Positions 1 to 64,000 of a DNA stretch of 64,000 nt are shown here, in pieces. Made by a program: the position numbers and the translations under genes. The stretch comes from Nitrosospira briensis C-128 (GTDB lineage: Bacteria; Pseudomonadota; Gammaproteobacteria; Burkholderiales; Nitrosomonadaceae), in assembly GCF_000619905.2 (NCBI RefSeq), contig NZ_CP012371.1:2935942-2999941 (forward strand), written 5' to 3'. Each line of letters starts with the position of its first letter. Position 1 is the first letter of the stretch. The notes beneath the pieces were generated by a model. The model was not told the origin of the DNA. It made no database searches and saw only the letters and a list, made by a program, of their open reading frames with translations.

Positions 1-1
1 T

Positions 2-835
2 GCCATCGTTTTAAATATAACGTTCGTAATGGTTGAGTTCGGCTATGGCTTTGCCGCCAACTCCACGGCTTTAGTGGCCGATGCAGGTCACAATTTATCG
101 GATGTGCTCGGCCTTGTACTCGCCTGGGGCGCCGCCATTCTGTCGCGTAAAGCGGCCAGCGAACGCTACACTTATGGATTGCGCAGTACTTCCATTCTGG
201 CTGCGCTGGCTAATGCCACGCTGCTTCTTGTGGCCTGCGGTGCGATTGCCTGGGAGGCGGTTCACCGTTTCTCGCAGCCTCCCGTCATATCCGGCCTGAC
301 CCTAACCGTGGTTGCAACTGCAGGTGTGATCATCAACGGCTTATCCGCGTGGCTGTTCTTGAAGGAAAGCAAGGACGATCTGAATATCCGGGGTGCGTAC
401 CTGCACATGGCGGCGGATGCTGCGGTTTCCGCAAGCGTAGTGGTTTCAGGCATAGCAATAGTTTTAACGGGTTGGTTCTGGCTCGATCCCGTCATCAGCC
501 TGATCATCATCACCGTGGTCATCTATGGTACCTGGGGCTTGTTTCGTGATTCAGTGCAGTTGATATTAAGCGCGGTACCGGCGCACATCGATATCGCCGC
601 TATCGACGCCTATCTACGGCGCCAACCCGGCGTAACGGATGTACACGATTTGCACGTATGGGGTCTCAGCACGACAGAAAGCGCATTGACCGTTCACCTG
701 GTAATGCCTGAGGGTTATCCTGGCGACACATTCATGGACGAGATCAGAAATACACTCGAAGTCCAGTATGCAATTCATCACAGCACCCTGCAAATCGAAC
801 AGGGGTTCGTCAGCCATGCGTGCCATATAAAATAA
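2..835 (+). CDS. Cation diffusion facilitator (CDF) metal exporter, 5' end cut by window
   Basis: Proton-coupled exporter of divalent metals (Zn/Co/Cd type) in the inner membrane. The reading frame is open to the left edge (codons start at base 2), so the true start lies outside; the first ATG at 29 is internal. Visible family marks are the metal-site pair in a helix reading VADAGHNLSD near the start (H and D), the matching helix later reading HMAADAAVSA, several hydrophobic helices, and the C-terminal cytoplasmic ferredoxin-like domain (from about VPAHIDIAAIDAYL) with VHDLHVWGLS. About 278 residues are visible, so only the first helix or so is missing. The ZitB/CzcD subgroup fits best; the metal cannot be told from sequence. 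No obvious partner lies next to it. Confidence 0.93.
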   Translation, partial: AIVLNITFVMVEFGYGFAANSTALVADAGHNLSDVLGLVLAWGAAILSRKAASERYTYGLRSTSILAALANATLLLVACGAIAWEAVHRFSQPPVISGLTLTVVATAGVIINGLSAWLFLKESKDDLNIRGAYLHMAADAAVSASVVVSGIAIVLTGWFWLDPVISLIIITVVIYGTWGLFRDSVQLILSAVPAHIDIAAIDAYLRRQPGVTDVHDLHVWGLSTTESALTVHLVMPEGYPGDTFMDEIRNTLEVQYAIHHSTLQIEQGFVSHACHIK

Positions 836-992
836 TCCTCAGTGGGGCGTCCTTTCCGATGTTTGCTATAGGAGCCCGTTCCAACTTTCCCATTCGTCGG
901 TGCGGAAGCTTGGGTGAAGTCGGCATGTCGCTGCCCTGCCGCAAAGCATGGTGGCATAATGCGTATAAAGACTGGCGGCAGGTCTGTTATTA

Positions 993-2621
993 TTGCATTC
1001 ATTGGAATTAAAACAAGAATACTCAATTGCTCAATTGCCACAGCTCAATTTCGACACTCTGATCATCGGCAGCGGTCTGGCTGGCCTCACTCTGGCGCTG
1101 AATCTGGCGCAAACCAACAAGGTGGGCCTCATTACCAAACGTGCGCTACTGGACGGCGCCAGTGGGTGGGCGCAGGGGGGGATTGCCGCGGTTTTGTCGG
1201 AGGAAGATTCGCCAGAAGCCCACATAAGGGACACGCTTATCGCAGGCGCGGGACTCTGTAACGAAGCCGTTACGCGATACGTGGTGGAAGAAGGACCCCG
1301 GGCCGTCCAGTGGCTCATCAGCCAAGGCGTTCCGTTCACTCGAAATCAGGGCAGCGGGACCGGGTATCATTTGACCCGGGAGGGCGGTCACAGCGTACGG
1401 CGCGTGATCCACGCGGCGGATGCGACGGGGCAGGCCGTGCAGTTGACCCTGATCGAGAAGGCACGTACCCATCCCAATATCACCGTGCTTGAGCACCATG
1501 TCGCGATCGATCTCATTACCAGCGCGAAACTGGGCCGCGCAGATCATAACGGCAACCGCTGCTATGGCGCCTATGCGCTGGACAGCGCAGCCGGACAGGT
1601 CTACACCATCGGTGCCAATAACACGGTATTGGCGACTGGTGGTGCCGGCAAGGTTTATCTCTACACCACCAATCCCGACACCGCTACCGGCGATGGCATC
1701 GCCATGGGTTGGCGCGCTGGCTGCCGCGTTGCCAATATGGAATTTATCCAGTTCCACCCCACCTGCCTTTATCACCCTCATGCCAAATCATTTCTCATCA
1801 GTGAGGCGGTACGTGGCGAAGGCGGTTTGCTGAAGCTTCCCGATGGCTCGCGGTTCATGCCCTGGCACGATCAACGCGCGGAGCTTGCGCCGCGGGATAT
1901 TGTCGCCCGCGCAATCGATTTCGAAATGAAAAAACGCGGACTCGATTGCGTTTATCTCGATATATCCCACAAGCCGGCCAAATTCCTGAAAGAGCACTTC
2001 CCCAACATTTATAAGCGCTGCCTGGAATTCGGCATCGATATCACCGTGCAACCGATTCCTGTTGTGCCCGCCGCTCACTACACCTGTGGTGGCGTCTTCA
2101 CCGACCGGAAAGGCAAAACCGACATGGATAATCTTTATGCGATCGGCGAAACTGCCCATACCGGTCTGCATGGCGCCAATCGGCTGGCAAGCAACTCGCT
2201 GCTGGAGTGCCTGGTGTTCGGCCAGGCGGCAGCCAATGATATTATCGGGCAGACACCAGCGCCCGCCGTTGAGTTGCCGCAATGGGACGAAAGCCGTGTT
2301 ACCAATGCAGATGAAGAGATCGTCATCTCCCACAATTGGGACGAATTGCGGCGTTTCATGTGGAGCTACGTCGGCATTGTCCGCACTACCAAGCGTCTGC
2401 AACGCGCACAAAATCGAATCGGTCTTCTACATGAAGAAATCAACGAGTATTACGCAAATTTCCGTGTAACCAGCGATCTGCTGGAACTACGCAACCTGGT
2501 GGATACCGCTGACCTTATCGTGCAAAGCGCCATGCTGCGGCATGAGAGCCGTGGTCTGCACTACAGCCGGGATTATCCGGAGCTACTGCCGGAAGCAAAG
2601 GATACGGTAGTAAAGCGGTAG
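993..2621 (+). CDS. nadB: L-aspartate oxidase NadB
   Basis: Flavoenzyme oxidising L-aspartate to iminoaspartate, the first step of de novo NAD synthesis, acting with NadA. The N-terminus carries the FAD dinucleotide fold IIGSGLAGL. Next come the substrate/FAD loop [21 protein letters not shown], the family block EFIQFHPT, and [20 protein letters not shown] near residue 400. The C-terminal helical domain follows, giving 542 residues, the usual length. The start used is TTG at 993, which puts a short leader before the FAD fold; the Shine-Dalgarno is weak, so a TTG at 1002 is possible. It stands alone; nadA and nadC are not in the window. Confidence 0.96.
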
Positions 2622-2761
2622 TGGACCTGCCCCTTTCATTAGCTTCATGACGTAGGATTCTACTGCACCATGTACTAATTACGGGGAGCAGGTCAAACCA
2701 TACTTATCACGGTTATTGTCGTTCTTAAAGTAGCAGAGAGCGCTTAATACAAACGGCTATG

Positions 2762-3115
2762 TCACGCCTCTACCATCACTTCGAATCCACCATAGATCAG
2801 GCGCTTGCCGTCAAATGGCATTGAGTTGGCCTCAGGCTGCATTCGCGGGTCGACCATCACCTTCTTCCAGGCTTCATCGCGCACTTGGCGCGAGGGCCAC
2901 GTCACCCACGAGAACACCACCGTCTCGTCCGCCTGGCACTTGACCGCCATCGGAAAGGACGTCAGCTTGCCCTCAGGCACGTCATTGCCCCAGCACTCGA
3001 CGACGTTCAGCGCGCCGTACTCCTTGAATACTATGGCAGCCTTTGCGGCATGCTCCCGGTAGGTTTCCCGGTTGACCGTAGGCACTGCGACAACGAATCC
3101 ATCAACGTAGTTCAT
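2762..3115 (-). CDS. DUF1428 family protein (YbaA-like)
   Basis: Small soluble protein of 117 residues with the DUF1428 dimeric alpha/beta-barrel pattern: the N-terminus MNYVDGFVVAVP, then ECWGNDVPEG, FSWVTWPSR, and the C-terminal block MPFDGKRLIYGGFE. Members are common in proteobacteria; no catalytic role is established. A good ribosome site (AAGGAG) precedes the ATG. It is not obviously in an operon: the next minus-strand gene starts more than 500 bases away. Confidence 0.9.
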   Translation of the reverse strand: MNYVDGFVVAVPTVNRETYREHAAKAAIVFKEYGALNVVECWGNDVPEGKLTSFPMAVKCQADETVVFSWVTWPSRQVRDEAWKKVMVDPRMQPEANSMPFDGKRLIYGGFEVMVEA

Positions 3116-3295
3116 GATTTATCTCCTTCATGGTTTAAATCGAATCTACACCGACAAAGCCAAAGCAAACCAAAAATAATATCTTGCATTGTTCGTCCCA
3201 GTGTTAGCAAAAGAGAAAGCTTATGCGACACAGGGAATATCAATTGGTTCATTGCCTTAGGCTAGGCCCTGGCGTGGCATAAATAAATATGAATA

Positions 3296-3727
3296 TCAAT
3301 TTCCGCCACAAATCTGTTCAGTATCGATCGAGAACTCGCATGGCTCCGTCTTTCCCATCCAGCGTTCGCGATCCATCGGGCCGGAACAGCCTGCGTCTTC
3401 CAGAAGCGCACGGGTACCGGTCGCATCGCATATGAGCACAACCGAGTGGCGTTCCTGCCGCAGCACCCTGAGCTTATAGCCCCGGAAATTTTCCAGCAGC
3501 ACCGGATCATGTCGGGTGGCGAGTTCCAGCAATTCACTGTCGCCAAGGTCAGGTGGTGGGTTCTTGTAACGCACCGTCGACTCTACCGCAGCCGATAGTT
3601 TTGTCAGTGCAGAGGCTTTGACGTACATTTCCTCACTATCGGGGCCTCGCTGACTGGAGGTGCAGGCCGCCAGGAAACCAATCGTGATCATAACGCCAAT
3701 GGCGTTGGCAACAGTGATTCTGGTCAT
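3296..3727 (-). CDS. Putative lipoprotein coupled to phospholipase-C-like gene
   Basis: Unrecognised protein of about 143 residues. The start chosen is the ATG at 3727, whose bases overlap the stop codon of the upstream gene as ATGA, indicating translational coupling; an in-frame ATG at 3742 would give five extra residues. It has a lipoprotein signal: MTRITVANAIGVMITIGF followed by the lipobox LAAC, so it is probably anchored in a membrane facing the periplasm. The mature part has four further cysteines (VLICDA, DAGCSGP, EPCEFS, EQICGG) that could form disulfides. Function unknown; its coupling suggests work with the phospholipase-C-like protein. Confidence 0.75.
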   Translation of the reverse strand: MTRITVANAIGVMITIGFLAACTSSQRGPDSEEMYVKASALTKLSAAVESTVRYKNPPPDLGDSELLELATRHDPVLLENFRGYKLRVLRQERHSVVLICDATGTRALLEDAGCSGPMDRERWMGKTEPCEFSIDTEQICGGN

Positions 3728-4656
3728 GCGTGGCTCTTCCAATAAACATAGTTGCCGTCAACGTCTCTTCCGGTATCCAGATTCCAGTTGACCGATGCCG
3801 TCTGGTACGTGTCATCTTTCGTGAACACGGCACTGGCAATATATGCCCAGGCGGTAAGGACATTTTCCATCGCCCGTTCGAATATCTGATCATAATTCAT
3901 CGGTCCGAGAGGGGTGGTCAGACTCTTCAGATATTGATTGTCGAGATCAGCTATCGCCGGATAGGTCAAGCCGAGATTGGCGGCAACATGTCGCGCAAAA
4001 GGGGGAAGTGCACCGCCTTCTTCCGCTTTGTCAACGATGAACTTGAATGCGCCGTGCCAATTGTCGATGATCGGAGGATTACTTTGATATGGGTTGGAAT
4101 AGCAGGTCTCGAGCATGCGCTGCCAAGTCCTAACGATGATCGGATCGAGCTTTCCGCTGTCGGGTTTATCGCAGCATCCCCAGATTCCCGAATCCAGATG
4201 CTCGCCCAAACCTATTTCACCGATATTCAATCGCTGAAATATGTAGGCATCCTGATGCATCTCGCAGATTCTGTGCTTGCCCTTGTTTTTTTGATATTCG
4301 CCTACTTTCAGTTCGATGACGGGATGAATCGTCACATCCGCCACGACATGGCTCGTATATCCCAGTAGCCAGGCAAATGTCTTCTGCTGCGATGCGCCTT
4401 CCAGCTTTCTAATAAGATCAATTCCTGCTTTGATCATATCGCCGGTTTTTTGGTAATGCATTCGATCTGCCCACTGACAGGCATCGGGATGAGCGATATC
4501 CAGATAGGGATAATCCGGGCTGACCGCGCCAAGCTCGCAAAAGCGGAAGTAATCCAGTACCGGAACGATTGCCTCAGGCGTTAAACCGCGACTTTCGAGC
4601 CGGACCGGTTCCCTGATCAGATTGACGAGCGTGAGATGTGCATAGGCACCAGGCAT
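3724..4656 (-). CDS. Zinc-dependent phospholipase C-like protein
   Basis: About 310 residues resembling the zinc-dependent phospholipase C / S1-P1 nuclease fold (Pfam Zn_dep_PLPC type). The N-terminus MPGAYAHLTLVN carries the first His, and the core GYTSHVVADVTIHP plus HRICEMHQDAYI supply the His/Asp residues typical of the metal site. No export signal is obvious, so it may be cytoplasmic. The start at 4656 is chosen because GGAG sits five bases upstream; a GTG at 4674 would add six residues but has its Shine-Dalgarno too close. It overlaps the following lipoprotein gene by four bases and is divergent from an ABC exporter. Substrate unknown. Confidence 0.78.
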   Translation of the reverse strand: MPGAYAHLTLVNLIREPVRLESRGLTPEAIVPVLDYFRFCELGAVSPDYPYLDIAHPDACQWADRMHYQKTGDMIKAGIDLIRKLEGASQQKTFAWLLGYTSHVVADVTIHPVIELKVGEYQKNKGKHRICEMHQDAYIFQRLNIGEIGLGEHLDSGIWGCCDKPDSGKLDPIIVRTWQRMLETCYSNPYQSNPPIIDNWHGAFKFIVDKAEEGGALPPFARHVAANLGLTYPAIADLDNQYLKSLTTPLGPMNYDQIFERAMENVLTAWAYIASAVFTKDDTYQTASVNWNLDTGRDVDGNYVYWKSHA

Positions 4657-4891
4657 GTATGCTCCAGGTTCCACTTCCTTGATCGCATGCCATCCAGCCT
4701 GGTTGGGCGGTGCCGCGATCGTTGATCGGATATTGCATCGGAGAATCGGTGCTATTGTATATTTTGTTTCAGCTTCAGGCTGCGATGGTCATCACCGTAT
4801 TTTAATGTAGCGATGCATCAGCCGAATATCAAATTTAATGCGTTTTAGCGACCAGAGGCTTGTTGTTAAAGCTGTTATGGGATGATTTTAA

Positions 4892-6721
4892 ATGTTTAGT
4901 TACTTTGAGAAACTGATTTATCCCTATCCCGATTCCCAGGACAGGATTCCGCCAAAACGCTTTTCATCTTTCGTATGGGAAGCGACAGATGGCGTAAGGC
5001 GGTATCTTGTCGCCATGACCCTGCTTACCGCATCCATAGGCGCGTTCGAAGCAATATTGTTTGCGATACTGGGGAAGGTGGTTGACTGGCTCAGTGAAAT
5101 TCCGCCTTCTCTGCTATGGCAACAGGAACGGTACACGCTTCTTCTGTTTGCCGGGATATTGGCGGCAAGCCCCATATTGGTCGGATTGCAAAATCTCATT
5201 AAGCACCAGGTGCTGGGGGGGAATTTTCCGATGCGGCTACGCTGGAATTTCCATCGGCTGATGCTCAATCAGAGCATGAACTTTTATCAGGATGAATTTG
5301 CTGGCCGCGTAGCGGCCAAGGTCATGCAAACCGCTCTCGCACTGCGTGACGTCTGCTTTATCCTGGGAGATATCCTCGTTTATGTAACGATTTACTTTTT
5401 TACGCTGGTTGCGGTGGTCGGTAATTTTAATGTCTGGATGTTACTGCCTTTTATGGCGTGGTTAATTCTCTACATTTTCACATTGTGGTTTTTTGTTCCG
5501 CGTATGAGCCGGGTTTCTCAATCCCAAGCCGATGCACGTTCTCTCATGACGGGGCGCATCAGTGACGCTTACACCAATATTGCCACGGTCAAGCTCTTCT
5601 CACATGCGGGCAGGGAAGCGAGTTACGCAAAATCGGCGATGCAGGAGTTCCTGAAAACGGTGCATAGCCAGATGCGATTGATCAGCAGCTTCGAGACGGT
5701 TAATCAGATCATGGGCGCGGCGCTTATCATCGGTGCGGTTGGCGTGGCGTTGCTGTTATGGACAAAGGGTGAAATAGGCGTCGGCGCGGTTGCTGTCGTC
5801 GGTGCAATGTCGCTACGGCTCAACGGCATGTCGCATTGGGTCATGTGGGAAATGGCGGCGCTATTCGAACATGTCGGCACTGTGCGAGACGGCATCAATA
5901 CCTTATCCCGCGCGCATCTGGTAACCGATTATCCCGATGCAAAACCGCTGCGCATCAGTAATGCCGATATCAGGTTTGAGGAGGTGCTCTTCTGTTATGG
6001 AGGAGATACACCCGTGATAGATCGCCTCTCGCTGCATATCAGGCCAGGCGAAAAGATTGGACTGGTTGGACGTTCAGGCGCAGGTAAATCCACCCTCGTA
6101 AACCTGCTGCTCAGATTTTATGATATCGAGCAGGGGCGCATACTGATCGATGACCAGGACATCAAATATGTTACCCAAAACAGTTTGCGCGCCAATATCG
6201 GCATGGTCACGCAGGATACTGCGCTCATGCATCGCTCGGTGAGGGACAACATTTCATATGGCCTACCCGATGCGAGCGATGAGAATATGATAGCCGCTGC
6301 GAAAAGAGCCGAAGCACACGATTTTATAGCCGGGCTGACCGACCCCATGGGGCGTAAAGGCTATGACGCACATGTGGGCGAGCGGGGAATAAAGCTTTCG
6401 GGTGGTCAACGCCAGCGGATTGCGATAGCGCGTGCCATGCTGAAAGATGCGCCGATCCTCCTGCTCGATGAAGCGACCAGCGCCCTGGACTCTGAAGTGG
6501 AACTCGCCATCCAGTCCAGCTTGTATCGATTGATGCAGGGTAAGACAGTGATCGCAATCGCACATCGCTTGTCGACTATCGCGGCAATGGATCGCCTGAT
6601 CGTGATCGATAAGGGTCGTATTGTAGAAGAAGGCCACCATCAAAGCCTCATAGCGCTCAATGGCCTCTACGCGCGGCTATGGAATCATCAGAGCGGCGGG
6701 TTTCTGGGGGGCGACATGTAA
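4892..6721 (+). CDS. ABC exporter, fused permease and ATPase
   Basis: A 609-residue half-transporter of the MsbA/ATM1-like exporter class that would work as a homodimer in the inner membrane. The N-terminal half holds about six hydrophobic segments (first around residues 38-65). The C-terminal half is the ATPase: Walker A GRSGAGKST near residue 391, Q-loop GMVTQDT, signature LSGGQRQRIAIARA near residue 500, Walker B ILLLDEATSALD and the switch His in AIAHRLSTI. All ATPase motifs are intact. It is monocistronic and divergent from the phospholipase-C-like gene, with a 235-base shared control region. The cargo cannot be predicted. Confidence 0.92.
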   Translation: MFSYFEKLIYPYPDSQDRIPPKRFSSFVWEATDGVRRYLVAMTLLTASIGAFEAILFAILGKVVDWLSEIPPSLLWQQERYTLLLFAGILAASPILVGLQNLIKHQVLGGNFPMRLRWNFHRLMLNQSMNFYQDEFAGRVAAKVMQTALALRDVCFILGDILVYVTIYFFTLVAVVGNFNVWMLLPFMAWLILYIFTLWFFVPRMSRVSQSQADARSLMTGRISDAYTNIATVKLFSHAGREASYAKSAMQEFLKTVHSQMRLISSFETVNQIMGAALIIGAVGVALLLWTKGEIGVGAVAVVGAMSLRLNGMSHWVMWEMAALFEHVGTVRDGINTLSRAHLVTDYPDAKPLRISNADIRFEEVLFCYGGDTPVIDRLSLHIRPGEKIGLVGRSGAGKSTLVNLLLRFYDIEQGRILIDDQDIKYVTQNSLRANIGMVTQDTALMHRSVRDNISYGLPDASDENMIAAAKRAEAHDFIAGLTDPMGRKGYDAHVGERGIKLSGGQRQRIAIARAMLKDAPILLLDEATSALDSEVELAIQSSLYRLMQGKTVIAIAHRLSTIAAMDRLIVIDKGRIVEEGHHQSLIALNGLYARLWNHQSGGFLGGDM

Positions 6722-6841
6722 TTTGTTTTGGCGCATGCCCTACCTTGCACTGCGCCATACTGCATGAATGAAATAACCAGAGTAAAGGTTCTGGTCGAAG
6801 TTATGTAACGGAGACCGGGAGTAGGAAGCAAGCGGTTCAAT

Positions 6842-7786
6842 TCAGGTGCCCAGCTCTATGTCCACCTCGGGCTTGACGCCTGTGCGGATAGCCGCTTCCG
6901 TCAGCGATGGCAGGCACAGCTCGATGAAGCGGTAAGCATAGCCGCGCAGGTAGTGGCCGCGCCGGATGGAAATATTGGTCGTATTTTTCTCGAACAGGTG
7001 CGAACTATCGAGCAGGTTGAGCTTCGTATCCCGCGTGGGGTTGAATGCCATGGAGGCGACAATGCCCACCCCCAGCCCGAGTTCGACGTAAGTCTTGATG
7101 ACATCGGCGTCCAGTGCCGACATGGCGATATCGAGTACCAGACCTGCCTTTGCGAATGTCTGGTCGATCCCTGTCCGCCCCGTGAAACCCTCGTGGTATG
7201 TGATAACAGGAAATTCGGCAATCGCTTCAAGGGTAAGGAGATGGACAGATTCCAAGGGATGTCCGTGCGGCACGATGACAGCGTGATGCCATGAGTAATA
7301 GGGAAAGGACGCCAGCTCCGAGACGCTCTCCAGCGCCTCCGTGGCAATGCCGATATCTGCATGGCCGTCGAGCAACATCGATACGATCTCGCCGGGGCTG
7401 GCCTGATGCAGGACGAGATGCACCTGAGGAAATGCCTTTTTGAATTGGGTCACCACCGGTGGCAAGGCATACTGTGCCTGAGTATGCGTAGTTGCAATGG
7501 TTAGCCGCCCCTGCTTCCGGTTGCTGAATTGCTCAGCTAGACGCTTGACGTTCTTGGCATCAAGCAGGATGCGTTCGACTATCTTCACCAGTTCCTTCCC
7601 CGGATCGGTCAATCCGAGCAGCCGTTTCCCCTTGCGTATGAACAGCTCGACGCCCAGTTCATCTTCCAGGTCTTTTATATGCTTGCTGACGCCGGATTGC
7701 GAAGTAAACAGGGCGTTTGCCGCTTCGGTGAGATTGTAGTTCTGCCGAACTGTTTCGTGGATGATGCGCAATTGCTGAAAATTCAT
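6842..7786 (-). CDS. cysB: LysR-type regulator, CysB/Cbl family
   Basis: Transcription factor of 314 residues from the start chosen here (MNFQQLRIIHETV). The ORF could extend 16 residues upstream to 7834, but that stretch does not look like the family. The winged-helix region contains LTEAANALFTSQSGVSKHIKDLEDELG, the CysB-type recognition helix. The effector domain follows, with the CysB-like TTHTQARY-type segment reading TTHTQAQYALPP and a downstream FAKAGL. CysB activates sulfate assimilation and responds to N-acetylserine. No cys genes are adjacent; a decayed cysteine desulfurase abuts its start, so sulfur metabolism genes may once have been next to it. Confidence 0.9.
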   Translation of the reverse strand: MNFQQLRIIHETVRQNYNLTEAANALFTSQSGVSKHIKDLEDELGVELFIRKGKRLLGLTDPGKELVKIVERILLDAKNVKRLAEQFSNRKQGRLTIATTHTQAQYALPPVVTQFKKAFPQVHLVLHQASPGEIVSMLLDGHADIGIATEALESVSELASFPYYSWHHAVIVPHGHPLESVHLLTLEAIAEFPVITYHEGFTGRTGIDQTFAKAGLVLDIAMSALDADVIKTYVELGLGVGIVASMAFNPTRDTKLNLLDSSHLFEKNTTNISIRRGHYLRGYAYRFIELCLPSLTEAAIRTGVKPEVDIELGT

Positions 7787-7791
7787 GTTAT

Positions 7792-8005
7792 TCAACCTAA
7801 TCTGGTAGTTGACATGTTCCCGCCGCCTTGCCACGGAGGAGAAGTGTTGCGTAACTTGTTTTTGCCGAACAGCGCACCGATGCCTGCCGGACCGAATACC
7901 TTATGACCGGAGAAAACAAACCAGTCGCAATCGAGTTGCTATACATCCACGCGCATGTGCGACACGAACTGCGCACCATCCATCAGTACGTGAGCCCCGA
8001 CACAG
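7792..8005 (-). pseudogene. Remnant of SufS/CsdA-type cysteine desulfurase
   Basis: Reading the minus strand gives AHVLMDGAQFVSHMRVDV, an in-frame TAG stop, then [31 protein letters not shown] and PPWQGGGNM before a TGA at 7792-7794. This matches the central block of SufS enzymes, including the PLP-binding Lys of SGHK and the PPW-GGG segment. Both ends of the enzyme are missing and one internal stop is present, so it cannot be functional. It ends only five bases from the cysB start codon. Sequence beyond about 8005 no longer resembles the family. Confidence 0.8.
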
Positions 8006-8363
8006 TGAGCCATTGGATCGGTTCCCTCGCCTGGCGCTGTTCACCGTCGACGATATTTTTGGCGACTGGCAGAAGGCACAGAAAATGCACTTCGCCAAGG
8101 GTGGAATTTTCGAGCAGATCCAGAGCAATTGAAAGTGATACTGTACCTACCGGCGTTACCTGAATCACCGGCGCATTCTCGATTCGTTGATCTGCTTTCG
8201 TTCCTTGCTTTTTGAATGTCGTGATCTATATTGTCAATGGGAGTCGGCAAAGCCGGCATCTCCAGCCAACGCCTTTACGTTGCATATTGATCAGCTAATC
8301 CTCCTTTAACGCGGCCTATTGTCGTCGTCTCGAGCGGGGTTAATTTTAATGAAGGAGTTATCC

Positions 8364-8762
8364 ATGCAACCGGATCAGCCCGTCATCCAGATTCCAAACC
8401 AGTATCAACTCAGCGGTAAGCATCTCCATGTTACATACTCGACCACCAGTTTTGATGGAAAGCCGCGTTTCACCTACCAGGACCGGCAGCAGACGCTCAG
8501 CTTCAGCGGGGATGAGATTCGTAGTGTCGAGACTGAGGTCGGCATTCTTGTCAGCGTAACCATCCGCATGACTGTCGATACCGGTGGGACTACTTTCAGC
8601 ATCCTGCTGCCGCATGTGCAGATACCGGGAGAGCAGACGATACCCGTCAAAACTTTCGGTATAACGACTATACACAAGTTCTCGATCATACCGATTAGCG
8701 GACAACGAGACTTTTATACGGTAACACGTCTGAGCGGCAGCGCCTCGCTGGTTTTTTTCTAG
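8364..8762 (+). CDS. Hypothetical protein, beta-rich
   Basis: Unrecognised soluble protein of 132 residues. The start at 8364 is set by AAGGAG seven bases upstream; the longer in-frame start at 8319 lacks a ribosome site. The sequence alternates hydrophobic and polar residues and has many Thr/Ser/Val (HLHVTYSTTSFDG, VSVTIRMTVDTGGTTFSILLP), suggesting a beta-sandwich. No signal peptide, membrane segment or cysteine is seen. It stands alone, followed by a rho-independent terminator at 8978-9001. Confidence 0.7.
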   Translation: MQPDQPVIQIPNQYQLSGKHLHVTYSTTSFDGKPRFTYQDRQQTLSFSGDEIRSVETEVGILVSVTIRMTVDTGGTTFSILLPHVQIPGEQTIPVKTFGITTIHKFSIIPISGQRDFYTVTRLSGSASLVFF

Positions 8763-8975
8763 TCCGCTGGATTTTAAACCAGCACATCGGATGACGCTTA
8801 GCCCGCTTGTTTGGAATGACTCAAGCCGTAGCTTCTGCCTTATCAAGCAGCGGGCATTTTCCGGAACGCGGGCTTGATGGCAGCGCCAACAGTTGACGAG
8901 TACCCAGCCGTTGGGGACCATGGCTTGGTATTCGGTTGAATACAGCATGCTTGCTACATATTAGAACGGTAAGCT

Positions 8976-9515
8976 TCAACCCGGGCCTGCCGGGTTTTTT
9001 TCCGTAGGATCTTTCCACTTCCACCGCAACAGCACTCGCAACTGCCTGAACTGCTCCGCATCTACTCCGTCCGGTAGAATCACTATACTGCGCGCGAAAA
9101 ATCTTTGCCGTCGTCTCGGGCAAGTTGAAGGGGGAGGTAATTTGGTGGGTTCCTGGCGTTTTAGCGGCTTCAGTTCGAGTAACGTCAGATAAGGCGCGAC
9201 AAAGCTGCTGCCGAGCAGTGTGCAAACGATGCGGTCGCCGCATCGTGTTTCAAGCATGCAAATCATTTCTTCCGATAATTCGATATTCATCACCGAATCC
9301 GGCGAGCGTAACAAAGCGTGACGCCTCAAGTAGAAAACAAGGCTGACGACCAGCATGGCGGATCCCGCGAGTTTGGCCGATATGGGTAATATCAGCGGCC
9401 ATAGCAGGCCGATCGCCGCGAAATGGGCGACACTCAGCATCGCGGCAAGGCGCCTGGAAGGTTTGAGCCGGACAACCAGCAGCGGGGGAAGAGGCGAAGG
9501 CATGAAGTCAGCCAT
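8976..9515 (-). CDS. YgfX-family membrane protein
   Basis: 179-residue protein with two hydrophobic helices at about residues 24-62 (AMLSVAHFAAIGLLWPLILP and AGSAMLVVSLVFYL) and a soluble C-terminal part, the architecture of the YgfX/CptA family (PF07254). In E. coli YgfX is reported as a toxin of the YgfYX pair acting on MreB/FtsZ; whether that holds here is unknown. The usual partner SdhE/YgfY is not adjacent. It is instead divergent from ygfZ, 89 bases away. The C-terminus is Pro/Arg-rich and overlaps a terminator stem. Confidence 0.72.
   Translation of the reverse strand: MADFMPSPLPPLLVVRLKPSRRLAAMLSVAHFAAIGLLWPLILPISAKLAGSAMLVVSLVFYLRRHALLRSPDSVMNIELSEEMICMLETRCGDRIVCTLLGSSFVAPYLTLLELKPLKRQEPTKLPPPSTCPRRRQRFFARSIVILPDGVDAEQFRQLRVLLRWKWKDPTEKNPAGPG
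8978..9001 (+). terminator. Rho-independent terminator
   Basis: Stem AACCCGG / CCGGGTT with a five-base loop followed by a run of seven T. On the plus strand it would terminate the hypothetical gene ending at 8762. It overlaps the last codon of the minus-strand ygfX-like gene. Confidence 0.8.
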
Positions 9516-9604
9516 GATCGAATTATCTCATTCCTGGCGATTTGCCGCTCATCCGGAGCGTATGCTTTATAATTAACACTTTCCACAGCCATAAATCGTT
9601 CTGC

Positions 9605-10657
9605 ATGAACCTAATCTGGCAAGCATATCTGCGCAACCATGGCGCCATTATCCAGGATGACCGCGTCGTCGGCTTTGGCGACAACGCGGCCGAACTTGAG
9701 AGTGCCCGGTCTGCTACGGTATTAAGCGATCTTTCGCACTTTGGCCTGATCCACTTCTCGGGAGAGGATGCGCAATCCTTCCTGCAAGGGCAGTTGAGTT
9801 GCGACGTAAAGCAGGTCAATGCTTCCGCTGCGCTCTATGGAGGTTATTGCAATCCGAAAGGCAGGTTGCTGGCGAGTTTCCTGATCTGGAGCCAGAGTAT
9901 CGGCAATGGCGGTGGTTACGTCATGCAGTTGCCCGCGGTAGTGCGGCCCGGCATACAGAAGCGTCTGGCCATGTACGTGTTGCGCGCTAAAGTAAAGCTT
10001 GCCGATGCCAGCGATGATCTGGTGTGCTTGGGTGTGGCGGGAAACCATGCCGAGGCGTTGGTGCGGAAAAATCTGGGTGAGGTTCCCGCTTCCCATCTTG
10101 GAGTGATTCATGGCGAATCAGTGAGCATAATTCGCCTTGCGCAAAATCGATTTGAACTGGCCATCGTGCCGGAAAAGGCCCCCGCAATATGGGAAGGTCT
10201 GAGCAGGGACGCCGTACCGGTGGGCGCACCCTGTTGGGATTGGCTGGAAATCAAAGCCGGTATTCCCATCATTACACCCGCCACTCAGGAGCAGTTCGTG
10301 CCGCAAATGGCAAATCTGGAGGCCATCGGCGGCGTGAGTTTTCAAAAAGGTTGCTATCCTGGTCAGGAAATCGTGGCTCGCAGTCAATATTTAGGTAAAA
10401 TCAAACGTCGCATGTATCTGGCGAATATCCGGCCGGGGATATCTGAAAACCCGGTTGAGGCCGGAGACGAGCTATTCGGCGCTGATATGGGGGAACAATC
10501 CATCGGCATGATAGTCAACGCATCACCTTCCCCTGATGGCGGCTTCGACGTGCTGGCGGTCATTCAGACAAGTAGTGTCGAGGCCGCAGCGGTTCACTGG
10601 AAATCGCTGGCTGGCCCATCGCTGGAGATCACGCCGCTACCTTATTCACTAAGCTAA
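9605..10657 (+). CDS. ygfZ: Folate-binding Fe-S repair protein YgfZ
   Basis: 350-residue member of the YgfZ/GcvT-like family, which binds tetrahydrofolate and supports assembly or repair of certain iron-sulfur enzymes. The hallmark K-G-C-Y-x-G-Q-E is present as KGCYPGQEIVARSQYLGKIKRR at about residues 240-260, with the family Cys. The start at MNLIWQAYL (9605) fits the family; the ORF extends 21 residues further upstream but that leader is not conserved-looking. It is divergently transcribed from the ygfX-like gene, an arrangement common in betaproteobacteria. Confidence 0.93.
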   Translation: MNLIWQAYLRNHGAIIQDDRVVGFGDNAAELESARSATVLSDLSHFGLIHFSGEDAQSFLQGQLSCDVKQVNASAALYGGYCNPKGRLLASFLIWSQSIGNGGGYVMQLPAVVRPGIQKRLAMYVLRAKVKLADASDDLVCLGVAGNHAEALVRKNLGEVPASHLGVIHGESVSIIRLAQNRFELAIVPEKAPAIWEGLSRDAVPVGAPCWDWLEIKAGIPIITPATQEQFVPQMANLEAIGGVSFQKGCYPGQEIVARSQYLGKIKRRMYLANIRPGISENPVEAGDELFGADMGEQSIGMIVNASPSPDGGFDVLAVIQTSSVEAAAVHWKSLAGPSLEITPLPYSLS

Positions 10658-11102
10658 TGAACGGGACAACTTTATGGGGGTTTTTCATCATCATGCAACC
10701 GAGTCCCGCTATGAAGTGGCGCGAATGGCCAAGTGGGATCTACTGCCCAGGCACCTGGTATCGCCATGGGTCCTTTTTACGGGCAGCGAACCGGTAAATA
10801 CTTGTTGCCATACCGCACGGGCGTCATTGCTGGCGGGATTGCCAGGCGAAAGTACCCGGCAATTTGATCGCCAAGGCAACACCATCAAATCATTCCCGTC
10901 GGGGAATGCCAGGAGCCCATCCAGCAAGGGGTATCCGGATCTGCAAGGATATCTCAACAAGTTTTGCTAACTGCTACATCAAATCCAGTGTTGTCAAGGC
11001 TCAGCCGGCATCAAAGCTGCTAGCAGAGTGGAACAGATCGGCTATTGCAGATCAGCTCTGTTTCGTTTTTACTGTTCCCCTGACGCTAGCAAAGGGACTT
11101 AA
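10658..11102 (+). other. Gene-free stretch upstream of pelA
   Basis: 445 bases between ygfZ and pelA. Short ORFs on both strands show no recognisable protein features. As the only sizeable gap before six overlapping pel genes, it should hold the operon's promoter, but I see no clear operator or FleQ-type box by eye. Confidence 0.5.
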
Positions 11103-13856
11103 ATGCTCAACAGCGAAATATTATCTTTCCGTTTCTGCATCTGGCAGTTTTTGCTGCCGTTTCTGTTAATGACATCCGCGGTATTCGCTGATGTGCTCGA
11201 GCAGCGCGATATTGCGTTTTACTATGGCAGTCGGCCGCCCGTCGAGGATTTGCGCCACTTTGACCAAATTGTCGTACAACCGAGCCAGATTCTGCCGCAT
11301 GAGAAAACAGCATTGCTGAATCTGGATTCGCTGATATTTGCTTATGTTTCATTCGGCGAAATTGCACGCAATAGCGAGGACATGGAGCGCATCAAAACAA
11401 AATGGTCGATTGGCGTCAACCCGGCATGGGATAGCCTGGTGATGAATATGAACGATCCCGCTTGGCACGAATATTTGCTGGAGCACCATTTTGGTCGTCT
11501 ATGGCAGGATGGGTACCGCGCGTTTTTCCTCGATACCGTCGATAGCTATCTGATTGTGACGAGCGAAGGCAAGCAACGCGAGGAACAGGAAAAAGGACTG
11601 GTTGCGTTGCTTGCGGAGGTAAAGCGCCGTTTTCCCGGCTGCAAGCTGATACTCAATCGGGGCTTTGAAGTACTGGACCGCGCCAGTCAATACGCGGACG
11701 GCATGGTTGCCGAATCTCTTTTTCACGGCTTTGATCCTGTGACTGGCAAGCATGCGCCGACCAAGGAAGAAAATCGGGAATGGCTTCTCAACCAGCTCAA
11801 GCGTGCGCAAAATGAATTTAACGTACCGATTACCGTGCTTGATTACGTCGAGCCGGGCAATTGGGTTGATGCTGAAAAAACGGCGCGTCAAATTGTCAAG
11901 CTCGGGTTCATGCCGTGGGTCGCCAATGGCGACCTGACTTGGCTGGGGCAGGGCCGCCTGCGCCTGTCTCCGCGCAAATTACTCGCAGTCATTAACGGCA
12001 CGCCCGCGCAACAGATGGATCATGAGCTATTCAAGCATGCGGCCATGCCCCTGGAATATCTTGGCCTAGCGCTGGACTATTGGTACGTCGATCAACTTCC
12101 TTTGCCCATCGAACCGCTCGTGGGCCGTTATGCCGGCGTCGTCGCATGGCTGGGCGAAGATGGCGCGGACGGTACGGGCCGCTATGAGAACGTGTGCGCA
12201 CGTTTGAAAACAGAAGTGGATGCCGGTTTGCCGGTGGTATTCATGGGTCATTTGCCGGCGGGTGTTGCCTGCCGCGATCTGATCGGCTATCAGGGGGAGC
12301 TGCAACCCACCACCAGCATGCTCAAACTCGGCGACGTCAACGAGCACCTGGGCCGGCCGAGCGCAGCGCCGGTGGTGGGAAGCGGTACGCCCGGCGTTCG
12401 CGTTCGCGATCGTAACCAGGCGTGGTTGACGTTGAGCGACGGAGAGCAGCTGTTTCATCCGGTCTCAGTCGGCACATGGGGAGGATACGCATTACACCCT
12501 CACATTTTAACTGAGAACGCATCGGGCCGCCATGAATGGCTGCTGGACCCTTTTTCTTTTTTTCAGGCTGCATTGCGCCTGCCGGTACAGCCTGTGTTTG
12601 ATATGACCACCGAAAACGGGCGCCGTCTCGGTATTATCGAAGTGCGCGGCGACCGTCTGTTTGCTAAAGACGAGTATGGCGTTGAAGCAATCGGCCGGCT
12701 TCGGGCGTGGATCGAAAAAAACAGTGCGCCGGTAACGCTGGGTGTAATAGAAGCAGAAGTGAGCAGTGAAGATCAGCGTAGCAAATTGCGACAGTTGGCT
12801 GCCATGCCGCAGGTTCGATTGGCGAGCCACACCTACAGCCATCCTTTTTATTGGGGTGTGTTCGAGGGGAAGACAGATGCCGATCAGCAGCCTTACCGCT
12901 ATAGCGTGTTCATGGAAGGTTATGCGGCGGATATAACGCGCGAAACCGTGGGTACCATCCCCTTCCTGCAATCGATAGCGCCCAGCTCGCCGCTGTTGCT
13001 TATCTGGTCTGGCGATGGCAAGCCGGGACCGGCAGCCTTGGCAGCCGCAAAAAAAGAAAACCTGCCCAATTATGGTGGAGGCGGCCTGCGCTGGCAGAGC
13101 GGGTCATTATCTTTCGCTGATCTTTCCCCGGCGCTGCGTCCGACCGAATGGGGCACGCAAGTGTTGACGCCATTGACCGCCGAGCCGTTATTCGCGCAAC
13201 TCTGGTATGGGGAAGCGCTGAATTTCGGCAGGGTCAGCGATTGGAACCGGCAACTCGATCTTGGGCGCCGGTTGCGTGCTTCATCCATATCGATCAATGC
13301 TGATGCGCTATTGCACGCACGAGGGGCGGAGCTTCTGGATCAGTTGGCCGATGAGCAGCGTAAAGAGAAGGTGCTTGGCATCTGGGTTGATGAATACGTC
13401 CAGCGTGGCAGGGCTTTTCAAACAGCAAGCATTGCGCGCGATCTTGAAGGCGATTGGATGCTCTTTGGAGATGCGCTCAGGACGGTACGATTACCTGTCT
13501 CCGAAATGAAACCGGAAATCTCGGCTGATATTGTTGGGTATTCCGAACGAAATGCGGACCGCTATATTTATCTGGCGCGCAATTATGCCGTCCTCAGCCA
13601 GAGGCGCAGCAAGCGGGATGCGAGCTCAGCCTTGCGGCTGATAGATGCCAGTGCGCCGCTGAAATCCTGGCATGTCAATTCCGATGGTTCAGCTACGCTA
13701 TTGTTTGAAGCACGCGGGGAGCTGGCTGTCAGCGTGCCGATATCGTGCGCGCTGAGCATGGGTGGCAAGCCCTTGACCCCTCGCCGTGAAGGCCCGCATT
13801 CCATATATGCGGTACCCGCAGACAACGCATCCGGGGAATTTCAGCTTGAGTGTTGA
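11103..13856 (+). CDS. pelA: PelA, Pel polysaccharide hydrolase/deacetylase
   Basis: Periplasmic bifunctional protein of Pel exopolysaccharide synthesis, 917 residues. A signal peptide covers about residues 1-29 (ends SAVFA). The N-terminal TIM-barrel hydrolase domain (about 35-290) includes AFFLDTVDSYL and VAESLF with Glu204, corresponding to the catalytic Glu of P. aeruginosa PelA. A central domain spans about 295-490. The deacetylase domain follows, with metal-binding SHTYSH (His576, His580) and Asp517. The usual IDGDG-type first motif reads VRGDR here, so the expected first Asp is Arg515. It heads a six-gene operon and its 3' end overlaps pelB. Confidence 0.93.
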   Translation: MLNSEILSFRFCIWQFLLPFLLMTSAVFADVLEQRDIAFYYGSRPPVEDLRHFDQIVVQPSQILPHEKTALLNLDSLIFAYVSFGEIARNSEDMERIKTKWSIGVNPAWDSLVMNMNDPAWHEYLLEHHFGRLWQDGYRAFFLDTVDSYLIVTSEGKQREEQEKGLVALLAEVKRRFPGCKLILNRGFEVLDRASQYADGMVAESLFHGFDPVTGKHAPTKEENREWLLNQLKRAQNEFNVPITVLDYVEPGNWVDAEKTARQIVKLGFMPWVANGDLTWLGQGRLRLSPRKLLAVINGTPAQQMDHELFKHAAMPLEYLGLALDYWYVDQLPLPIEPLVGRYAGVVAWLGEDGADGTGRYENVCARLKTEVDAGLPVVFMGHLPAGVACRDLIGYQGELQPTTSMLKLGDVNEHLGRPSAAPVVGSGTPGVRVRDRNQAWLTLSDGEQLFHPVSVGTWGGYALHPHILTENASGRHEWLLDPFSFFQAALRLPVQPVFDMTTENGRRLGIIEVRGDRLFAKDEYGVEAIGRLRAWIEKNSAPVTLGVIEAEVSSEDQRSKLRQLAAMPQVRLASHTYSHPFYWGVFEGKTDADQQPYRYSVFMEGYAADITRETVGTIPFLQSIAPSSPLLLIWSGDGKPGPAALAAAKKENLPNYGGGGLRWQSGSLSFADLSPALRPTEWGTQVLTPLTAEPLFAQLWYGEALNFGRVSDWNRQLDLGRRLRASSISINADALLHARGAELLDQLADEQRKEKVLGIWVDEYVQRGRAFQTASIARDLEGDWMLFGDALRTVRLPVSEMKPEISADIVGYSERNADRYIYLARNYAVLSQRRSKRDASSALRLIDASAPLKSWHVNSDGSATLLFEARGELAVSVPISCALSMGGKPLTPRREGPHSIYAVPADNASGEFQLEC

Positions 13857-16563
13857 AACGCAGCGAGAATCCTTGCTAAACGCACCTGCGCTAATGTTCC
13901 TGAGCGCGGTATTGCTGATTGCCTTCTGGGTTTTGTTTCCACGGCAGCCTGCATTCAGGGACCCGGCCAATCTCTCGGCAAAAGACGCCTTGTCAGTGGC
14001 TTACCTTCGCGTTCTTGTCCAGTCGGATCCCGGGAACGCTCCGTTGCGTTTGTCGTTCGTTCAGGTGCTGACAGAGGCGGGCATGACTGACGAGGCTGTT
14101 CTTGCTATCGATCCTTTGCGACACGCTCCGGAATCGAACCTCACCTATGAAATCCGCATGGCGGAGCTAAAACTGTCGCTGCAGCAGCTTTACCGGCATC
14201 CCGCCAAGGATGTCGAAGCGTCGTTGCGATCCCGCATCGCTGAACTCATCCCTTCACTTTTACGCATTTCGCATAATGACGACGAACTGGACCAGGTGGT
14301 AGTATTGGCGGAGCAGTTTGGGGAGCCCTCGGTATTGGCCGAAATCTTCGAGCAACTGCCTGTCCGGCGAAATGAATCTGGCGAAAGGAAAGCGCGTTGG
14401 CTTGTTTTCGCCGCAAAACAGCGTATAGCGGCCAATCAACCCAGGCTGGCCGCCCGCAATCTGTGCAAAGCGTTTGTGATTGAACGAATCTCGGCGAAGA
14501 AAAAGGAAATTGCGAGATCCTGCTTGCGCGCCTATCTTCAGGCGGGTATCGATCGCGAGGCGTTGAAGGCCGCAGTGCAAGTGCTGAACGGCGGTACTTC
14601 CGGCCCTGACAGTGTCAAGGGCGATGCGGAACTTTTGTTGCTGGGCGCCAATATTGCCGAGCCGCTCGAGGATCGCGAACATGCATTGGCCTGGCTGAAA
14701 AAATCGAGCGAATTATTGCCGGGAGACCTCGCGCTGGCCGAACGTGTTATACGATTGCAAATTTCGATGGGTTTGTTGGGTGAAAGTCTCTCTCGCGCGG
14801 CAGTGCTGCGATCATCCTTGGTGCTCGGCAGCGATCGCCACCGGTTGCTTGCCCATATTTATGACTGGAATGGACAACCAGACGATGCGCTGGCTCTATG
14901 GCTGTCTTTCGCGCTTCGTAAGGCCGATAACGAGGCGGAGACGCGAGCATTTGCACTTGCGCAGGCGAAACCGGATTACGATGCGCTGGTAAAATTGCTC
15001 GAGGCTGCCATGTCGCGCCGCAGGCTGACCGCGGACGAAGCGGCGGCTTACGTCAAGGCCGGTCTCAGCATTGCGCAGCCCTCGCATGTGGAACAGCAAT
15101 TGCGGCGGCATGCGGAGCGCTTTGATAATCCTCCGCCGACAATGAAAGCATTGGCGGATTTATTGATTCTCCAGGGCAAGCCTCGTGCGGCGCTCAAAGT
15201 GTATGAGGAAATGCCCGATACGCGAGATGGACAGCAACAATTGGCGCTGGCTCGGGTATATGAAGAAGCGGGGGAAACACAAAAAAGCTTCGATCTGCTG
15301 CTTCATGGAATCAAATCTCCTGATCCAGCGTATGCCGAAGCGTACTGGTTATTACTGGCTAGAGTCTCTACGCAGTTGGGCCAGGATACCCATGCAAGCA
15401 AAGCCTACGAAAAGGCATTGGCGCTTCGGCCAAACGACGTGGAGATACTCGATCACCTGCAACGTCTGGCGGTACGCCATCGCGACGATAAAAAAAGCGA
15501 GCAACTTGCGCGTTATGGATGGGATCGGCTACGGCGTATAGAAGATTTGCAGCGGCTCATGCGTTTTTCATGGAAGCGAAAAAATCTGGAAGAGCTCGAT
15601 CATTGGCTCTCCCTGGCCGAATCACTTCCTTCAGTAGCGCAGGCACCGGATTACTGGTATTTCCGATCCATGCGGAAAATGGCAAGCGGAGATCGAGACG
15701 CGGCGCGTCAGTCGTTGCGGGAGCTCTTGCGGCTGCGAGGTCCTGACCCTGAAGTTACCGAGGCAATGATCTGGCTGCTATTGTCCGACAAAAAAGTCGA
15801 TCAGGTGTTGCTTGAGGCCATCGTTCGGCCGTACCGTAACCCATCCGGGAATCAATCGGTGGTAAACCCGCCGTTGACCGAAGCCCTGGCAGCGGCGGAG
15901 CAAATATTGGGCAAACCCGTTCAGGCAGCGGCGCGGTATTTGGGATCGTTGGAAACGAGGCCTCGGGATTTTTTGTGGACATTGATATTAGCCGATAATA
16001 TGGAATGGTCGGGTTGCCTCGCCAACGCAAACCAGGTCCGCTTCAGCACCTTGCAAATGTTCGCTTCACAGCGTTTCGCCCAAACCGCGGTGGAATATCC
16101 CCCACGCCTGGCCGAATACTTTCGTGGACTGAAAGATCCACTGGCGCAGTCCGGCAATGCGGATAACCTGGAAAAATGGCAATCGATGCGCGAGCGCTGG
16201 GGTTTTACAAAAACGCTGGATAACGCGCGTTATTTTGCACTGCGGCGCGAGCGCGAGCGGCTGCAAACGCCAGCATGGGAGGCATTCGCCGATGCGGTGA
16301 AAAATAAGGATCATCCGGCGGTTTCTGCTCAATTATCCGCAATTTCCACTCATCTGGAGCAGCAGCCAGGCGGTCCTTCTTCCCCGAAAATATTGCCGTT
16401 ATCCATAGATGACGTTGATCGGGCCAATCGATGGCTCGCGGGGGAAGCAGCGCCTAATCAAAGTTCTTTAAATACCGAATTGGAGGTATGTCGTGAAACC
16501 CTGGCAAAAATCCGTGAATTGCAGATGACGCCCAGCCCGGATAAGGAGCCTGCCAAACCATGA
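13786..16563 (+). CDS. pelB: PelB-like TPR protein lacking the barrel
   Basis: 925 residues. A single hydrophobic helix (about residues 36-52, FLSAVLLIAFWVLFP) is followed by a long run of TPR-type helices (for example LALARVYEEAGETQKSF and AYEKALALRPNDVEIL). In the family these TPRs sit in the periplasm and bind PelA; the C-terminal third then forms an outer-membrane beta-barrel (P. aeruginosa PelB is about 1190 residues). Here the protein stays helical and ends in a charged Pro-rich tail (PSPDKEPAKP), so the barrel appears absent. The ATG at 13786 overlaps pelA by 71 bases; a TTG at 13846 with GGGGAA upstream is an alternative start. Its stop overlaps the pelD start as ATGA, so no pelC lies between. 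Confidence 0.85.
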   Translation: MKARIPYMRYPQTTHPGNFSLSVETQRESLLNAPALMFLSAVLLIAFWVLFPRQPAFRDPANLSAKDALSVAYLRVLVQSDPGNAPLRLSFVQVLTEAGMTDEAVLAIDPLRHAPESNLTYEIRMAELKLSLQQLYRHPAKDVEASLRSRIAELIPSLLRISHNDDELDQVVVLAEQFGEPSVLAEIFEQLPVRRNESGERKARWLVFAAKQRIAANQPRLAARNLCKAFVIERISAKKKEIARSCLRAYLQAGIDREALKAAVQVLNGGTSGPDSVKGDAELLLLGANIAEPLEDREHALAWLKKSSELLPGDLALAERVIRLQISMGLLGESLSRAAVLRSSLVLGSDRHRLLAHIYDWNGQPDDALALWLSFALRKADNEAETRAFALAQAKPDYDALVKLLEAAMSRRRLTADEAAAYVKAGLSIAQPSHVEQQLRRHAERFDNPPPTMKALADLLILQGKPRAALKVYEEMPDTRDGQQQLALARVYEEAGETQKSFDLLLHGIKSPDPAYAEAYWLLLARVSTQLGQDTHASKAYEKALALRPNDVEILDHLQRLAVRHRDDKKSEQLARYGWDRLRRIEDLQRLMRFSWKRKNLEELDHWLSLAESLPSVAQAPDYWYFRSMRKMASGDRDAARQSLRELLRLRGPDPEVTEAMIWLLLSDKKVDQVLLEAIVRPYRNPSGNQSVVNPPLTEALAAAEQILGKPVQAAARYLGSLETRPRDFLWTLILADNMEWSGCLANANQVRFSTLQMFASQRFAQTAVEYPPRLAEYFRGLKDPLAQSGNADNLEKWQSMRERWGFTKTLDNARYFALRRERERLQTPAWEAFADAVKNKDHPAVSAQLSAISTHLEQQPGGPSSPKILPLSIDDVDRANRWLAGEAAPNQSSLNTELEVCRETLAKIRELQMTPSPDKEPAKP

Positions 16564-17831
16564 AAAAACCTTGGCTGGAAGGCATTGAGGTCATCAATGT
16601 CAATACGTCCGTCTCGGCCTGGGGTGGCTGGTTCGAGACATTTGTACTAACCGCGATTGTGATCGCGGCGTCGTTCATTACCCAGCAGCATGATCCTTTC
16701 CGGCTGAATGGCGGGTTTCCGTGGCCGCTTCTCGCTCCTTTGCTGGCAGGGTTACGGTATGGATTCGTCTATGGTTTTGTCAGTGCTTTGCTCATATTGG
16801 CAATATTAGGCGTGGCTATCAATCAGCAGTGGCAAATTGCGACCGGTTTTCCATTGCCATGGGCAATTGGCATTGTAGTCGTTGCGATGGTGGCGGGAGA
16901 GTTTCGCGATATGTGGGGACGCCGGTTACACCGGCTGGAGGGTGCCTATCAATATCGCGCCGAACGTCTGGAGGAATTCACGCGCAGTTATCAGTTATTA
17001 CGCCTGTCGCATGATCGTCTGGAGCAGACTGTCGCCAACAGCGGATTTTCGCTGCGTGAAGGCATCATGAACCTGCAATCGACGCTCGATGCCATTGATG
17101 GATTGAGCCCATCTTCGTTACAGCGGCTTATCGAGTTCATAGCGGAATACGGTGCCCTGACGCAAGCATGCATCGTGGGGATAGCAGCGGACCGGATCGA
17201 TACGGGCAGAATTCTGGCGTGCATCGGCGGAAATTTTTCGATAAATGACGATGACTCTGTGGTGACGCACGCGCTTGAGAGCGGCGAGCTGGCGGCAGTC
17301 AACCTGATAAACGAATATGCCATGGATCAGGACCAGTTACTGGCCGCTATTCCTCTGGCTGATTCAACCGGCGAAATTCACGCGCTGCTGGTGGTGAGAT
17401 CCATGCCGTTCTTCGCTTTTCAAGAAAATAATTTAAGACTTATTGCGGTGCTTGCGGCGCACGGCGTCGACCATCTTCGTTTTGGCACAGCCAATTCTTC
17501 TGTCGGACGCTTTATTGCTTCGTTCGAGCGTGTGCATCAGGATTTTTTAAGATTCAAGCTCGATGCAACGCTCCTGCGGTTGTCTGGCGCTCCCGGCGAT
17601 ATCATGAGCGTTTATGGGCAACTGCCGTCTTCAGTCCGTGCTGTCGACCTGATGTGCATGGCTAAAGACAAGGAAAATCCGGTCATCTGGCTTCTGCTGC
17701 CCTTGACCGATACCGTGAACGCGCGAGCATGGATGCAGCGGGCGGATGATATTCTTGCACGAGTAACCAGCGACCTGATAGCCATTGGCGACATCGATCC
17801 GCAAACGATTCGTTCTCTGGAGCCGCACTGA
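16560..17831 (+). CDS. pelD: PelD, c-di-GMP receptor of the Pel complex
   Basis: 423-residue inner-membrane protein controlling Pel synthesis. About four hydrophobic helices occupy residues 25-112, followed by a short coiled region (about 125-160), a GAF domain (about 165-305) and a degenerate GGDEF domain. The c-di-GMP inhibitory-site motif RxxD is present as Arg360-Ala-Val-Asp363, matching the position of Arg367/Asp370 in P. aeruginosa PelD; Arg394 may be the third contact. No GGDEF signature is seen, so it should bind but not make c-di-GMP. Start overlaps the pelB stop (ATGA); its stop overlaps the pelE start (TGATG). Confidence 0.93.
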   Translation: MKKPWLEGIEVINVNTSVSAWGGWFETFVLTAIVIAASFITQQHDPFRLNGGFPWPLLAPLLAGLRYGFVYGFVSALLILAILGVAINQQWQIATGFPLPWAIGIVVVAMVAGEFRDMWGRRLHRLEGAYQYRAERLEEFTRSYQLLRLSHDRLEQTVANSGFSLREGIMNLQSTLDAIDGLSPSSLQRLIEFIAEYGALTQACIVGIAADRIDTGRILACIGGNFSINDDDSVVTHALESGELAAVNLINEYAMDQDQLLAAIPLADSTGEIHALLVVRSMPFFAFQENNLRLIAVLAAHGVDHLRFGTANSSVGRFIASFERVHQDFLRFKLDATLLRLSGAPGDIMSVYGQLPSSVRAVDLMCMAKDKENPVIWLLLPLTDTVNARAWMQRADDILARVTSDLIAIGDIDPQTIRSLEPH

Positions 17832-18910
17832 TGTATCGGCTGCCCATGCGATGGGGGGTGTCAGCCGAGGTACTGGCTGGTTTGCTGCTCTGGTTGAGTG
17901 CAAGTGCCTGGATAGCAAATTGGGCAGCGAACTGGATAGTGTTGGCGGCGGTGTTATCCCACTCTGTTTCATCCTATTTTCTTGCGCGGGGTTTCTGGCA
18001 ATTGCTGCCGCGCCGTTACAAGCTGCCCGCCAGAAGAAGCTTGGGTTTTCTGGTTGCCTTTATATGGATTTTGCCGGTCCTCGGTGCGCTTGGTGTACTG
18101 TGGAGCATCACCAGCGCTTTACAACGTCCGCGCAGCCGTTCTTCCCACAATATAAAGATTGTTGCATTACCTGAACTGCCGTTTTCGCCCCCTGTCATTT
18201 TCCCGATACCGCCCTACAGCCAAGGCGCCTTGCGCCAGATTGTGCATTTTGCCGGACGGCCGTTGAAGCGGCTGAAGGCGGTGATGGCGACGCGGCATAT
18301 GGCGCCGCGCGAAGCCATGACCATCTGGTCGAAGGCGACCTGCGATCCCGTCGATGATGTGCGATTGCTGGCTTACGCCATGAGAGACAGCAGCGAAAAA
18401 AAACTGACCGATCATATTTCGGCCCTGACTGAAACACTGCCGGACGTTCCGGTGCGCATGCGCAATGCCTGCCATAAAACGATTGCTGCTTTATGTTGGG
18501 AGCTGGTATATCACCGTCTGGTACAAGGTGCCGTGAAGCAGCATTGGCTGCAAACCGCACGGCACCATATGGAAGTTGTATTTGCCTCACCAGGCGATGC
18601 ATCATCGCCTGGTGCACCAACTGTGCCGGATATTGCGGATAAACCTGGCGCATCCGTTATGTCCGATGCGGATAGCTGGCTTTTATACGGGCGTATTTTG
18701 CTGGAATCGGGCGATCTCGTGCTCGCTGGGAAAGCGTTTGCCAACGCGCGAGCTGGCGGAACGGATGAGCAGAAAATCCTACCGTGGCTTGCCGAAATAG
18801 CTTTCAATGAGCGAAGATTCCCGGAAGTGAAGGTTTATTTATCGACGCTGACGCGGCCCGGCGAGAGAGGGCACGAACTGGCTTTGGTAAGGGCGTGGTG
18901 GAACAAATGA
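17831..18910 (+). CDS. pelE: PelE, inner-membrane TPR protein of the Pel complex
   Basis: 359 residues with two hydrophobic helices in the first 90 residues (VLAGLLLWLSASAWIANW and LGFLVAFIWILPVLGALGVL), then a cytoplasmic helical region with TPR-like pairs (SWLLYGRILLESGDLVLAGK, LPWLAEIAFNERRFPEVKV). PelE is thought to join PelD, PelF and PelG in the synthase-transport complex. Start shares one base with the pelD stop. The stop overlaps the pelF ATG as ATGA. Family members vary a lot in length and sequence, so recognition rests on topology plus position. Confidence 0.88.
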   Translation: MYRLPMRWGVSAEVLAGLLLWLSASAWIANWAANWIVLAAVLSHSVSSYFLARGFWQLLPRRYKLPARRSLGFLVAFIWILPVLGALGVLWSITSALQRPRSRSSHNIKIVALPELPFSPPVIFPIPPYSQGALRQIVHFAGRPLKRLKAVMATRHMAPREAMTIWSKATCDPVDDVRLLAYAMRDSSEKKLTDHISALTETLPDVPVRMRNACHKTIAALCWELVYHRLVQGAVKQHWLQTARHHMEVVFASPGDASSPGAPTVPDIADKPGASVMSDADSWLLYGRILLESGDLVLAGKAFANARAGGTDEQKILPWLAEIAFNERRFPEVKVYLSTLTRPGERGHELALVRAWWNK

Positions 18911-20496
18911 ATGACATCGTTCGAGCCAAGGCAGCCGGGACGTCGGCAGGAGCAGGATCAGTGGCAGATCCGGTGGCCGATATCGCCCTGTTACTGGAGG
19001 GTACCTACCCATACGTTCGGGGTGGCGTATCCTCATGGGTGCACCAGATCATCACTGGTTTGCCGGAAATCAAATTTGCCGTTATTTTTATCGGTGGCGA
19101 AAGGAAAATGTATGGTCCCGCGCAGTACCAATTCCCGCCCAACGTAACGCACGTTGAAACGCATTATTTGCTGCACCAGGATAAACCGCTTAAACCGAAT
19201 GCGCGGAAAGGCGATCGCAGGGCTTTCTCGGAAATGGACGAGCTGCATGCGCACATGCGCCAGTCGTCGACAATGCCAGTCGAGAAAATGACAAAAGCGT
19301 TTTCCCGCCTGGGTTCCGCCGGTGGCATCAGTCACGAGGATTTTCTCTATAGCGAAGCTTCATGGGATTACATCACCCGGCAGTACCGCGAGCGCTGCAC
19401 GGAACCCTCGTTTGTTGCCTATTTCTGGGCGATACGCGCCATGCACGCGCCTCTGTTCGTACTGGCGGATATTGCGGCCGGGCTGCCGCCAGTGCGCGCT
19501 GTACACGCCATCTCGACAGGGTATGCGGGATTGCTGGGTGCGATGATTCGCCTGCGCCGCAATATTCCCTTCGTGCTGACGGAACACGGTATCTATACAA
19601 AGGAACGGAAAATCGATTTGGCGCAAGCCACATGGATTCAGGATCACAATGACGACGTATGTAACACCCTGCATGATGAAATGGGATATATCCGTGGCCT
19701 CTGGATACGATTTTATGAACAGATCGGCCGCATGGCCTACGCGCAAGCATCGCCCATCGTCAGCCTGTACGAAGGCAATCGCCTGAGGCAGATTGCGGAT
19801 GGGGCGGCGGCGGAAAAAACGCTCGTCATTACCAACGGAATCGATCTGCAGCGCTACCGGGTTGCGTTTGAAAAACGGCCTGAAAAAATTCCGCCGGTGC
19901 TGGGATTGATCGGCCGTGTGGTGCCCATCAAGGACATCAAGACATTTATTCGGACACTGCGCATGCTGGTCAATGAGCGGCCCGATGCGGAAGGATGGAT
20001 TGCCGGCCCGGAAGATGAAGATCCATCCTATGTGAATGAGTGCAAGGAACTGGCATCGAGCCTCGGTTTACAAAATCACATCAGGTTCATGGGTTTTCAA
20101 AACGTACTTGAAATTCTTCCGCAGTTGGGTCTGATGGTATTGACCTCGATCAGCGAAGCGTTGCCCCTGGTCGTACTGGAGGCGTTTGCCAGCGGTGTTC
20201 CGTGTATCGCCACCGATGTAGGTTCATGCCGCGAGCTTATTGAGGGAAACAGCGAGGAAGACCGCGCCCTCGGCGCGGCGGGAAGTGTGGTTTTCATCGC
20301 CGACCCCGAGGGAACGGCGAAAGCGGCGCTCGAACTGCTCAATGACACCGCCAGATGGCACGCGGCGCAACAGGCTGGGCTTGAGCGCGTGAAGCGCTAT
20401 TATGATGACAAGCTGATGTTCTCATCCTATCGGAATCTTTATGTGAAAGCATTGGATTCCGTGACGGATTCAGCTAAACCTGTGAAAGTGGCTTGA
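18907..20496 (+). CDS. pelF: PelF, cytoplasmic Pel glycosyltransferase
   Basis: About 529 residues, GT-B fold family GT4, thought to polymerise Pel from UDP-sugars in the cytoplasm. Marks: LLLEGTYPYVRGGVSSWVHQ at the N-terminus (PelF hallmark), LTEHGIYTKERKI, NGIDLQRY, GLIGRVVPIKDIKTFI, and the nucleotide-sugar motif EALPLVVLEAFASG (E-x7-E) with CIATDVGSCRELIEG. The ATG at 18907 is chosen because it overlaps the pelE stop as ATGA; a GTG at 18895 is also in frame. Confidence 0.95.
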   Translation: MNDIVRAKAAGTSAGAGSVADPVADIALLLEGTYPYVRGGVSSWVHQIITGLPEIKFAVIFIGGERKMYGPAQYQFPPNVTHVETHYLLHQDKPLKPNARKGDRRAFSEMDELHAHMRQSSTMPVEKMTKAFSRLGSAGGISHEDFLYSEASWDYITRQYRERCTEPSFVAYFWAIRAMHAPLFVLADIAAGLPPVRAVHAISTGYAGLLGAMIRLRRNIPFVLTEHGIYTKERKIDLAQATWIQDHNDDVCNTLHDEMGYIRGLWIRFYEQIGRMAYAQASPIVSLYEGNRLRQIADGAAAEKTLVITNGIDLQRYRVAFEKRPEKIPPVLGLIGRVVPIKDIKTFIRTLRMLVNERPDAEGWIAGPEDEDPSYVNECKELASSLGLQNHIRFMGFQNVLEILPQLGLMVLTSISEALPLVVLEAFASGVPCIATDVGSCRELIEGNSEEDRALGAAGSVVFIADPEGTAKAALELLNDTARWHAAQQAGLERVKRYYDDKLMFSSYRNLYVKALDSVTDSAKPVKVA

Positions 20497-20498
20497 AT

Positions 20499-21869
20499 AT
20501 GGGCGGTATCGGTCTTGAAATTCGCAAAATGCTGGAGCGCGACAGCTATTGGTCGGTATTGCGCGCTTACGGCTATGCGGGTTTGGTCAGCGGCGGCCCG
20601 TGGGTATTATCTATTCTGAGCATCATGATGATCGGCATTCTTGCCGTCGCGCTGGGGGTTGCCCAGCGGGAAGTCAATGCCTTCCAGATCTGCGTAACCT
20701 ACCTTATGGCGACTTCATTAATCTGGACCGGTGGCATGCAGTTGATGTTTACGCGCTTTGTCGCCGATCGGGCTTATGCAAGCGCCCAGGCTGAGGTGCT
20801 ACCCAACTTGTTTGGCGTTCTTTCGATTACCATGGTGGGCGGCTTTCTGTGGGCTGCGCCTGCCATTTTCTGGTTTTTTACCGGACCATTTTTCCAGAAT
20901 TTGTTATTACTGAGCAATTTTGTCGTACTCAGCGGCGCGTGGATCACGCTTATTTTTCTATCGGGAATGAAGGCCTATCGCCGCATAGTCCAGACATTGG
21001 GTAAAGGTTATTTGCTCGGCATCGCCGTAGCGCTTGCGGCATCGCCCTGGGAACTGAATGGGCTATTGCTGGGCGTGCTGACCGGCCATGCCTACCTGTT
21101 GTTTTCATTCCTGCACCACATTGTCCGCGAATATCCCGGAAGCACGCTGCTCAAGTTTGATTTTCTCAACCAACGCAGGAGTTTCTATAGTTTATTTGCT
21201 GTCGGTACCCTTTATTATCTGGCCGTCTGGGTCGACAAGTTCATATTCTGGTTTGTGCCGCATACTTCCGAGGCAGTCATCGGACCCTTGCGTGCTTCCA
21301 TCATTTACGATCTCCCCATTTTTCTGGCTTATCTGTTCATTTTGCCCGGCATGGCCGTATTTCTGGTGAGCATGGAGGCTGATTTCGCACAGCAGCATGA
21401 GCGTTTTTACCGCGCAGTCCGTGAAGGCGATACGCTTATGCATATTGAATATAGGCGGGACCGGATGGTTTACGCTGCCCGGCAGGGAATCTACGAGATT
21501 TTCAAAGTGCAGGGCCTGACGGTCGTGCTGTGCCTGTTATGGGGCAGGGAGCTGCTGCATGCGGTGGGCATTTCCCCATTATATATACATTTATTCTATA
21601 TCGATGTCGTTGCAGTCAGTGTGCAGGTGCTGTTGATGGCGATACTCAACGTGCTGTTCTATCTCGACGCCCGCCGCGAGGTGCTGATCATCACTGCGTG
21701 TTTCTTTATCACGAACCTGCTGTTCACCTTTGCCACATTGCACCTTGGCGCGGAAACTTTCGGTTATGGATTTGCCGCCTCGGTAACGCTGTCCGCGTTT
21801 CTCAGCCTCTTTATCCTTTCGCATAAATTCAACCGCCTGGAGTATGAAACATTCATGTTGCAGAATTAA
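20499..21869 (+). CDS. pelG: PelG, Wzx-like inner-membrane Pel transporter
   Basis: About 456 residues with roughly twelve hydrophobic segments, the flippase-like subunit thought to move the Pel chain across the inner membrane with PelD/PelE/PelF. The N-terminus MGGIGLEIRKMLERDSYWS is typical of PelG. The ATG at 20499 is chosen; a TTG at 20493 would overlap the pelF stop. It is the last gene of the operon; a hairpin without a T-tract follows at 21900-21928. Confidence 0.94.
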   Translation: MGGIGLEIRKMLERDSYWSVLRAYGYAGLVSGGPWVLSILSIMMIGILAVALGVAQREVNAFQICVTYLMATSLIWTGGMQLMFTRFVADRAYASAQAEVLPNLFGVLSITMVGGFLWAAPAIFWFFTGPFFQNLLLLSNFVVLSGAWITLIFLSGMKAYRRIVQTLGKGYLLGIAVALAASPWELNGLLLGVLTGHAYLLFSFLHHIVREYPGSTLLKFDFLNQRRSFYSLFAVGTLYYLAVWVDKFIFWFVPHTSEAVIGPLRASIIYDLPIFLAYLFILPGMAVFLVSMEADFAQQHERFYRAVREGDTLMHIEYRRDRMVYAARQGIYEIFKVQGLTVVLCLLWGRELLHAVGISPLYIHLFYIDVVAVSVQVLLMAILNVLFYLDARREVLIITACFFITNLLFTFATLHLGAETFGYGFAASVTLSAFLSLFILSHKFNRLEYETFMLQN

Positions 21870-21899
21870 CATGATTACCAGCGGTGAAGAATTGAACAG

Positions 21900-21928
21900 G
21901 AAGCTGTCGATTGGCGGGAAACAGCTTC
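21900..21928 (+). terminator. Possible hairpin terminator after pelG
   Basis: Stem GAAGCTGT / ACAGCTTC with a 13-base loop, 30 bases after the pelG stop. No T-tract follows, so it may stabilise the 3' end rather than terminate. Confidence 0.4.
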
Positions 21929-22147
21929 ATTGAAATTAAGAACAGTCGACGTCGCGCAGGGGGTGCGGAAGGCGAGGCTTGACTTCGATTACGGCCGGGA
22001 ATCCGTGCCGGAGCCAAAAATCGATTGAAGCCTTCCCCAACTGTACCTGCCTGATAGCGTTCATCCGACACGCAGCGGCGAACCGTATCAGATCTTGCCA
22101 GGGCTGGTTTTGGCAAACCGTGACCGTCCATCAGAATAACAGCCTCT

Positions 22148-23377
22148 ATGCCCATAACGCCGCGCGAGACTGCCGTCCATCCCTCGACCAGAGGAGAAAT
22201 ACTGCTTACCGGGCCCCTCACGGCACTCTTCGCGACGTCGGTAGGGGTCATCGTCACCAATCTCTACGCTCCGCAGACCTTGATCGGCCTGATCGGTCCA
22301 TCGCTTGGTCTCACCGATGCAAGCGGCGGGCTCGTCTCTATGGCAACCTTGCTCGGCTACGCCGTTGGCCTCTTCCTTTTGGTTCCGCTGGCCGATCTCC
22401 TGGAAAATCGCAAGCTGATCGTCCGGATGCTCGGATGCGCGGCAATAAGCGCGATTGCAACCGCCTTCGCTCCAAACGCGACTTTGCTGCTGGCGATTCT
22501 TTTCATTCTTGGGGCTGCGTGTTCCGCTATCCACATTCTGGTCCCCGTTGCCGCGTCCATGGTGCCGCCGGAGCAACGCGGCCGCGTTATCGGAGACGTC
22601 ATGGGTGGGCTGATGATTGGCATTGTACTGTCGAGGCCGCTTGCGAGCGTCATTACCGACGCCTTTGGATGGCGCGTTTTTTACGGTGTGAGCGCTTTCG
22701 CCCTGGCGATGCTCACATTCACGCTTGCTGCGCGCCTGCCCAAGCGTCGGCCGACGGCACGCTCGACTTATCCAATGCTGATCGCCTCGCTTTGGCATCT
22801 ATTGCGCGCGGAGCCTGTGCTGCGGCGCCGAGCGCTCACGGCGGGCTTGACCATGGCCGCATTCAGCCTATTCTGGACTGCTGTCGCACTCAGGCTGATG
22901 CAACCGCCGTTCGAACTCGACCAAGGTGAAATCGCTTTGTTCGCACTCGTCGGCGCGGTCGGCGCCGCGGCGACGCCGCTTGTCGGACGAGCGGGCGATC
23001 TCGGCTGGACGCAATCGGGAACGATCGCATCCCATCTCCTGATAGTGGTGGCCTTCGCGCTTGCGGGATGGGCCGGGTCGTCGCATGCCGAGCCGCCGCT
23101 CCTGTCCCTTCTTCTCATGGGTGCGGGTGCGGTTTTGCTCGATATCGGCGTCATCGGTGACCACAACCTCGGCCGCCGGGTCATCAATCTTCTCCAGCCG
23201 GAGGCGCTCGGCCGGCTCAACGGCCTTTTCGTGGGTCTTTTCTTCCTCGGCGGGGCGGCTGGCGCGGCCACTGCGGGAATCGCCTGGGCTTGGGGCGGAT
23301 GGATAGCGGTTTGCCTTATCGGCGCTGTGTGCGGAATCGCCGCCTTGCTTGTCGACTGGACCGGCGAAGCCATATGA
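22148..23377 (+). CDS. MFS transporter (drug/metabolite exporter)
   Basis: 409 residues with about twelve membrane helices of the major facilitator superfamily. The conserved segment after helix 2 appears as PLADLLENRKLI (a degenerate motif A), and PPEQRGRVIGDVMGG follows helix 5. It resembles the YgaY/arabinose-efflux-like exporters; substrate unknown. Base composition looks clearly richer in G and C than the pel genes, suggesting transfer from an alphaproteobacterium-like source. The ATG at 22148 has no strong ribosome site. Upstream (21870-22147) and downstream stretches look like debris. Confidence 0.85.
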   Translation: MPITPRETAVHPSTRGEILLTGPLTALFATSVGVIVTNLYAPQTLIGLIGPSLGLTDASGGLVSMATLLGYAVGLFLLVPLADLLENRKLIVRMLGCAAISAIATAFAPNATLLLAILFILGAACSAIHILVPVAASMVPPEQRGRVIGDVMGGLMIGIVLSRPLASVITDAFGWRVFYGVSAFALAMLTFTLAARLPKRRPTARSTYPMLIASLWHLLRAEPVLRRRALTAGLTMAAFSLFWTAVALRLMQPPFELDQGEIALFALVGAVGAAATPLVGRAGDLGWTQSGTIASHLLIVVAFALAGWAGSSHAEPPLLSLLLMGAGAVLLDIGVIGDHNLGRRVINLLQPEALGRLNGLFVGLFFLGGAAGAATAGIAWAWGGWIAVCLIGAVCGIAALLVDWTGEAI

Positions 23378-23540
23378 GCGAGCTTTTTACGCTCCGCAGT
23401 CAAGTTGGAACCATCTTATCCCTCAACACAATAGAATCAGATATTGCGCTGTTGTCGTCTTCATGGATGGCGAATGTGCCCAGCTGTTTACGTGCCTTCG
23501 CGACTTACGCTGCGTTAATCCGACCAGGAGGTTGGTGCCA

Positions 23541-23602
23541 GAAGTAGGTCGGGCTGCGCCCGACGATCGTAAACTGGCATCGGGCGCAGCCCGACCTACT
23601 TC
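23541..23602. repeat. REP-like perfect hairpin
   Basis: Two perfectly complementary 23-base arms (23541-23563 and 23580-23602) around a 16-base loop; the arm core is GTAGGTCGGGCTGCGCCCGA. The same GCCCGACCTAC core recurs at 55897-55907, so this looks like a genome-wide palindromic repeat. It sits in a gene-free stretch. Confidence 0.85.
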
Positions 23603-23772
23603 ACGATATTGATACCTTTCTATTATTGTGCTACCAAAATCAATCCGTCGTTTCCATTAGAATTAATTCTAATGGAAACCTCCGTTAATCCGTTCACCTC
23701 GATTGTCCAGGCCATCGGATTCTCGACAGTAATACGCGAACCGCGCCGCGTGATACTCGATAATCAATTAAA

Positions 23773-24040
23773 TCACTTTACCTTTCTTGCATTTTTCTTT
23801 TGTGCGAAACCCAGCCATAGTTTATTTTCCTTATCCAGTATCAGCAATTCCTTCTTTCTCAAGTCTGAAAGATCTCGTTGTTTCGTTTTCTCGCTGCGCT
23901 TCAAATACAGGGCAACATACCATGGAGCGACGCGTACCGCGTCAAGCCTTGTTGGTCCATTTTTCAGCACCTGGAGGTGAACATCGACGTACTGCCGGCT
24001 GATCTTCCAGCCCTTCGCAAACCATCTTCTCTTACGTTAC
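23773..24040 (-). pseudogene. Decayed winged-helix fragment, possibly Fic-family C-terminus
   Basis: The minus strand has an open frame with no clear start, containing QYVDVHLQVLKNGPTR and ending with KTKQRDLSDLRKKELLI and a strand-turn-strand tail. The TKQRDLSDL segment resembles the recognition helix of winged-helix domains such as those ending Fic proteins. No FIC motif is found. The longest ATG-less frame begins near 24040. Probably a truncated relic; identification is tentative. The rest of 23378-24080 holds only the REP hairpin at 23541. Confidence 0.35.
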
Positions 24041-24080
24041 ACTGCTACACATCAAATCGGCGAAATGGAGGAGGTACAAG

Positions 24081-25090
24081 ATGGGTTTGCTCATCAAAGG
24101 TAAATGGGTGGACGAATGGTACGACACCAAATCGACGGGTGGCAGTTTTGTTCGCACGAATGCCCAGTTTCGCAACTGGATCACGCCGGATGGCAGTCCC
24201 GGCCCAAGTGGTGAGGGCGGATTTCCCGCCGAGGCGGGCCGCTACCACCTCTATATTTCGCTGGCCTGTCCATGGGCGCATCGCACACTGATTTTTCGCG
24301 CGCTGAAAGGCTTGGGCGACGCGATAAGCATCTCCATAGTCAATCCATACATGGGTGATCACGGCTGGACGTTCGAGCAGGCTCCCGGCGTGGTGCCTGA
24401 TCCGGTCGGCAATGCGCGCCATCTTTATGAAGTCTACCTGCGCGCCGATCCGGAATATAGCGGCAGGGTGACTGTGCCGGTGCTGTGGGATTTGCAGCGG
24501 AACACTATCGTCAACAACGAATCAGGCGAGATTATCCGCATGCTGAATTCGCCTTTGATGGCGTTGGCGCCATAAGAGAAGATTTTGCGCCGGCAGCGCT
24601 GTTGACGCAAATCGACGAGACTAACGGCCGCGTCTATCACGATGTCAACAATGGGGTTTATAAGGCCGGCTTTGCCACCGATCAGCAGGTCTACGAGAAT
24701 GCCGTCGGGGTTTTATTCGCATGCCTGGACGACCTCGATCAGCGTCTGTCACATCAGCGCTATCTTGTGGGCGGTCGCCTCACGGAAGCCGACTGGCGGC
24801 TTTTCACCACGCTGATTCGCTTCGATTCGGTCTACCATGGCCACTTTAAATGTAATCTCAGGCGCCTGACGGATTATCCGAATCTCTGGGGTTTCACCCG
24901 CGAGCTATACCAGTGGCCCAACATTGCAGAGACGGTGAACATGCAGCACATCAAGGCGCACTATTACCGCAGCCATCCAACTATCAATCCCAACGGTATT
25001 GTGCCGGCTGGGCCGATCCTGGACTTTGATCAGCCTCACGATCGGGCACGGCTGTCTGACTCTGATCGGAGCTTGAGCAGTCTGGATTAG
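24081..25090 (+). pseudogene. Glutathionyl-hydroquinone reductase (YqjG/ECM4 type), frameshifted
   Basis: Two overlapping frames together give a complete GS-hydroquinone reductase. The first (24081-24575) has the thioredoxin-like domain with the catalytic Cys in ISLACPWAHRT. The second (from about 24540 to 25090) has the C-terminal helical domain, including VGGRLTEADWRLFTTLIRFD and HIKAHYYRSH. The break lies near 24551, where NSPLMALAP replaces the expected NSAFDGVGA; loss of one G restores the family sequence. Either a real one-base deletion or a sequencing error. The enzyme reduces glutathionyl-hydroquinones; if broken, only the thioredoxin-fold half would be made. Confidence 0.9.
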
Positions 25091-25152
25091 CGCCGCGTGA
25101 TCCCGCAACCCGGCTACGCGGCCAGGCTCCAGGAAAATCGTAAAAATTCTCG

Positions 25153-26676
25153 TCAGGTTACGCCGCTGGCGCTTTTATAGCCTCGTTTTCGGGCTTCGAC
25201 ACGCTTCAGAAAAACACCCATCACTTCGCGGTAGAGTGCATCCTTGAGCACGGCATCTTCGTTGCCGGCGTCCACATTGGGATTGTCGTTGACTTCGATC
25301 ACATAGCAGCGGTTACTGGATTGCTTGATATCCACGCCATAGAGGCCATCACCGATGAGATTAGCCGATTTGAGTGCAATTCCGACTACTTCTTGCGGTG
25401 CTTCGTTCAGCGGGATGGCCTGGGTGGGACCTTCGCTTATTTTGCGTTTCTGCGCGTCGCGCTTGATGACCTGCCAGTATCCGGGGGGAAAGTAATATTT
25501 GGCCACGAATAATGGCTTCCGGTCGAGTATGCCGATCCGCCAGTCGAATTCGGTAGGCAGCCATTCCTGGGCAATAACGAGTACCGATTTGGCCAGCAGC
25601 TCGGTTATCCGGGGCAGCAGTTCGGCTTCTGTTTCGATTTTTACCACCCCGCGCGAGAATGAACTGTCCGGTTGCTTCAGTATGCAGGGAAGACCGAGCT
25701 CAGGGATGATGCGGGCGATATTGCCCCGGTGCACCAACAACGTTTTGGGGGTTTGTATATTGTGCCGAGCGAGGAGTTCGGCCAGATAGACCTTATTGTT
25801 GCATTTGAGGATGGATTCGGGATCGTCGATCACCACCAGTCTTTCTGCGGATGCCAGCCGCGAGAAGTAATAAGTATAGTGATTGACAAAGGTTGTGTCG
25901 CGGATGAACAGCGCGTCGAATTGAGGCAACCGGCTGATGTCGGCGCGGGTAATAAATTTCACCCGCATGCTCATTTTCTCGGCGGCATCCTTGAATTTCT
26001 GCAATGCTTTTGCATTGGAAGGGGGCTCCGGGTTATCCGGATCGTGAAGAATTGCGAGATCGAAGCGAGAAATGTGTTTCTTCGACCATGGCTTGCGACC
26101 CTTGACCTTGAAGTATTCAGTCGCCGTAAACCCTGCAAACTCCTGGTGGCAGGCGGGTATATCGCTTGCGGCAATCGCCCGTACGCTGCGCAGGCTCCAT
26201 TGGTTGCGATGGCGCTCGAAGCGGACGGACAGGAGCGGTACCTGTAGCAGATTGAAAAGCTGGTGGCTGAGCCTGTTATAACGACTATCCATGGTGCGGC
26301 CGAAATAGATGCTGAGTTCGAGATCGTTCATTGTCAGCGGCGCGAGCATACGCTGAATCAAGGCGCTCAGATCCTCGGTAAGGTGGCGCACCAGGTTTTG
26401 GGATTGCAAGTCCTCGATCGCCCCGACGTTGGGTAGTGGTTTATGGCCACGTGCCTCTGCAAGCAGCGAAACATAATAGCCCGAGCTCTGGTAATGGTAG
26501 GATTTGCAAAGGTTGAAAACTCTGGTAGAGCGATTCAGGGAACGGTGGGTGTGGCCGGCACCAGGGTTTACAGCAAAACCTGAATCAGTCAGATATGTTC
26601 GCGCCGATACGATTGTTACATCCGGAATCTCCAGAGGCCAATCATCCGGTTCCTCGACGATAATGAGTATGGGCAT
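25153..26676 (-). CDS. RimK-like ATP-grasp ligase with RLAN domain
   Basis: 507 residues. The N-terminal half (about 1-200) matches the RimK-like ATP-grasp N-terminal (RLAN) region (MPILIIVEEPDDWPLE, YYVSLLAEARGHKPLP). The second half is the ATP-grasp fold: IDDPESILKCNNKVYLAELL, LPCILKQPDSSFSRGVVK, and the Mg-binding end YVIEVNDNPNVDAG. Such enzymes join amino acids or peptides through acyl-phosphates; the product is unknown. The ATG at 26676 is chosen by GGAGG six bases upstream; the ORF extends seven residues more. A conserved membrane protein gene lies 74 bases upstream in the same direction. Confidence 0.88.
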   Translation of the reverse strand: MPILIIVEEPDDWPLEIPDVTIVSARTYLTDSGFAVNPGAGHTHRSLNRSTRVFNLCKSYHYQSSGYYVSLLAEARGHKPLPNVGAIEDLQSQNLVRHLTEDLSALIQRMLAPLTMNDLELSIYFGRTMDSRYNRLSHQLFNLLQVPLLSVRFERHRNQWSLRSVRAIAASDIPACHQEFAGFTATEYFKVKGRKPWSKKHISRFDLAILHDPDNPEPPSNAKALQKFKDAAEKMSMRVKFITRADISRLPQFDALFIRDTTFVNHYTYYFSRLASAERLVVIDDPESILKCNNKVYLAELLARHNIQTPKTLLVHRGNIARIIPELGLPCILKQPDSSFSRGVVKIETEAELLPRITELLAKSVLVIAQEWLPTEFDWRIGILDRKPLFVAKYYFPPGYWQVIKRDAQKRKISEGPTQAIPLNEAPQEVVGIALKSANLIGDGLYGVDIKQSSNRCYVIEVNDNPNVDAGNEDAVLKDALYREVMGVFLKRVEARKRGYKSASGVT

Positions 26677-26750
26677 GGAAAGCCTCCGATCTCTCATCGC
26701 TTGTTTTGTATCGCATCGCGTAATAATCCAAAAATCATATTTCCTGAGAT

Positions 26751-28199
26751 TTACAGGGTGGGCTGGCGGGCACTTTTGCTGGTTTCGCCAGGCGGAGTCC
26801 CGGCGCTACGCAAATTGACGAATTTGCTTAATGTATCGAACCAGAAGGGAGCGCCCATCGATACGGCAAGAATGGAAACCAGCAGGCCGAACAGCTTGTA
26901 AAACACCCAGCCTGCGTAATTCCACGTCCGCTCGGGGCTTCGAAAATATCCCGCGTCGTTGGCGTCAGATGACCATCCTACCGGCAACTTGATGCTCTCT
27001 GCTGTTTTAAGAACCGCTTGCAAGCCCGGATTGTTATTTTTTGCTTCGACAGGTGGCGATTTCGCGGGCTGAGATGTGGTCCCTTCCATGGGATGGGTGG
27101 ACAGTTCCAAGGCGGGCTGGGTCTTCACGGCATCTTGCGCCGCAGCGACCAGTGACGCGCGCAAGGCGCTATCCGTCGAAAGCCGCTGAATGAGCATGAC
27201 CGTATCCGCATTGGAAACAATAACGACGGCGGCCGCCAGAAAAAGCAACACACGCTGGGTCCAGCGCTTGTACCAGCCGCCCACCCTTTCCATGGCATTG
27301 TTGAACCAGCCTTCGAGATTTTTCCGAAACGCTTCCGCCTGGTGTTCGACAGCAGCGACTTCGCGCCGCGTTTTGTCTACAAGGACAAGAAGGGTTTCTT
27401 TTGTGTCTCCTTCGGGCAGCCTTTTCAGACCTTCCTGAATATTGCCCAATGGATCGGGAGACTGGGCCGCGAAAGTACGGGCGAAGGCCAGCGCTTCTTT
27501 CAAAGTAGTGCCTGCTGTCAGGAGCAGTCTCGCTTCCCTGGGGTTTTTGGCGGATGCGATTGCGGCGCGCCGCGCATCGAGCATTTTAATCGCGGCGTTT
27601 ATCGTGTCGGCCCCATTTTTCGCCTGTGTTGCGATGTTGGCAAGGCTGGCATCTTCCGGGGCACTTTTGGCGGACTGCATGGCTTTATCGTATGCCGCCT
27701 TTGCCTGGTTCGCGATATTCTCCAGCGCTGCCTGGGCTTGCTCCTGAGCGGCCTTCGCCTGATTGGCAGTTTCGGCGAGCTGGGGATTGCCAGGCGTTCC
27801 GGCTGCCGCTTCGAGAGCTTTTCCATAGGCGTCGTCCGCGCTTTCGGCAGCTGCAAGCAGATCGCCGTACTTGCTGGCGATAACGCCGCGTGCGCCAAGA
27901 ATATCCAGCAACGCCAGCGAGAAGTTCTGCCCGGACATATAGGAGGGCAAGCGGGTCACTTTGTTCGGGTTGGAAGCATACTGCGAAATGCCGCCTATCA
28001 GTCCGTGGTTGTAGACTTGCTGCGCCAGCCCGGTGAACTCGGGATCGTTGAGAAGATTTTTAATTCCTCCCATGAGGTTTCTTCCCCGCTTGTCGATGAG
28101 CGACGCGATCCCCTCATTAAGGGCCGTGCATATGAGGCTCAGGAGCAAGTAAACGAAAATGATACCGATTGCCACTTCCAGTATATTTGAGCCGAACAT
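26751..28199 (-). CDS. Membrane protein with alanine-rich helical region
   Basis: 482 residues, family not named. One N-terminal membrane helix (about 7-27, AIGIIFVYLLLSLICTALNE), a middle region of about 180 residues rich in Ala/Lys/Gln with repeated NIANQAKAAYDKA-like segments suggesting a long coiled coil, a second helix near 315-335, and a C-terminal membrane segment near 425-450 (VFYKLFGLLVSILAVSMGAPFWFDTL). The end FWFDTLSKFVNLR is typical of a conserved bacterial membrane family I know only as hypothetical. It precedes the ATP-grasp gene on the same strand and may be cotranscribed. Confidence 0.75.
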   Translation of the reverse strand: MFGSNILEVAIGIIFVYLLLSLICTALNEGIASLIDKRGRNLMGGIKNLLNDPEFTGLAQQVYNHGLIGGISQYASNPNKVTRLPSYMSGQNFSLALLDILGARGVIASKYGDLLAAAESADDAYGKALEAAAGTPGNPQLAETANQAKAAQEQAQAALENIANQAKAAYDKAMQSAKSAPEDASLANIATQAKNGADTINAAIKMLDARRAAIASAKNPREARLLLTAGTTLKEALAFARTFAAQSPDPLGNIQEGLKRLPEGDTKETLLVLVDKTRREVAAVEHQAEAFRKNLEGWFNNAMERVGGWYKRWTQRVLLFLAAAVVIVSNADTVMLIQRLSTDSALRASLVAAAQDAVKTQPALELSTHPMEGTTSQPAKSPPVEAKNNNPGLQAVLKTAESIKLPVGWSSDANDAGYFRSPERTWNYAGWVFYKLFGLLVSILAVSMGAPFWFDTLSKFVNLRSAGTPPGETSKSARQPTL

Positions 28200-28424
28200 T
28201 CATGCCTCCATCTGCAGGAATCGTGTTGTTCATGATTCAGAATAGCAGAATAACGCTTATCCGCAGGCGCAAGGGCCGGCTTGTGCGAGTTGGAAATGGA
28301 ATCGAGTCGGGAGAGGGGTCATGAACGGCGGAGCTGTCCACTGGCGCCGTTATCTCGCCGATGGCAAAGTATCTTGTGTAAGGTGGGGGTGGAGTTGTTT
28401 CTTCCCCCATGCTCCAACGTAATG

Positions 28425-29135
28425 CTAAGCCGGCTGCAAGTCGGGGAAATATTGCAGCTTGATTCGCTCGACATAATTTCTCAAGTTATCCTTCGTCAAG
28501 CCATATTCCTTCAGTGGTGACTCGATCGGGCAGCCGAAGGTATTGATCAGAAATCCGAAGGCGCTGGCATCCAGGCTGGTAGGTTTATCTCCCAGGAAAT
28601 ATTTTTTGTTCCCGAGGCATGCCGACAACGCATCAATATCCTGCATACCGAGCTCAAAAATCTCTCCGGCATTATGCCGCCCCGTCCCATGCCCCAAAAT
28701 CTGGCGCTGGATCCTGCGGCGATAATAGATTGCCGCCACATCGCGAATAACGGGGGGCAAGACACTAAAAATTGCTTTCTTGTTCACTTGCCAATTTGCG
28801 TCCGTATACTGCCATCTCGAATACATTGTCGCCCAGAACAGGTGTTCTTCAAGCAGCCGCTGCATCGCCAGCGATAGTGCCGATTCTGCCGAGGTCAGGT
28901 CCGCATCCAGATCTTTATATTGGGTTTTAAGATGTCGTACGATAAAACGCGAATCCGCTAATTTGAGATCGCCATCTTCGATATAAGGCACTTTACCTTT
29001 CGGCGCAAATAACGGAAGCGTCGCTTTAACAGCATATTCAATGTCCGCCATTCTTAGATAAGTTTCTGTTTTGCAGCAGAAATGGCTGAGATTCGGAATA
29101 CCCCACGTACGTTCCAACTGATAAAGTATTACCAT
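28425..29135 (-). CDS. Glutathione S-transferase family protein (metaxin-like)
   Basis: 236 residues. The N-terminal thioredoxin-like part (ILYQLERTWGIPNLSHFCCKTETYLRM, KGKVPYIEDGDLKLADS) carries the conserved cis-Pro and the Glu/Asp-Ser of the glutathione site. The C-terminal helical domain has KYFLGDKPTSLDASAFGFL, the metaxin/Tom37-like GST signature. Substrate unknown. Its upstream region (29175-29275) is a diverged copy of the gshA-hxlR control region, and a decayed second copy of this gene lies at 32528-32660, so it seems to belong to the same HxlR-controlled glutathione unit. Confidence 0.9.
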   Translation of the reverse strand: MVILYQLERTWGIPNLSHFCCKTETYLRMADIEYAVKATLPLFAPKGKVPYIEDGDLKLADSRFIVRHLKTQYKDLDADLTSAESALSLAMQRLLEEHLFWATMYSRWQYTDANWQVNKKAIFSVLPPVIRDVAAIYYRRRIQRQILGHGTGRHNAGEIFELGMQDIDALSACLGNKKYFLGDKPTSLDASAFGFLINTFGCPIESPLKEYGLTKDNLRNYVERIKLQYFPDLQPA

Positions 29136-29174
29136 CAGTGCTCCAAAGTTATTTATGCCGCATCAACTTGCAAT

Positions 29175-29275
29175 TAACCAGTAACGAAAGCTTATCCTAA
29201 TGTGTTGCGAACTGCAAGTCACTATTGCTTATTTTATTTACCTATAATTTTCTCTGCGGACAGTTATGAGACACG
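29175..29275. promoter_or_regulatory. Diverged copy of the gshA-hxlR control region
   Basis: Aligns over about 100 bases with 32010-32110: shared GCTTATCCTA, then TTGCGAACTGCAAGT (cf. TTGCAAAATGCAAGT), an AT-rich stretch and a terminal AGTTATGA. The palindrome TTGCG-AAC-TGCAA is at 29205-29217. It lies upstream of the GST gene. In the other copy the final ATG starts hxlR; here that frame breaks down, so a regulator gene was probably lost. Confidence 0.7.
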
Positions 29276-29387
29276 ACTGCACAATGCAGGGAATACAGCT
29301 TTTGATCGACCGCGCTATCCCTCAGCCAATCCCATAATTCGATAGACCGATCCCGACTTGTAGCAGGCAAGCAAAACCACCGACGGA

Positions 29388-30160
29388 TCATTGCCGGATT
29401 TTGTATCCTGTCTTCAGAATCCGCAATGTCAGCCACGATACCGCCAGGAAACATGCTGTCAGTGTCCCGAGGCTGAGGTAGGGTTGTACATCCGAGGTGC
29501 GGAAGAAGCCGTAGCGAAACCCGTCTACTATGTAGAAAAATGGATTCAGATATGACAATCCTTGCCAGAATGGCGGCAATGAGGGAATCGTATAGATACC
29601 CCCGATAAAAATGTCAGCGGCAGGACGACGAAGTTTTACAGCGCGGCAAGTTGCTCGAATTTTTCTGCCCATATCCCCGCAATAATGCCTAAGGCACCCA
29701 GCAACGCGGTGCCCATCAAGGCAAATATGAATACCCATGGAAACGAATACAGGGGAAGTTCAAAAAATCCCAGCGTCATCACGTGGATACCCAGTCCAAC
29801 CAATAGGCCGCGAACCACCGATGCCAGTACATAGGCCATGAATATTTCCTGATAGGAAAGCGGCGATAGCAGCATGAAGATGTGATTGCCGGAGACCGTC
29901 AGATTGAATCAGGGTGGATGAGGAATTGGCGAATGCGTTTTGCAGCATAGCCATTATCACCAGTCCCGGAATCAGGAAAACGGTGTAGGTTACGCCGGGA
30001 TAAGCCTGCACACGTTCTTCCAGCGCATGGGAAAAATCAGCAGATAAAGCAAGGTAGACAGCATAGGCGCAAATACAGTCTGGAATCCGACTTTCCAGAA
30101 TCGTAGTAGCTCCTTGTAGAGCAGGGTAAGAAATCCATTCATACCAATTGCCGAGGTCAT
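29388..30160 (-). pseudogene. ABC-2 type permease (YadH-like), multiply frameshifted
   Basis: Conceptual translation across frames rebuilds an ABC-2 permease: NGFLTLLYKELLRFWKVGFQ, then VTYTVFLIPGLVIMAMLQNAF, then HIFMLLSPLSYQEIFMAYVL, and finally PSLPPFWQGLSYLNPFFYIVDGFRYGF. Breaks occur near 30045 (LIF to SHALEE), near 29905 (after TLIQS) and near 29640 (FEQLAAL). Three lesions in about 770 bases make decay more likely than sequencing error. The expected ATPase gene is not adjacent. Confidence 0.85.
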
Positions 30161-30266
30161 AGAAGAAGGAATTTCACGAGGCGCTATTTCAAACGAGGGG
30201 TGACCGGGAAACTCCTGGGTACGCTTGGCGTAAATCTTTCTCTGCGTTCTGCTTGCAACGGCGGCT

Positions 30267-31982
30267 TCAGCCCGTCCGTCGCGCTATTTCGGTTCTTGCT
30301 TTGCTTTTTTGACCTGCCCGCGATTCATCCAGCAGCTGTTCCAATCCTGAATCAGATATTTTTTTAGAATCTTGCAAACCGGTTTCATTCGCAGTGGCAT
30401 CTCCAGAAAAATAGTTATTCAGATACCTCTCGAACGGGATCTCGCTCATTGTATCCAGTCGTTTCTGCTGTTCCAGCGACGCTTCGACCTGGAAATCTAA
30501 GCTTTTCTTTACCGAGGTCTCCAGTGTTGCATTCTGAAAATAATGTGTGTATTCATCCGATTTTTGCAACACCAGTTCAGTAATCGATAGCTTCTGGTCC
30601 CGCATTACCGACAGTATTCTCGCTGAAGAAGTCAGCTCGGAGTGACGAACAACTTCCATCTGTTTGCGTAATGCCTGGGTATACGGTTTATGGTCATTCC
30701 CTTTATCCAGAACCTCGCAAACCTCCTGCATTTCTTCGCACAGGCTCAACGCCCAATCTTGCAGGGAGACCGCCCGTCCGTTGTCGGATAGCTTCAGCGC
30801 TGGATATCTTCCCTGGTTGGCGACGGATAACGCATTATTGTTAACCTCCTCATGCTGCTTCAAGCCATGGCCCGAGTTTCCACGAAATAAACAATGCAGG
30901 CTGAGCGCTTCAAGAAACCGCGTCGTTTCGATCGAAATTCCTGCAGGTTCAAAAATATCAATATCGAGGGATCGCATTTCAATATATTCGATCCCTCTGC
31001 TTCCCAAGGCCTTGAGTGGTCTTTCATTGGGCCTAGTAGGCTGTTTCGGCCGTACTGAGGTGTAATATTCATTCTCGATTTGCAGGAAATTAGTGTTCAA
31101 CTGCCGATATTGACTGCCTGTCTTCACCCCGATTTTTTCGTAATCCAGATAGGATATCGTTGTCGCGTTGGCCAGATCCCTTATATATTCATCGAGACTA
31201 TTAAAGGAAATATGAAACATTGCCTGAACCGGATTTACATATCCAATCTCGCTCATCCTCAGCGAAGTTGCAAAAGGTTTGTAATATGAGGTTTCGTCAA
31301 ATTTCTCCAAGGTATGGGAAAAAGTAGAGTGACGGCTGTCGACGAAACTTTTATTGACCGCCGGAGAAGATCCGAACAAATAAAGGATGAGCCAGCCGTA
31401 GCGTTGCAGGTTCCTGATCATTTCCATATAAGCGTTGGTGATGAATGATTGCAGGTCACCCGTATGCTTCTTGAACTGCTGATATTCCGGCCAGAATTGT
31501 TCAGGAAGCGAGTAATTAAAATGGATCCCGGCGATCACCTGCATGCAACGACCATAGCGGTAACCTAAACCACGGCGATATATGTGCTTCATCATTCCTA
31601 CGTTGGAGGAGCCATATCTCGCGATAGGAATCGCCGAGTCTTGCAGGGCGCCAACAGGCATACTTGCTGCCAGCAATAATTCGCCATCATTAATGTTTGC
31701 GCAGATGTATTTATGCAAGTCCGTCAAAAAATCCAACGTTTCCTTTCCATCCGGTAATGCCGGTGTGATCAACTCAAGCAAAGCCTCGGAATAATCGGTT
31801 GTTATGTGCGGATGAGTCAACGCGGCACCTAGCTCGATCGGATGAGAGGATAGTGATATGGATCCCTCCCGGTTGATTCGGAGGCTTTCCTTTTCGATGC
31901 CTTTCAAACCATGTATTAATAACGGCTGAAGGGATTCATGGATGGGTGCCTGGCGCTGGCTACGAGATAATTGGTTTGACAT
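30267..31982 (-). CDS. gshA: Glutamate-cysteine ligase, E. coli GshA type
   Basis: About 571 residues; makes gamma-glutamylcysteine, the first step of glutathione synthesis. Class I marks: GLKGIEKESLRINREG near the N-terminus, TTDYSEALLELITP, YRRGLGYRYGRCMQVIAGIHFNYSLP, and YIEMRSLDIDIFEPAGI. The start at 31982 is chosen by GGAGG upstream; 32006 is an alternative. A tail of about 45 residues rich in Lys/Ser/Asp (LQDSKKISDSGLEQLLDE) goes beyond the E. coli enzyme of about 518 residues. It is divergent from hxlR with a 116-base control region holding two palindromes. Confidence 0.95.
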   Translation of the reverse strand: MSNQLSRSQRQAPIHESLQPLLIHGLKGIEKESLRINREGSISLSSHPIELGAALTHPHITTDYSEALLELITPALPDGKETLDFLTDLHKYICANINDGELLLAASMPVGALQDSAIPIARYGSSNVGMMKHIYRRGLGYRYGRCMQVIAGIHFNYSLPEQFWPEYQQFKKHTGDLQSFITNAYMEMIRNLQRYGWLILYLFGSSPAVNKSFVDSRHSTFSHTLEKFDETSYYKPFATSLRMSEIGYVNPVQAMFHISFNSLDEYIRDLANATTISYLDYEKIGVKTGSQYRQLNTNFLQIENEYYTSVRPKQPTRPNERPLKALGSRGIEYIEMRSLDIDIFEPAGISIETTRFLEALSLHCLFRGNSGHGLKQHEEVNNNALSVANQGRYPALKLSDNGRAVSLQDWALSLCEEMQEVCEVLDKGNDHKPYTQALRKQMEVVRHSELTSSARILSVMRDQKLSITELVLQKSDEYTHYFQNATLETSVKKSLDFQVEASLEQQKRLDTMSEIPFERYLNNYFSGDATANETGLQDSKKISDSGLEQLLDESRAGQKSKARTEIARRTG

Positions 31983-31998
31983 TTTATCCTCCAATATT

Positions 31999-32050
31999 GC
32001 TTGCAATAAGCAAGCTAACGAAGCTTATCCTACAGTATTGCAAAATGCAA
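31999..32050. promoter_or_regulatory. Putative HxlR operators between gshA and hxlR
   Basis: Two perfect inverted repeats: GCTTGC-AATAA-GCAAGC (31999-32015) and TTGCA-AAA-TGCAA (32038-32050), in the divergent control region. The second is conserved in the diverged copy upstream of the GST (29205-29217). HxlR regulators bind such dyads as dimers; assignment to this HxlR protein is inference. Confidence 0.6.
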
Positions 32051-32098
32051 GTAACTATACTATATTATTGACTCGCCAATTTTTCCTGCAGGCAAGTT

Positions 32099-32473
32099 AT
32101 GAAAGATGACAAGACGGTGGAAGGAAAAGTCGCTTTTGAAAGGTCGTGCTGCCCCATCACCCATGCGCTGGATATTTTTGGTGATAAATGGACGCTGCTT
32201 ATTATCCGGGATTTGATTTTAGGCAAGAGCCGCTATCTGGAATTGATATCGTCAGCCGAAAAAATCGCTTCAAATATCCTTGCCGACAGGCTGAAAAGAT
32301 TGGAAGCCGCAGGCCTTATCACGCGTCGAGCCTATCAGCAGAAGCCGGTACGTTACGAATATTCCCTGACCGAGAAGGGCGAGAGTCTGAAGCCTGTACT
32401 GTCTGCCATCATCTCATGGAGCCAGAAACATCATTCCGGTACTCAAATATTTCCCGCGGTTGAGCCGCGCTAG
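32099..32473 (+). CDS. HxlR-family transcriptional regulator
   Basis: 124-residue winged-helix regulator. The family Cys and opening are present as RSCCPITHALDIFGDKWTLLIIRDL, then SRYLELISSAEKIASNILADRLKRLEAAGLI and the wing YEYSLTEKGESLKPVL. The Cys-Cys pair near residue 17-18 is a candidate thiol sensor, as in redox- or electrophile-sensing HxlR proteins. It is divergent from gshA and probably controls it and the nearby GST. Confidence 0.92.
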   Translation: MKDDKTVEGKVAFERSCCPITHALDIFGDKWTLLIIRDLILGKSRYLELISSAEKIASNILADRLKRLEAAGLITRRAYQQKPVRYEYSLTEKGESLKPVLSAIISWSQKHHSGTQIFPAVEPR

Positions 32474-32527
32474 CAGCCGCCGGGCTTGAGCCCGGTTATG
32501 GTTCCTCATCATTGACGACCGTCGTTT

Positions 32528-32660
32528 CGACGCAAGCAACGGCAGCGTTGTTTTGATGACATACTCAATGTCTGCCATGCTAGACAGGTTTCTGCCCCAA
32601 CAAAAAATGACCAGGATTCGAATGTGCCGGGGCAGGCTCGAACTGGTTAGGTATTACTAT
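32528..32660 (-). pseudogene. Remnant of a second GST gene (5' part)
   Basis: Aligns codon by codon with the first ~45 codons of the GST gene at 28425-29135: ATG has become ATA, then IVIPNQFEPAPAHSNPGHFL, a one-base loss and stop, then MADIEYVIKTTLPLL-like codons. Homology continues about 30 bases upstream of the start (CTCCAAAATTATT against CTCCAAAGTTATT). Nothing of the remaining gene is seen. The rest of 32474-32968 has no recognisable gene. Confidence 0.72.
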
Positions 32661-32968
32661 AAAACCTCCAAAATTATTGTGCCTGACCCGCTTATTCCCT
32701 ACCATTTAACAAACACGATAGTCTGGATTAAATCCCTCAAAAACTTGCCGGAGCAGACGTCGCGAGCAGGCTCGGCTGTAGCGAATTTCCCGCCCGCATC
32801 GGATTCCCGATACAGAGAAAACGTCTCAAGCAGCGATAGGACGGGCCTGAGCCCGCTTGCCTGAGCTACCCGCATTTCTGGACAAACTGAGCCTCAGCCC
32901 TTGCGGCAACTTTGGCAGACTGTCATAGTCTCATCAGTGAAATTCCAGAGGTCAGCATACAGCGGTTC

Positions 32969-33703
32969 ATGAGACGACTTATTTTAGCGACATTCTTATT
33001 TGCTGCCGGGCTCGCCAATGCCGCGGAAGCAGTCCCCACCCCCACCCCTGCACCGGTTGACGTGCCCGATACCATGGCGGAGCGGGTTAAGCCCTGCGTT
33101 GCCTGCCACGGCCTCGAAGACAGGGTAGGGCGGGATGCCTACTATCCACGTATCGCAGGCAAGCCAAAAGGCTATCTTTTTAACCAGTTGCGCAGTTTCC
33201 GGGATGGGCTGCGTTATTACCGTCCCATGACCCTGCTGCTTGCAAATATGACCGACCAGTATCTGCTGGAAATGGCTGCCTATTTTTCGGCGCTTAAACA
33301 GCCTTTCCCGCCACCCGAGCGCATGGCTGCGTCACCGGCCGAAATCAAGCTCGCCCGGCAGCTTATCCATCAGGGAGACCCTGCACGGCAAATTCCTGCC
33401 TGCGTTCAATGCCACGGTAACGAACTGATGGGTACGGCGCCTTTTATTCCGGGTTTGCTGGGTCTTCCGCGCATTTACATGATTGCCCAGTTCGGCGCTT
33501 GGCAGAATGGGGGGCTGATACGTGGGCAGACTGCGGATTGCATGTCGGAAATCGCAAAGCGGCTTACTCCGGAGGAGACGAATGCAGTCGCGGCATGGTT
33601 GGCTGCCCAGTCCGTTCCGGAGAATAGTGGCCCGGCTGCTACGCTTCCGGTTGAAATGGCAAGGCGTTGCGGCAGCATCGTTCAAAGCGCTACCATTCAA
33701 TGA
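32969..33703 (+). CDS. Diheme c4-type cytochrome c
   Basis: 244 residues, exported: signal peptide about 1-19 (ILATFLFAAGLANA). Two heme c sites CVACH and CVQCH with probable axial Met residues (YRPMTLLLANMT; ELMGTAPFIPGL), giving two cytochrome c folds as in c4. The ATG at 32969 is chosen because it directly starts the signal peptide; the frame runs back to a TTG at 32912. Its stop overlaps the start of the triheme cytochrome gene as ATGA, so the two are made together as an electron-transfer pair. Confidence 0.9.
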   Translation: MRRLILATFLFAAGLANAAEAVPTPTPAPVDVPDTMAERVKPCVACHGLEDRVGRDAYYPRIAGKPKGYLFNQLRSFRDGLRYYRPMTLLLANMTDQYLLEMAAYFSALKQPFPPPERMAASPAEIKLARQLIHQGDPARQIPACVQCHGNELMGTAPFIPGLLGLPRIYMIAQFGAWQNGGLIRGQTADCMSEIAKRLTPEETNAVAAWLAAQSVPENSGPAATLPVEMARRCGSIVQSATIQ

Positions 33704-35001
33704 AACGGAGGATCGCTGTTGTAATAGCCTTACTCGTCGGCCTGGCGGGTCTCGCTGCTATGGGTACCTCGTTTACATTGATCGGCGCGTCGCCTCCAGG
33801 AAAGGCAGCAAATGCCCCGAAGACGATATTCACCGAGCAATCGCTGAGCCGTGGGGCCTACCTTGCGCGCGCAGGTAATTGCATGGGGTGCCATACGGCC
33901 CAGAGTGGGTCGGCTTACGCAGGGGGCCGCAGCCTTTCCACACCCTTCGGTACATTCATTACGACTAATATCACCCCGGATAAGGAAACCGGTATCGGGC
34001 ACTGGAGCGAAGAAGATTTCTGGAAAGCGCTGCATGAGGGGAAGTCACGCGATGGACGGCCTTTATACCCTGCATTTCCTTATACCGAGTATACAAAAAT
34101 TACGCGCGAGGATTCCGATTCGATTTTCGCTCATCTGCAGACGCTTGCACCCGTCGCGCAACGCAACCCGCCGAGCCAGATCAAGTTTCCCTACAACTAT
34201 CAATTGTTGTTGAGTGTCTGGCGGGCCGTATACTTCAAGCCCGGTGTCTATCAACCTGAGCCTGGAAAAAGCGCCGAGTGGAATCGGGGCGCCTACCTGG
34301 TGCAGGGGCTAGGCCATTGCAACGCCTGCCATGCGGAACGCAATCCGCTGGGCGCTACGGCTGGCGATGATGCGCTGGGAGGCGGGCAGATCATGGGGTC
34401 AAACTGGTATGCGCCGTCCCTTACCTCACGCGTGGAAGCAGGGTTCACCCATTGGCGTATCGACGAAATCATCCAACTGCTCACAACGGGTGTTTCGCCG
34501 CAAGCGACCACCTCGGGTCCCATGGCGGAGGTTGTCATGGAAAGCCTCCAGCATCTGACAAAAGAGGATGCGCGTGCGATGGCCGTTTATCTACAGTCAT
34601 TACCCGAGAGCAATTCACTTGCCGTCAATAACGGTCCAGCCATGACAGAACAGGTACAGGCCTGGTTTCGGCAAGGTGCCACGATTTATGAGAAGTACTG
34701 CCAGGATTGCCATGGCGCTTCGGGTCAGGGCGCTCCAGGTGTATACCCACCTCTGGCGGGCAACCGGAGTGTCACAATGACGCCCCCGATCAACGCAATT
34801 CGCAGTGTTCTCAATGGCGGCTATCCTCCGGCCACCATGGGCAACCCACGTCCTTACGGCATGCCGCCATTCGCCCAGACCCTGCATGATGGTGAGGTTG
34901 CGCTGGTGTTGTCATATATCCGCAATGCATGGGGTAATCATGCCAGCCTGGTCACGACAGCTCAAGTTGACAAGAGCCGGGAGGGCATCACATTGAAATG
35001 A
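33700..35001 (+). CDS. Triheme c-type cytochrome, dehydrogenase electron-transfer subunit type
   Basis: 433 residues with an N-terminal membrane anchor/signal (IAVVIALLVGLAGLAAMG). Three heme sites: CMGCH, CNACH and CQDCH. Layout and motifs (RGAYLARAGNCMGCHT, NITPDKETGIGHWSEEDF, GAPGVYPPLAGN) match the triheme subunit of membrane alcohol/gluconate-type dehydrogenases, which passes electrons to quinone or oxidase. No flavin or PQQ dehydrogenase gene is adjacent; the c4-type cytochrome upstream is the only partner, overlapping by four bases. Confidence 0.9.
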   Translation: MKRRIAVVIALLVGLAGLAAMGTSFTLIGASPPGKAANAPKTIFTEQSLSRGAYLARAGNCMGCHTAQSGSAYAGGRSLSTPFGTFITTNITPDKETGIGHWSEEDFWKALHEGKSRDGRPLYPAFPYTEYTKITREDSDSIFAHLQTLAPVAQRNPPSQIKFPYNYQLLLSVWRAVYFKPGVYQPEPGKSAEWNRGAYLVQGLGHCNACHAERNPLGATAGDDALGGGQIMGSNWYAPSLTSRVEAGFTHWRIDEIIQLLTTGVSPQATTSGPMAEVVMESLQHLTKEDARAMAVYLQSLPESNSLAVNNGPAMTEQVQAWFRQGATIYEKYCQDCHGASGQGAPGVYPPLAGNRSVTMTPPINAIRSVLNGGYPPATMGNPRPYGMPPFAQTLHDGEVALVLSYIRNAWGNHASLVTTAQVDKSREGITLK

Positions 35002-35138
35002 AGGTCGGATTTGTGTTTGCTTGGGGCACTTCGATTTGTTTGAGGTGCTTCAATTTGTTTGAAACGCTTCGATTGCCGCTCTCAGCCTTGCTGAGAAAAG
35101 AACCGGACGCCTGCCGGCATTGCTTGCTCAGATGCGAG

Positions 35139-35177
35139 CCAGGCATAACGCTGAAGACTATTCAGCGTTATGCCTGG
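35139..35177. terminator. Perfect 17-bp hairpin between convergent genes
   Basis: Arms CCAGGCATAACGCTGAA and TTCAGCGTTATGCCTGG flank the loop GACTA. It lies between the triheme cytochrome gene (+) and the Pro/Asp-rich gene (-) and includes the latter's stop codon. No T-run follows, so it may be a bidirectional RNA-stabilising or terminating hairpin. Confidence 0.65.
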
Positions 35178-35401
35178 AGTAGAGGCTCATCCGCAGGATC
35201 GACGATCGGGTCTCCCGGCGTCGGGTCGGGATCATACGGTCGAGGATCTACCGGCTTATCCGGGTCGAATGGTTGGGGATCTTCTCGTGGTTTATCGGGA
35301 TCGATGGGGCGAGGGGGATCCTGTACCGGCTTGCCGGGGTATGGCTCATGCCCATGGGGCCGGCCGGTTCTATACGATCCGGTTTGAAAATATTTTGTCA
35401 T
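35168..35401 (-). CDS. Small Pro/Asp-rich repeat protein
   Basis: About 77 residues, unrecognised. The sequence is dominated by repeats built on D-P-D-K-P (RPIDPDKPREDPQPFDPDKP, then VDPRPYDPDPTPGDP), strongly acidic and likely unfolded. The start at 35401 (MTKYFQTGSYRTG) follows GGGGAGAGAG; an ATG at 35425 is also in frame. Cytoplasmic by lack of a signal. Its last codons lie in a perfect hairpin. Coding status rests on the regular in-frame repeat and ribosome site. Confidence 0.6.
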   Translation of the reverse strand: MTKYFQTGSYRTGRPHGHEPYPGKPVQDPPRPIDPDKPREDPQPFDPDKPVDPRPYDPDPTPGDPIVDPADEPLLQA

Positions 35402-35478
35402 GGTGAGTCTCTCTCCCCTAGGCATATCTCAATGATTACCCTGCCTGCTGACAGGGCAATCCAACAATCCCGGATCGA

Positions 35479-35934
35479 TTAGCGGGAGCCGGTACCCAGG
35501 TCACGTTTCAATTGCCCACGTATCTCCCCGCTCTTGTTCGCGTCGCTATGAACGTTAACATAGAGGTTTCCCGCCTTGTAGGCATCATATTGGGCGTCGG
35601 TCAACTTTGCGTCACCGGGAACGGACCATTCGTTATCGGAACTCTTCTTGAGCGTGATGATATCCGGCCCATTTTTGCCAACCGCTCCCTCATGGATATG
35701 TGCGCCTGTGCCCTTTAAATTGGAAGTGGTTATCTTGCCGTTGACAGATCTGTCGTCCTCGACCGTTATCGTGCCGCTGCCGGATGCGGAGGTCTGGACA
35801 GGGGGGACTTCCTGATCGCCGCTAAGATTGACCTTGATTTCGCCAGCGGTCGCGAATCCTATGCCCCCAGCCAGCGTGCCGGCTATTAACGCAACAATGG
35901 CCAGGGTGGATCGCGTACGAAGAACTGTATTCAT
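35479..35934 (-). CDS. CHRD-domain exported protein
   Basis: 151 residues with a signal peptide (about 1-30, ends GFATAG) and a single CHRD domain (PF07452 type): IKVNLSGDQEVPPVQTSASG, GAHIHEGAVGKNGPDI, and LYVNVHSDANKSGEIRGQL. The domain is named from chordin; its bacterial role is unknown. The protein should be periplasmic or secreted. GGAGG lies six bases before the ATG. Monocistronic. Confidence 0.93.
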   Translation of the reverse strand: MNTVLRTRSTLAIVALIAGTLAGGIGFATAGEIKVNLSGDQEVPPVQTSASGSGTITVEDDRSVNGKITTSNLKGTGAHIHEGAVGKNGPDIITLKKSSDNEWSVPGDAKLTDAQYDAYKAGNLYVNVHSDANKSGEIRGQLKRDLGTGSR

Positions 35935-36276
35935 GGAGTGCCTCCTTTAAAATAATAAATTATGGATTGTGATCGCTTTCTCAACCGCTCAGCTGGTTCG
36001 CGCGCACCGGTTTTTATATTTGCCGCCTGGTTTTGTTTGGGTGTGCGCGGCATCAATACGCAATGCTATGCATGAATTAATGATGAGTCCGTACGGTAGC
36101 GCACGTATGGTAACGCGTCTCATTCTTATTGGTGTGAGATCGAAGCGGTAATTCTCTGAAGATGCCGGTCGTGGCGTGGGGGGTATTGAACTCGGCAATT
36201 ACTCCCGTAGTACTTTCCCGGGGCAGTTTTTAATGCGTCTGCTCACAATCCGGAATTATTGCCAACCCCCGGAACC
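35935..36276. other. Gene-free stretch between CHRD and CreA genes
   Basis: 342 bases. No ORF has a ribosome site or recognisable protein. It should hold the promoter of the CHRD gene near 35960; I see no clear operator or RNA. Confidence 0.5.
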
Positions 36277-36768
36277 CTACTTGACCGGAATGGGATTATT
36301 GCGTGCTACGGGAACAGCGGTAATACTGTTTTGCGGACTGCCTTCAATCAATTTATCGGAATAGGTCAGGTAAATAAGCGTGTTGCGCTTGGAATCGACG
36401 ACGCGCACGATATGCAGGCGCTTGAATAAAATAGACATGCGTTCGGTGAATACATCTTCCTGCCTGGGGATTTTCTCGGGAAAATGGATCGACTCTGTTA
36501 CTTGTCGGCACGCAATGGACGCCTCGGCTCTATCCTCTGCCAGACCCACCGTACCTTTTAGACCTCCCGTCCTCGCACGCGAAACATAACAGGTTATGCC
36601 GTGAACCTTGGGGTCGTCATACGCTTCCATGACCACCCGGTCATCCTTTCCCATCCATCGAAAGGCGGTGTCCACCTCACCGATGAGTTCGGCTTTGACG
36701 GGCGTGCAAAACGCAACATACAGCAATGCCAGCGCAACCGTTTCCACGGCAAATCCAGTTTTCAGCAT
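36277..36768 (-). CDS. creA: CreA-family periplasmic protein
   Basis: 163 residues with an N-terminal signal (about 1-26, ends PVKA). The CreA family core is clear: IGEVDTAFRWMGKDDRVVMEAYDDPKV, CYVSRARTGGLKG, SIACRQVT, and LHIVRVVDSKRNTLIYLTYSDKLIEGSPQNS. Two conserved cysteines may pair. CreA has no firm biochemical role. AAGGAGG precedes the ATG closely. Monocistronic. Confidence 0.92.
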   Translation of the reverse strand: MLKTGFAVETVALALLYVAFCTPVKAELIGEVDTAFRWMGKDDRVVMEAYDDPKVHGITCYVSRARTGGLKGTVGLAEDRAEASIACRQVTESIHFPEKIPRQEDVFTERMSILFKRLHIVRVVDSKRNTLIYLTYSDKLIEGSPQNSITAVPVARNNPIPVK

Positions 36769-37184
36769 TTCTCCTCCTTGCCAGATTATTTTACCCCTTC
36801 AATACCGTCTATCAAGCCAGCGCCTGGGCAATGGCGAACTACAGTGAACCTTTGTTTCCATCATTGATGTCATCCAATCAAAACGCATACCTCTTCACGG
36901 TAAGGCCTGGAGTAGAACAGCCTTGGTTCTTGAGACCGACATGAGTATGAGATAACATGAGATCCGCGGCGACGACTGTCGTCCAGCCCTGCATGCATGG
37001 CCTCTCATCTGTGCGTCGTACCAGAAATGGAGCGTTGCATTGCTGCCTTTCTGGTTAGCTGGAACCAAAGCTGTGCTTGAACGATATCATACCTTGCTTA
37101 TCCAGACGTTATTACGATTTAAGTCGGTAACGGCAGCGCCATGCCGGTGAGTTATCGGCAGACTATTGCGGAGAAGAGCCACAG
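36769..37184. other. Gene-free stretch before DUF488 gene
   Basis: 416 bases between the divergent creA-like and DUF488 genes. Only short overlapping ORFs without ribosome sites; no repeat or RNA recognised. Presumed to carry both promoters. Confidence 0.5.
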
Positions 37185-37532
37185 ATGAATATCGACATAA
37201 AACGCGTTTATGAACCGCCGGAGAAAGAAGATGGGGTGCGCATCCTGGTCGACAGGCTTTGGCCTCGAGGGTTGACAAAAGAGAAAGCAAGTGTCGATAT
37301 CTGGTTAAAGGAAATTGCGCCAAGCACCGATCTTCGAAAGTGGTTTGCTCATGACCACGACAAGTGGACCGAGTTCAAGACGCGTTATCGGGCGGAACTC
37401 AAGGAAAACGATAAACAGGTCGCGCTGCTCAAAGAACAGGTAAAAAAAGGAAAGGTCACACTGATGTATGGCGCCAAGGACGAAGAGTGCAATGAAGCCG
37501 TTGTCCTCCAGGAGTTTCTGGAGAAACTCTGA
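37185..37532 (+). CDS. DUF488 family protein (YeaO-like)
   Basis: 115 residues, cytoplasmic. DUF488 marks: [52 protein letters not shown] and the C-terminal [18 protein letters not shown]. Function is not established. Monocistronic, with GGAGAAGAG upstream of the ATG. Confidence 0.92.
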
Positions 37533-37775
37533 ACGATATAGGGTTTCATATCATATGGCCCTTATTGATCGCTCTCGGGGCAGCCTTTCCAGCCTATCTT
37601 CCCTTAATGTTGGACACATCAGGTCATTGAGCAAATCGCCTAGCTATAGCGAGTCGGCCCGCTTATTCGCGTTGGATCATCGCTACTGCCGAAACTGCCT
37701 GAAATAGGGTATAGGCCAAGTTTCAGGCCCTCGCGAGCTTTTTTTCCAATGCACAGATAAAGGCTGTTTGTCCTG

Positions 37776-39185
37776 TCAGGAAAGCGGCATGTCGGGTAAA
37801 GCGGAAATATAACGAAGTGCGGTGGCGCTGGGGAGGAAACAATAAGCTGCGCCACGGCAGGTGACAAAACGGGAAAGTCCGGTAAGCTCGACGGGAGGCT
37901 TCTTATTTTCCGTGGGAATGAGAAAAGTTGCGTCTGATGCCGAATTGTTCCCGATGACGGGATCTTTTGTATTGCGCAAGCCTGGCGCAAAGCTTCCCTT
38001 ATTGCTCCAGTCGGACATCAGAAATTCGAACTGATCCTTGAGGCTTACGCCGATAAACAGACCCAGTAACCCGCGCTCGATTCCATCATCGGGATTGGCC
38101 GGGTCATAAGGGGGGCCATAGGGAAGGCCGCGGCGGATAATGCGATGCTTGAGGCCGCTGTTTCCGGCCACCACGGAGCTGCGCGGATTCATGCGGCGGA
38201 TATGCGATCCCAGCGGGCAGCGGTAGCCGCGAGCATCATCGAATGCATCCGGTACACTGTCGCTGGGTACGTAGTCGAAACTGTTGCGCTGCTCCATGGG
38301 GATTTGTTCGTCGGCGGAATGAGGCGAAAGGGAAAGCGGAACGCCATTTCGCCAGCGGCCGCAGAGCTTGGCGGCTATCAACTCCGGGTCGAGTCCGGTT
38401 TGACGGGCAGCGTCTGCCAGAAACTGTTCGAAGCCGTGGCAGTCCTGGGCCAGAATGCGAAACGCCGCAAAGCTCCCGTTTTGACCAAGCGCGGCAGGGA
38501 CCGGCACCGGATAGGTAAAGTCAGCGTACTGGCTGGGGTAGCCGAAAATGAATTCTCCAGCCGGCGCTTTTGGAAGTACGTCCGGCATCGCCGAGGGAAG
38601 CCCGCCATCGATAGATGGCTGTGCGAAACCGTCGCGATACCCGAAGTGTGCCTTGCTTTCAGGCAGGCCGCGGGCTTCATGTACGGAAAGCTCGGACATT
38701 GCGCCGTGCGAATAAGCCGCCCTGAGCTGGGCGGTGACCTGCGCCAGCACATCCTCCGTCTGGGCGAAGAGGAGCAGCAGGATATGGAGATCGGGGCTGG
38801 CGAATGGGTCCTTCCAATGCACCGGGCTGCTTTCTCCTGTATCTCCCACCCGTTCGGCACGGCCCACCGCCCCTGCCACGAATTCCTCCGGAAAAGATGC
38901 AAGCGAACAAGCGGGAAGCCCAAGCGCGGCAAGGCCTGTGTAGGTGAGCCCGACATTGAGGCAATACTGCGGTTTTACCGTCCAATCCGTGGCGGTAGCG
39001 AGCTTGGGCGCGACATCGGCGGCACCGGCGGGGGCTCCGTTACTTCCATTGACCAGTCCCCCCAAAAATCGCCTGGCAGGTTCCGCTTGCTCTACCTTCA
39101 AGGCAATTACGCGCAGGATCGGCATCGCATAAGTGCGGAGGATGAAACCCTGGATGTCTTCGTATGGCAAGTCAGGCATTGTCAT
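37776..39185 (-). CDS. Dye-decolourising (DyP-type) heme peroxidase
   Basis: 469 residues, heme peroxidase. The DyP signature GxxDG appears in HFGYRDGFAQPSIDG (catalytic Asp). The proximal-His block is CPLGSHIRRMNPRS, and the heme-contacting end includes GLLGLFIGVSLKDQFEFLMSDW. No Tat signal is seen, so it is probably cytoplasmic, and its length fits the larger class of the family. A small conserved gene lies 40 bases upstream in the same direction; an inverted repeat at 39218-39247 separates them. Confidence 0.9.
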   Translation of the reverse strand: MTMPDLPYEDIQGFILRTYAMPILRVIALKVEQAEPARRFLGGLVNGSNGAPAGAADVAPKLATATDWTVKPQYCLNVGLTYTGLAALGLPACSLASFPEEFVAGAVGRAERVGDTGESSPVHWKDPFASPDLHILLLLFAQTEDVLAQVTAQLRAAYSHGAMSELSVHEARGLPESKAHFGYRDGFAQPSIDGGLPSAMPDVLPKAPAGEFIFGYPSQYADFTYPVPVPAALGQNGSFAAFRILAQDCHGFEQFLADAARQTGLDPELIAAKLCGRWRNGVPLSLSPHSADEQIPMEQRNSFDYVPSDSVPDAFDDARGYRCPLGSHIRRMNPRSSVVAGNSGLKHRIIRRGLPYGPPYDPANPDDGIERGLLGLFIGVSLKDQFEFLMSDWSNKGSFAPGLRNTKDPVIGNNSASDATFLIPTENKKPPVELTGLSRFVTCRGAAYCFLPSATALRYISALPDMPLS

Positions 39186-39217
39186 TGTAAAGGGTGTTGT
39201 AAATAGAGGGTTGGCAG

Positions 39218-39247
39218 GGCTGCGCTCAGGTCTGACTGAGCGCAGCC
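39218..39247 (-). repeat. Intercistronic hairpin before the DyP gene
   Basis: Perfect 12-base arms GGCTGCGCTCAG / CTGAGCGCAGCC with a six-base loop. It covers the stop codon of the upstream gene and lies about 33 bases before the DyP start. No T-run follows in the minus direction, so attenuation or mRNA processing is more likely than termination. Confidence 0.7.
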
Positions 39248-39732
39248 TGGATATCCAGCACTGTTGCCTGTGGGTAGGCGCTGTAGAAAGGCGCGATGCC
39301 GCCCAGATCGTTGGCTTTTATATAGTCCCGGAAAGCACCGCGATTGCGTTGAACAGGTAAGTGCGGCGCATCCTTCATGTGCTGGAGAAGCACGTTGAAC
39401 ACGTCGCCAATCTCGTCGATGAACTCATTAAGGTAGTCGTCGAACGAGCCATCGTACGTCGTAATTATCGCCAGCTTGGTATTATTTTCGAGGAACACAA
39501 AACGCGCGAAATGTACGATCTTGAGTTTATCGAGCGCAACCCAGATGGGATTTTGTTCTGGCGGGGCCGATTGAATTTCTTTTATTCGCTTATGAAGAAC
39601 CTGGAAATCCTCAGGTGAGCGAATGGTCATGACCAGGGTAAGAGGGCTTTGTACCGTTCTTGATGCCTCTGATATGGCGGTGCTGGCGTCGGACGGCAGT
39701 GCTTGGTCGATGCCGGGGTGGAATAGACTCAT
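39226..39732 (-). CDS. Hypothetical protein linked to DyP peroxidase
   Basis: 168 residues, not named. The middle (LTLVMTIRSPEDFQVLHKRI, VHFARFVFLENNTKLAIITTYDGSFDDYLNEFI) resembles the ferredoxin-like half-domain found in DyP peroxidases, without heme motifs. No signal peptide. Ribosome site AGGAGG precedes the ATG. Its position directly upstream of the DyP gene suggests an operon and a partner or substrate-handling role, which is inference. Confidence 0.75.
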   Translation of the reverse strand: MSLFHPGIDQALPSDASTAISEASRTVQSPLTLVMTIRSPEDFQVLHKRIKEIQSAPPEQNPIWVALDKLKIVHFARFVFLENNTKLAIITTYDGSFDDYLNEFIDEIGDVFNVLLQHMKDAPHLPVQRNRGAFRDYIKANDLGGIAPFYSAYPQATVLDIQAALSQT

Positions 39733-39954
39733 GGGACCTCCTGAGATTGGCGGTGTGCTTATGGCTAATTTTAGAGCCCGTCGTTTTGCTATTGTAGGCC
39801 ACGGAAGCGAAGCCGGAAAAATTCATAGCGGGGCAAACCGGTATGCCGTACCCTACGGTCAATATTCTCGCTCATTCTCATCACAAAAAAATATTGTTCC
39901 TTTGCAAAAATCGGCGAATAATAAACGCTAACGCAGAACTACGGGTTCTGAACG

Positions 39955-40593
39955 ATGAATAAATTCCAAGGTACTTTCGCCGCCATTCTCTTGAATCTGG
40001 TTCTTGGAGATTCAGCTTGGGCGCAAGAGGAGACGCAGCCCGGGAGGGAAAAAGTACAGGCTTTGCATCCGGTCAAGCAGGCGCTCGAGCCCCACGATAA
40101 AAATATCAGGGTCGACGTGCGGAATGATGGCGACCAGATCACCATTGACGTCAATTTTGTCGTTCCGGTCGCGCCCCAGAAGGTATGGGCGGTACTGACC
40201 GATTTCGAAAACATACCCCAGTTTAATCCCGGTATTCTATCCAGTAGAATCACCGGCAGAACAGGCAATCATTGTCATGTTGCGCAAAAAAGTATCACGA
40301 AATACGGTTTCATTGTCTTCTCATTCGAATCCGTCCGAGAAATAAAGCTGGTCCCCTTCGAGAGAATCCACGAACGCATGATCAGCGGCAATATGCGGAA
40401 AATGGAGGAGACTACGGAACTGCTGCCAGAACGAGGGCAAACACGCATCATCTATCGTGCGGTTTTAGTTCCTGGCGTATGGGTTCCTCCAATGGTGGGG
40501 GATGTGTTCGTCAAGCAAGAGGCGCGAGAGCAATTCCAGACATTGATCGATGAAATAATCAGACGAGAGCGGGTGAAAACCGTTAGTCGATAA
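39955..40593 (+). CDS. Exported START-like (SRPBCC) protein
   Basis: 212 residues with a signal peptide (about 1-23, ends DSAWA). The SRPBCC/polyketide-cyclase fold begins with ITIDVNFVVPVAPQKVWAVLTDFENIPQFNPGI and continues to MVGDVFVKQEAREQFQTLIDEI. Such folds bind hydrophobic ligands; being exported, this one probably acts in the periplasm. Ligand unknown. It is divergent from the DyP operon, sharing a 222-base control region. Confidence 0.88.
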   Translation: MNKFQGTFAAILLNLVLGDSAWAQEETQPGREKVQALHPVKQALEPHDKNIRVDVRNDGDQITIDVNFVVPVAPQKVWAVLTDFENIPQFNPGILSSRITGRTGNHCHVAQKSITKYGFIVFSFESVREIKLVPFERIHERMISGNMRKMEETTELLPERGQTRIIYRAVLVPGVWVPPMVGDVFVKQEAREQFQTLIDEIIRRERVKTVSR

Positions 40594-40735
40594 TGTAACG
40601 TCGCAATCTCATTGCACCGGTTGGTGGATGCGGTTTTTCATTATGAAGGAATGAAAGACTGGAAGGCGGAATTGTCTTTTAAGAAAATGAGAATGAATGG
40701 ATTGGTCTGTCTGCTGGATTCCCGGTAAGCTTGCT

Positions 40736-42325
40736 TCAAGGTTCCTCTTGCGCGTCGCGCGGTTTTTGAGGCGGCGGCTCGACAGCGGATTCGCGGCGCA
40801 AGCCCGGAATCTCGACTACGTTGTCCTTCATTCTGTTGGATAGCACATCGGATGCGCTACCGTTTTTTCCGCTTTTGTGTAGCTGGTACGCCTGGATCAG
40901 CAGCGAAATACCGAACCAGCCAGCGATCAGCGCGAAAGGAATCACCAGCAGCAGCGGCTCTACCAATGCAAGTACGGCCAGAAGCAGTAACGCAGCGCCG
41001 CCAGAAAGCATGATTTTCGCCTCGGCCGCGCCGAGGACAAGGCGGTTGGTAATGGCTGCTCCGACGGTGTTACTGACCCGGATCGCACCAGCAGTAAGCC
41101 TTCCCGCACTTCCGCTCTTGCCACTACTACCCGTAACCATGCGTTGAAACCTGGGGAGAGGTTCGGGTTCCGCCACAGGACGGACACGGTCCTTTTCACT
41201 GAGTACGATTTCTGTAGCGTTGTCCAGATCCTGAAGATACATCTGCTCCATCTCATGCGCGAATCCCAGGTTTTCCACGGCAACATCCAATTCCCAATTG
41301 CCGAGCCAACTGGCCAGATTGAGGTTACTTGATCCGACGCGCGCCCAGCGGCCGTCCGCGACGGCTGTCTTGGCATGCAACATCGATCCATTCCACTCAA
41401 ATACACGCACTCCGGCTTCCAGCAAAGGACGATAACCCGCACGTGATATCGGCCGCAAGAACTTGAGGTCGCCACTCGATCCCGGCACCAGCAAACGGAC
41501 ATCCACGCCATCCATCGCCGCGCCTCTCAGCGCCTGCACGTAGCTTGTAGTGCCCACAAAGTAGGCATCGGTAAGCCAGAGCGTTTTTTGCGCCAACACC
41601 GTTATCAGCTGTTCGAGACGGTATAATCCAGCGGTGGCGGCGACGTGGCCAAGCACCCTCATGTCGACCGTGCCTTCCATAGGAATTGACTTCTGGTCCG
41701 GCAGCTCGTCGGCCGGGATTTCGGGTCCAGCCTCAGCCCAGGCGCGGGAAAATGACTGTACCACATCGGCCACGACCGGCCCGCGCACTGCGATGCCCGT
41801 ATCGCGCCACGGCGGAATGTCGCGTTCGGGATAACCTTCCCACATCTGCCCGACGCATAATCCGCTGACAAATGCGACACGATTGTCCACGGACAGCGAC
41901 TTTCGGTGAAGCCGGCTTACCCAGCCCAACGGGCTGTTGAAGCGTGGTGGATTGAAACAGCGCACCTCGACACCGCCATCGCTGAGGCGCCGCCAGAAGC
42001 TGCCCGACGTTTCGGTCAGGGCACCCATCCAGTCGTATAGAACTCTTACCCGGCGGCCTTCTTTTGCTTTTGCGATCAGCGCATCGGCAAACTGCTGGCC
42101 AATATTATCGTCACGAATAATATAATTCTCGAAGTGGACATTCTTTTCCGCCGAACGAATCGCTTCAAGCCACGCGGGATAATTCTCGCTTGCATCCTTG
42201 AGGAGGCGGATGCTGTTACCGTGCACGAGCGGAGCCCCCGCCGCTCGTGAAAATGCCTGGGCGGCCAGAATTCGCGTAGACTGCGACGCCTCGCGCAAAT
42301 GTTCTTTCAGTTTTACGTTTGCCAT
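40736..42325 (-). CDS. Phospholipase D-family protein, cardiolipin synthase-like
   Basis: 529 residues with two HKD motifs: [17 protein letters not shown] and [21 protein letters not shown] (His-x-Lys-x4-Asp each). This is the layout of ClsB/ClsC-type cardiolipin synthases, which join two phosphatidylglycerol-type lipids. Unusually, two hydrophobic helices sit at the C-terminus (about 440-485, [25 protein letters not shown]) rather than the N-terminus. A Pro/Glu-rich tail follows. No adjacent partner. Confidence 0.88.
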
Positions 42326-42404
42326 ATGTTATCGCATCATGCGCACGTGTCGCACAGCATCCCTGCTTCGAGCTGCCCCGATCTTCTGAATCACAGTTCG
42401 GGCA

Positions 42405-42719
42405 TTACTCCTCAACTTCCTCGCCGAACTTGAAATCGACATAGCACCGCATGGCGGCGATCAAGGGCGTGAGTCCCTTTTGCCGGTTTCTTCCGGATCT
42501 CATATAGGCAGTGCAGTGCTCCGAACCGGCTTCCAGGCTATGGCTGAGGTTTATGCCCTCTCTTTCTATAATGGGTCCACCTTGCGACCAGTTGCGCGAC
42601 GGTTCCCAGCGAACATGATTGATGACGCAGTACGAATCAATTACGTGCACGTCCGTTGCACCATTTGCTTTCGCCGCCCAGTAATCGAGCAATTCATCTT
42701 TAAGCTCGGATACTTTCAT
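42405..42719 (-). CDS. DUF2591-like small protein (phage-type)
   Basis: 104 residues. The start at 42719 is chosen by AAAGGAG eight bases upstream; the frame extends to 42872 without a ribosome site. The sequence MKVSELKDELLDYWAAKANG, NWSQGGPIIEREGINL and LTPLIAAMRCYVDFKFGEEV matches the DUF2591 family usually seen in phages and prophages. No other phage gene is nearby, so it is a lone relic or domesticated gene. Confidence 0.8.
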   Translation of the reverse strand: MKVSELKDELLDYWAAKANGATDVHVIDSYCVINHVRWEPSRNWSQGGPIIEREGINLSHSLEAGSEHCTAYMRSGRNRQKGLTPLIAAMRCYVDFKFGEEVEE

Positions 42720-43114
42720 AACCGTTCTCCTTTGGGAACTTTTCGATAGGGTCGCAGGGGCTACAGCTTCTGCGTGCGGTTTGCGTAATCGTTCCGGCTT
42801 GCGCCTGTCATTGACAAGATTCATGATGGAGTAAGACCGCCATGACCCGACCCTCGTTTCATCTGGAATCATGAAATCGTCTTTCGCATATCATAGCTAT
42901 ATGGTCGAGTCGGCGGCGCTTCGTACGCGATGGTGGCGGTAACAGGATTATAGGAAGGGTAATAAGGACCCGTTTATATTCTAGTATACTGCGCATACAC
43001 GATGACAAACGTTTGCAACCGCACAGACTTCAACGCTTATTCACTTATGATTTTAGCGATACACGGCTTTAAGCGGGACCACAAAATCAGCATTTTTAAC
43101 TCAGGAGATCGCTA
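42720..43114. other. Gene-free stretch before the small lipoprotein gene
   Basis: 395 bases with no credible ORF. An AT-rich segment near 42975-43060 probably carries the lipoprotein gene's promoter; no motif is certain. Confidence 0.4.
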
Positions 43115-43300
43115 ATGAAAGTACGGAGATTGTTTTATCTGGTAACGCTTTTTCTGACTGTACCCATGCTGTCAGGCTGCTGGCTGCTGGCAGCGGCAGG
43201 CGTAGGGGCTTATGGCGGCTACAAGGCAAATGAAGAGGGTTATACACTGCAGAATCCAATCAAAAAGGAGAAGACCGAGAATCGGGAAGGGAAGGATTAA
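43115..43300 (+). CDS. Small lipoprotein with glycine-rich segment
   Basis: 61 residues. Lipoprotein signal with lipobox LSGC (Cys21), then LLAAAGVGAYGGYKANEEGY, a glycine-zipper-like stretch, and a charged tail. Ribosome site CAGGAG upstream of the ATG. Probably anchored in the outer or inner membrane; role unknown. Convergent with the GGDEF-EAL gene, with a 75-base gap. Confidence 0.75.
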   Translation: MKVRRLFYLVTLFLTVPMLSGCWLLAAAGVGAYGGYKANEEGYTLQNPIKKEKTENREGKD

Positions 43301-43375
43301 GCAAGAGCAACCAAGCCGCAATACGGGCCACTCGACTGATCCTGGTGGATTTCAATGCGCCTTTGCTTCTTCGAT

Positions 43376-46300
43376 TCAGACTACGTGCGACTTCCTGTCC
43401 GTTCGGCTCTGCCACGCCGCTACCCATGCTTCAAACTCGTCAGCTGCCATCGGCCAGGCATACAGGTAACCCTGGCCTTCCTTGCATAAGACGCTTTGCA
43501 GAAATTCCGCCTGCGCTTCGGTCTCCACGCCCTCGGCAATAATGCGCAAGCCGAGGCTGAGACCCATGGCCACAATCGCCGCTGCGATGGCTTCAGCGTC
43601 GATATTGCCCGGCAAATCCCTTACGAAGGACTGATCGATCTTCAATCTGGCGACCGTAAACTGCCGCAGGTATGAGAGGCTCGAGTAGCCGGTGCCAAAG
43701 TCATCGATCGCGACCTTTACCCCAAGCGCGTCCAGTTCCCGTAATTTTCCCAGGGTGGGTTCCACCCCCTGCATCACTACGCTTTCGGTGAGTTCCAGCT
43801 CCAGGTTGCCGTGCGATAATCCTATATCCCTGAGCGCACGCTCAACGGTGGTTACGAAATCGGTTTGCCGGATTTGGACCGCCGAAACGTTGACCGAGAT
43901 ACATATATCCAGTAACCCCCGGTCGCGCCATATCCGGGCCTGCCGGCAGGATTCGCGCAGCGCCCATTCTCCGATCGCGAGAATCAAGCCGCTGTCCTCT
44001 GCGACCGGAATGAATCGAATCGGCGAAACGAGCCCGCGCGTAGGATGCTGCCAGCGCATCAGTACCTCTGCGCCGATTATTCGCTCTGTCGCAAGCTCGA
44101 TTTGCGGCTGATACACCAAAAATAGTTCACCGCGTTCAGCTGCGCCTCGCAGATCGTGTTCGAGACTGAGTCGCTCGATTGCCCGCGCCGTCATGTCATG
44201 TGAGTAGAATTGATAACGGTTCCGGCCGGCCTCCTTAGCGGTGTACATCGAGGCATCTGCGTTACGTAATAGCATATTGGATTCCTTGCCATTATCCGGA
44301 TAGATGCAAATGCCGATACTTGCAGTCAGCAGCAACTCATGCGCTTCGATCAGATATGGCTGCGATAATCCAGAAATAAGCTTTTGCGCAACACGTGCCG
44401 CATCCTCTGCCGTTTCAATCTCACTCAATAGAACAACGAATTCATCGCCCCCGACCCGACTTACCGTATCAACGCTACGCACTGAAGCTTGCATGCGTTC
44501 TGCGACGGCTTTCAACAAATGATCGCCAATATCGTGCCCAAGCGAATCGTTGATCGGCTTGAAACGGTCGAGATCCACGAATAGCACAGCGAGTCGGCCA
44601 GAACGCCGTTCGGCACGTTTAATCGCGACCTTCATCCGGTCCGCTAATAACACGCGGTTGGGAAGCGCAGTGAGAGGATCGTAGTGAGCGAGTTGCATGA
44701 TGCGCTGTTCGGATGCCTTGCGTTCGGTGATGTCGCGCGCGAGAACAATGAAGCGAGGCTCCAGCTCGGCACTCAACTGCTTTCGGGAAACGGAGAGTTC
44801 GAACCACAACTTGCCTTTTTCTCCTGAAAGCTCCAGTTCCACTTGCTTGCCGGAGGACAGTCCTTTTTTCTGGGCCTCCAGCAATGCTGACAGGACAATA
44901 TCGGCCGCGCCCGGCGGAAGGACATCTGAAATTTTCTTGCCAAGCAGATCTTCAACAGGAGAACCGGGCAGGTAAGTGCGAGCGGAATGGTAGGCATGGC
45001 AGCAACCGTCGAGATCGAGCTCGAATAGCAGGTCGGGTATGGCATCCAGCGTGGCTTGCAACTGACTTCGTGCCGCAAGAATTTCAGTCTTTTGCCGCTC
45101 CTGCTCCGTGACATCGCGGATCATGGTGACAACATAATGGACTTCGCCATTATTTCTGTGCACGCATTTGACATCCATGTTGGCCATCACAATCGAACCA
45201 TCCTTGCGGATGAAGCGTTTGTTCGTCGCATAGCCTCCCGACTCTCCCCGCAGGACACGTTCCAGATCGGCAATGTCTTTTTCCATGTCCGCCGGATATG
45301 TCAACTCAACCAGATTCTTTTCGGCAAGCTCCTCGCGGGAATAACCGAGCATTTCGCATAACTGGTTGTTGAATCGCAGCCAGCGCCTGGTATCGGGAGA
45401 GATGATTGCCATACCGATAAATGGCAATTCATAAAAATACTTGAGGAGGCGGTCTTGCTCGGCGGTACGGACAATCAACGCCAGTTGATGAGCGCGCTGC
45501 TGCTGACGCCAGAGCAGAAACAGCATTACGCCTACTGTAGCCATCGCGATCAGGATTACCACGCTGACCCAGAACACCAGGGTCCATAATTGGGCAAGTA
45601 CTTCGCTATGATCGATTTTTGCGAGCAGCTGCCAGCCAGAGCCGGAAATTGGCCGATAGACTGCAACGACCGGCTCGCCGCGATAGTCGGTTCCACTCGC
45701 CGTCCCACGCTGGCCTTCTCGTGCTGCAGTGGCGCCAGGCAAGTCCTCTCTTGCGGCTAACGATTGGCGTTGCGGCGCAGTCGCCCCGGAGCCGCCGGGG
45801 TAGTGCAATTTATTCAGATAGGTGATATTTTCACCTTCTTTGCGGACTAACAATGTTTCCGCGCTGCGGCTGTGGCCCGGCCATTTTTCGACCAGCGGGA
45901 CCAGAAATTGCCCGAGATCCGCACGCAAAATGACCACCGCCACAGCCTCGTCGCTTATCGTATCGTGAACCAGAGGCACCACCATATCCAGCCGGGCTTC
46001 TCCACTTTCGTCCAGAAACAGGTCACTGCTCTGTATCTGGCGGGTCTGCAACGCAGTAGACACCAGCCTCTTGGTAATGGGGGCCAGTTTATGCGATTCT
46101 CCTAACGTCAGGAGAGATTGGCCTCTCGTATCCATCAGCAGCACAGACTCGTAGCTATAAGCCTGCCGAACCGCTTCCAGCCGGTTGCGGATCAGCTGTT
46201 GCAAATGCTCATTCGTATCGTGCTTCAGATTCACTATCCGCTCGATGAGCGCCTGGCTCATCGCTAAGGTTTCTGCATCGCCATGCCGCTCGGAGAGCCA

Positions 46301-46699
46301 GAGCTCGATCTGTTCTGCTTTAAGGTCAACGATAGTTTGGAGATCTGCGTATGCATCCCGCTCTATTTGTGGCTCATATACCTTGACGATGCCGATGCTG
46401 ACCAAGGGTGCGACCATGGCCAGCGAAAAAAATATCAGCAATAACCGATTTGGCGAGACGTTTCCGGGATCAGGTACGGGTACGCCTAAAGGAGTGGCGG
46501 TGCCTCGCCCCCACTTAAGCAGCAGATAAAACATGACGCTACTGATCGCGACAAGAATCAGTTCTTTCGCGAGATAGGCACGGCTCCGCAAAACTGGATC
46601 ATCGAGGGAGAGCGAGATCAAATAGCCCGCAACGACAATCCATAGCGTTGAAAAGGCGGCGTAAAGCAAAACGATGAGCCATGGGTTGCGACTCGTCAT
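43376..46699 (-). CDS. Membrane PAS-GGDEF-EAL c-di-GMP enzyme
   Basis: About 1107 residues. Two N-terminal membrane helices (WLIVLLYAAFSTLWIVVAGYL; LILVAISSVMFYLLL), another at about residue 85, a periplasmic Cache-type sensor domain, and a further helix (VSVVILIAMATVGVMLFLLW). Two PAS domains follow. The GGDEF domain (SRVGGDEFVVLL, near 750) has an intact signature; the EAL domain (GAEVLMRWQHP, near 878; later DDFGTGYSSLSYL) has EVL, a common active variant. It could make or break c-di-GMP, the ligand of PelD. The start at 46699 is chosen before the first helix; 46756 is also in frame. Confidence 0.92.
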   Translation of the reverse strand: MTSRNPWLIVLLYAAFSTLWIVVAGYLISLSLDDPVLRSRAYLAKELILVAISSVMFYLLLKWGRGTATPLGVPVPDPGNVSPNRLLLIFFSLAMVAPLVSIGIVKVYEPQIERDAYADLQTIVDLKAEQIELWLSERHGDAETLAMSQALIERIVNLKHDTNEHLQQLIRNRLEAVRQAYSYESVLLMDTRGQSLLTLGESHKLAPITKRLVSTALQTRQIQSSDLFLDESGEARLDMVVPLVHDTISDEAVAVVILRADLGQFLVPLVEKWPGHSRSAETLLVRKEGENITYLNKLHYPGGSGATAPQRQSLAAREDLPGATAAREGQRGTASGTDYRGEPVVAVYRPISGSGWQLLAKIDHSEVLAQLWTLVFWVSVVILIAMATVGVMLFLLWRQQQRAHQLALIVRTAEQDRLLKYFYELPFIGMAIISPDTRRWLRFNNQLCEMLGYSREELAEKNLVELTYPADMEKDIADLERVLRGESGGYATNKRFIRKDGSIVMANMDVKCVHRNNGEVHYVVTMIRDVTEQERQKTEILAARSQLQATLDAIPDLLFELDLDGCCHAYHSARTYLPGSPVEDLLGKKISDVLPPGAADIVLSALLEAQKKGLSSGKQVELELSGEKGKLWFELSVSRKQLSAELEPRFIVLARDITERKASEQRIMQLAHYDPLTALPNRVLLADRMKVAIKRAERRSGRLAVLFVDLDRFKPINDSLGHDIGDHLLKAVAERMQASVRSVDTVSRVGGDEFVVLLSEIETAEDAARVAQKLISGLSQPYLIEAHELLLTASIGICIYPDNGKESNMLLRNADASMYTAKEAGRNRYQFYSHDMTARAIERLSLEHDLRGAAERGELFLVYQPQIELATERIIGAEVLMRWQHPTRGLVSPIRFIPVAEDSGLILAIGEWALRESCRQARIWRDRGLLDICISVNVSAVQIRQTDFVTTVERALRDIGLSHGNLELELTESVVMQGVEPTLGKLRELDALGVKVAIDDFGTGYSSLSYLRQFTVARLKIDQSFVRDLPGNIDAEAIAAAIVAMGLSLGLRIIAEGVETEAQAEFLQSVLCKEGQGYLYAWPMAADEFEAWVAAWQSRTDRKSHVV

Positions 46700-47098
46700 A
46701 TTACGGTTGAGCAGGAAAGGAACTTTATCATCGAGTATCAAAAATGCGGAGGCCACTCTGGAGATGAAAACGTTCCTGTAGATGATACGTGACTCTTCCG
46801 GTCATCTTGCCAACCATGGAATAATGGCGGGGCTTCCGCTTGTAAGTTGAGCATAAGAGCAAAGCGCTTTTCTGTGTGATGGCTAACAAAGCGGAGTATT
46901 AAAGTGCTTGCAATTCGCTGCAACTCTATGGATTTCTTCCCCATGGAGCAAGAAACATCATATAACGAGTGCGAAAAAAGGAAGCGACCTGCTTTCTTGA
47001 TTGAGCCGGCCATAAAAACGACTCCGGGGTCGACGGTTCCTATCTTATCCAGGAGGCCCATCTTAGCTATACTATGCGTACTGCCGTGGAGGAACATC
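46700..47098. other. Gene-free stretch between GGDEF-EAL and exported-protein genes
   Basis: 399 bases between divergent genes. A minus-strand ORF (46738-47157) has no ribosome site and overlaps the start of the plus-strand gene; I do not accept it. No repeat or RNA recognised. Confidence 0.45.
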
Positions 47099-47971
47099 AT
47101 GAAAAACCGGAATGCCGTCATTGCCTTCATTTTATCCATTTCGTTTACTGTCTTCATCTTGCCGGGAAGCGCGTCCGCTGGAAGCGCCTGTCATAATATT
47201 CTTACGAATGGGTTCTACAGCGAATATGCCCGAATCGACGCTCGGCTGAGAGACCGGTCGCTATACGCCGAATTATGTTCCTCCAATTTCGAGCAAGCAT
47301 TGACCGCAATCAAGCGCGCGCGTCGATCCGCGGATGATGGCTCGTTAGGTCTTTCATATGGTCTCTTCACCCTTGACGATGGCGGAACGAGCACCGGTGC
47401 GAACTCCGGGGCAGGCTCATCGGGCCTGGTCTTGAACGAAGAGCGATTCATGCAGTGGAAGAGCGGCTACTGTTCGAAGAATTCAGCGGTGGATTCATCC
47501 CAGGCAGCCGAGTTTTTCATGCAGAAGGCAGCTGTCGGGCATCCGGTCGCCATGAAGGCTGTGGAGGAATGGTCTGCCTGCATGCAAAAGCGGGAAGGGC
47601 TCAGCTGCTGGGCTTCCCCGAGCTATCCCTTGCCGCGCAATGAAGAGTTTCTGCTGAATGTCAAATGGACAAAGACCGGTTCTTCACAATCCCGGGTGCG
47701 GCCGGAAGTACGGCATTCTTTTCTCACGCGGGGTGCCGTCTCAAAATTCGAAGGCACGGAACCCCGGAGGATTTTACCGGTCGGTTATAAGCTAAACACA
47801 GAAACGTCCCAGATTGGGGTGACACGACCTGTGGATAAAGCAATATTCGCCAATCTCAAGATAAACGATGAGGGTGCGGAACACAGCTGTAGTGTTTTCA
47901 TACCGAGTGACAGCGATTTTACACTTTCAGCACCTTTCGTTAACCGATTGAAGTTCAGGTATCCAGGCTAA
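47099..47971 (+). CDS. Exported protein of unknown function
   Basis: 290 residues from the ATG at 47099, preceded by GGAGG; the frame runs far upstream but without sense. Signal peptide about 1-30 (VIAFILSISFTVFILPGSASA). The mature part has about eight cysteines (ACHNIL, LCSSNFE, YCSKNS, SACMQ, LSCWAS, EHSCSVF) suggesting disulfides, and a Gly/Ser/Thr-rich stretch GGTSTGANSGAGSSG. AAEFFMQKAAVGHPVAMKAVEEW resembles a Sel1-like repeat. Function unknown. Confidence 0.72.
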   Translation: MKNRNAVIAFILSISFTVFILPGSASAGSACHNILTNGFYSEYARIDARLRDRSLYAELCSSNFEQALTAIKRARRSADDGSLGLSYGLFTLDDGGTSTGANSGAGSSGLVLNEERFMQWKSGYCSKNSAVDSSQAAEFFMQKAAVGHPVAMKAVEEWSACMQKREGLSCWASPSYPLPRNEEFLLNVKWTKTGSSQSRVRPEVRHSFLTRGAVSKFEGTEPRRILPVGYKLNTETSQIGVTRPVDKAIFANLKINDEGAEHSCSVFIPSDSDFTLSAPFVNRLKFRYPG

Positions 47972-47983
47972 TAGTAGCGCTGC

Positions 47984-48703
47984 TTACCTCAGCATTGCCA
48001 CGCCCTTTAGAACGTCCGTGAATTGCTGGGCACGGTAGTCCGGAGTCACATCCTTATAGGATTTTGCGCCCTGGTTGGAATCAATGAAGATATTCTTGAT
48101 GCCGAGCAACTTCGCTCCATGGATGTCCCGGAACATGTCATTGCCCACCCAGATCACTTCTGCCGGCTTGAGGTTCATGTTGCCGAGAGTTCGTTGAAAA
48201 AGACGGGAGTCAGGTTTTCTGAAACCATAATGGCTGGAGATAACGGTAGACTCGAAGTAGCCTTCCAGCCCCACGGCACGGATTTCAGGCAGCGCAAAAC
48301 AAGACTGGGCATCGGAGATGAGCGCCAGGCGATAATTCATCCGCAATTCATTCAGCACTTGCTTGACGTTGGGATATAGCTGAAGGCGACTGCAGGATAT
48401 GCCGCGGTAAATATGGGAAATAACCTTGGCTACCTGCCCCCGGATGGACCCTGATCGGATGCCTTCTTGTATGAGTAACTCGTTCCATATAGCTTCCACA
48501 TCAATTTCCGGATATTCCTCGCCGCGCGCTTCCTTCTGTTGCTTCATGATTTGATAGTAGCGGTCCCTTACTTCCCAGCGGTGCAAATATACGCCCTGGT
48601 AGGTCAGATAGTGAGCAATCGCGCGGTAGATTTCCTCCATCGACTCATCGGTCTCGATATCGATCAGCGTGCCGTAAAGATCAAATAAAATGCCTTTTAT
48701 CAT
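47984..48703 (-). CDS. HAD-superfamily hydrolase
   Basis: 239 residues. HAD motifs: I in GILFDLYGTLIDIE (nucleophile Asp), II in LALISDAQ, III Lys near YGFRKPDSRLF, and IV in VIWVGNDMFRDIHGAK. Haloacid dehalogenase/phosphatase class with a helical cap. It starts six bases after the stop of the upstream APH-like kinase gene, with GAGG for a ribosome site, so the two are cotranscribed. Substrate unknown; the pairing suggests phosphorylation and dephosphorylation of one small molecule. Confidence 0.9.
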   Translation of the reverse strand: MIKGILFDLYGTLIDIETDESMEEIYRAIAHYLTYQGVYLHRWEVRDRYYQIMKQQKEARGEEYPEIDVEAIWNELLIQEGIRSGSIRGQVAKVISHIYRGISCSRLQLYPNVKQVLNELRMNYRLALISDAQSCFALPEIRAVGLEGYFESTVISSHYGFRKPDSRLFQRTLGNMNLKPAEVIWVGNDMFRDIHGAKLLGIKNIFIDSNQGAKSYKDVTPDYRAQQFTDVLKGVAMLR

Positions 48704-48709
48704 CGTAAG

Positions 48710-49708
48710 TTACCTCAACGTTTTTCTGGCTTCATCCAGTAATCGCCGGCTATATTTTTTATCGATCCATGCATTACGGGCAATGCGCAGAAGGGTGAGC
48801 CCCGAATAAAAAGGGGTACGCCGTGTGATAGCGCCGAAAGCGGCGTCCCGATCAGGGAAGTGACAGGCATACTCCCATAAAAAGTGTCCGATAAACGGCT
48901 CGGCCAGCCATTTATCACCGGTTCTCTGCATGAAGAAATGTTGGAGTTCTCCGACCACCCTCCCAAGATCAAAAACCCTGTCCGCCGACTTCATCCGTTC
49001 CAGATCGATAACGATCACCCAGGGGCCGTCGCCAAAGAGAATATTAGCTGGGGTGACATCGCTGTGAACAAGAACCTGCTGGTCTTCCCACATACAGGCT
49101 TTCTCCCGCCACCGGTCCTTGAACCGGTAAAACTCCAAAGCCTCGTCCCGTCCAACTCGTTGGGCATTGGTCAATTGTTCCATAATGCGATCAAAATATA
49201 CACCGTCTTTGTTGAAATCTACTTTACTATCCTGCGCGGTTCGGTTGTGCAGCGTGGCGAGAAAATAAGCGAGTGCAGCAAGTTTTTGAAAAAGAATATC
49301 TCGAGCGTTTTCGCGAATCGCCTTGACGATGAAGTCCGCAAGCGGCGTGCCGTAGCAGAATTCTTCTACCAAAACCTTATTCAGATCGGCGTTTCGCCCC
49401 AAGGGGCGCGCGACGTAATGCGGATAGCCATTAAAGCCAATGCTTCGGAGATAATTCAGGTTATTGAATTCCCGTTCCATTCGATGAAAGGCGGCCTCCG
49501 ACCCAAAGCCGGCGACGCCGCCAAAAAATTTTCCGATAATACGGGTGTGGCTGTGGCGGTCTTCGTAGAGGTAGACGTGATTGGAAGCCGGTAGCCGATA
49601 TACACGGAAGTCGGGAGAATTCATGCCGACGCCCAGCAGAGGAACAATATCGTTACGAAGGTAGGTATAAAAAGGATCGTGCGTCGAAAGATGACCGAGG
49701 TATTTCAC
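48710..49708 (-). CDS. Phosphotransferase of the aminoglycoside-kinase (APH) fold
   Basis: 332 residues with a protein-kinase-like fold. The catalytic loop is VLVHSDVTPANILFGDG (HxDxxxxN, with D and N), followed by VIVIDLERMKSADRVFDLGRVV (metal-binding Asp). The N-lobe has IIGKFFGG with a Lys. Start GTG at 49708, preceded by AGGA. It is the first gene of a pair with the HAD hydrolase. Antibiotic modification is not implied; many APH-fold enzymes act on sugars or lipids. Confidence 0.85.
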   Translation of the reverse strand: MKYLGHLSTHDPFYTYLRNDIVPLLGVGMNSPDFRVYRLPASNHVYLYEDRHSHTRIIGKFFGGVAGFGSEAAFHRMEREFNNLNYLRSIGFNGYPHYVARPLGRNADLNKVLVEEFCYGTPLADFIVKAIRENARDILFQKLAALAYFLATLHNRTAQDSKVDFNKDGVYFDRIMEQLTNAQRVGRDEALEFYRFKDRWREKACMWEDQQVLVHSDVTPANILFGDGPWVIVIDLERMKSADRVFDLGRVVGELQHFFMQRTGDKWLAEPFIGHFLWEYACHFPDRDAAFGAITRRTPFYSGLTLLRIARNAWIDKKYSRRLLDEARKTLR

Positions 49709-49826
49709 GTCCTATGGATTGCAATAATCATTGAAATTCTCAAGGTCATGCATACGTAAGACTTACGATTGATTTCTTTGCTATACAACCGGCCGAGGCT
49801 CGGGTATCCGTAATCGGCTAGCGACA

Positions 49827-50510
49827 TCAACCTCTGAATACAATATCGAATACCGCGACCATGAACTCAGGTTCCTCTGTTGTCGGTGAGCGCAGCTTTA
49901 CGATCAACGCTTCGGGGTCGGGAGTGCTCTGGAGGTATGGATCCTTGTCGTTGTATGGATCGCCTTCGAAGTACATCTGCGTTACGAGGACGTCGTGGCG
50001 GCCTTTAACGTCGAAATGAATATGCGCCGGCCTGATTCCGGTGATTCCCGCGGGATAATGTATCGGTTTGATTGTCTTGAACTGATAGAGGCCATCGGCA
50101 CCGGTGGTTACCGCCCCGAAACCCTGGAAGTTCGGATCGAGCGGTGCCGGGTTCGTATCGTCGGGATGCGCATAGCGGCCGAAAGCATTGGCCTGCCATA
50201 TTTCGATCTCCGCGCCTGCCACGGGCTTGCCTGCAGGATTTCGCACACATCCGGTAACAATAAGAGGCTGCCCCTTTGCACGGCCCGACCCGCCCGGTAC
50301 CCGAGTCAGGTCTCCGCTGCGATCGGGCTTGCTCATGATGGGATAAAAGGGGCCAAGGATCTGATCTTGTGTCCGGTTCAGAGCTGGTTGCGCAAAAACC
50401 GCAGTGGCCGATGGCAATATGCCTGTGGCGAATATTGCAGCCGATGCTTTCAATATCATGCGGCGGCTCAACATGACGCGATGATTTTGCATTCTCTTAT
50501 CCGGACTCAT
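49827..50510 (-). CDS. Exported intradiol ring-cleavage dioxygenase
   Basis: 227 residues, protocatechuate 3,4-dioxygenase-type iron(III) enzyme. A Tat-like signal (SRRMILKASAAIFATGILPS, ends VFA) suggests export already folded. The fold and ligands are visible: GCVRNPAGKPVAGAEIEIWQANAFGRYAHP (first Tyr), KTIKPIHYP (second Tyr) and RPAHIHF (two His). The ATG at 50510 follows GAGG. It stands alone without other aromatic-degradation genes, so the substrate is unknown. Confidence 0.9.
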   Translation of the reverse strand: MSPDKRMQNHRVMLSRRMILKASAAIFATGILPSATAVFAQPALNRTQDQILGPFYPIMSKPDRSGDLTRVPGGSGRAKGQPLIVTGCVRNPAGKPVAGAEIEIWQANAFGRYAHPDDTNPAPLDPNFQGFGAVTTGADGLYQFKTIKPIHYPAGITGIRPAHIHFDVKGRHDVLVTQMYFEGDPYNDKDPYLQSTPDPEALIVKLRSPTTEEPEFMVAVFDIVFRG

Positions 50511-50869
50511 GGTCGATATCCTCTTTCATAATGGCAGGTTGAAATTTGACGCGGTATTCTGCTGCGGCCCAGTACGATCCTCACCGAAGGGGAAACATAT
50601 CCTGTCTCCTGGAAGGGAAGCCTGCTCCTCTAATGAATTCTTCCATATAAAATCACGTTAGTACAGTATGAGTATACGCTTGCGCAATTGATGCGTCAGA
50701 GCAAATCCTTGTTCTCGATGCAGACGTTAAATCGTCTTTTCCAGTATGTATCTAATGATGATTTTCAATACAGCTACAGCTCCTTTCGTGGATAACAGGT
50801 TGATCGTTGAACCTGGGTTCTCAAGTGCGGCAACCAGCGTTGCAGCGCATGCCCGGGCGTAGCCGGAGT
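50511..50869. other. Gene-free stretch between divergent dioxygenase and oxidoreductase genes
   Basis: 359 bases. The oxidoreductase frame is open back to 50807, so part could be coding; the rest shows nothing recognisable. Confidence 0.4.
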
Positions 50870-51934
50870 ATGGATATCGTTGTCGTCGGCGGCGGACCGG
50901 CTGGTGCGATATGCGCGCTCATGCTCGCGCGCGGCGGCGCGCGCGTGAGTCTTATACATTGGGGCGGTTATGCCGCTGGCGGCATCGAACTCGTGTCTGG
51001 CCACGCGCGTCACCTTATTGAACGCTATAGCCCCGATTTTTTCCAGAAGGCGTCGCTCGGGGTAGAAGTCCATGAGACGATATCATTATGGGGTACGCCC
51101 GAGCCCATTACATTTAACGCAATGTTTAACCCATGGGGTGCCGGTGTCGCGGTAGCGCGCCCGCTTTTCGACCGAGCACTGCGTCATCTGGCTTGCACGG
51201 CGGGTGTGTCCATCATTGACGATGCCAAAGTTATGCGTATTGAGCGCAGCAGAGATCAGTGGCATCTCCTGATGCGCTCGGCCGGAACCACCGCTGATGA
51301 GGCCGAAAGTCATGCATCCGCCAGTTTTCTGATCCTTGCTACTGGCCGCGTAGCCGCACAGTTTGTCGATAGATCACCCGTAGCCGAACCATCGGGAATT
51401 GCCTTGATGACATTTTTACGAACGCCGGGTAGCGGGTCAGTCCAATCACACGGAAATACGCTTTATGTCGAGGGCACGGACAACGGCTGGTGGTACGCAT
51501 TGCCCGCCGGGGACGGCACTTACTTCACCGGTTTTTGTACTGATCGCGATGAGGTTAAAAAAAGGCCTGCCTCCCTGAAGGAATTTTTTGTCCGTGAGCT
51601 TTGCAACACTCGGCTGCTCGCACCTCTATTGTCGACCACTTCAGGAAATATACAAATATCCGGCCGTATGGCTGGCGCCAAGGTATTCGACAGGATGTCG
51701 GGAGAAGGCTGGATCGCTGTTGGTGATGCTGCTTATGCGCCAGATCCGCTCAGCGGGATGGGAATTGAATTGGCGATTGAATCCGCGCAGCTTGGGGCGC
51801 ATGCACTGCTGGAGGCTACGCAAGGATCAACGCAATCCCACGCACTCAAGGGATTTGCGGAGTATGAAGACGCGATACGAGAGCGCGTGCGCCGACAGGA
51901 AAAGACAGCGGCATACCATTACGGCCGCCTTTGA
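50870..51934 (+). CDS. FAD-dependent oxidoreductase (halogenase/LodB-like)
   Basis: 354 residues from the ATG at 50870; frames at 50849 (ATG) and 50807 (TTG) are possible. FAD-binding fold MDIVVVGGGPAGAICALMLARGGARV at the N-terminus, the middle motif LILATGRVAA, and the GD motif GWIAVGDAAYAPDPLSGMGIELAIESA. This is the p-hydroxybenzoate hydroxylase/geranylgeranyl-reductase superfamily, near LodB-like proteins that modify partner enzymes. No LodA-type partner is adjacent. Substrate unknown. Confidence 0.85.
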   Translation: MDIVVVGGGPAGAICALMLARGGARVSLIHWGGYAAGGIELVSGHARHLIERYSPDFFQKASLGVEVHETISLWGTPEPITFNAMFNPWGAGVAVARPLFDRALRHLACTAGVSIIDDAKVMRIERSRDQWHLLMRSAGTTADEAESHASASFLILATGRVAAQFVDRSPVAEPSGIALMTFLRTPGSGSVQSHGNTLYVEGTDNGWWYALPAGDGTYFTGFCTDRDEVKKRPASLKEFFVRELCNTRLLAPLLSTTSGNIQISGRMAGAKVFDRMSGEGWIAVGDAAYAPDPLSGMGIELAIESAQLGAHALLEATQGSTQSHALKGFAEYEDAIRERVRRQEKTAAYHYGRL

Positions 51935-52143
51935 AAACCTGAAACCGATGGTATTGTCATATCACGATCCAGCTGATCTTAACCCGGATGTTTCATAATT
52001 TGACGCGCGTCCTTGCTGGTCTTTTGTTTCGTATGAAAATTCCGTTCAGTCGGGCGTATGAATAACTACGCCACTCTTTCACAAAATCTCCCTACAAAAC
52101 AAAATCCTGCGCAATCATCACGCGAATTTATGAAACATCCTGG

Positions 52144-52932
52144 TTAGCCGATCTTTACGGCCAACATGGAAATTGAGCCGCCATCGAATCCTTCCACCGG
52201 GAAACTGATTTTCTCATCTTTCCGGCGTTGTGCAAGGACGTAGAGAAAAGGAAGATAATGCTCCGGGGTGGGTACCGATAACAATGCGTCCTGCCCAAGT
52301 TCTTCATACGCTATGAGCGAATCGACATCGCCTGAGCTTAACGACTCACGTATGACATTCTCAAACCGGACAGCCCAATCGTATGGTTCTACATTGTGCT
52401 TTCCCCATGCATATGCGTGCAGATTATGTACGATATTCCCGCTGCCCAGGATAAGCACCCCCTGATCGCGCAACGATGTCAGGCGTCGGGCCGTGTCATA
52501 ATGCCAGGCTGCTTCCCGGGTTTCATCTATGCTCAACTGAACGACGGGAATATCGGCATCGGGAAAAATATGCATGAGAACCGACCAGGCGCCGTGATCA
52601 AGACCCCAGCTGGTGTCCATGACCGCAACTGGCATCAGCAAATCCGCGACTTCCGCCGCGAACTCGAGGGATCCCGGCGCGGGATACTGAACTTGATGAA
52701 GCTCGGGGGGAAAACCGCCAAAGTCGTGAATAGTCCGCGGATGCGCCATGGCCGTGATTGCTGTTTTCGGCACGTACCAGTGTGCCGAGATGCAGAGAAC
52801 AGCTTTGGGTCTGGGGATTAGCGAGGCGCCGATAGCAGACCACGCTTCGGTATACCGGTTGCGGGAGATCGCATTCATCGGATTGCCGTGGCCCACGAAC
52901 ACTGCGGGCATCGATGCCTTGGGGTAGGGCAT
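52144..52932 (-). CDS. ygiD: LigB-type extradiol dioxygenase (DODA/YgiD family)
   Basis: About 262 residues. Zn/Fe ligands as in YgiD: MPAVFVGHGNPMNAIS (His), LCISAHWYVPKTAI (His), and ILGSGNIVHNLHAYAWG (His), plus HGAWSVLMHIFPDADIPVVQLSID. E. coli YgiD is a 4,5-DOPA dioxygenase. The start is uncertain: 52932 (MPYPKAS) is used, while 52911 matches the family start most closely. No operon partner. Confidence 0.92.
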   Translation of the reverse strand: MPYPKASMPAVFVGHGNPMNAISRNRYTEAWSAIGASLIPRPKAVLCISAHWYVPKTAITAMAHPRTIHDFGGFPPELHQVQYPAPGSLEFAAEVADLLMPVAVMDTSWGLDHGAWSVLMHIFPDADIPVVQLSIDETREAAWHYDTARRLTSLRDQGVLILGSGNIVHNLHAYAWGKHNVEPYDWAVRFENVIRESLSSGDVDSLIAYEELGQDALLSVPTPEHYLPFLYVLAQRRKDEKISFPVEGFDGGSISMLAVKIG

Positions 52933-53895
52933 TGGATTAAATAAATATAAATGTAAAAAAGAAAGACCGGGAGTGTCCCGTGACTCATCCAGATTTTCCA
53001 ATCACGGAATCATCGCATAATCCGAGGTTTCAAGTGCATCCGCCTTGCCGGCGGTATAGCTCGCCGGCAGCGTAGTCATGACGGGAATGCCCGAATTCAG
53101 GTCAAGATGCGGGATCACCAGCAGGCTTCAGTCAAGCGCTTTCTTTATGCAGTATGGCGCTCTCGTGTTTTTTCCTTTCCGGTATTTTTTCGATACTTAT
53201 CCAATGCTGGTGGCCACTCGACTGGAAATGCCTGAACATCTTTTGTCGGAAGGCTGCCGACCTGTGATCGAACAATGCAGAAGCTATGCCGAACACATCC
53301 TGATCATCATGTTTTTTCATTGTGCGCCCCTGAAGGGAGTAAATAAAAAGCTGAATAAACCATAATAAGTTTCCGAAGCGGTTGTTCGCCAAAAAGGACG
53401 AAGGGCGTTTTAGGGCTTCCAATATTTTTTTGCCCGCTTTCGAAAAGCGTATACCGCTCCAGCTACGTCTTCAGCTTAAAACGAAACTTTTACAGTAATA
53501 TGAAAAGCTTCATCTTTCGAATTGCGCACATTGTCCGGGAACGGATCGGGTTTCGTTCGTGCGGAACCGAACGGAAGCTGCATTTGTGGCACAAGATTTT
53601 ATAAGTTCGCGTTTTCGCGGAACTGATGAGAACGCCTGACATGAAAGTAATGAGGTTGCAATGTGTCGTTTGATCTGTTGACCCTCTCTTCGTAATTTTG
53701 ATTGATGGACACGCGCCGCCAGGAAACAATAAGATGAATTTTACTTTTCCTGACCTCAATATAGCGTTAGCACGTCTTTTGCTTGCAGCGTGAGATGGGT
53801 TTACCGAATCTTTACCTGATTGCTATTCCTGAACATATCCGGCTATTATTTTGCCTATCCATTGAAATCCGGATTGCGTTCTCTGTATCCAATTT
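52933..53895. other. 963-base gene-free stretch upstream of the Wzz-like gene
   Basis: Two longer ORFs (53078-53365 + and 53490-53759 -) lack ribosome sites and family features. A perfect hairpin is present at 53047-53068 (GCCGGCG / CGCCGGC, eight-base loop). The right part (53480-53860) is AT-rich and should carry the promoter of the Wzz-like gene. A TGGCAC at about 53587 lacks a matching -12 element, so no sigma-54 promoter is claimed. Confidence 0.5.
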
Positions 53896-55941
53896 TTGGA
53901 TGTAACCCGGTTTATGAAAAACAGAATCGATTCGCGCTTTACTCCTGATTTCCGTGCCGCTGCCGACACGGATGAGCATCCCTGGTACCGATCCCGCAGA
54001 TTCAGCATCTTCGGCCTGGTATTTCTAATCAGCATCGCGATAAGCCTGGCTTATGTTTACAGCCGACCGGCCATTTACGGTAGCGGCGCGACATTGCTGA
54101 CCTCGGCGATGACTGCGATAGACCGTGAAAGCAGCGAGGCGGATATTCAGCATGTCGCTATTCAACGACAGATTTTTCTGCGGCATGAGCTTGCTGCAGA
54201 GACTGTGTCGCGACTCAAGGCTTCGTCAGCAGGCAAGTCTCTGCAACGGCTGACTGCGCCCGATATTCAGAATCTGTTGAATGTCGAACCCATCGCTGAA
54301 ACCAATCTCGTTGAGATAAAGGCAGAAGGACCGGATGCCAAGTTCTTGCCGCTGCTCATTAATACGTGGATAGATGTGTACCTGGATGCGCGGACTGAAG
54401 AAGTCAAAAGATTGACAACCGATACCGAACATATTGTGGAGGACGAGGTAAAGCGCCTGGCTGATAAGGTCAGCTCTACCCGACTGGAATTGGAGGCTTT
54501 CCGAAAGAATCACGATATCTCTTCCACGGAACGTGAAGAAAATGAAGCAGCAGCCCGCCTTAAAGGCCTGAACGATTCTCTCAACAAGGCCAGTGAAGAT
54601 GAAGTGAAGGCGAGGGCCAACCTGAATTCCATCCAGACCGCCATTGCCCGGGGAAAGGCGGTGGTGCCCGATGATGAGAAGGGCAGCCTGGTCGATCTTG
54701 AATCGCGTTTGCAGGACTTGCGCGAAAAGCTGGCGGAACTCGATAAAAAATTTACGCGGGAGTATTTAAATCTGCAACCCGATTTGAAATCCATTCCGGA
54801 ACAAATCAAGGAACTGGAGGCGGCGGTCAATAATAAACGTAAATATGGTGCAAGCGTCGCATTGAATGATGCCGAGATGGCATTTGCGGCCGCACAACAA
54901 ACTGTTAGAGAAATTCGTGCTCAATTGAGCGAGCATAAACGGGAAGCATCGGCATTCACGTCCAAATTTGCTGAGCACGACGCCTTGAAAACCGATCTGG
55001 AAGGTTTGGAGACGCTTTACCGGGACGCGCAGGAGCGGTTGGTGCAAGTCAAAACCGGCCGCAAAGATAAATATCCCCAGGTAACGGTCATTAGCAGGGC
55101 TTTTGAACCGGTGGAACCGCTCAGGCCCAATTATAGCCGGGATGCTTTGATAGCCATTGTGGGCTCACTATTGCTAGGGCTCTTCGGCGTATGGGTTTTC
55201 GAATATTTGGCAACGCAAAAAAAAGAACAACAGCCGCTTGTTGCGGTTTTTGGCGTGCAGGGACATCCGGCTCCCGCTGCCCCATTAATCGAACATCCTC
55301 ATGCCGCGCTGGGCACCGTGGCGGGTCAGCTGGGGCAAAAAACAAACAATGCCCTGGCAGGTCCGGGGTGCCGGGAGCTTTCCAGTCATCAGTTAAGAAT
55401 TTTGCTCAACGCTGCCAATCTAAAGGGAAAACAACTGATTGGCTTATTGCTCAGCGGATTGACCATCGACGAAGCTGCATCATTGACGCCGGACCAGATC
55501 GATCCGGATGCCGCAGCCATCAATCTTGCAGGAAGGTCGCCCAGAGTCATTCCTCTAAGCAATCCCATTAAATCGTCGCTCATGCAGTCAGGAGGTCATC
55601 CGGTATGGAACCCGGATGACCCAGGGACGCACATCGATCTTTCCGCCGCATTAGTCTGTGCAGCAGTCGATTCGGGTTTACCTGACCCCCAGCAAATTAC
55701 CGCCGAAGCGATCCGGCATAGCTATATTGCTTACCTTGTACGCCAAGGTCTGCGACTAGCGGATCTCGAGCAGGTCACGGGCTATCTGGAGCCTTCGGTC
55801 ATTTCCAGCTACAGCGCGTATTCACCGCCGCAACAAGGCCGGGATATTTACGAGATTGAGCTGCTTCACCCTGCGTTGATGACAATGTCGGGCGAAGCCC
55901 GACCTACAAACCAGCAAGGAGGAACTTATCCTCGAGGATAA
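53896..55941 (+). CDS. Wzz/GumC-like polysaccharide co-polymerase fused to a tyrosine-recombinase-like domain
   Basis: 681 residues. Residues 1-440 form a chain-length determinant: membrane helix 36-56, periplasmic long coiled coil (about 165-390), the Pro-rich end VEPLRPNYSR, and a second helix at about 415-437. A cytoplasmic linker leads to residues 496-650, which resemble the catalytic domain of tyrosine recombinases: GLLLSGLTIDEAASLTPDQID, ITAEAIRHSYIAYLV and GYLEPSVISSYSAYSP. Arg607-His608 and Tyr639 align with the second Arg, His and nucleophile; the first Arg is Thr523 and the GH His is Tyr630. No kinase domain as in Wzc. Last residues are coded by a REP-like palindrome. An ATG at 53914 is an alternative start. 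Confidence 0.82.
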   Translation: MDVTRFMKNRIDSRFTPDFRAAADTDEHPWYRSRRFSIFGLVFLISIAISLAYVYSRPAIYGSGATLLTSAMTAIDRESSEADIQHVAIQRQIFLRHELAAETVSRLKASSAGKSLQRLTAPDIQNLLNVEPIAETNLVEIKAEGPDAKFLPLLINTWIDVYLDARTEEVKRLTTDTEHIVEDEVKRLADKVSSTRLELEAFRKNHDISSTEREENEAAARLKGLNDSLNKASEDEVKARANLNSIQTAIARGKAVVPDDEKGSLVDLESRLQDLREKLAELDKKFTREYLNLQPDLKSIPEQIKELEAAVNNKRKYGASVALNDAEMAFAAAQQTVREIRAQLSEHKREASAFTSKFAEHDALKTDLEGLETLYRDAQERLVQVKTGRKDKYPQVTVISRAFEPVEPLRPNYSRDALIAIVGSLLLGLFGVWVFEYLATQKKEQQPLVAVFGVQGHPAPAAPLIEHPHAALGTVAGQLGQKTNNALAGPGCRELSSHQLRILLNAANLKGKQLIGLLLSGLTIDEAASLTPDQIDPDAAAINLAGRSPRVIPLSNPIKSSLMQSGGHPVWNPDDPGTHIDLSAALVCAAVDSGLPDPQQITAEAIRHSYIAYLVRQGLRLADLEQVTGYLEPSVISSYSAYSPPQQGRDIYEIELLHPALMTMSGEARPTNQQGGTYPRG

Positions 55942-56215
55942 ACAACAACCCGCCGCAACGACCCAGTAGGGCGGGTTTCACCCGCCGATCAGCCGCAATC
56001 GGTAGAGCAGGATTCACTCACAGGGATAAGGCAGCGGTCATAGAGCAGGCTTCACTACCGCAGATTCTCACCGCAATCAGCAACAATCCGTAAGGCGGGT
56101 TTCACCCGCCGCGATCAGCCGCAATCGGCAGGGCAGGATTTACCCACCGGGGAATAAAGTAAAGCAACGGCCCGCCAAGGCAAATTTCACCCGCCGAAAC
56201 GAAGCCGAAGCGGGC
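55887..56215. repeat. Cluster of REP-like palindromes
   Basis: GTCGGGC-GAA-GCCCGAC (55887-55903) lies inside the end of the Wzz-like gene. GGCGGGTTTCACCCGCC occurs at 55970-55986 and again at 56094-56110, each followed by a similar ~45-base segment starting GATCAGCCGCAATCGG. A third degenerate copy ends near 56195. Copies are about 124 bases apart. No gene is seen between 55942 and 56307. Confidence 0.75.
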
Positions 56216-56307
56216 TCATAAAGCCTTACCTGTTCCGATATAGAATTCCCATCGTCGAATGAGCCCCACCAGTGGACCCGCGGGTGGCTTGCCCAGCGGT
56301 TCCCCGA

Positions 56308-56661
56308 TCAGGCCACCGTAACTGCCCCATGGTCATCGCAATGACCATCATGCGGATGATGAAGGTGGCCATCGACCAGATAATCGATATGCTTGCCATG
56401 TGGCACGGCTTCATGACCGCAGCCAGGCCCATGTACATGTCCTTGCGCATGGCCTGCGCATTGATGTTCGGGCGTGCAACTTTCCGGATTGGCCGTGGTT
56501 ATGTCTATCACATGCTCATCGATATGGCTGCCGTGCGGGTGATGCAGATGCCCGTCATGCAGGTAATCGACGTGCCCGTTGTGCACGATACCTGTATGAC
56601 CACATTCCGGACCATGCGGATGAGTATGATTTTCATGCTGTGGCAGGATACAATTGGTCAT
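56308..56661 (-). CDS. Histidine-rich metal-binding repeat protein
   Basis: About 117 residues, roughly a quarter of them His. Two copies of a ~36-residue unit: HPHGPECGHTGIVHNGHVDY then LHDGHLHHPHGSH, and HVHGPGCGHEAVPHGKHIDY then LVDGHLHHPHDGH. Each has a Cys in GP-CGH. No signal peptide, so probably a cytoplasmic store or chaperone for zinc, nickel or copper. The start at 56661 follows GGAGGAG. Convergent with the Wzz-like gene and divergent from homospermidine synthase. Confidence 0.82.
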   Translation of the reverse strand: MTNCILPQHENHTHPHGPECGHTGIVHNGHVDYLHDGHLHHPHGSHIDEHVIDITTANPESCTPEHQCAGHAQGHVHGPGCGHEAVPHGKHIDYLVDGHLHHPHDGHCDDHGAVTVA

Positions 56662-56863
56662 TTTGCCGCTCTCCTCCAAAAGAAATACGAAGCGCTAAAA
56701 TATCAATTTGACCCAATCTGCGACGTGCAGTTCCTGCTGGGCCGGGCAATAAGGCAAAACAGGGCCAAAGCGAGCGCGCGCGATTGGGATTTTGTTTGGT
56801 CGGTTATCGAGTTTGTCCAATGGGAAATGTTTGCCCAGCAGGAGCCAACGAAAGAGGGAGAAT

Positions 56864-58318
56864 ATGTTCAAAGAAGCACAGGAAAATCTTAGCATGGAAA
56901 AGACAGGGTATGAAAAATACGGGCGTTTGCACGGTAAGTTGATAATGGTAGGTTTCGGCAGCATAGGACAAGCCTTGCTCAGGCTATTGTTTCAACATCT
57001 CGAAATACGTCCTGAACAGGTCAGGATAATTTCCGCCGATGCGAGTGGCCGGGATATTGCGCGGCAACTCGGCGTGGAATTTACGCTTCATGTGCTGACA
57101 GAAGAAAACTACCCTGCCGTAATCGAGCCTTGGCTGAGCAAGGGAGATTTCCTGCTCAACCTATCGGTGGACGTCTCCAGCCTTGCCTTGATCGAGCTGT
57201 GCTCGCAGCGTGGTTCACTATACCTTGATACTTGTATTGAGCCGTGGTTGGGTGGTTATACCGACAAATCGATATCGGTATCGATGCGCTCGAATTATGC
57301 ATTGCGCGAAAAAGCCCTGGCGTTTGCACGCGAAAAGCGTGGAGGCCCCACGGCACTCGTGGCTCACGGCGCCAACCCTGGCCTTGCTTCAGCCTTTGTC
57401 AAACAGGCGTTGCTTAACATCGCCGCGGATACCGGCTTGACAGTAAAGAAGCCGGTAAACCCTGGAGATTGGGCCGAGTTGGCCTCTCGCCTTGAAATTA
57501 AAACGATCCATATCGCCGAGCGGGATACCCAGACTACCAACCTGTGTAAGCGTGACGATGAGTTTATCAATACCTGGTCGGTCGAGGGGTTCGTGGGCGA
57601 GAGCCTTCAACCTTCAGAACTGGGGTGGGGAAGTCATGAGCGCCATTGGCCCCAAGACGGCGCACGTCATGGATTTGGCTGTGATGCGGCCATTTACCTT
57701 AATCAACCCGGCGCTGCTACACGGGTGCGCAGCTGGGTTCCATTCGGTGGCGCTTACCAGGGTTTTCTGATTACGCATAGCGAATCCATTTCCATTGCCG
57801 ATCATCTGACGTTGAAAGAAAACGAAAAAGTAATTTATCGTCCAACGGTGCATTACGCGTACCTTCCTTGTGACGACGCCGTGCTTTCCATCCACGAACT
57901 GGCAGGCAGGAACTGGCGCTCGCAGTCCAGCAAGCGAATCCTTCGGGATGAAATAGAAGACGGAATGGATGAACTTGGCGTCCTGCTCATGGGTCACGCC
58001 AAGGGCGCCTACTGGTACGGCTCACGTTTGTCGATACAGGAAGCGCGGCGACTGGCGCCACACAACAATGCAACAAGCTTGCAGGTTGTGGCGGGCGTTC
58101 TGGCCGGCATGGTTTGGGTGCTTCAAAATCCGGATGCGGGTGTGGTCGAACCCGACGACATTGACCATGAGGTCGTTTTGAAGATCGCGCGACCTTATCT
58201 CGGCGAAATTCTGGGTGTGTATACCGATTGGACCCCTCTATGCGATAGAGGATGGCTATTCAGCGAAGACGTGGATAGGAGTGACCCGTGGCAGTTCAAG
58301 AATATCCGCGTGAGTTGA
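56864..58318 (+). CDS. hss: Homospermidine synthase
   Basis: 484 residues, cytoplasmic NAD-dependent enzyme making homospermidine from putrescine (or putrescine and spermidine). NAD-binding GFGSIGQALLRLLF near residue 30, then LDTCIEPWLGGY, VAHGANPGLASAFVKQAL, RSWVPFGGAYQGFLITHSE, and HAKGAYWYGSRLSIQEARRLAPHNNATSLQV. Length fits the bacterial enzyme (about 480). The ATG at 56864 follows AGAGGGAG; the frame extends upstream to 56792. Monocistronic. Confidence 0.95.
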   Translation: MFKEAQENLSMEKTGYEKYGRLHGKLIMVGFGSIGQALLRLLFQHLEIRPEQVRIISADASGRDIARQLGVEFTLHVLTEENYPAVIEPWLSKGDFLLNLSVDVSSLALIELCSQRGSLYLDTCIEPWLGGYTDKSISVSMRSNYALREKALAFAREKRGGPTALVAHGANPGLASAFVKQALLNIAADTGLTVKKPVNPGDWAELASRLEIKTIHIAERDTQTTNLCKRDDEFINTWSVEGFVGESLQPSELGWGSHERHWPQDGARHGFGCDAAIYLNQPGAATRVRSWVPFGGAYQGFLITHSESISIADHLTLKENEKVIYRPTVHYAYLPCDDAVLSIHELAGRNWRSQSSKRILRDEIEDGMDELGVLLMGHAKGAYWYGSRLSIQEARRLAPHNNATSLQVVAGVLAGMVWVLQNPDAGVVEPDDIDHEVVLKIARPYLGEILGVYTDWTPLCDRGWLFSEDVDRSDPWQFKNIRVS

Positions 58319-58518
58319 AGTTCTGACCGATGTAATCGTAGAGAGCTGCCTCTGGAAAGAGATTTTTTCCACTGAAGACCAATGGAGTATGCACCGCGTT
58401 GTAATAGGATTCCTGCCTGAAATTGCAGAAGACAAGAATGCACAGTGTTCCAACCCGACTTACGGCGGTGTAATGCCGCCGTTATAAAGCTTATGCTTGC
58501 CGCTTTGCCAGTTTACGG

Positions 58519-58719
58519 CTACTCCTGGTTCAATTGTTCCTGGGCAGCCCTTGATCTGATCGCTAGCATTTTTTCTTGCCGGTCATTTTTTATTTCGTTT
58601 CCATGCTGCCGGGCCTTTGATTGAGAGTGCGTGAATTTTTTTTTCGTAAAAACTTCCGCCCCATGATCAAGCAAAGCAGTAACGGCAGTGGGACCATCCG
58701 GATCGTTATGTTTTTTCAC
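58519..58719 (-). CDS. Small charged hypothetical protein
   Basis: 66 residues from a GTG at 58719, chosen because AAGGAG lies six bases upstream; a longer frame starts at 58791. Very rich in Lys, Gln and Asp (KKHNDPDGPTAVTALLDHGA, then KARQHGNEIKNDRQEKM). No signal, membrane segment or known domain. Coding status is moderate. Confidence 0.4.
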   Translation of the reverse strand: MKKHNDPDGPTAVTALLDHGAEVFTKKKFTHSQSKARQHGNEIKNDRQEKMLAIRSRAAQEQLNQE

Positions 58720-58900
58720 TTTTTTCTCCTTACAAGAATCAGCAATAGAAAAAACTCGCCTTGTTCCATCTTCAACGCTGAGATAGGGCATATAAATAAG
58801 TTAGTCAGAGATGATTCACTTTGGTTCCCCGGCATTAGTAGCCGGCAGCGCGAGCTATAGCGGGTCCAAGCGGTATGGCGTAGTGTGGCGAGCTAATTTG

Positions 58901-59143
58901 TTGTCCACATTTCCTGTGGATAAGTTTGTTGATAACCTATGAGCATGATGACTAAGTGGTCTTTATGTAACAATGTTTCTGTTTTTGGCTATTTTTTAAT
59001 CTTTACAGAAATACATTTTTTATCAGCGGCTTGAGCAGGGGGCTACCACTCAAGCAGGTTTGTCCAAGGCAATTTTGGGTAATTGTACCGATTGCATATT
59101 GCTTGTGGCCGGATGTGGATTATTGCCAAAATGTCAAGAAAAA
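58901..59143. repeat. DnaA-box-bearing direct repeat, copy 1
   Basis: Holds TTGTCCACA (58901-58909), TGTGGATAA (58915-58923, exact DnaA-box complement) and TGTTGATAA (58927-58935), then an AT-rich stretch with TTGGCTATTTTTT and, at 59112-59143, ATGTGGATTATTGCC with AAAATGTCAAGAAA. Collinear with copy 2 at 61700-61930. Nothing else recognisable lies between 58720 and 59350. Confidence 0.75.
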
Positions 59144-59350
59144 ACTTTGCTATTTTATGGCAGGGCCTAGGCCGATTCAGGGAGTTTGCATCCAGCGCGA
59201 GTTTACGAAATTTATCTTTCAATGGGCCGAACGCATAGGCTGAGGTGTTGAACCTAAATCCAGTAGTTGACCGCTCATTTAACAGATCGGCGTCATGATT
59301 AATAACAATATTTCATATTATTTGACGCTCGCCTTCCGGGTGAGGGCGCT

Positions 59351-59619
59351 ACGGGGTGAATTGCACAGTTTTTGGGATACATGGCTGCGTTGCAACTCCT
59401 TGGAATGGAACGGCGCCCCGAAGCGTCGCCCGAGGGACCCCGCGCAGCGGGGATCGGGCAGCGCAGGGGATGCCGCGATCGCGCTTCACACGCAAGGGGA
59501 GCCCGCATCCAGCTTCGGGGTCGCACCTTCCTGCGGAAGGCACTGTTCCGCCCTGCGCGGTCGCATTCCGCGTCGTTGCGCCTTGCCCTGCACCCCAAAA
59601 ACCGTACACTTCACCCCGT
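59351..59619. mobile_element. Fold-back (MITE-like) inverted-repeat element
   Basis: 269 bases whose ends are inverted: ACGGGGTGA at 59351-59359 and TCACCCCGT at 59611-59619. The match continues imperfectly for about 45-80 bases (GTTTTTGGG against CCCAAAAAC; GTTGCA against GCGCAAC). The inside is GC-rich (CCCGCGCAGCGGGGATCGGG) and open in several frames on both strands, but with no ribosome site or known protein. No transposase. Stretch 59620-59785 shows nothing else. Confidence 0.6.
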
Positions 59620-59785
59620 CCAACTGCCGGATTTAGGTTGAAATTGCAAGCCCTGATGCAGGGCATGGGCACCCGCTACTGCAACCTGGGCTGTAGGCTG
59701 TAGTGTAGCCTGGGGATTGCATGTCAGGCGGCGTTACTTCCTTCCGCAGGACGCCGCCGCCTAATCGGTATTCGTCCTGACCGCT

Positions 59786-61024
59786 CTACTTGAGCGGCTG
59801 CAAATACTTCGTTACGGCCAGTTCGCCGATCTGCCGGCCCATGGCAGTGCCCACTTCTCCAGAATTGCGGTAATGCACGCCATCGTAAATGCGTGCATTG
59901 TTTACTTCTTGCGTAAGATCATCAATTTTCGCCCAGCTTCGTGCTACGCCACCCGCCGCGTTACTGGTGGTGGTCAAGAGGGGCGTAGGTCCCGTTCCGA
60001 TCTCCGCTTGCAGCACCGCGCCAACCGCCGCGGCAACAATGCAGTGCGCGCACGGATATTCGGGGTGCATCGGCGTCTCAATGAAAGGCAGCCAGGACGG
60101 GTTTCTTTCTGTTGCGTCGTTTCCATCGATGTCTCCGTTACGAATCGCCGTGACCGGCCGCCAGAAGCCATAATGATACTTTGCATCAAACACGGCGATT
60201 AACGCATCGTGCGATGCTTGCGTCACAGCGGCGAACAAGCGTGCGTTCTGTGTAATCTCTCTTCCGTCAACCTCGGCAACGGAGCGTACAACCCCATGAT
60301 AAATTGGCGGCATCACTTCTTCCCAGAAGAGGGCGATATTGGTCTGCTCGGTAGTACGGCGGTTGCTGTGCTTGCCGCCGAGAGTCTTGACCTCGTTGTA
60401 GTCGCGTGCCCATAGCGCGCTGTCAAGCGGTGGTGGCGGGCCGGGACGGAACTGTGCAGGACTTGTCATCAGCCATGGTTTCATCTTTGCCCATTGGGGC
60501 GCCTCGGGTATTACGGTAGGTACATAGACGCCTGGAGAAGTACGAGGCCGGTATGTTTCACCCGCCGTCGACCCATCATCAATGCGCCTGGCTAAAATCG
60601 CCGCCGCTGCTTCGTTCCCTACCGAAATACCGTCTGTCTTGGCTCTGCCATCGACGATGGTAATCAGCGCTGCCTGGTAAGCAACGTCGATTTCCGCCAA
60701 TCGGGACGGTACGAGTTTCGCCAGTGCAGTTCGGTTTGCCGCCGCGATAGCGGCGTCCACCGAGGCCCCTGGGGCCGCTTTAAGCTTGATGTCGCTGACG
60801 GGATAGCGCCGGGTAATTGCGTTCACTGCTTCGTATACGGAAGCATGAACGATAGCCAGCGCCCGATCAACTGGTAACGGTCCCAACCCCGAATCGACAA
60901 GAATATCACCGGCCTTGCGATTCCAATCGGTAACCGTATCGGCTTTTGCCATTGAACCGGCGAGCATCACGGCCATGGCAATCGGTAACAGAATCTTCCA
61001 GCATGTCTTGACACTCCGAATCAT
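59786..61024 (-). CDS. Exported vanadium-haloperoxidase/PAP2-like protein
   Basis: 412 residues with a signal peptide (about 1-29, ends GSMAKA). Vanadate/phosphate-site motifs: KYHYGFWRPVTAIR (Lys and Arg), HPEYPCAHCIVAAA (His; the usual PSGH reads PCAH) and ARIYDGVHYRNSGE (Arg, His; the usual last Asp is Ser). It may be a vanadium-dependent haloperoxidase relative or an acid phosphatase in the periplasm. The ATG at 61024 follows GGAG; a TTG at 61036 is in frame. It lies between the two copies of the DnaA-box repeat. Confidence 0.85.
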   Translation of the reverse strand: MIRSVKTCWKILLPIAMAVMLAGSMAKADTVTDWNRKAGDILVDSGLGPLPVDRALAIVHASVYEAVNAITRRYPVSDIKLKAAPGASVDAAIAAANRTALAKLVPSRLAEIDVAYQAALITIVDGRAKTDGISVGNEAAAAILARRIDDGSTAGETYRPRTSPGVYVPTVIPEAPQWAKMKPWLMTSPAQFRPGPPPPLDSALWARDYNEVKTLGGKHSNRRTTEQTNIALFWEEVMPPIYHGVVRSVAEVDGREITQNARLFAAVTQASHDALIAVFDAKYHYGFWRPVTAIRNGDIDGNDATERNPSWLPFIETPMHPEYPCAHCIVAAAVGAVLQAEIGTGPTPLLTTTSNAAGGVARSWAKIDDLTQEVNNARIYDGVHYRNSGEVGTAMGRQIGELAVTKYLQPLK

Positions 61025-61298
61025 ATTTTTCTCCAAGATGAGTTAAAGTGAATTAAACAATGCATATAATTTTGGTAGACTGGGCTTCGGCCAGCCTCTT
61101 ACTCGAACAGGTCAGCATTCGTGCGACCGCTACAAGTTCGATGGCATATTGATTTTTCGCCTCAAGCGAGAGCCGGAATACAATTTACGTGCGCTGACGC
61201 GCATGACGGGCCTCGAATACAAGCGCTCGATTGGATTGATGAGATGCGGAACAGTTATCTCACTGTTTTATATTATAACCTGCTGAGGAGCTTGAGCT

Positions 61299-61526
61299 AT
61301 GGACTTGGAATGGAAAATAGTTGACGAACATCATCAAGAGGTATTTATAGACCAGCATGTCAGAGGTCTCCTATGGATCACGGCCGCAGGTTTTTCGTTC
61401 TGGCACAGCTATCCTAATCCGGCCGTTGATCTCTCGCGTGTCAAAACGGTTGAAGAAGCGAAAAAAGCCGTGGAAACCGCACTTCGCATGGAGGAGTATA
61501 AAAATCCTGCCGATACAAACAAATAA
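61299..61526 (+). CDS. Small hypothetical protein
   Basis: 75 residues, unrecognised. GAGGAG about 12 bases before the ATG. The sequence MDLEWKIVDEHHQEVFIDQH, then LLWITAAGFSFWHSYPNP and a helical Lys/Glu-rich tail VEEAKKAVETALRMEEYKN look like a compact folded protein. No signal or membrane helix. Divergent from the haloperoxidase-like gene. Confidence 0.55.
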   Translation: MDLEWKIVDEHHQEVFIDQHVRGLLWITAAGFSFWHSYPNPAVDLSRVKTVEEAKKAVETALRMEEYKNPADTNK

Positions 61527-61699
61527 CTGGGGTTAGCCAGTTAACCACGGGCGACGTAATTGACGTGAGCAAAGAGAAAAGGCTTTGAAACTCGCAACAC
61601 CTTTTGTCGTGAGTTACTCAGGCTCAGCCATGTAATCTCTCAAATTGTGATCAAATTGCTTTGGGAGGATGTTTTTTGGTAGCGATAGGATGAGTTTTA

Positions 61700-61930
61700 T
61701 TGTCCACAATTGCTGTGGATAAGTTTGTTGATAACCTCTGCACAGGGTGGGTAAGTCACGTGCCTGTAACAGTATTTTCTTACTTGGCTATTTTTTGAAC
61801 TTTTGAATAAAGGTTTATAATCATACAGATATGTCAAGAGCTAAGCCTCGTGCGAGTTTGCAGGGGATGATCTCGGGAATTTGTGTGATTATTATGACGG
61901 TGTGGATTACTTCAGAATGTCAAGGGAAAC
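61700..61930. repeat. DnaA-box-bearing direct repeat, copy 2
   Basis: TTGTCCACA (61700-61708), TGTGGATAA (61714-61722) and TGTTGATAA (61726-61734), followed by TTGGCTATTTTTTGAAC and at 61899-61930 GGTGTGGATTACTTC with GAATGTCAAGGGAAA. Same order and spacing as copy 1. Stretch 61527-62007 otherwise holds no gene. Confidence 0.75.
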
Positions 61931-62007
61931 ATCCATCGAGTCGATAGGGTCTTGCTTGAAAAAGTTGCTGGAGCTGAATCGTCGTCAATTGCAACTCGCT
62001 TCTTCCA

Positions 62008-64000
62008 TCAATGCTGGGTATTCACTGGTTTCTGTAACCAGAACTGATACATGCCCTTAAACGTGTCGGGGTTCTCGATCTCAAAGGTGTGCCATTTATC
62101 CAGGTCGGTTTGGGATATATCCTCGGGAAAACGCTCTCTATATCGTTTGGAAATGTCGGGCTCAAGTGAAAATCCGAGAAATGCGAGGTCCAGTTCCCGC
62201 AGGTTTTCTTTAAGCAGAGGCAGCGTATAGTGATGCTCTTGAACGTGAAACAGCAAATCACGGCACTCGCTCATCGTATAAAAGTCCCTTGCGGACCAAA
62301 CTTTTTGGAACCGTAGCGCATTTTCGGGAGACATCATGTCCTGCCGGCACCGCCGGATATCTTCCGCATTTGGTGCATATCCCTTCTCGGCAATATAAAG
62401 CCTCGCATCAGTTTCATTTTGCCGGGCGAATTCGCTGTAGAAGCCCAAACGCATGAATCCACCGGGGCGTAGTAAAGCAAGCAGTTCTCGCCATCCTGCC
62501 AGCGGATTTGCAAGATGATGAAGCACGCCGACCGATTCGATGAGGTCGAACATTCCGCCACCCGTTTCAGGCGAATTGAGCGTGCTTAAGCTGGTAATGT
62601 CGGCCTGTGCATATTCAATGTTTCCCAAGCCCAGTTCCTCGGTCTTTCTCCTTGCATAACACAGGCTCGTTAAACTCAAGTCCACGGCAAGGACTTTAGC
62701 ATTGCCATGTCGCTGGGCCGTTGCGATCGAATGTTGACCCGTTCCGCATCCGGCTATCAGAATATCGATTCCTGCATCTGCCTCATCGAGACGGCTCATC
62801 GGGATGAACTGCGAAAAAGGAAATCGGTTGCGCAGATAGCGATTAAGCGAGATGGTTTCGCGGCATGAGGGCAGTTTGACCCATCTTGGATACGGGTTTT
62901 CCTCATACTGCTTCTGCACCAGGCGGGACGTATCGCCAACGATAGGCGTCAGCTGGGGGATGAGCGAGCGAAGCCGCCGCTCTTCCAGCGGTTCCCGTAC
63001 CTGTTGTGCTAGCAACGTAGCCATGGCATCAGGTAAGGGACGATCCAGCAGCGGCTGTACAAGGGCCAACTGTACAAGGACCCCAGGGGAGACCACTGAG
63101 ATCAGCGGGAAATACGCCGCCACGGTTGCCAGCCATAACGGGGAAACCGGCAGTGAGGCTGCCAAAGCTGCAGCAAGGCGCTCTTTCAACCCTTGCGCCA
63201 GTTCTAGTTCTTTGCCTGAGCAGGCAAAGATGTATTCGTTGATAAAACACTGTCGAGCCAGGGCACAATAGAAAACCAGCGCTTTCCCTTCCAGCGCATT
63301 GGGAAAAGCATCGGAAAAAACGGCGGGTGAATCAGCGGTGATCCTGCTGTGATCGTGCTCGTGGATGGCGGCATGCAACATGGTGTATCTCGCCATGGTT
63401 AAAAACCGCTCGAGTTCCATATCGCATACCGGCGTAGTTTCCAGCAAGGACTGAAGCAAGACGTCGCTGCAGACGTTGGCGAAGCCGGACAGGCCATCTG
63501 CGCTATCCGGACTATCGGATCCAAGGTGCCCACTTGAGCCATTTGAACCGTGGGTTTCAAATAGCTCTTGCGGCGAAAGCAGGTCGGGCCAGGCGTTGTT
63601 CGCCCGGTCTATGCATTGCCTGATGCCTGGATTCAACTTGATGAGTGATACAGCCGGGTTTCCGAGATCAGCCGGGCGACTCCATGCCTCGGATAGGGCT
63701 CTGGCGACAAAAGCACGAATACCGGGAATCTCGTGAGTAAGGTAAACATTTTCTATGCACTGCGCGAATCCGCTTTTTATTCCCGGGTTTTCGCTAATCT
63801 GTAGTGCGCATTGATAATTGAATACCGCCTCGTCCAGCTTCCCTTGCTCTTTCAGTGCATTTGCCAGATTACTGTATGCCTCGGCATAATCCGGTTTGCG
63901 AGCGAGTGCATTGCGATAGCTCGCAACTGCCTCATTCAGTCTGCCCAGTTCTCTAAGCCCATTTCCCAGATTGCTGTGCGCCTCGGCAAAGTCCGGCCTG
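62008..64000 (-). CDS. TPR-containing SAM methyltransferase, 5' end cut by window
   Basis: The frame is open to the right edge (more than 660 residues). The N-terminal visible part has TPR units (FAEAHSNLGNGLRELGRLNE, PDYAEAYSNLANALKEQGKL), then a helical domain. The C-terminal part is a class I methyltransferase: ILIAGCGTGQHSIATAQ (SAM-binding Gly loop), VLAVDLSLTSLCYA (acidic residue), FDLIESVGVLHHLANPLAGW and LLRPGGFMRLGFYS. The ends of the TPR part lie outside. Such fusions are common in betaproteobacteria and may methylate proteins or surface sugars; the substrate is unknown. Confidence 0.88.
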   Translation of the reverse strand, partial: RPDFAEAHSNLGNGLRELGRLNEAVASYRNALARKPDYAEAYSNLANALKEQGKLDEAVFNYQCALQISENPGIKSGFAQCIENVYLTHEIPGIRAFVARALSEAWSRPADLGNPAVSLIKLNPGIRQCIDRANNAWPDLLSPQELFETHGSNGSSGHLGSDSPDSADGLSGFANVCSDVLLQSLLETTPVCDMELERFLTMARYTMLHAAIHEHDHSRITADSPAVFSDAFPNALEGKALVFYCALARQCFINEYIFACSGKELELAQGLKERLAAALAASLPVSPLWLATVAAYFPLISVVSPGVLVQLALVQPLLDRPLPDAMATLLAQQVREPLEERRLRSLIPQLTPIVGDTSRLVQKQYEENPYPRWVKLPSCRETISLNRYLRNRFPFSQFIPMSRLDEADAGIDILIAGCGTGQHSIATAQRHGNAKVLAVDLSLTSLCYARRKTEELGLGNIEYAQADITSLSTLNSPETGGGMFDLIESVGVLHHLANPLAGWRELLALLRPGGFMRLGFYSEFARQNETDARLYIAEKGYAPNAEDIRRCRQDMMSPENALRFQKVWSARDFYTMSECRDLLFHVQEHHYTLPLLKENLRELDLAFLGFSLEPDISKRYRERFPEDISQTDLDKWHTFEIENPDTFKGMYQFWLQKPVNTQH

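What the first reader, a model, noticed from the sequence alone, without database searches (positions are those of the whole stretch)
53896..55941. Polysaccharide co-polymerase fused to a tyrosine-recombinase-like domain
The first ~440 residues are a two-helix Wzz/GumC-type chain-length regulator. After a cytoplasmic linker, residues 496-650 match the layout of a tyrosine recombinase catalytic domain: GLLLSGLTIDEA for the first-Arg region, then IRHSY, then GYLEPSVISSYSAY with Tyr639 nine residues after the GH position, as in integrases. Arg607, His608 and Tyr639 are kept; the first Arg is Thr523, the HxxR His is Glu604 and the GH His is Tyr630. A DNA-recombinase fold at the inner membrane, tied to polysaccharide export, is unexpected. 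It might be a dead enzyme reused to bind DNA or a protein partner, in the place where Wzc carries a kinase.
Basis: partly seen in the sequence, partly recalled or inferred. Interest (0 to 1): 0.82.

Follow-up and report, generated by a model that had tools for sequence, protein, structure and literature searches.

The report
Polysaccharide-export protein with dead recombinase domain
A membrane protein of the kind that sets the length of exported sugar chains carries, where its known cousins carry a kinase, the body of a DNA-cutting enzyme that has lost its cutting parts, and this joint gene has been kept and passed around among ammonia- and methane-oxidising bacteria.

Summary
The gene (53896 or 53914 to 55941) is one intact frame. 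About 440 residues form a two-helix polysaccharide co-polymerase (nearest solved folds: Wzc, WzzE, KpsE). Residues 488-662 fold like a tyrosine-recombinase catalytic domain: AlphaFold pLDDT 90.9, best Foldseek hit XerA 6.8e-6, profile match to XerA-like 4a8e 9.7e-9. It is no frameshift or chance resemblance: the fusion is in 22 of 24 other genomes of the window's family, and in 60 of 201 sampled Methylococcales the match reaches the tail. Trees of both halves agree on the main groups; both are under purifying selection.

The domain should not be an active recombinase. Of 87 family rows none has the first Arg or the HxxR His, present in 23 and 22 of 23 ordinary recombinases aligned alongside. 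It is mostly acidic (median pI 4.9 against 9.5), which argues against DNA binding. In some methanotrophs the gene adjoins an MsbA-like exporter or GH17/GT2 genes.

Best reading: a PCP-2-type co-polymerase whose cytoplasmic kinase is replaced by a retired recombinase domain used as a protein-interaction or ring-assembly module. Partner and glycan are unknown. I found no description of it in my searches of open papers. New variant of a known kind.

The parts
53896..55941 (+). whole gene: co-polymerase fused to a tyrosine-recombinase-like domain; ATG 53914 is the likelier start
   Evidence: open frame; start not settled: no obvious ribosome site before TTG 53896 (sequence); similarity to more distant relatives begins only near residues 25-30
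53992..54066 (+). first transmembrane helix, about residues 33-57
   Evidence: hydropathy; helix 28-50 of the model, whose residue 1 is residue 7 here
54067..55134 (+). periplasmic co-polymerase region with long coiled-coil helices
   Evidence: NCBIfam pepcterm_ChnLen, EpsF; profile to Wzc 1.3e-8; Foldseek Wzc, WzzE, KpsE
55135..55215 (+). second transmembrane helix, about residues 414-440, preceded by a proline-rich stretch (EPVEPLRPN)
   Evidence: hydropathy and sequence; model
55216..55356 (+). linker, residues 441-487, predicted disordered; cytoplasmic by inference from topology
   Evidence: pLDDT about 31-32 in the full model; highest dN of the three parts in 7 of 10 pairs
55357..55881 (+). 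tyrosine-recombinase-like domain, residues 488-662, catalytic set lost, acidic
55462..55464 (+). Thr523 at the place of the first catalytic Arg
   Evidence: Arg in 0 of 87 family rows, 23 of 23 comparators
55714..55719 (+). Arg607-His608, the kept second Arg motif
   Evidence: R607 in 79 of 87 rows
55810..55812 (+). Tyr639 at the place of the nucleophile
   Evidence: Y in 78 of 87, F 6, C 2, L 1

Best explanation
A polysaccharide co-polymerase of the Wzc/GumC type (two membrane helices, large periplasmic coiled coil) whose cytoplasmic tail is a tyrosine-recombinase catalytic domain that has lost the residues for DNA cleavage and, most likely, DNA binding. Shown here by computation: the architecture, the predicted fold, the loss of the catalytic set, purifying selection on the domain, spread of the fusion as one unit. 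Inferred: the N-terminal part forms a ring in the inner membrane and takes part in assembly or export of a cell-surface glycan, as known co-polymerases do. The tail hangs on a flexible linker in the cytoplasm, where Wzc has its kinase, and acts as a docking or ring-assembly surface for a partner (glycosyltransferase, polymerase, ABC exporter).
For: Fold and homology of the tail. Co-polymerase half: NCBIfam 1.5e-15; one family profile hits Wzc (1.3e-8, profile 254-515) and XerA-like 4a8e (8.1e-9, profile 472-646); Foldseek of the full model finds Wzc, WzzE, KpsE and XerA. Catalytic set: first Arg 0 of 87, HxxR His 0 of 87, H/W 10 of 87, no row with more than 3 of 5 residues, against 21 of 23 comparators with all 5. 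Acidic: median pI 4.89 (9 of 87 above 7) against 9.51 (20 of 23 above 7). dN/dS of the domain 0.04-0.27 in ten pairs. Main groups agree in the trees of both parts. Glycan context in part of the family: MsbA-like ABC exporter directly downstream in 11 of the 17 genomes of families f153/f202 whose flanks I read; GH17-like and/or GT2 genes beside it in 4 genomes of genus g302, and a GH17-like gene upstream in L050 and L069.
Against: In the window the neighbours are not glycan genes, and I saw no neighbour shared between clades apart from broad families such as ABC ATPases; so the link to polysaccharide rests on the co-polymerase half and on distant relatives. The GT2 next to the gene in about 11 methanotroph loci is a TIGR04283 member, named for arsenosugar, not polysaccharide. 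The GH17-like protein was not found in 12 other carriers searched, so it is not an obligate partner. In 15 genomes of one methanotroph genus (g298) the match is to a co-polymerase without the tail (six read closely), and L067 holds two such tail-less genes in tandem: the tail is dispensable in some lineages. The profile match to Wzc may owe part of its score to coiled-coil composition: a designed coiled coil also matches, at 7.5e-5. The full-length model is of low overall confidence (pTM 0.37). Arg607 and Tyr639 are kept in about 90%, which plain structural reuse does not fully explain.
Confidence: 0.6

Rival explanations
1. The tail still binds DNA without cutting it, like the SPbeta repressor MrpR, and tethers a chromosomal site to the membrane or lets glycan export and gene expression talk to each other.
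For: MrpR has a tyrosine-recombinase fold, is described as having lost recombinase function, and binds DNA (PMC10516654, passages read); it is among the Foldseek hits. Arg607 (79 of 87) and Tyr639 (78 of 87) are largely kept. Nine of 87 rows are basic (pI above 7), and 3 of 23 ordinary recombinase domains are acidic, so charge alone does not decide.
Against: Median pI 4.89 and net charge -6 against 9.51 and +4 for ordinary recombinase domains. The first Arg and the HxxR His are lost in all rows, and the hairpin Lys (K in 14 of 23 comparators at that column) is not among the eight commonest symbols there in the family. There is no N-terminal core-binding domain, only a membrane helix and a disordered linker.
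Confidence: 0.12
2. The tail is a passive leftover of an accidental fusion, kept only for folding or stability of the co-polymerase.
For: The co-polymerase occurs without the tail in 15 genomes of genus g298 (six checked) and twice in tandem in L067. The tail has a higher dN/dS than the co-polymerase part in 9 of 10 pairs.
Against: dN/dS 0.04-0.27, columns kept in 87 of 87 rows (G521, G629) or 85 of 87 (E526, R550), retention in nitrifiers and methanotrophs.
Confidence: 0.2
3. An active or conditionally active recombinase or another DNA-joining enzyme anchored in the membrane.
For: Arg607 and Tyr639 kept in about 90%.
Against: First Arg and HxxR His absent in all 87 rows; mostly acidic; no core-binding domain.
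Confidence: 0.01
4. Artefact: two genes joined by a frameshift, or a chance resemblance.
For: Pfam score of the single sequence is under the cut-off.
Confidence: 0.005

Closest known systems
Wzc / PCP-2a (co-polymerase with cytoplasmic tyrosine kinase)
   Same: Two transmembrane helices, periplasmic coiled coil, C-terminal domain after the second helix; profile and fold match
   Different: No kinase model matches; a recombinase fold sits in its place
EpsF / XrtA-system chain length determinant (TIGR03017, TIGR03007)
   Same: Best NCBIfam matches of the N-terminal half
   Different: Well under their cut-offs; the models (444 and 498 positions) match only up to residue 454; the window's genome has a separate, shorter relative (494-residue frame) elsewhere
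KpsE / PCP-3 (works with the ABC exporter KpsMT)
   Same: Foldseek hit 8tsh; some relatives of the window gene lie directly before an ABC exporter
   Different: That KpsE has no such tail is recalled; the neighbouring exporter is a one-chain MsbA-like protein with membrane and ATPase parts, unlike the two-chain KpsMT (recalled)
XerA/XerC/XerD/phage integrases (PF00589)
   Same: Fold of the catalytic domain, spacing of the motifs
   Different: Catalytic set lost, mostly acidic, no core-binding domain, fused to a membrane protein
MrpR/YopR of phage SPbeta
   Same: A tyrosine-recombinase fold retired from catalysis and reused (PMC10516654; Foldseek)
   Different: MrpR is a DNA-binding repressor; here only the catalytic domain remains, it is mostly acidic and it is tied to a membrane protein

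Membership tests
Polysaccharide co-polymerases (PCP-2 type) | Two transmembrane helices flanking a large periplasmic helical region | tested here: met
   hydropathy, model; the side of the membrane was not tested
Polysaccharide co-polymerases (PCP-2 type) | Sequence or fold homology to Wzz/Wzc/GumC | tested here: met
   but Pfam listed no Wzz model at E <= 10
Polysaccharide co-polymerases (PCP-2 type) | Encoded in a polysaccharide gene cluster (usual, not strictly defining) | tested here: inconclusive
   not so in the window nor in the ammonia-oxidiser flanks that I looked at by eye and by clustering; partly so in some methanotrophs
Polysaccharide co-polymerases (PCP-2 type) | Ring-shaped oligomer that sets glycan chain length | not testable with these tools
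   needs biochemistry
BY-kinase-bearing PCP-2a (Wzc) | Cytoplasmic kinase domain with Walker motifs | tested here: not met
   no kinase model is listed; TIGR01005 aligns only over the co-polymerase part, 131-470 of 754
Tyrosine recombinase superfamily, as a fold | Catalytic-domain fold and homology to PF00589 | tested here: met
Active tyrosine recombinases | R-H-R-H/W-Y catalytic set | tested here: not met
   at most 3 of 5 in any of 87 rows; all 5 in 21 of 23 comparators
Active tyrosine recombinases | N-terminal core-binding domain | tested here: not met
   membrane helix and disordered linker stand before the domain

The most novel reading that the evidence does not exclude
The retired recombinase domain brings its ancestral habit of forming a closed head-to-tail ring (the C-terminal segment of one subunit docking on the next; recalled from Cre and Xer structures) and uses it to build and gate the cytoplasmic ring of a co-polymerase, doing without phosphorylation what the Wzc kinase ring does with it. 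A DNA-recombination module would thereby have become a structural part of a glycan export machine shared by ammonia and methane oxidisers.
Probability: 0.2. Interest if true: 0.8.

Novelty: new variant of a known kind. Interest (0 to 1): 0.62.

Why it matters
How kinase-less co-polymerases are controlled from the cytoplasm is poorly understood (recalled). Here a conserved, non-kinase domain of known fold sits at that place, with natural variants lacking it in one genus, so the question becomes testable. It is also a case of a DNA enzyme fold apparently moved out of DNA work and tied to the membrane, in environmentally important nitrifiers and methanotrophs.

Tried and rejected
Tie to ammonia/methane monooxygenase: rejected as a rule. 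Within the sampled Methylococcales 69 of 77 carriers and 107 of 124 non-carriers have PF04744 (tables, recounted); carriers G095, G131 and G354 lack it.

GH17 partner: adjacent in some methanotrophs, but not found in 14 genomes (12 carriers, and G002 and G023, which lack the gene). That tool warns that an empty answer without a positive control shows little; the same query did match 119 of 201 Methylococcales.

Free-standing ancestor of the tail: the tail profile at E <= 0.001 in three genomes found only the fused gene plus one recombinase (325-residue frame) at 4.8e-6 in G024; no close donor found.

Not possible: the second structural aligner, conserved-surface mapping (no coordinates given), assembly prediction.

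Papers: nine searches (one search was on MrpR only). I saw listings and abstract starts, no title or abstract start that describes such a fusion, and opened only PMC10516654 (passages). Most subscription journals are not in that library.

Errors mended and rows dropped. The first comparator set took minus-strand loci in the wrong orientation; discarded and redone. One search scanned only plus strands, so minus-strand loci among L002-L020 are missing. Its 56 rows are L001, L012, L016-L018 and 51 of the 53 loci L021-L073; L067 was left out because two frames matched (later showed two tail-less genes in tandem) and L070 as cut by the contig end. A1 holds the window and 43 of those 51, A2 the window and 41; the rest were left out by hand as near-copies. 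The comparators are 23 of the 36 matches; I left out fragments, frames with stops, the fused gene, rows without a locus, and L146's neighbour in rank L152. The 87 rows hold 84 different sequences and some genomes twice. In one search the tail was taken as the last 175 residues (less 20 for the window), so its border is approximate. In one search the labels follow the record titles, except that L057 and L071, whose titles do not say so, were labelled Nitrosomonas from shared neighbours.

Full report
What is there. The frame 53896-55941 on the plus strand is open and codes for 681 residues from TTG, 675 from the likelier ATG at 53914.

The N-terminal half. NCBIfam gives the XrtA-system chain length determinant (1.5e-15) and EpsF (1.1e-13), both far under their cut-offs, and Pfam nothing decisive. 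Two hydrophobic stretches, near 33-60 and 414-440, flank a coiled-coil region, with a proline-rich stretch before the second. A profile of 42 full-length rows matches Wzc of solved structures at 1.3e-8; that match overlaps the start of the recombinase match in the profile, and a designed coiled coil also matches at 7.5e-5, so part of the score may be composition. Foldseek of the full-length model finds Wzc (1.1e-9), WzzE and KpsE. That model has mean pLDDT 78.1 and pTM only 0.37, so relative domain positions mean nothing; overall TM-scores are low for the same reason. Taken together the co-polymerase reading holds.

The C-terminal domain. From one sequence the evidence is weak: PF00589 at 0.011, below its gathering score; XerA model 3.2e-4; 4a8e at 0.0027. 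With 44 aligned rows it is decisive: hmmsearch gives 3nkh 1.8e-9 and 4a8e 9.7e-9, and 40 of 44 members match PF00589 at E <= 0.1. AlphaFold gives pLDDT 90.9, pTM 0.85. The 50 Foldseek hits shown, 22 of them at E <= 0.001, are tyrosine recombinases or the phage proteins MrpR/YopR and SroF (that SroF is such a relative I infer from its place in the list); the best is XerA 5hxy, 6.8e-6, probability 1.00, TM 0.65 by query length.

The catalytic set is lost. I aligned 87 family domains (84 different) with 23 PF00589 domains from three genomes: the window's, another of its family, and a methanotroph. First Arg: 0 of 87 against 23 of 23. HxxR His: 0 of 87 against 22 of 23. Second Arg: 79 of 87 against 23 of 23. 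His/Trp: 10 of 87 against 22 of 23. Tyr: 78 of 87 against 22 of 23. No family row has more than 3 of the five; 21 of 23 comparators have all five. The Lys of the hairpin (K in 14 of 23 comparators at that column) is not among the eight commonest symbols there in the family. The domain is mostly acidic: median pI 4.89, net charge -6, against 9.51 and +4. Nine of 87 rows lie above pI 7 and 3 of 23 comparators below it, so the separation is strong but not absolute. The window's own domain has pI 5.17.

It is a conserved single unit. Search by protein: 22 of the 24 other genomes of the window's family carry the full-length gene; the two without are an 80%-complete and a 1.6-Mb genome. Eight of those alignments include one stop codon; in the three that I can place (L007, L008, L013) it lies at the extreme end of the alignment. 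In the named collection 53 loci come from Nitrosospira, Nitrosovibrio, Nitrosomonas, from methanotrophs (Methylobacter, Methylomicrobium, Methylotuvimicrobium, Methylomonas, Methylicorpusculum and animal symbionts) and from MAGs named only as Gammaproteobacteria, Methylococcaceae or Burkholderiales. Of these 53, 51 have the fused gene in one frame, L070 is cut by the contig end, and L067 holds two tail-less genes in tandem. The window itself is unnamed; its nearest named match is Nitrosospira sp. Nsp11 at 94%. Samples: 6 of 369 genomes of the class and 3 of 398 of the phylum, the own genome and G024 among them in both; 77 of 201 Methylococcales at E <= 1e-30. Of these 77, 60 reach the tail (one, G486, in two pieces; one, G542, with a stop codon in the co-polymerase part) and 17 stop before it; 15 of the 17 are in genus g298, the other two (G566, G408) lie near contig ends. 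For six of the 15 I read 8-10 kb around and found no tail at E <= 1. Ten other carriers of g298 have the tail. Loss in part of one genus is the simplest account; I did not test it on a tree. The divergent carrier G924 also has the tail (1.1e-32).

Evolution. In ten close pairs dN/dS is 0.06-0.15 for the co-polymerase part and 0.04-0.27 for the tail, higher in the tail in 9 of 10: constrained, a little less so than the rest. Trees of the two parts agree on the groups: Nitrosospira (8 rows) and Nitrosomonas (15 rows) are each one clade, and two Methylobacter sequences join Nitrosospira at 100% in both, away from Nitrosomonas. The simplest account is one fusion, then transfer of the whole gene between methanotrophs and nitrifiers at least once; the direction was not tested. 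Several deeper branches are open or differ between the trees, and a long-branch warning was issued for the tail tree.

Surroundings. In the window the neighbours are a LigB-type dioxygenase, a His-rich small frame and a saccharopine-dehydrogenase-like gene, with no glycan genes. I saw no neighbour shared between clades apart from broad families. In Methylococcales three contexts recur. (a) An MsbA-like ABC exporter (60-100% identical to the one in L166) directly downstream on the same strand in 11 of the 17 f153/f202 genomes whose flanks I read; of the other six, four are those of (b), one (G463) has only the PHP-domain gene that follows the exporter elsewhere, and one (G430) neither. (b) A protein with GH17-like and GT2 (cellulose-synthase-like) parts near the gene in four g302 genomes, three of them with a separate GH17-like gene too; a GH17-like gene also lies upstream in L050 and L069. 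The GH17 match is just under Pfam's cut-off. (c) A GT2 of family TIGR04283 at most about 450 bases downstream in about 11 distinct loci; that family is named for arsenosugar, so it says little about polysaccharide. The first two suggest a role in glycan assembly or export, by distant relatives only.

Mechanism. Shown by computation: architecture, predicted fold, loss of the catalytic set, acidity, constraint, joint inheritance. Inferred: inner-membrane ring, glycan role, cytoplasmic docking or ring-assembly role for the tail. The place of the tail is that of the Wzc kinase. Since the tail lacks most catalytic and phosphate-binding residues and mostly the positive charge, I favour protein contacts over DNA contacts. 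The conservation of Arg607 and Tyr639 in about nine of ten rows remains unexplained. MrpR of phage SPbeta (PMC10516654; I saw the start of the abstract and seven passages) is a precedent for a retired tyrosine recombinase, but one that kept DNA binding.

Verdict. The individual parts are known; the combination is a new variant of the co-polymerases. I found no report of it in eight searches aimed at it, of which I saw listings only, in a library that lacks most subscription journals.

Noticed in passing
window 56308-56679 (-): Small His-rich open frame (123 aa) with repeated motifs such as HVDYLHDGHLHHPH; looks like a metal-binding protein; no Pfam match at 1e-5.
   Followed up: no
window 59295-59710: Stretch with several overlapping open frames on both strands and partial pieces at about 81% identity in two places of another Nitrosospira contig (L032), none in the other loci searched; may be a dispersed repeat.
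   Followed up: partly
L109-L114 (genomes of genus g298): Tail-less versions of the co-polymerase in 15 genomes of one methanotroph genus, ten other carriers of which have the tail.
   Followed up: partly
L067 362-1849 and 1866-3362: Two complete tail-less co-polymerase genes in tandem in a gammaproteobacterial MAG.
   Followed up: partly
L166-L168, L170, L172: Co-polymerase-recombinase gene followed by an MsbA-like ABC exporter and a PHP-domain phosphatase gene; the two exporters scanned score well under the MsbA cut-off.
   Followed up: partly
G000:C1:2001004-2001972: A second, more distant co-polymerase relative (494-residue frame, matching only the co-polymerase part) in the window's own genome and in most genomes of its family.
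   Followed up: no
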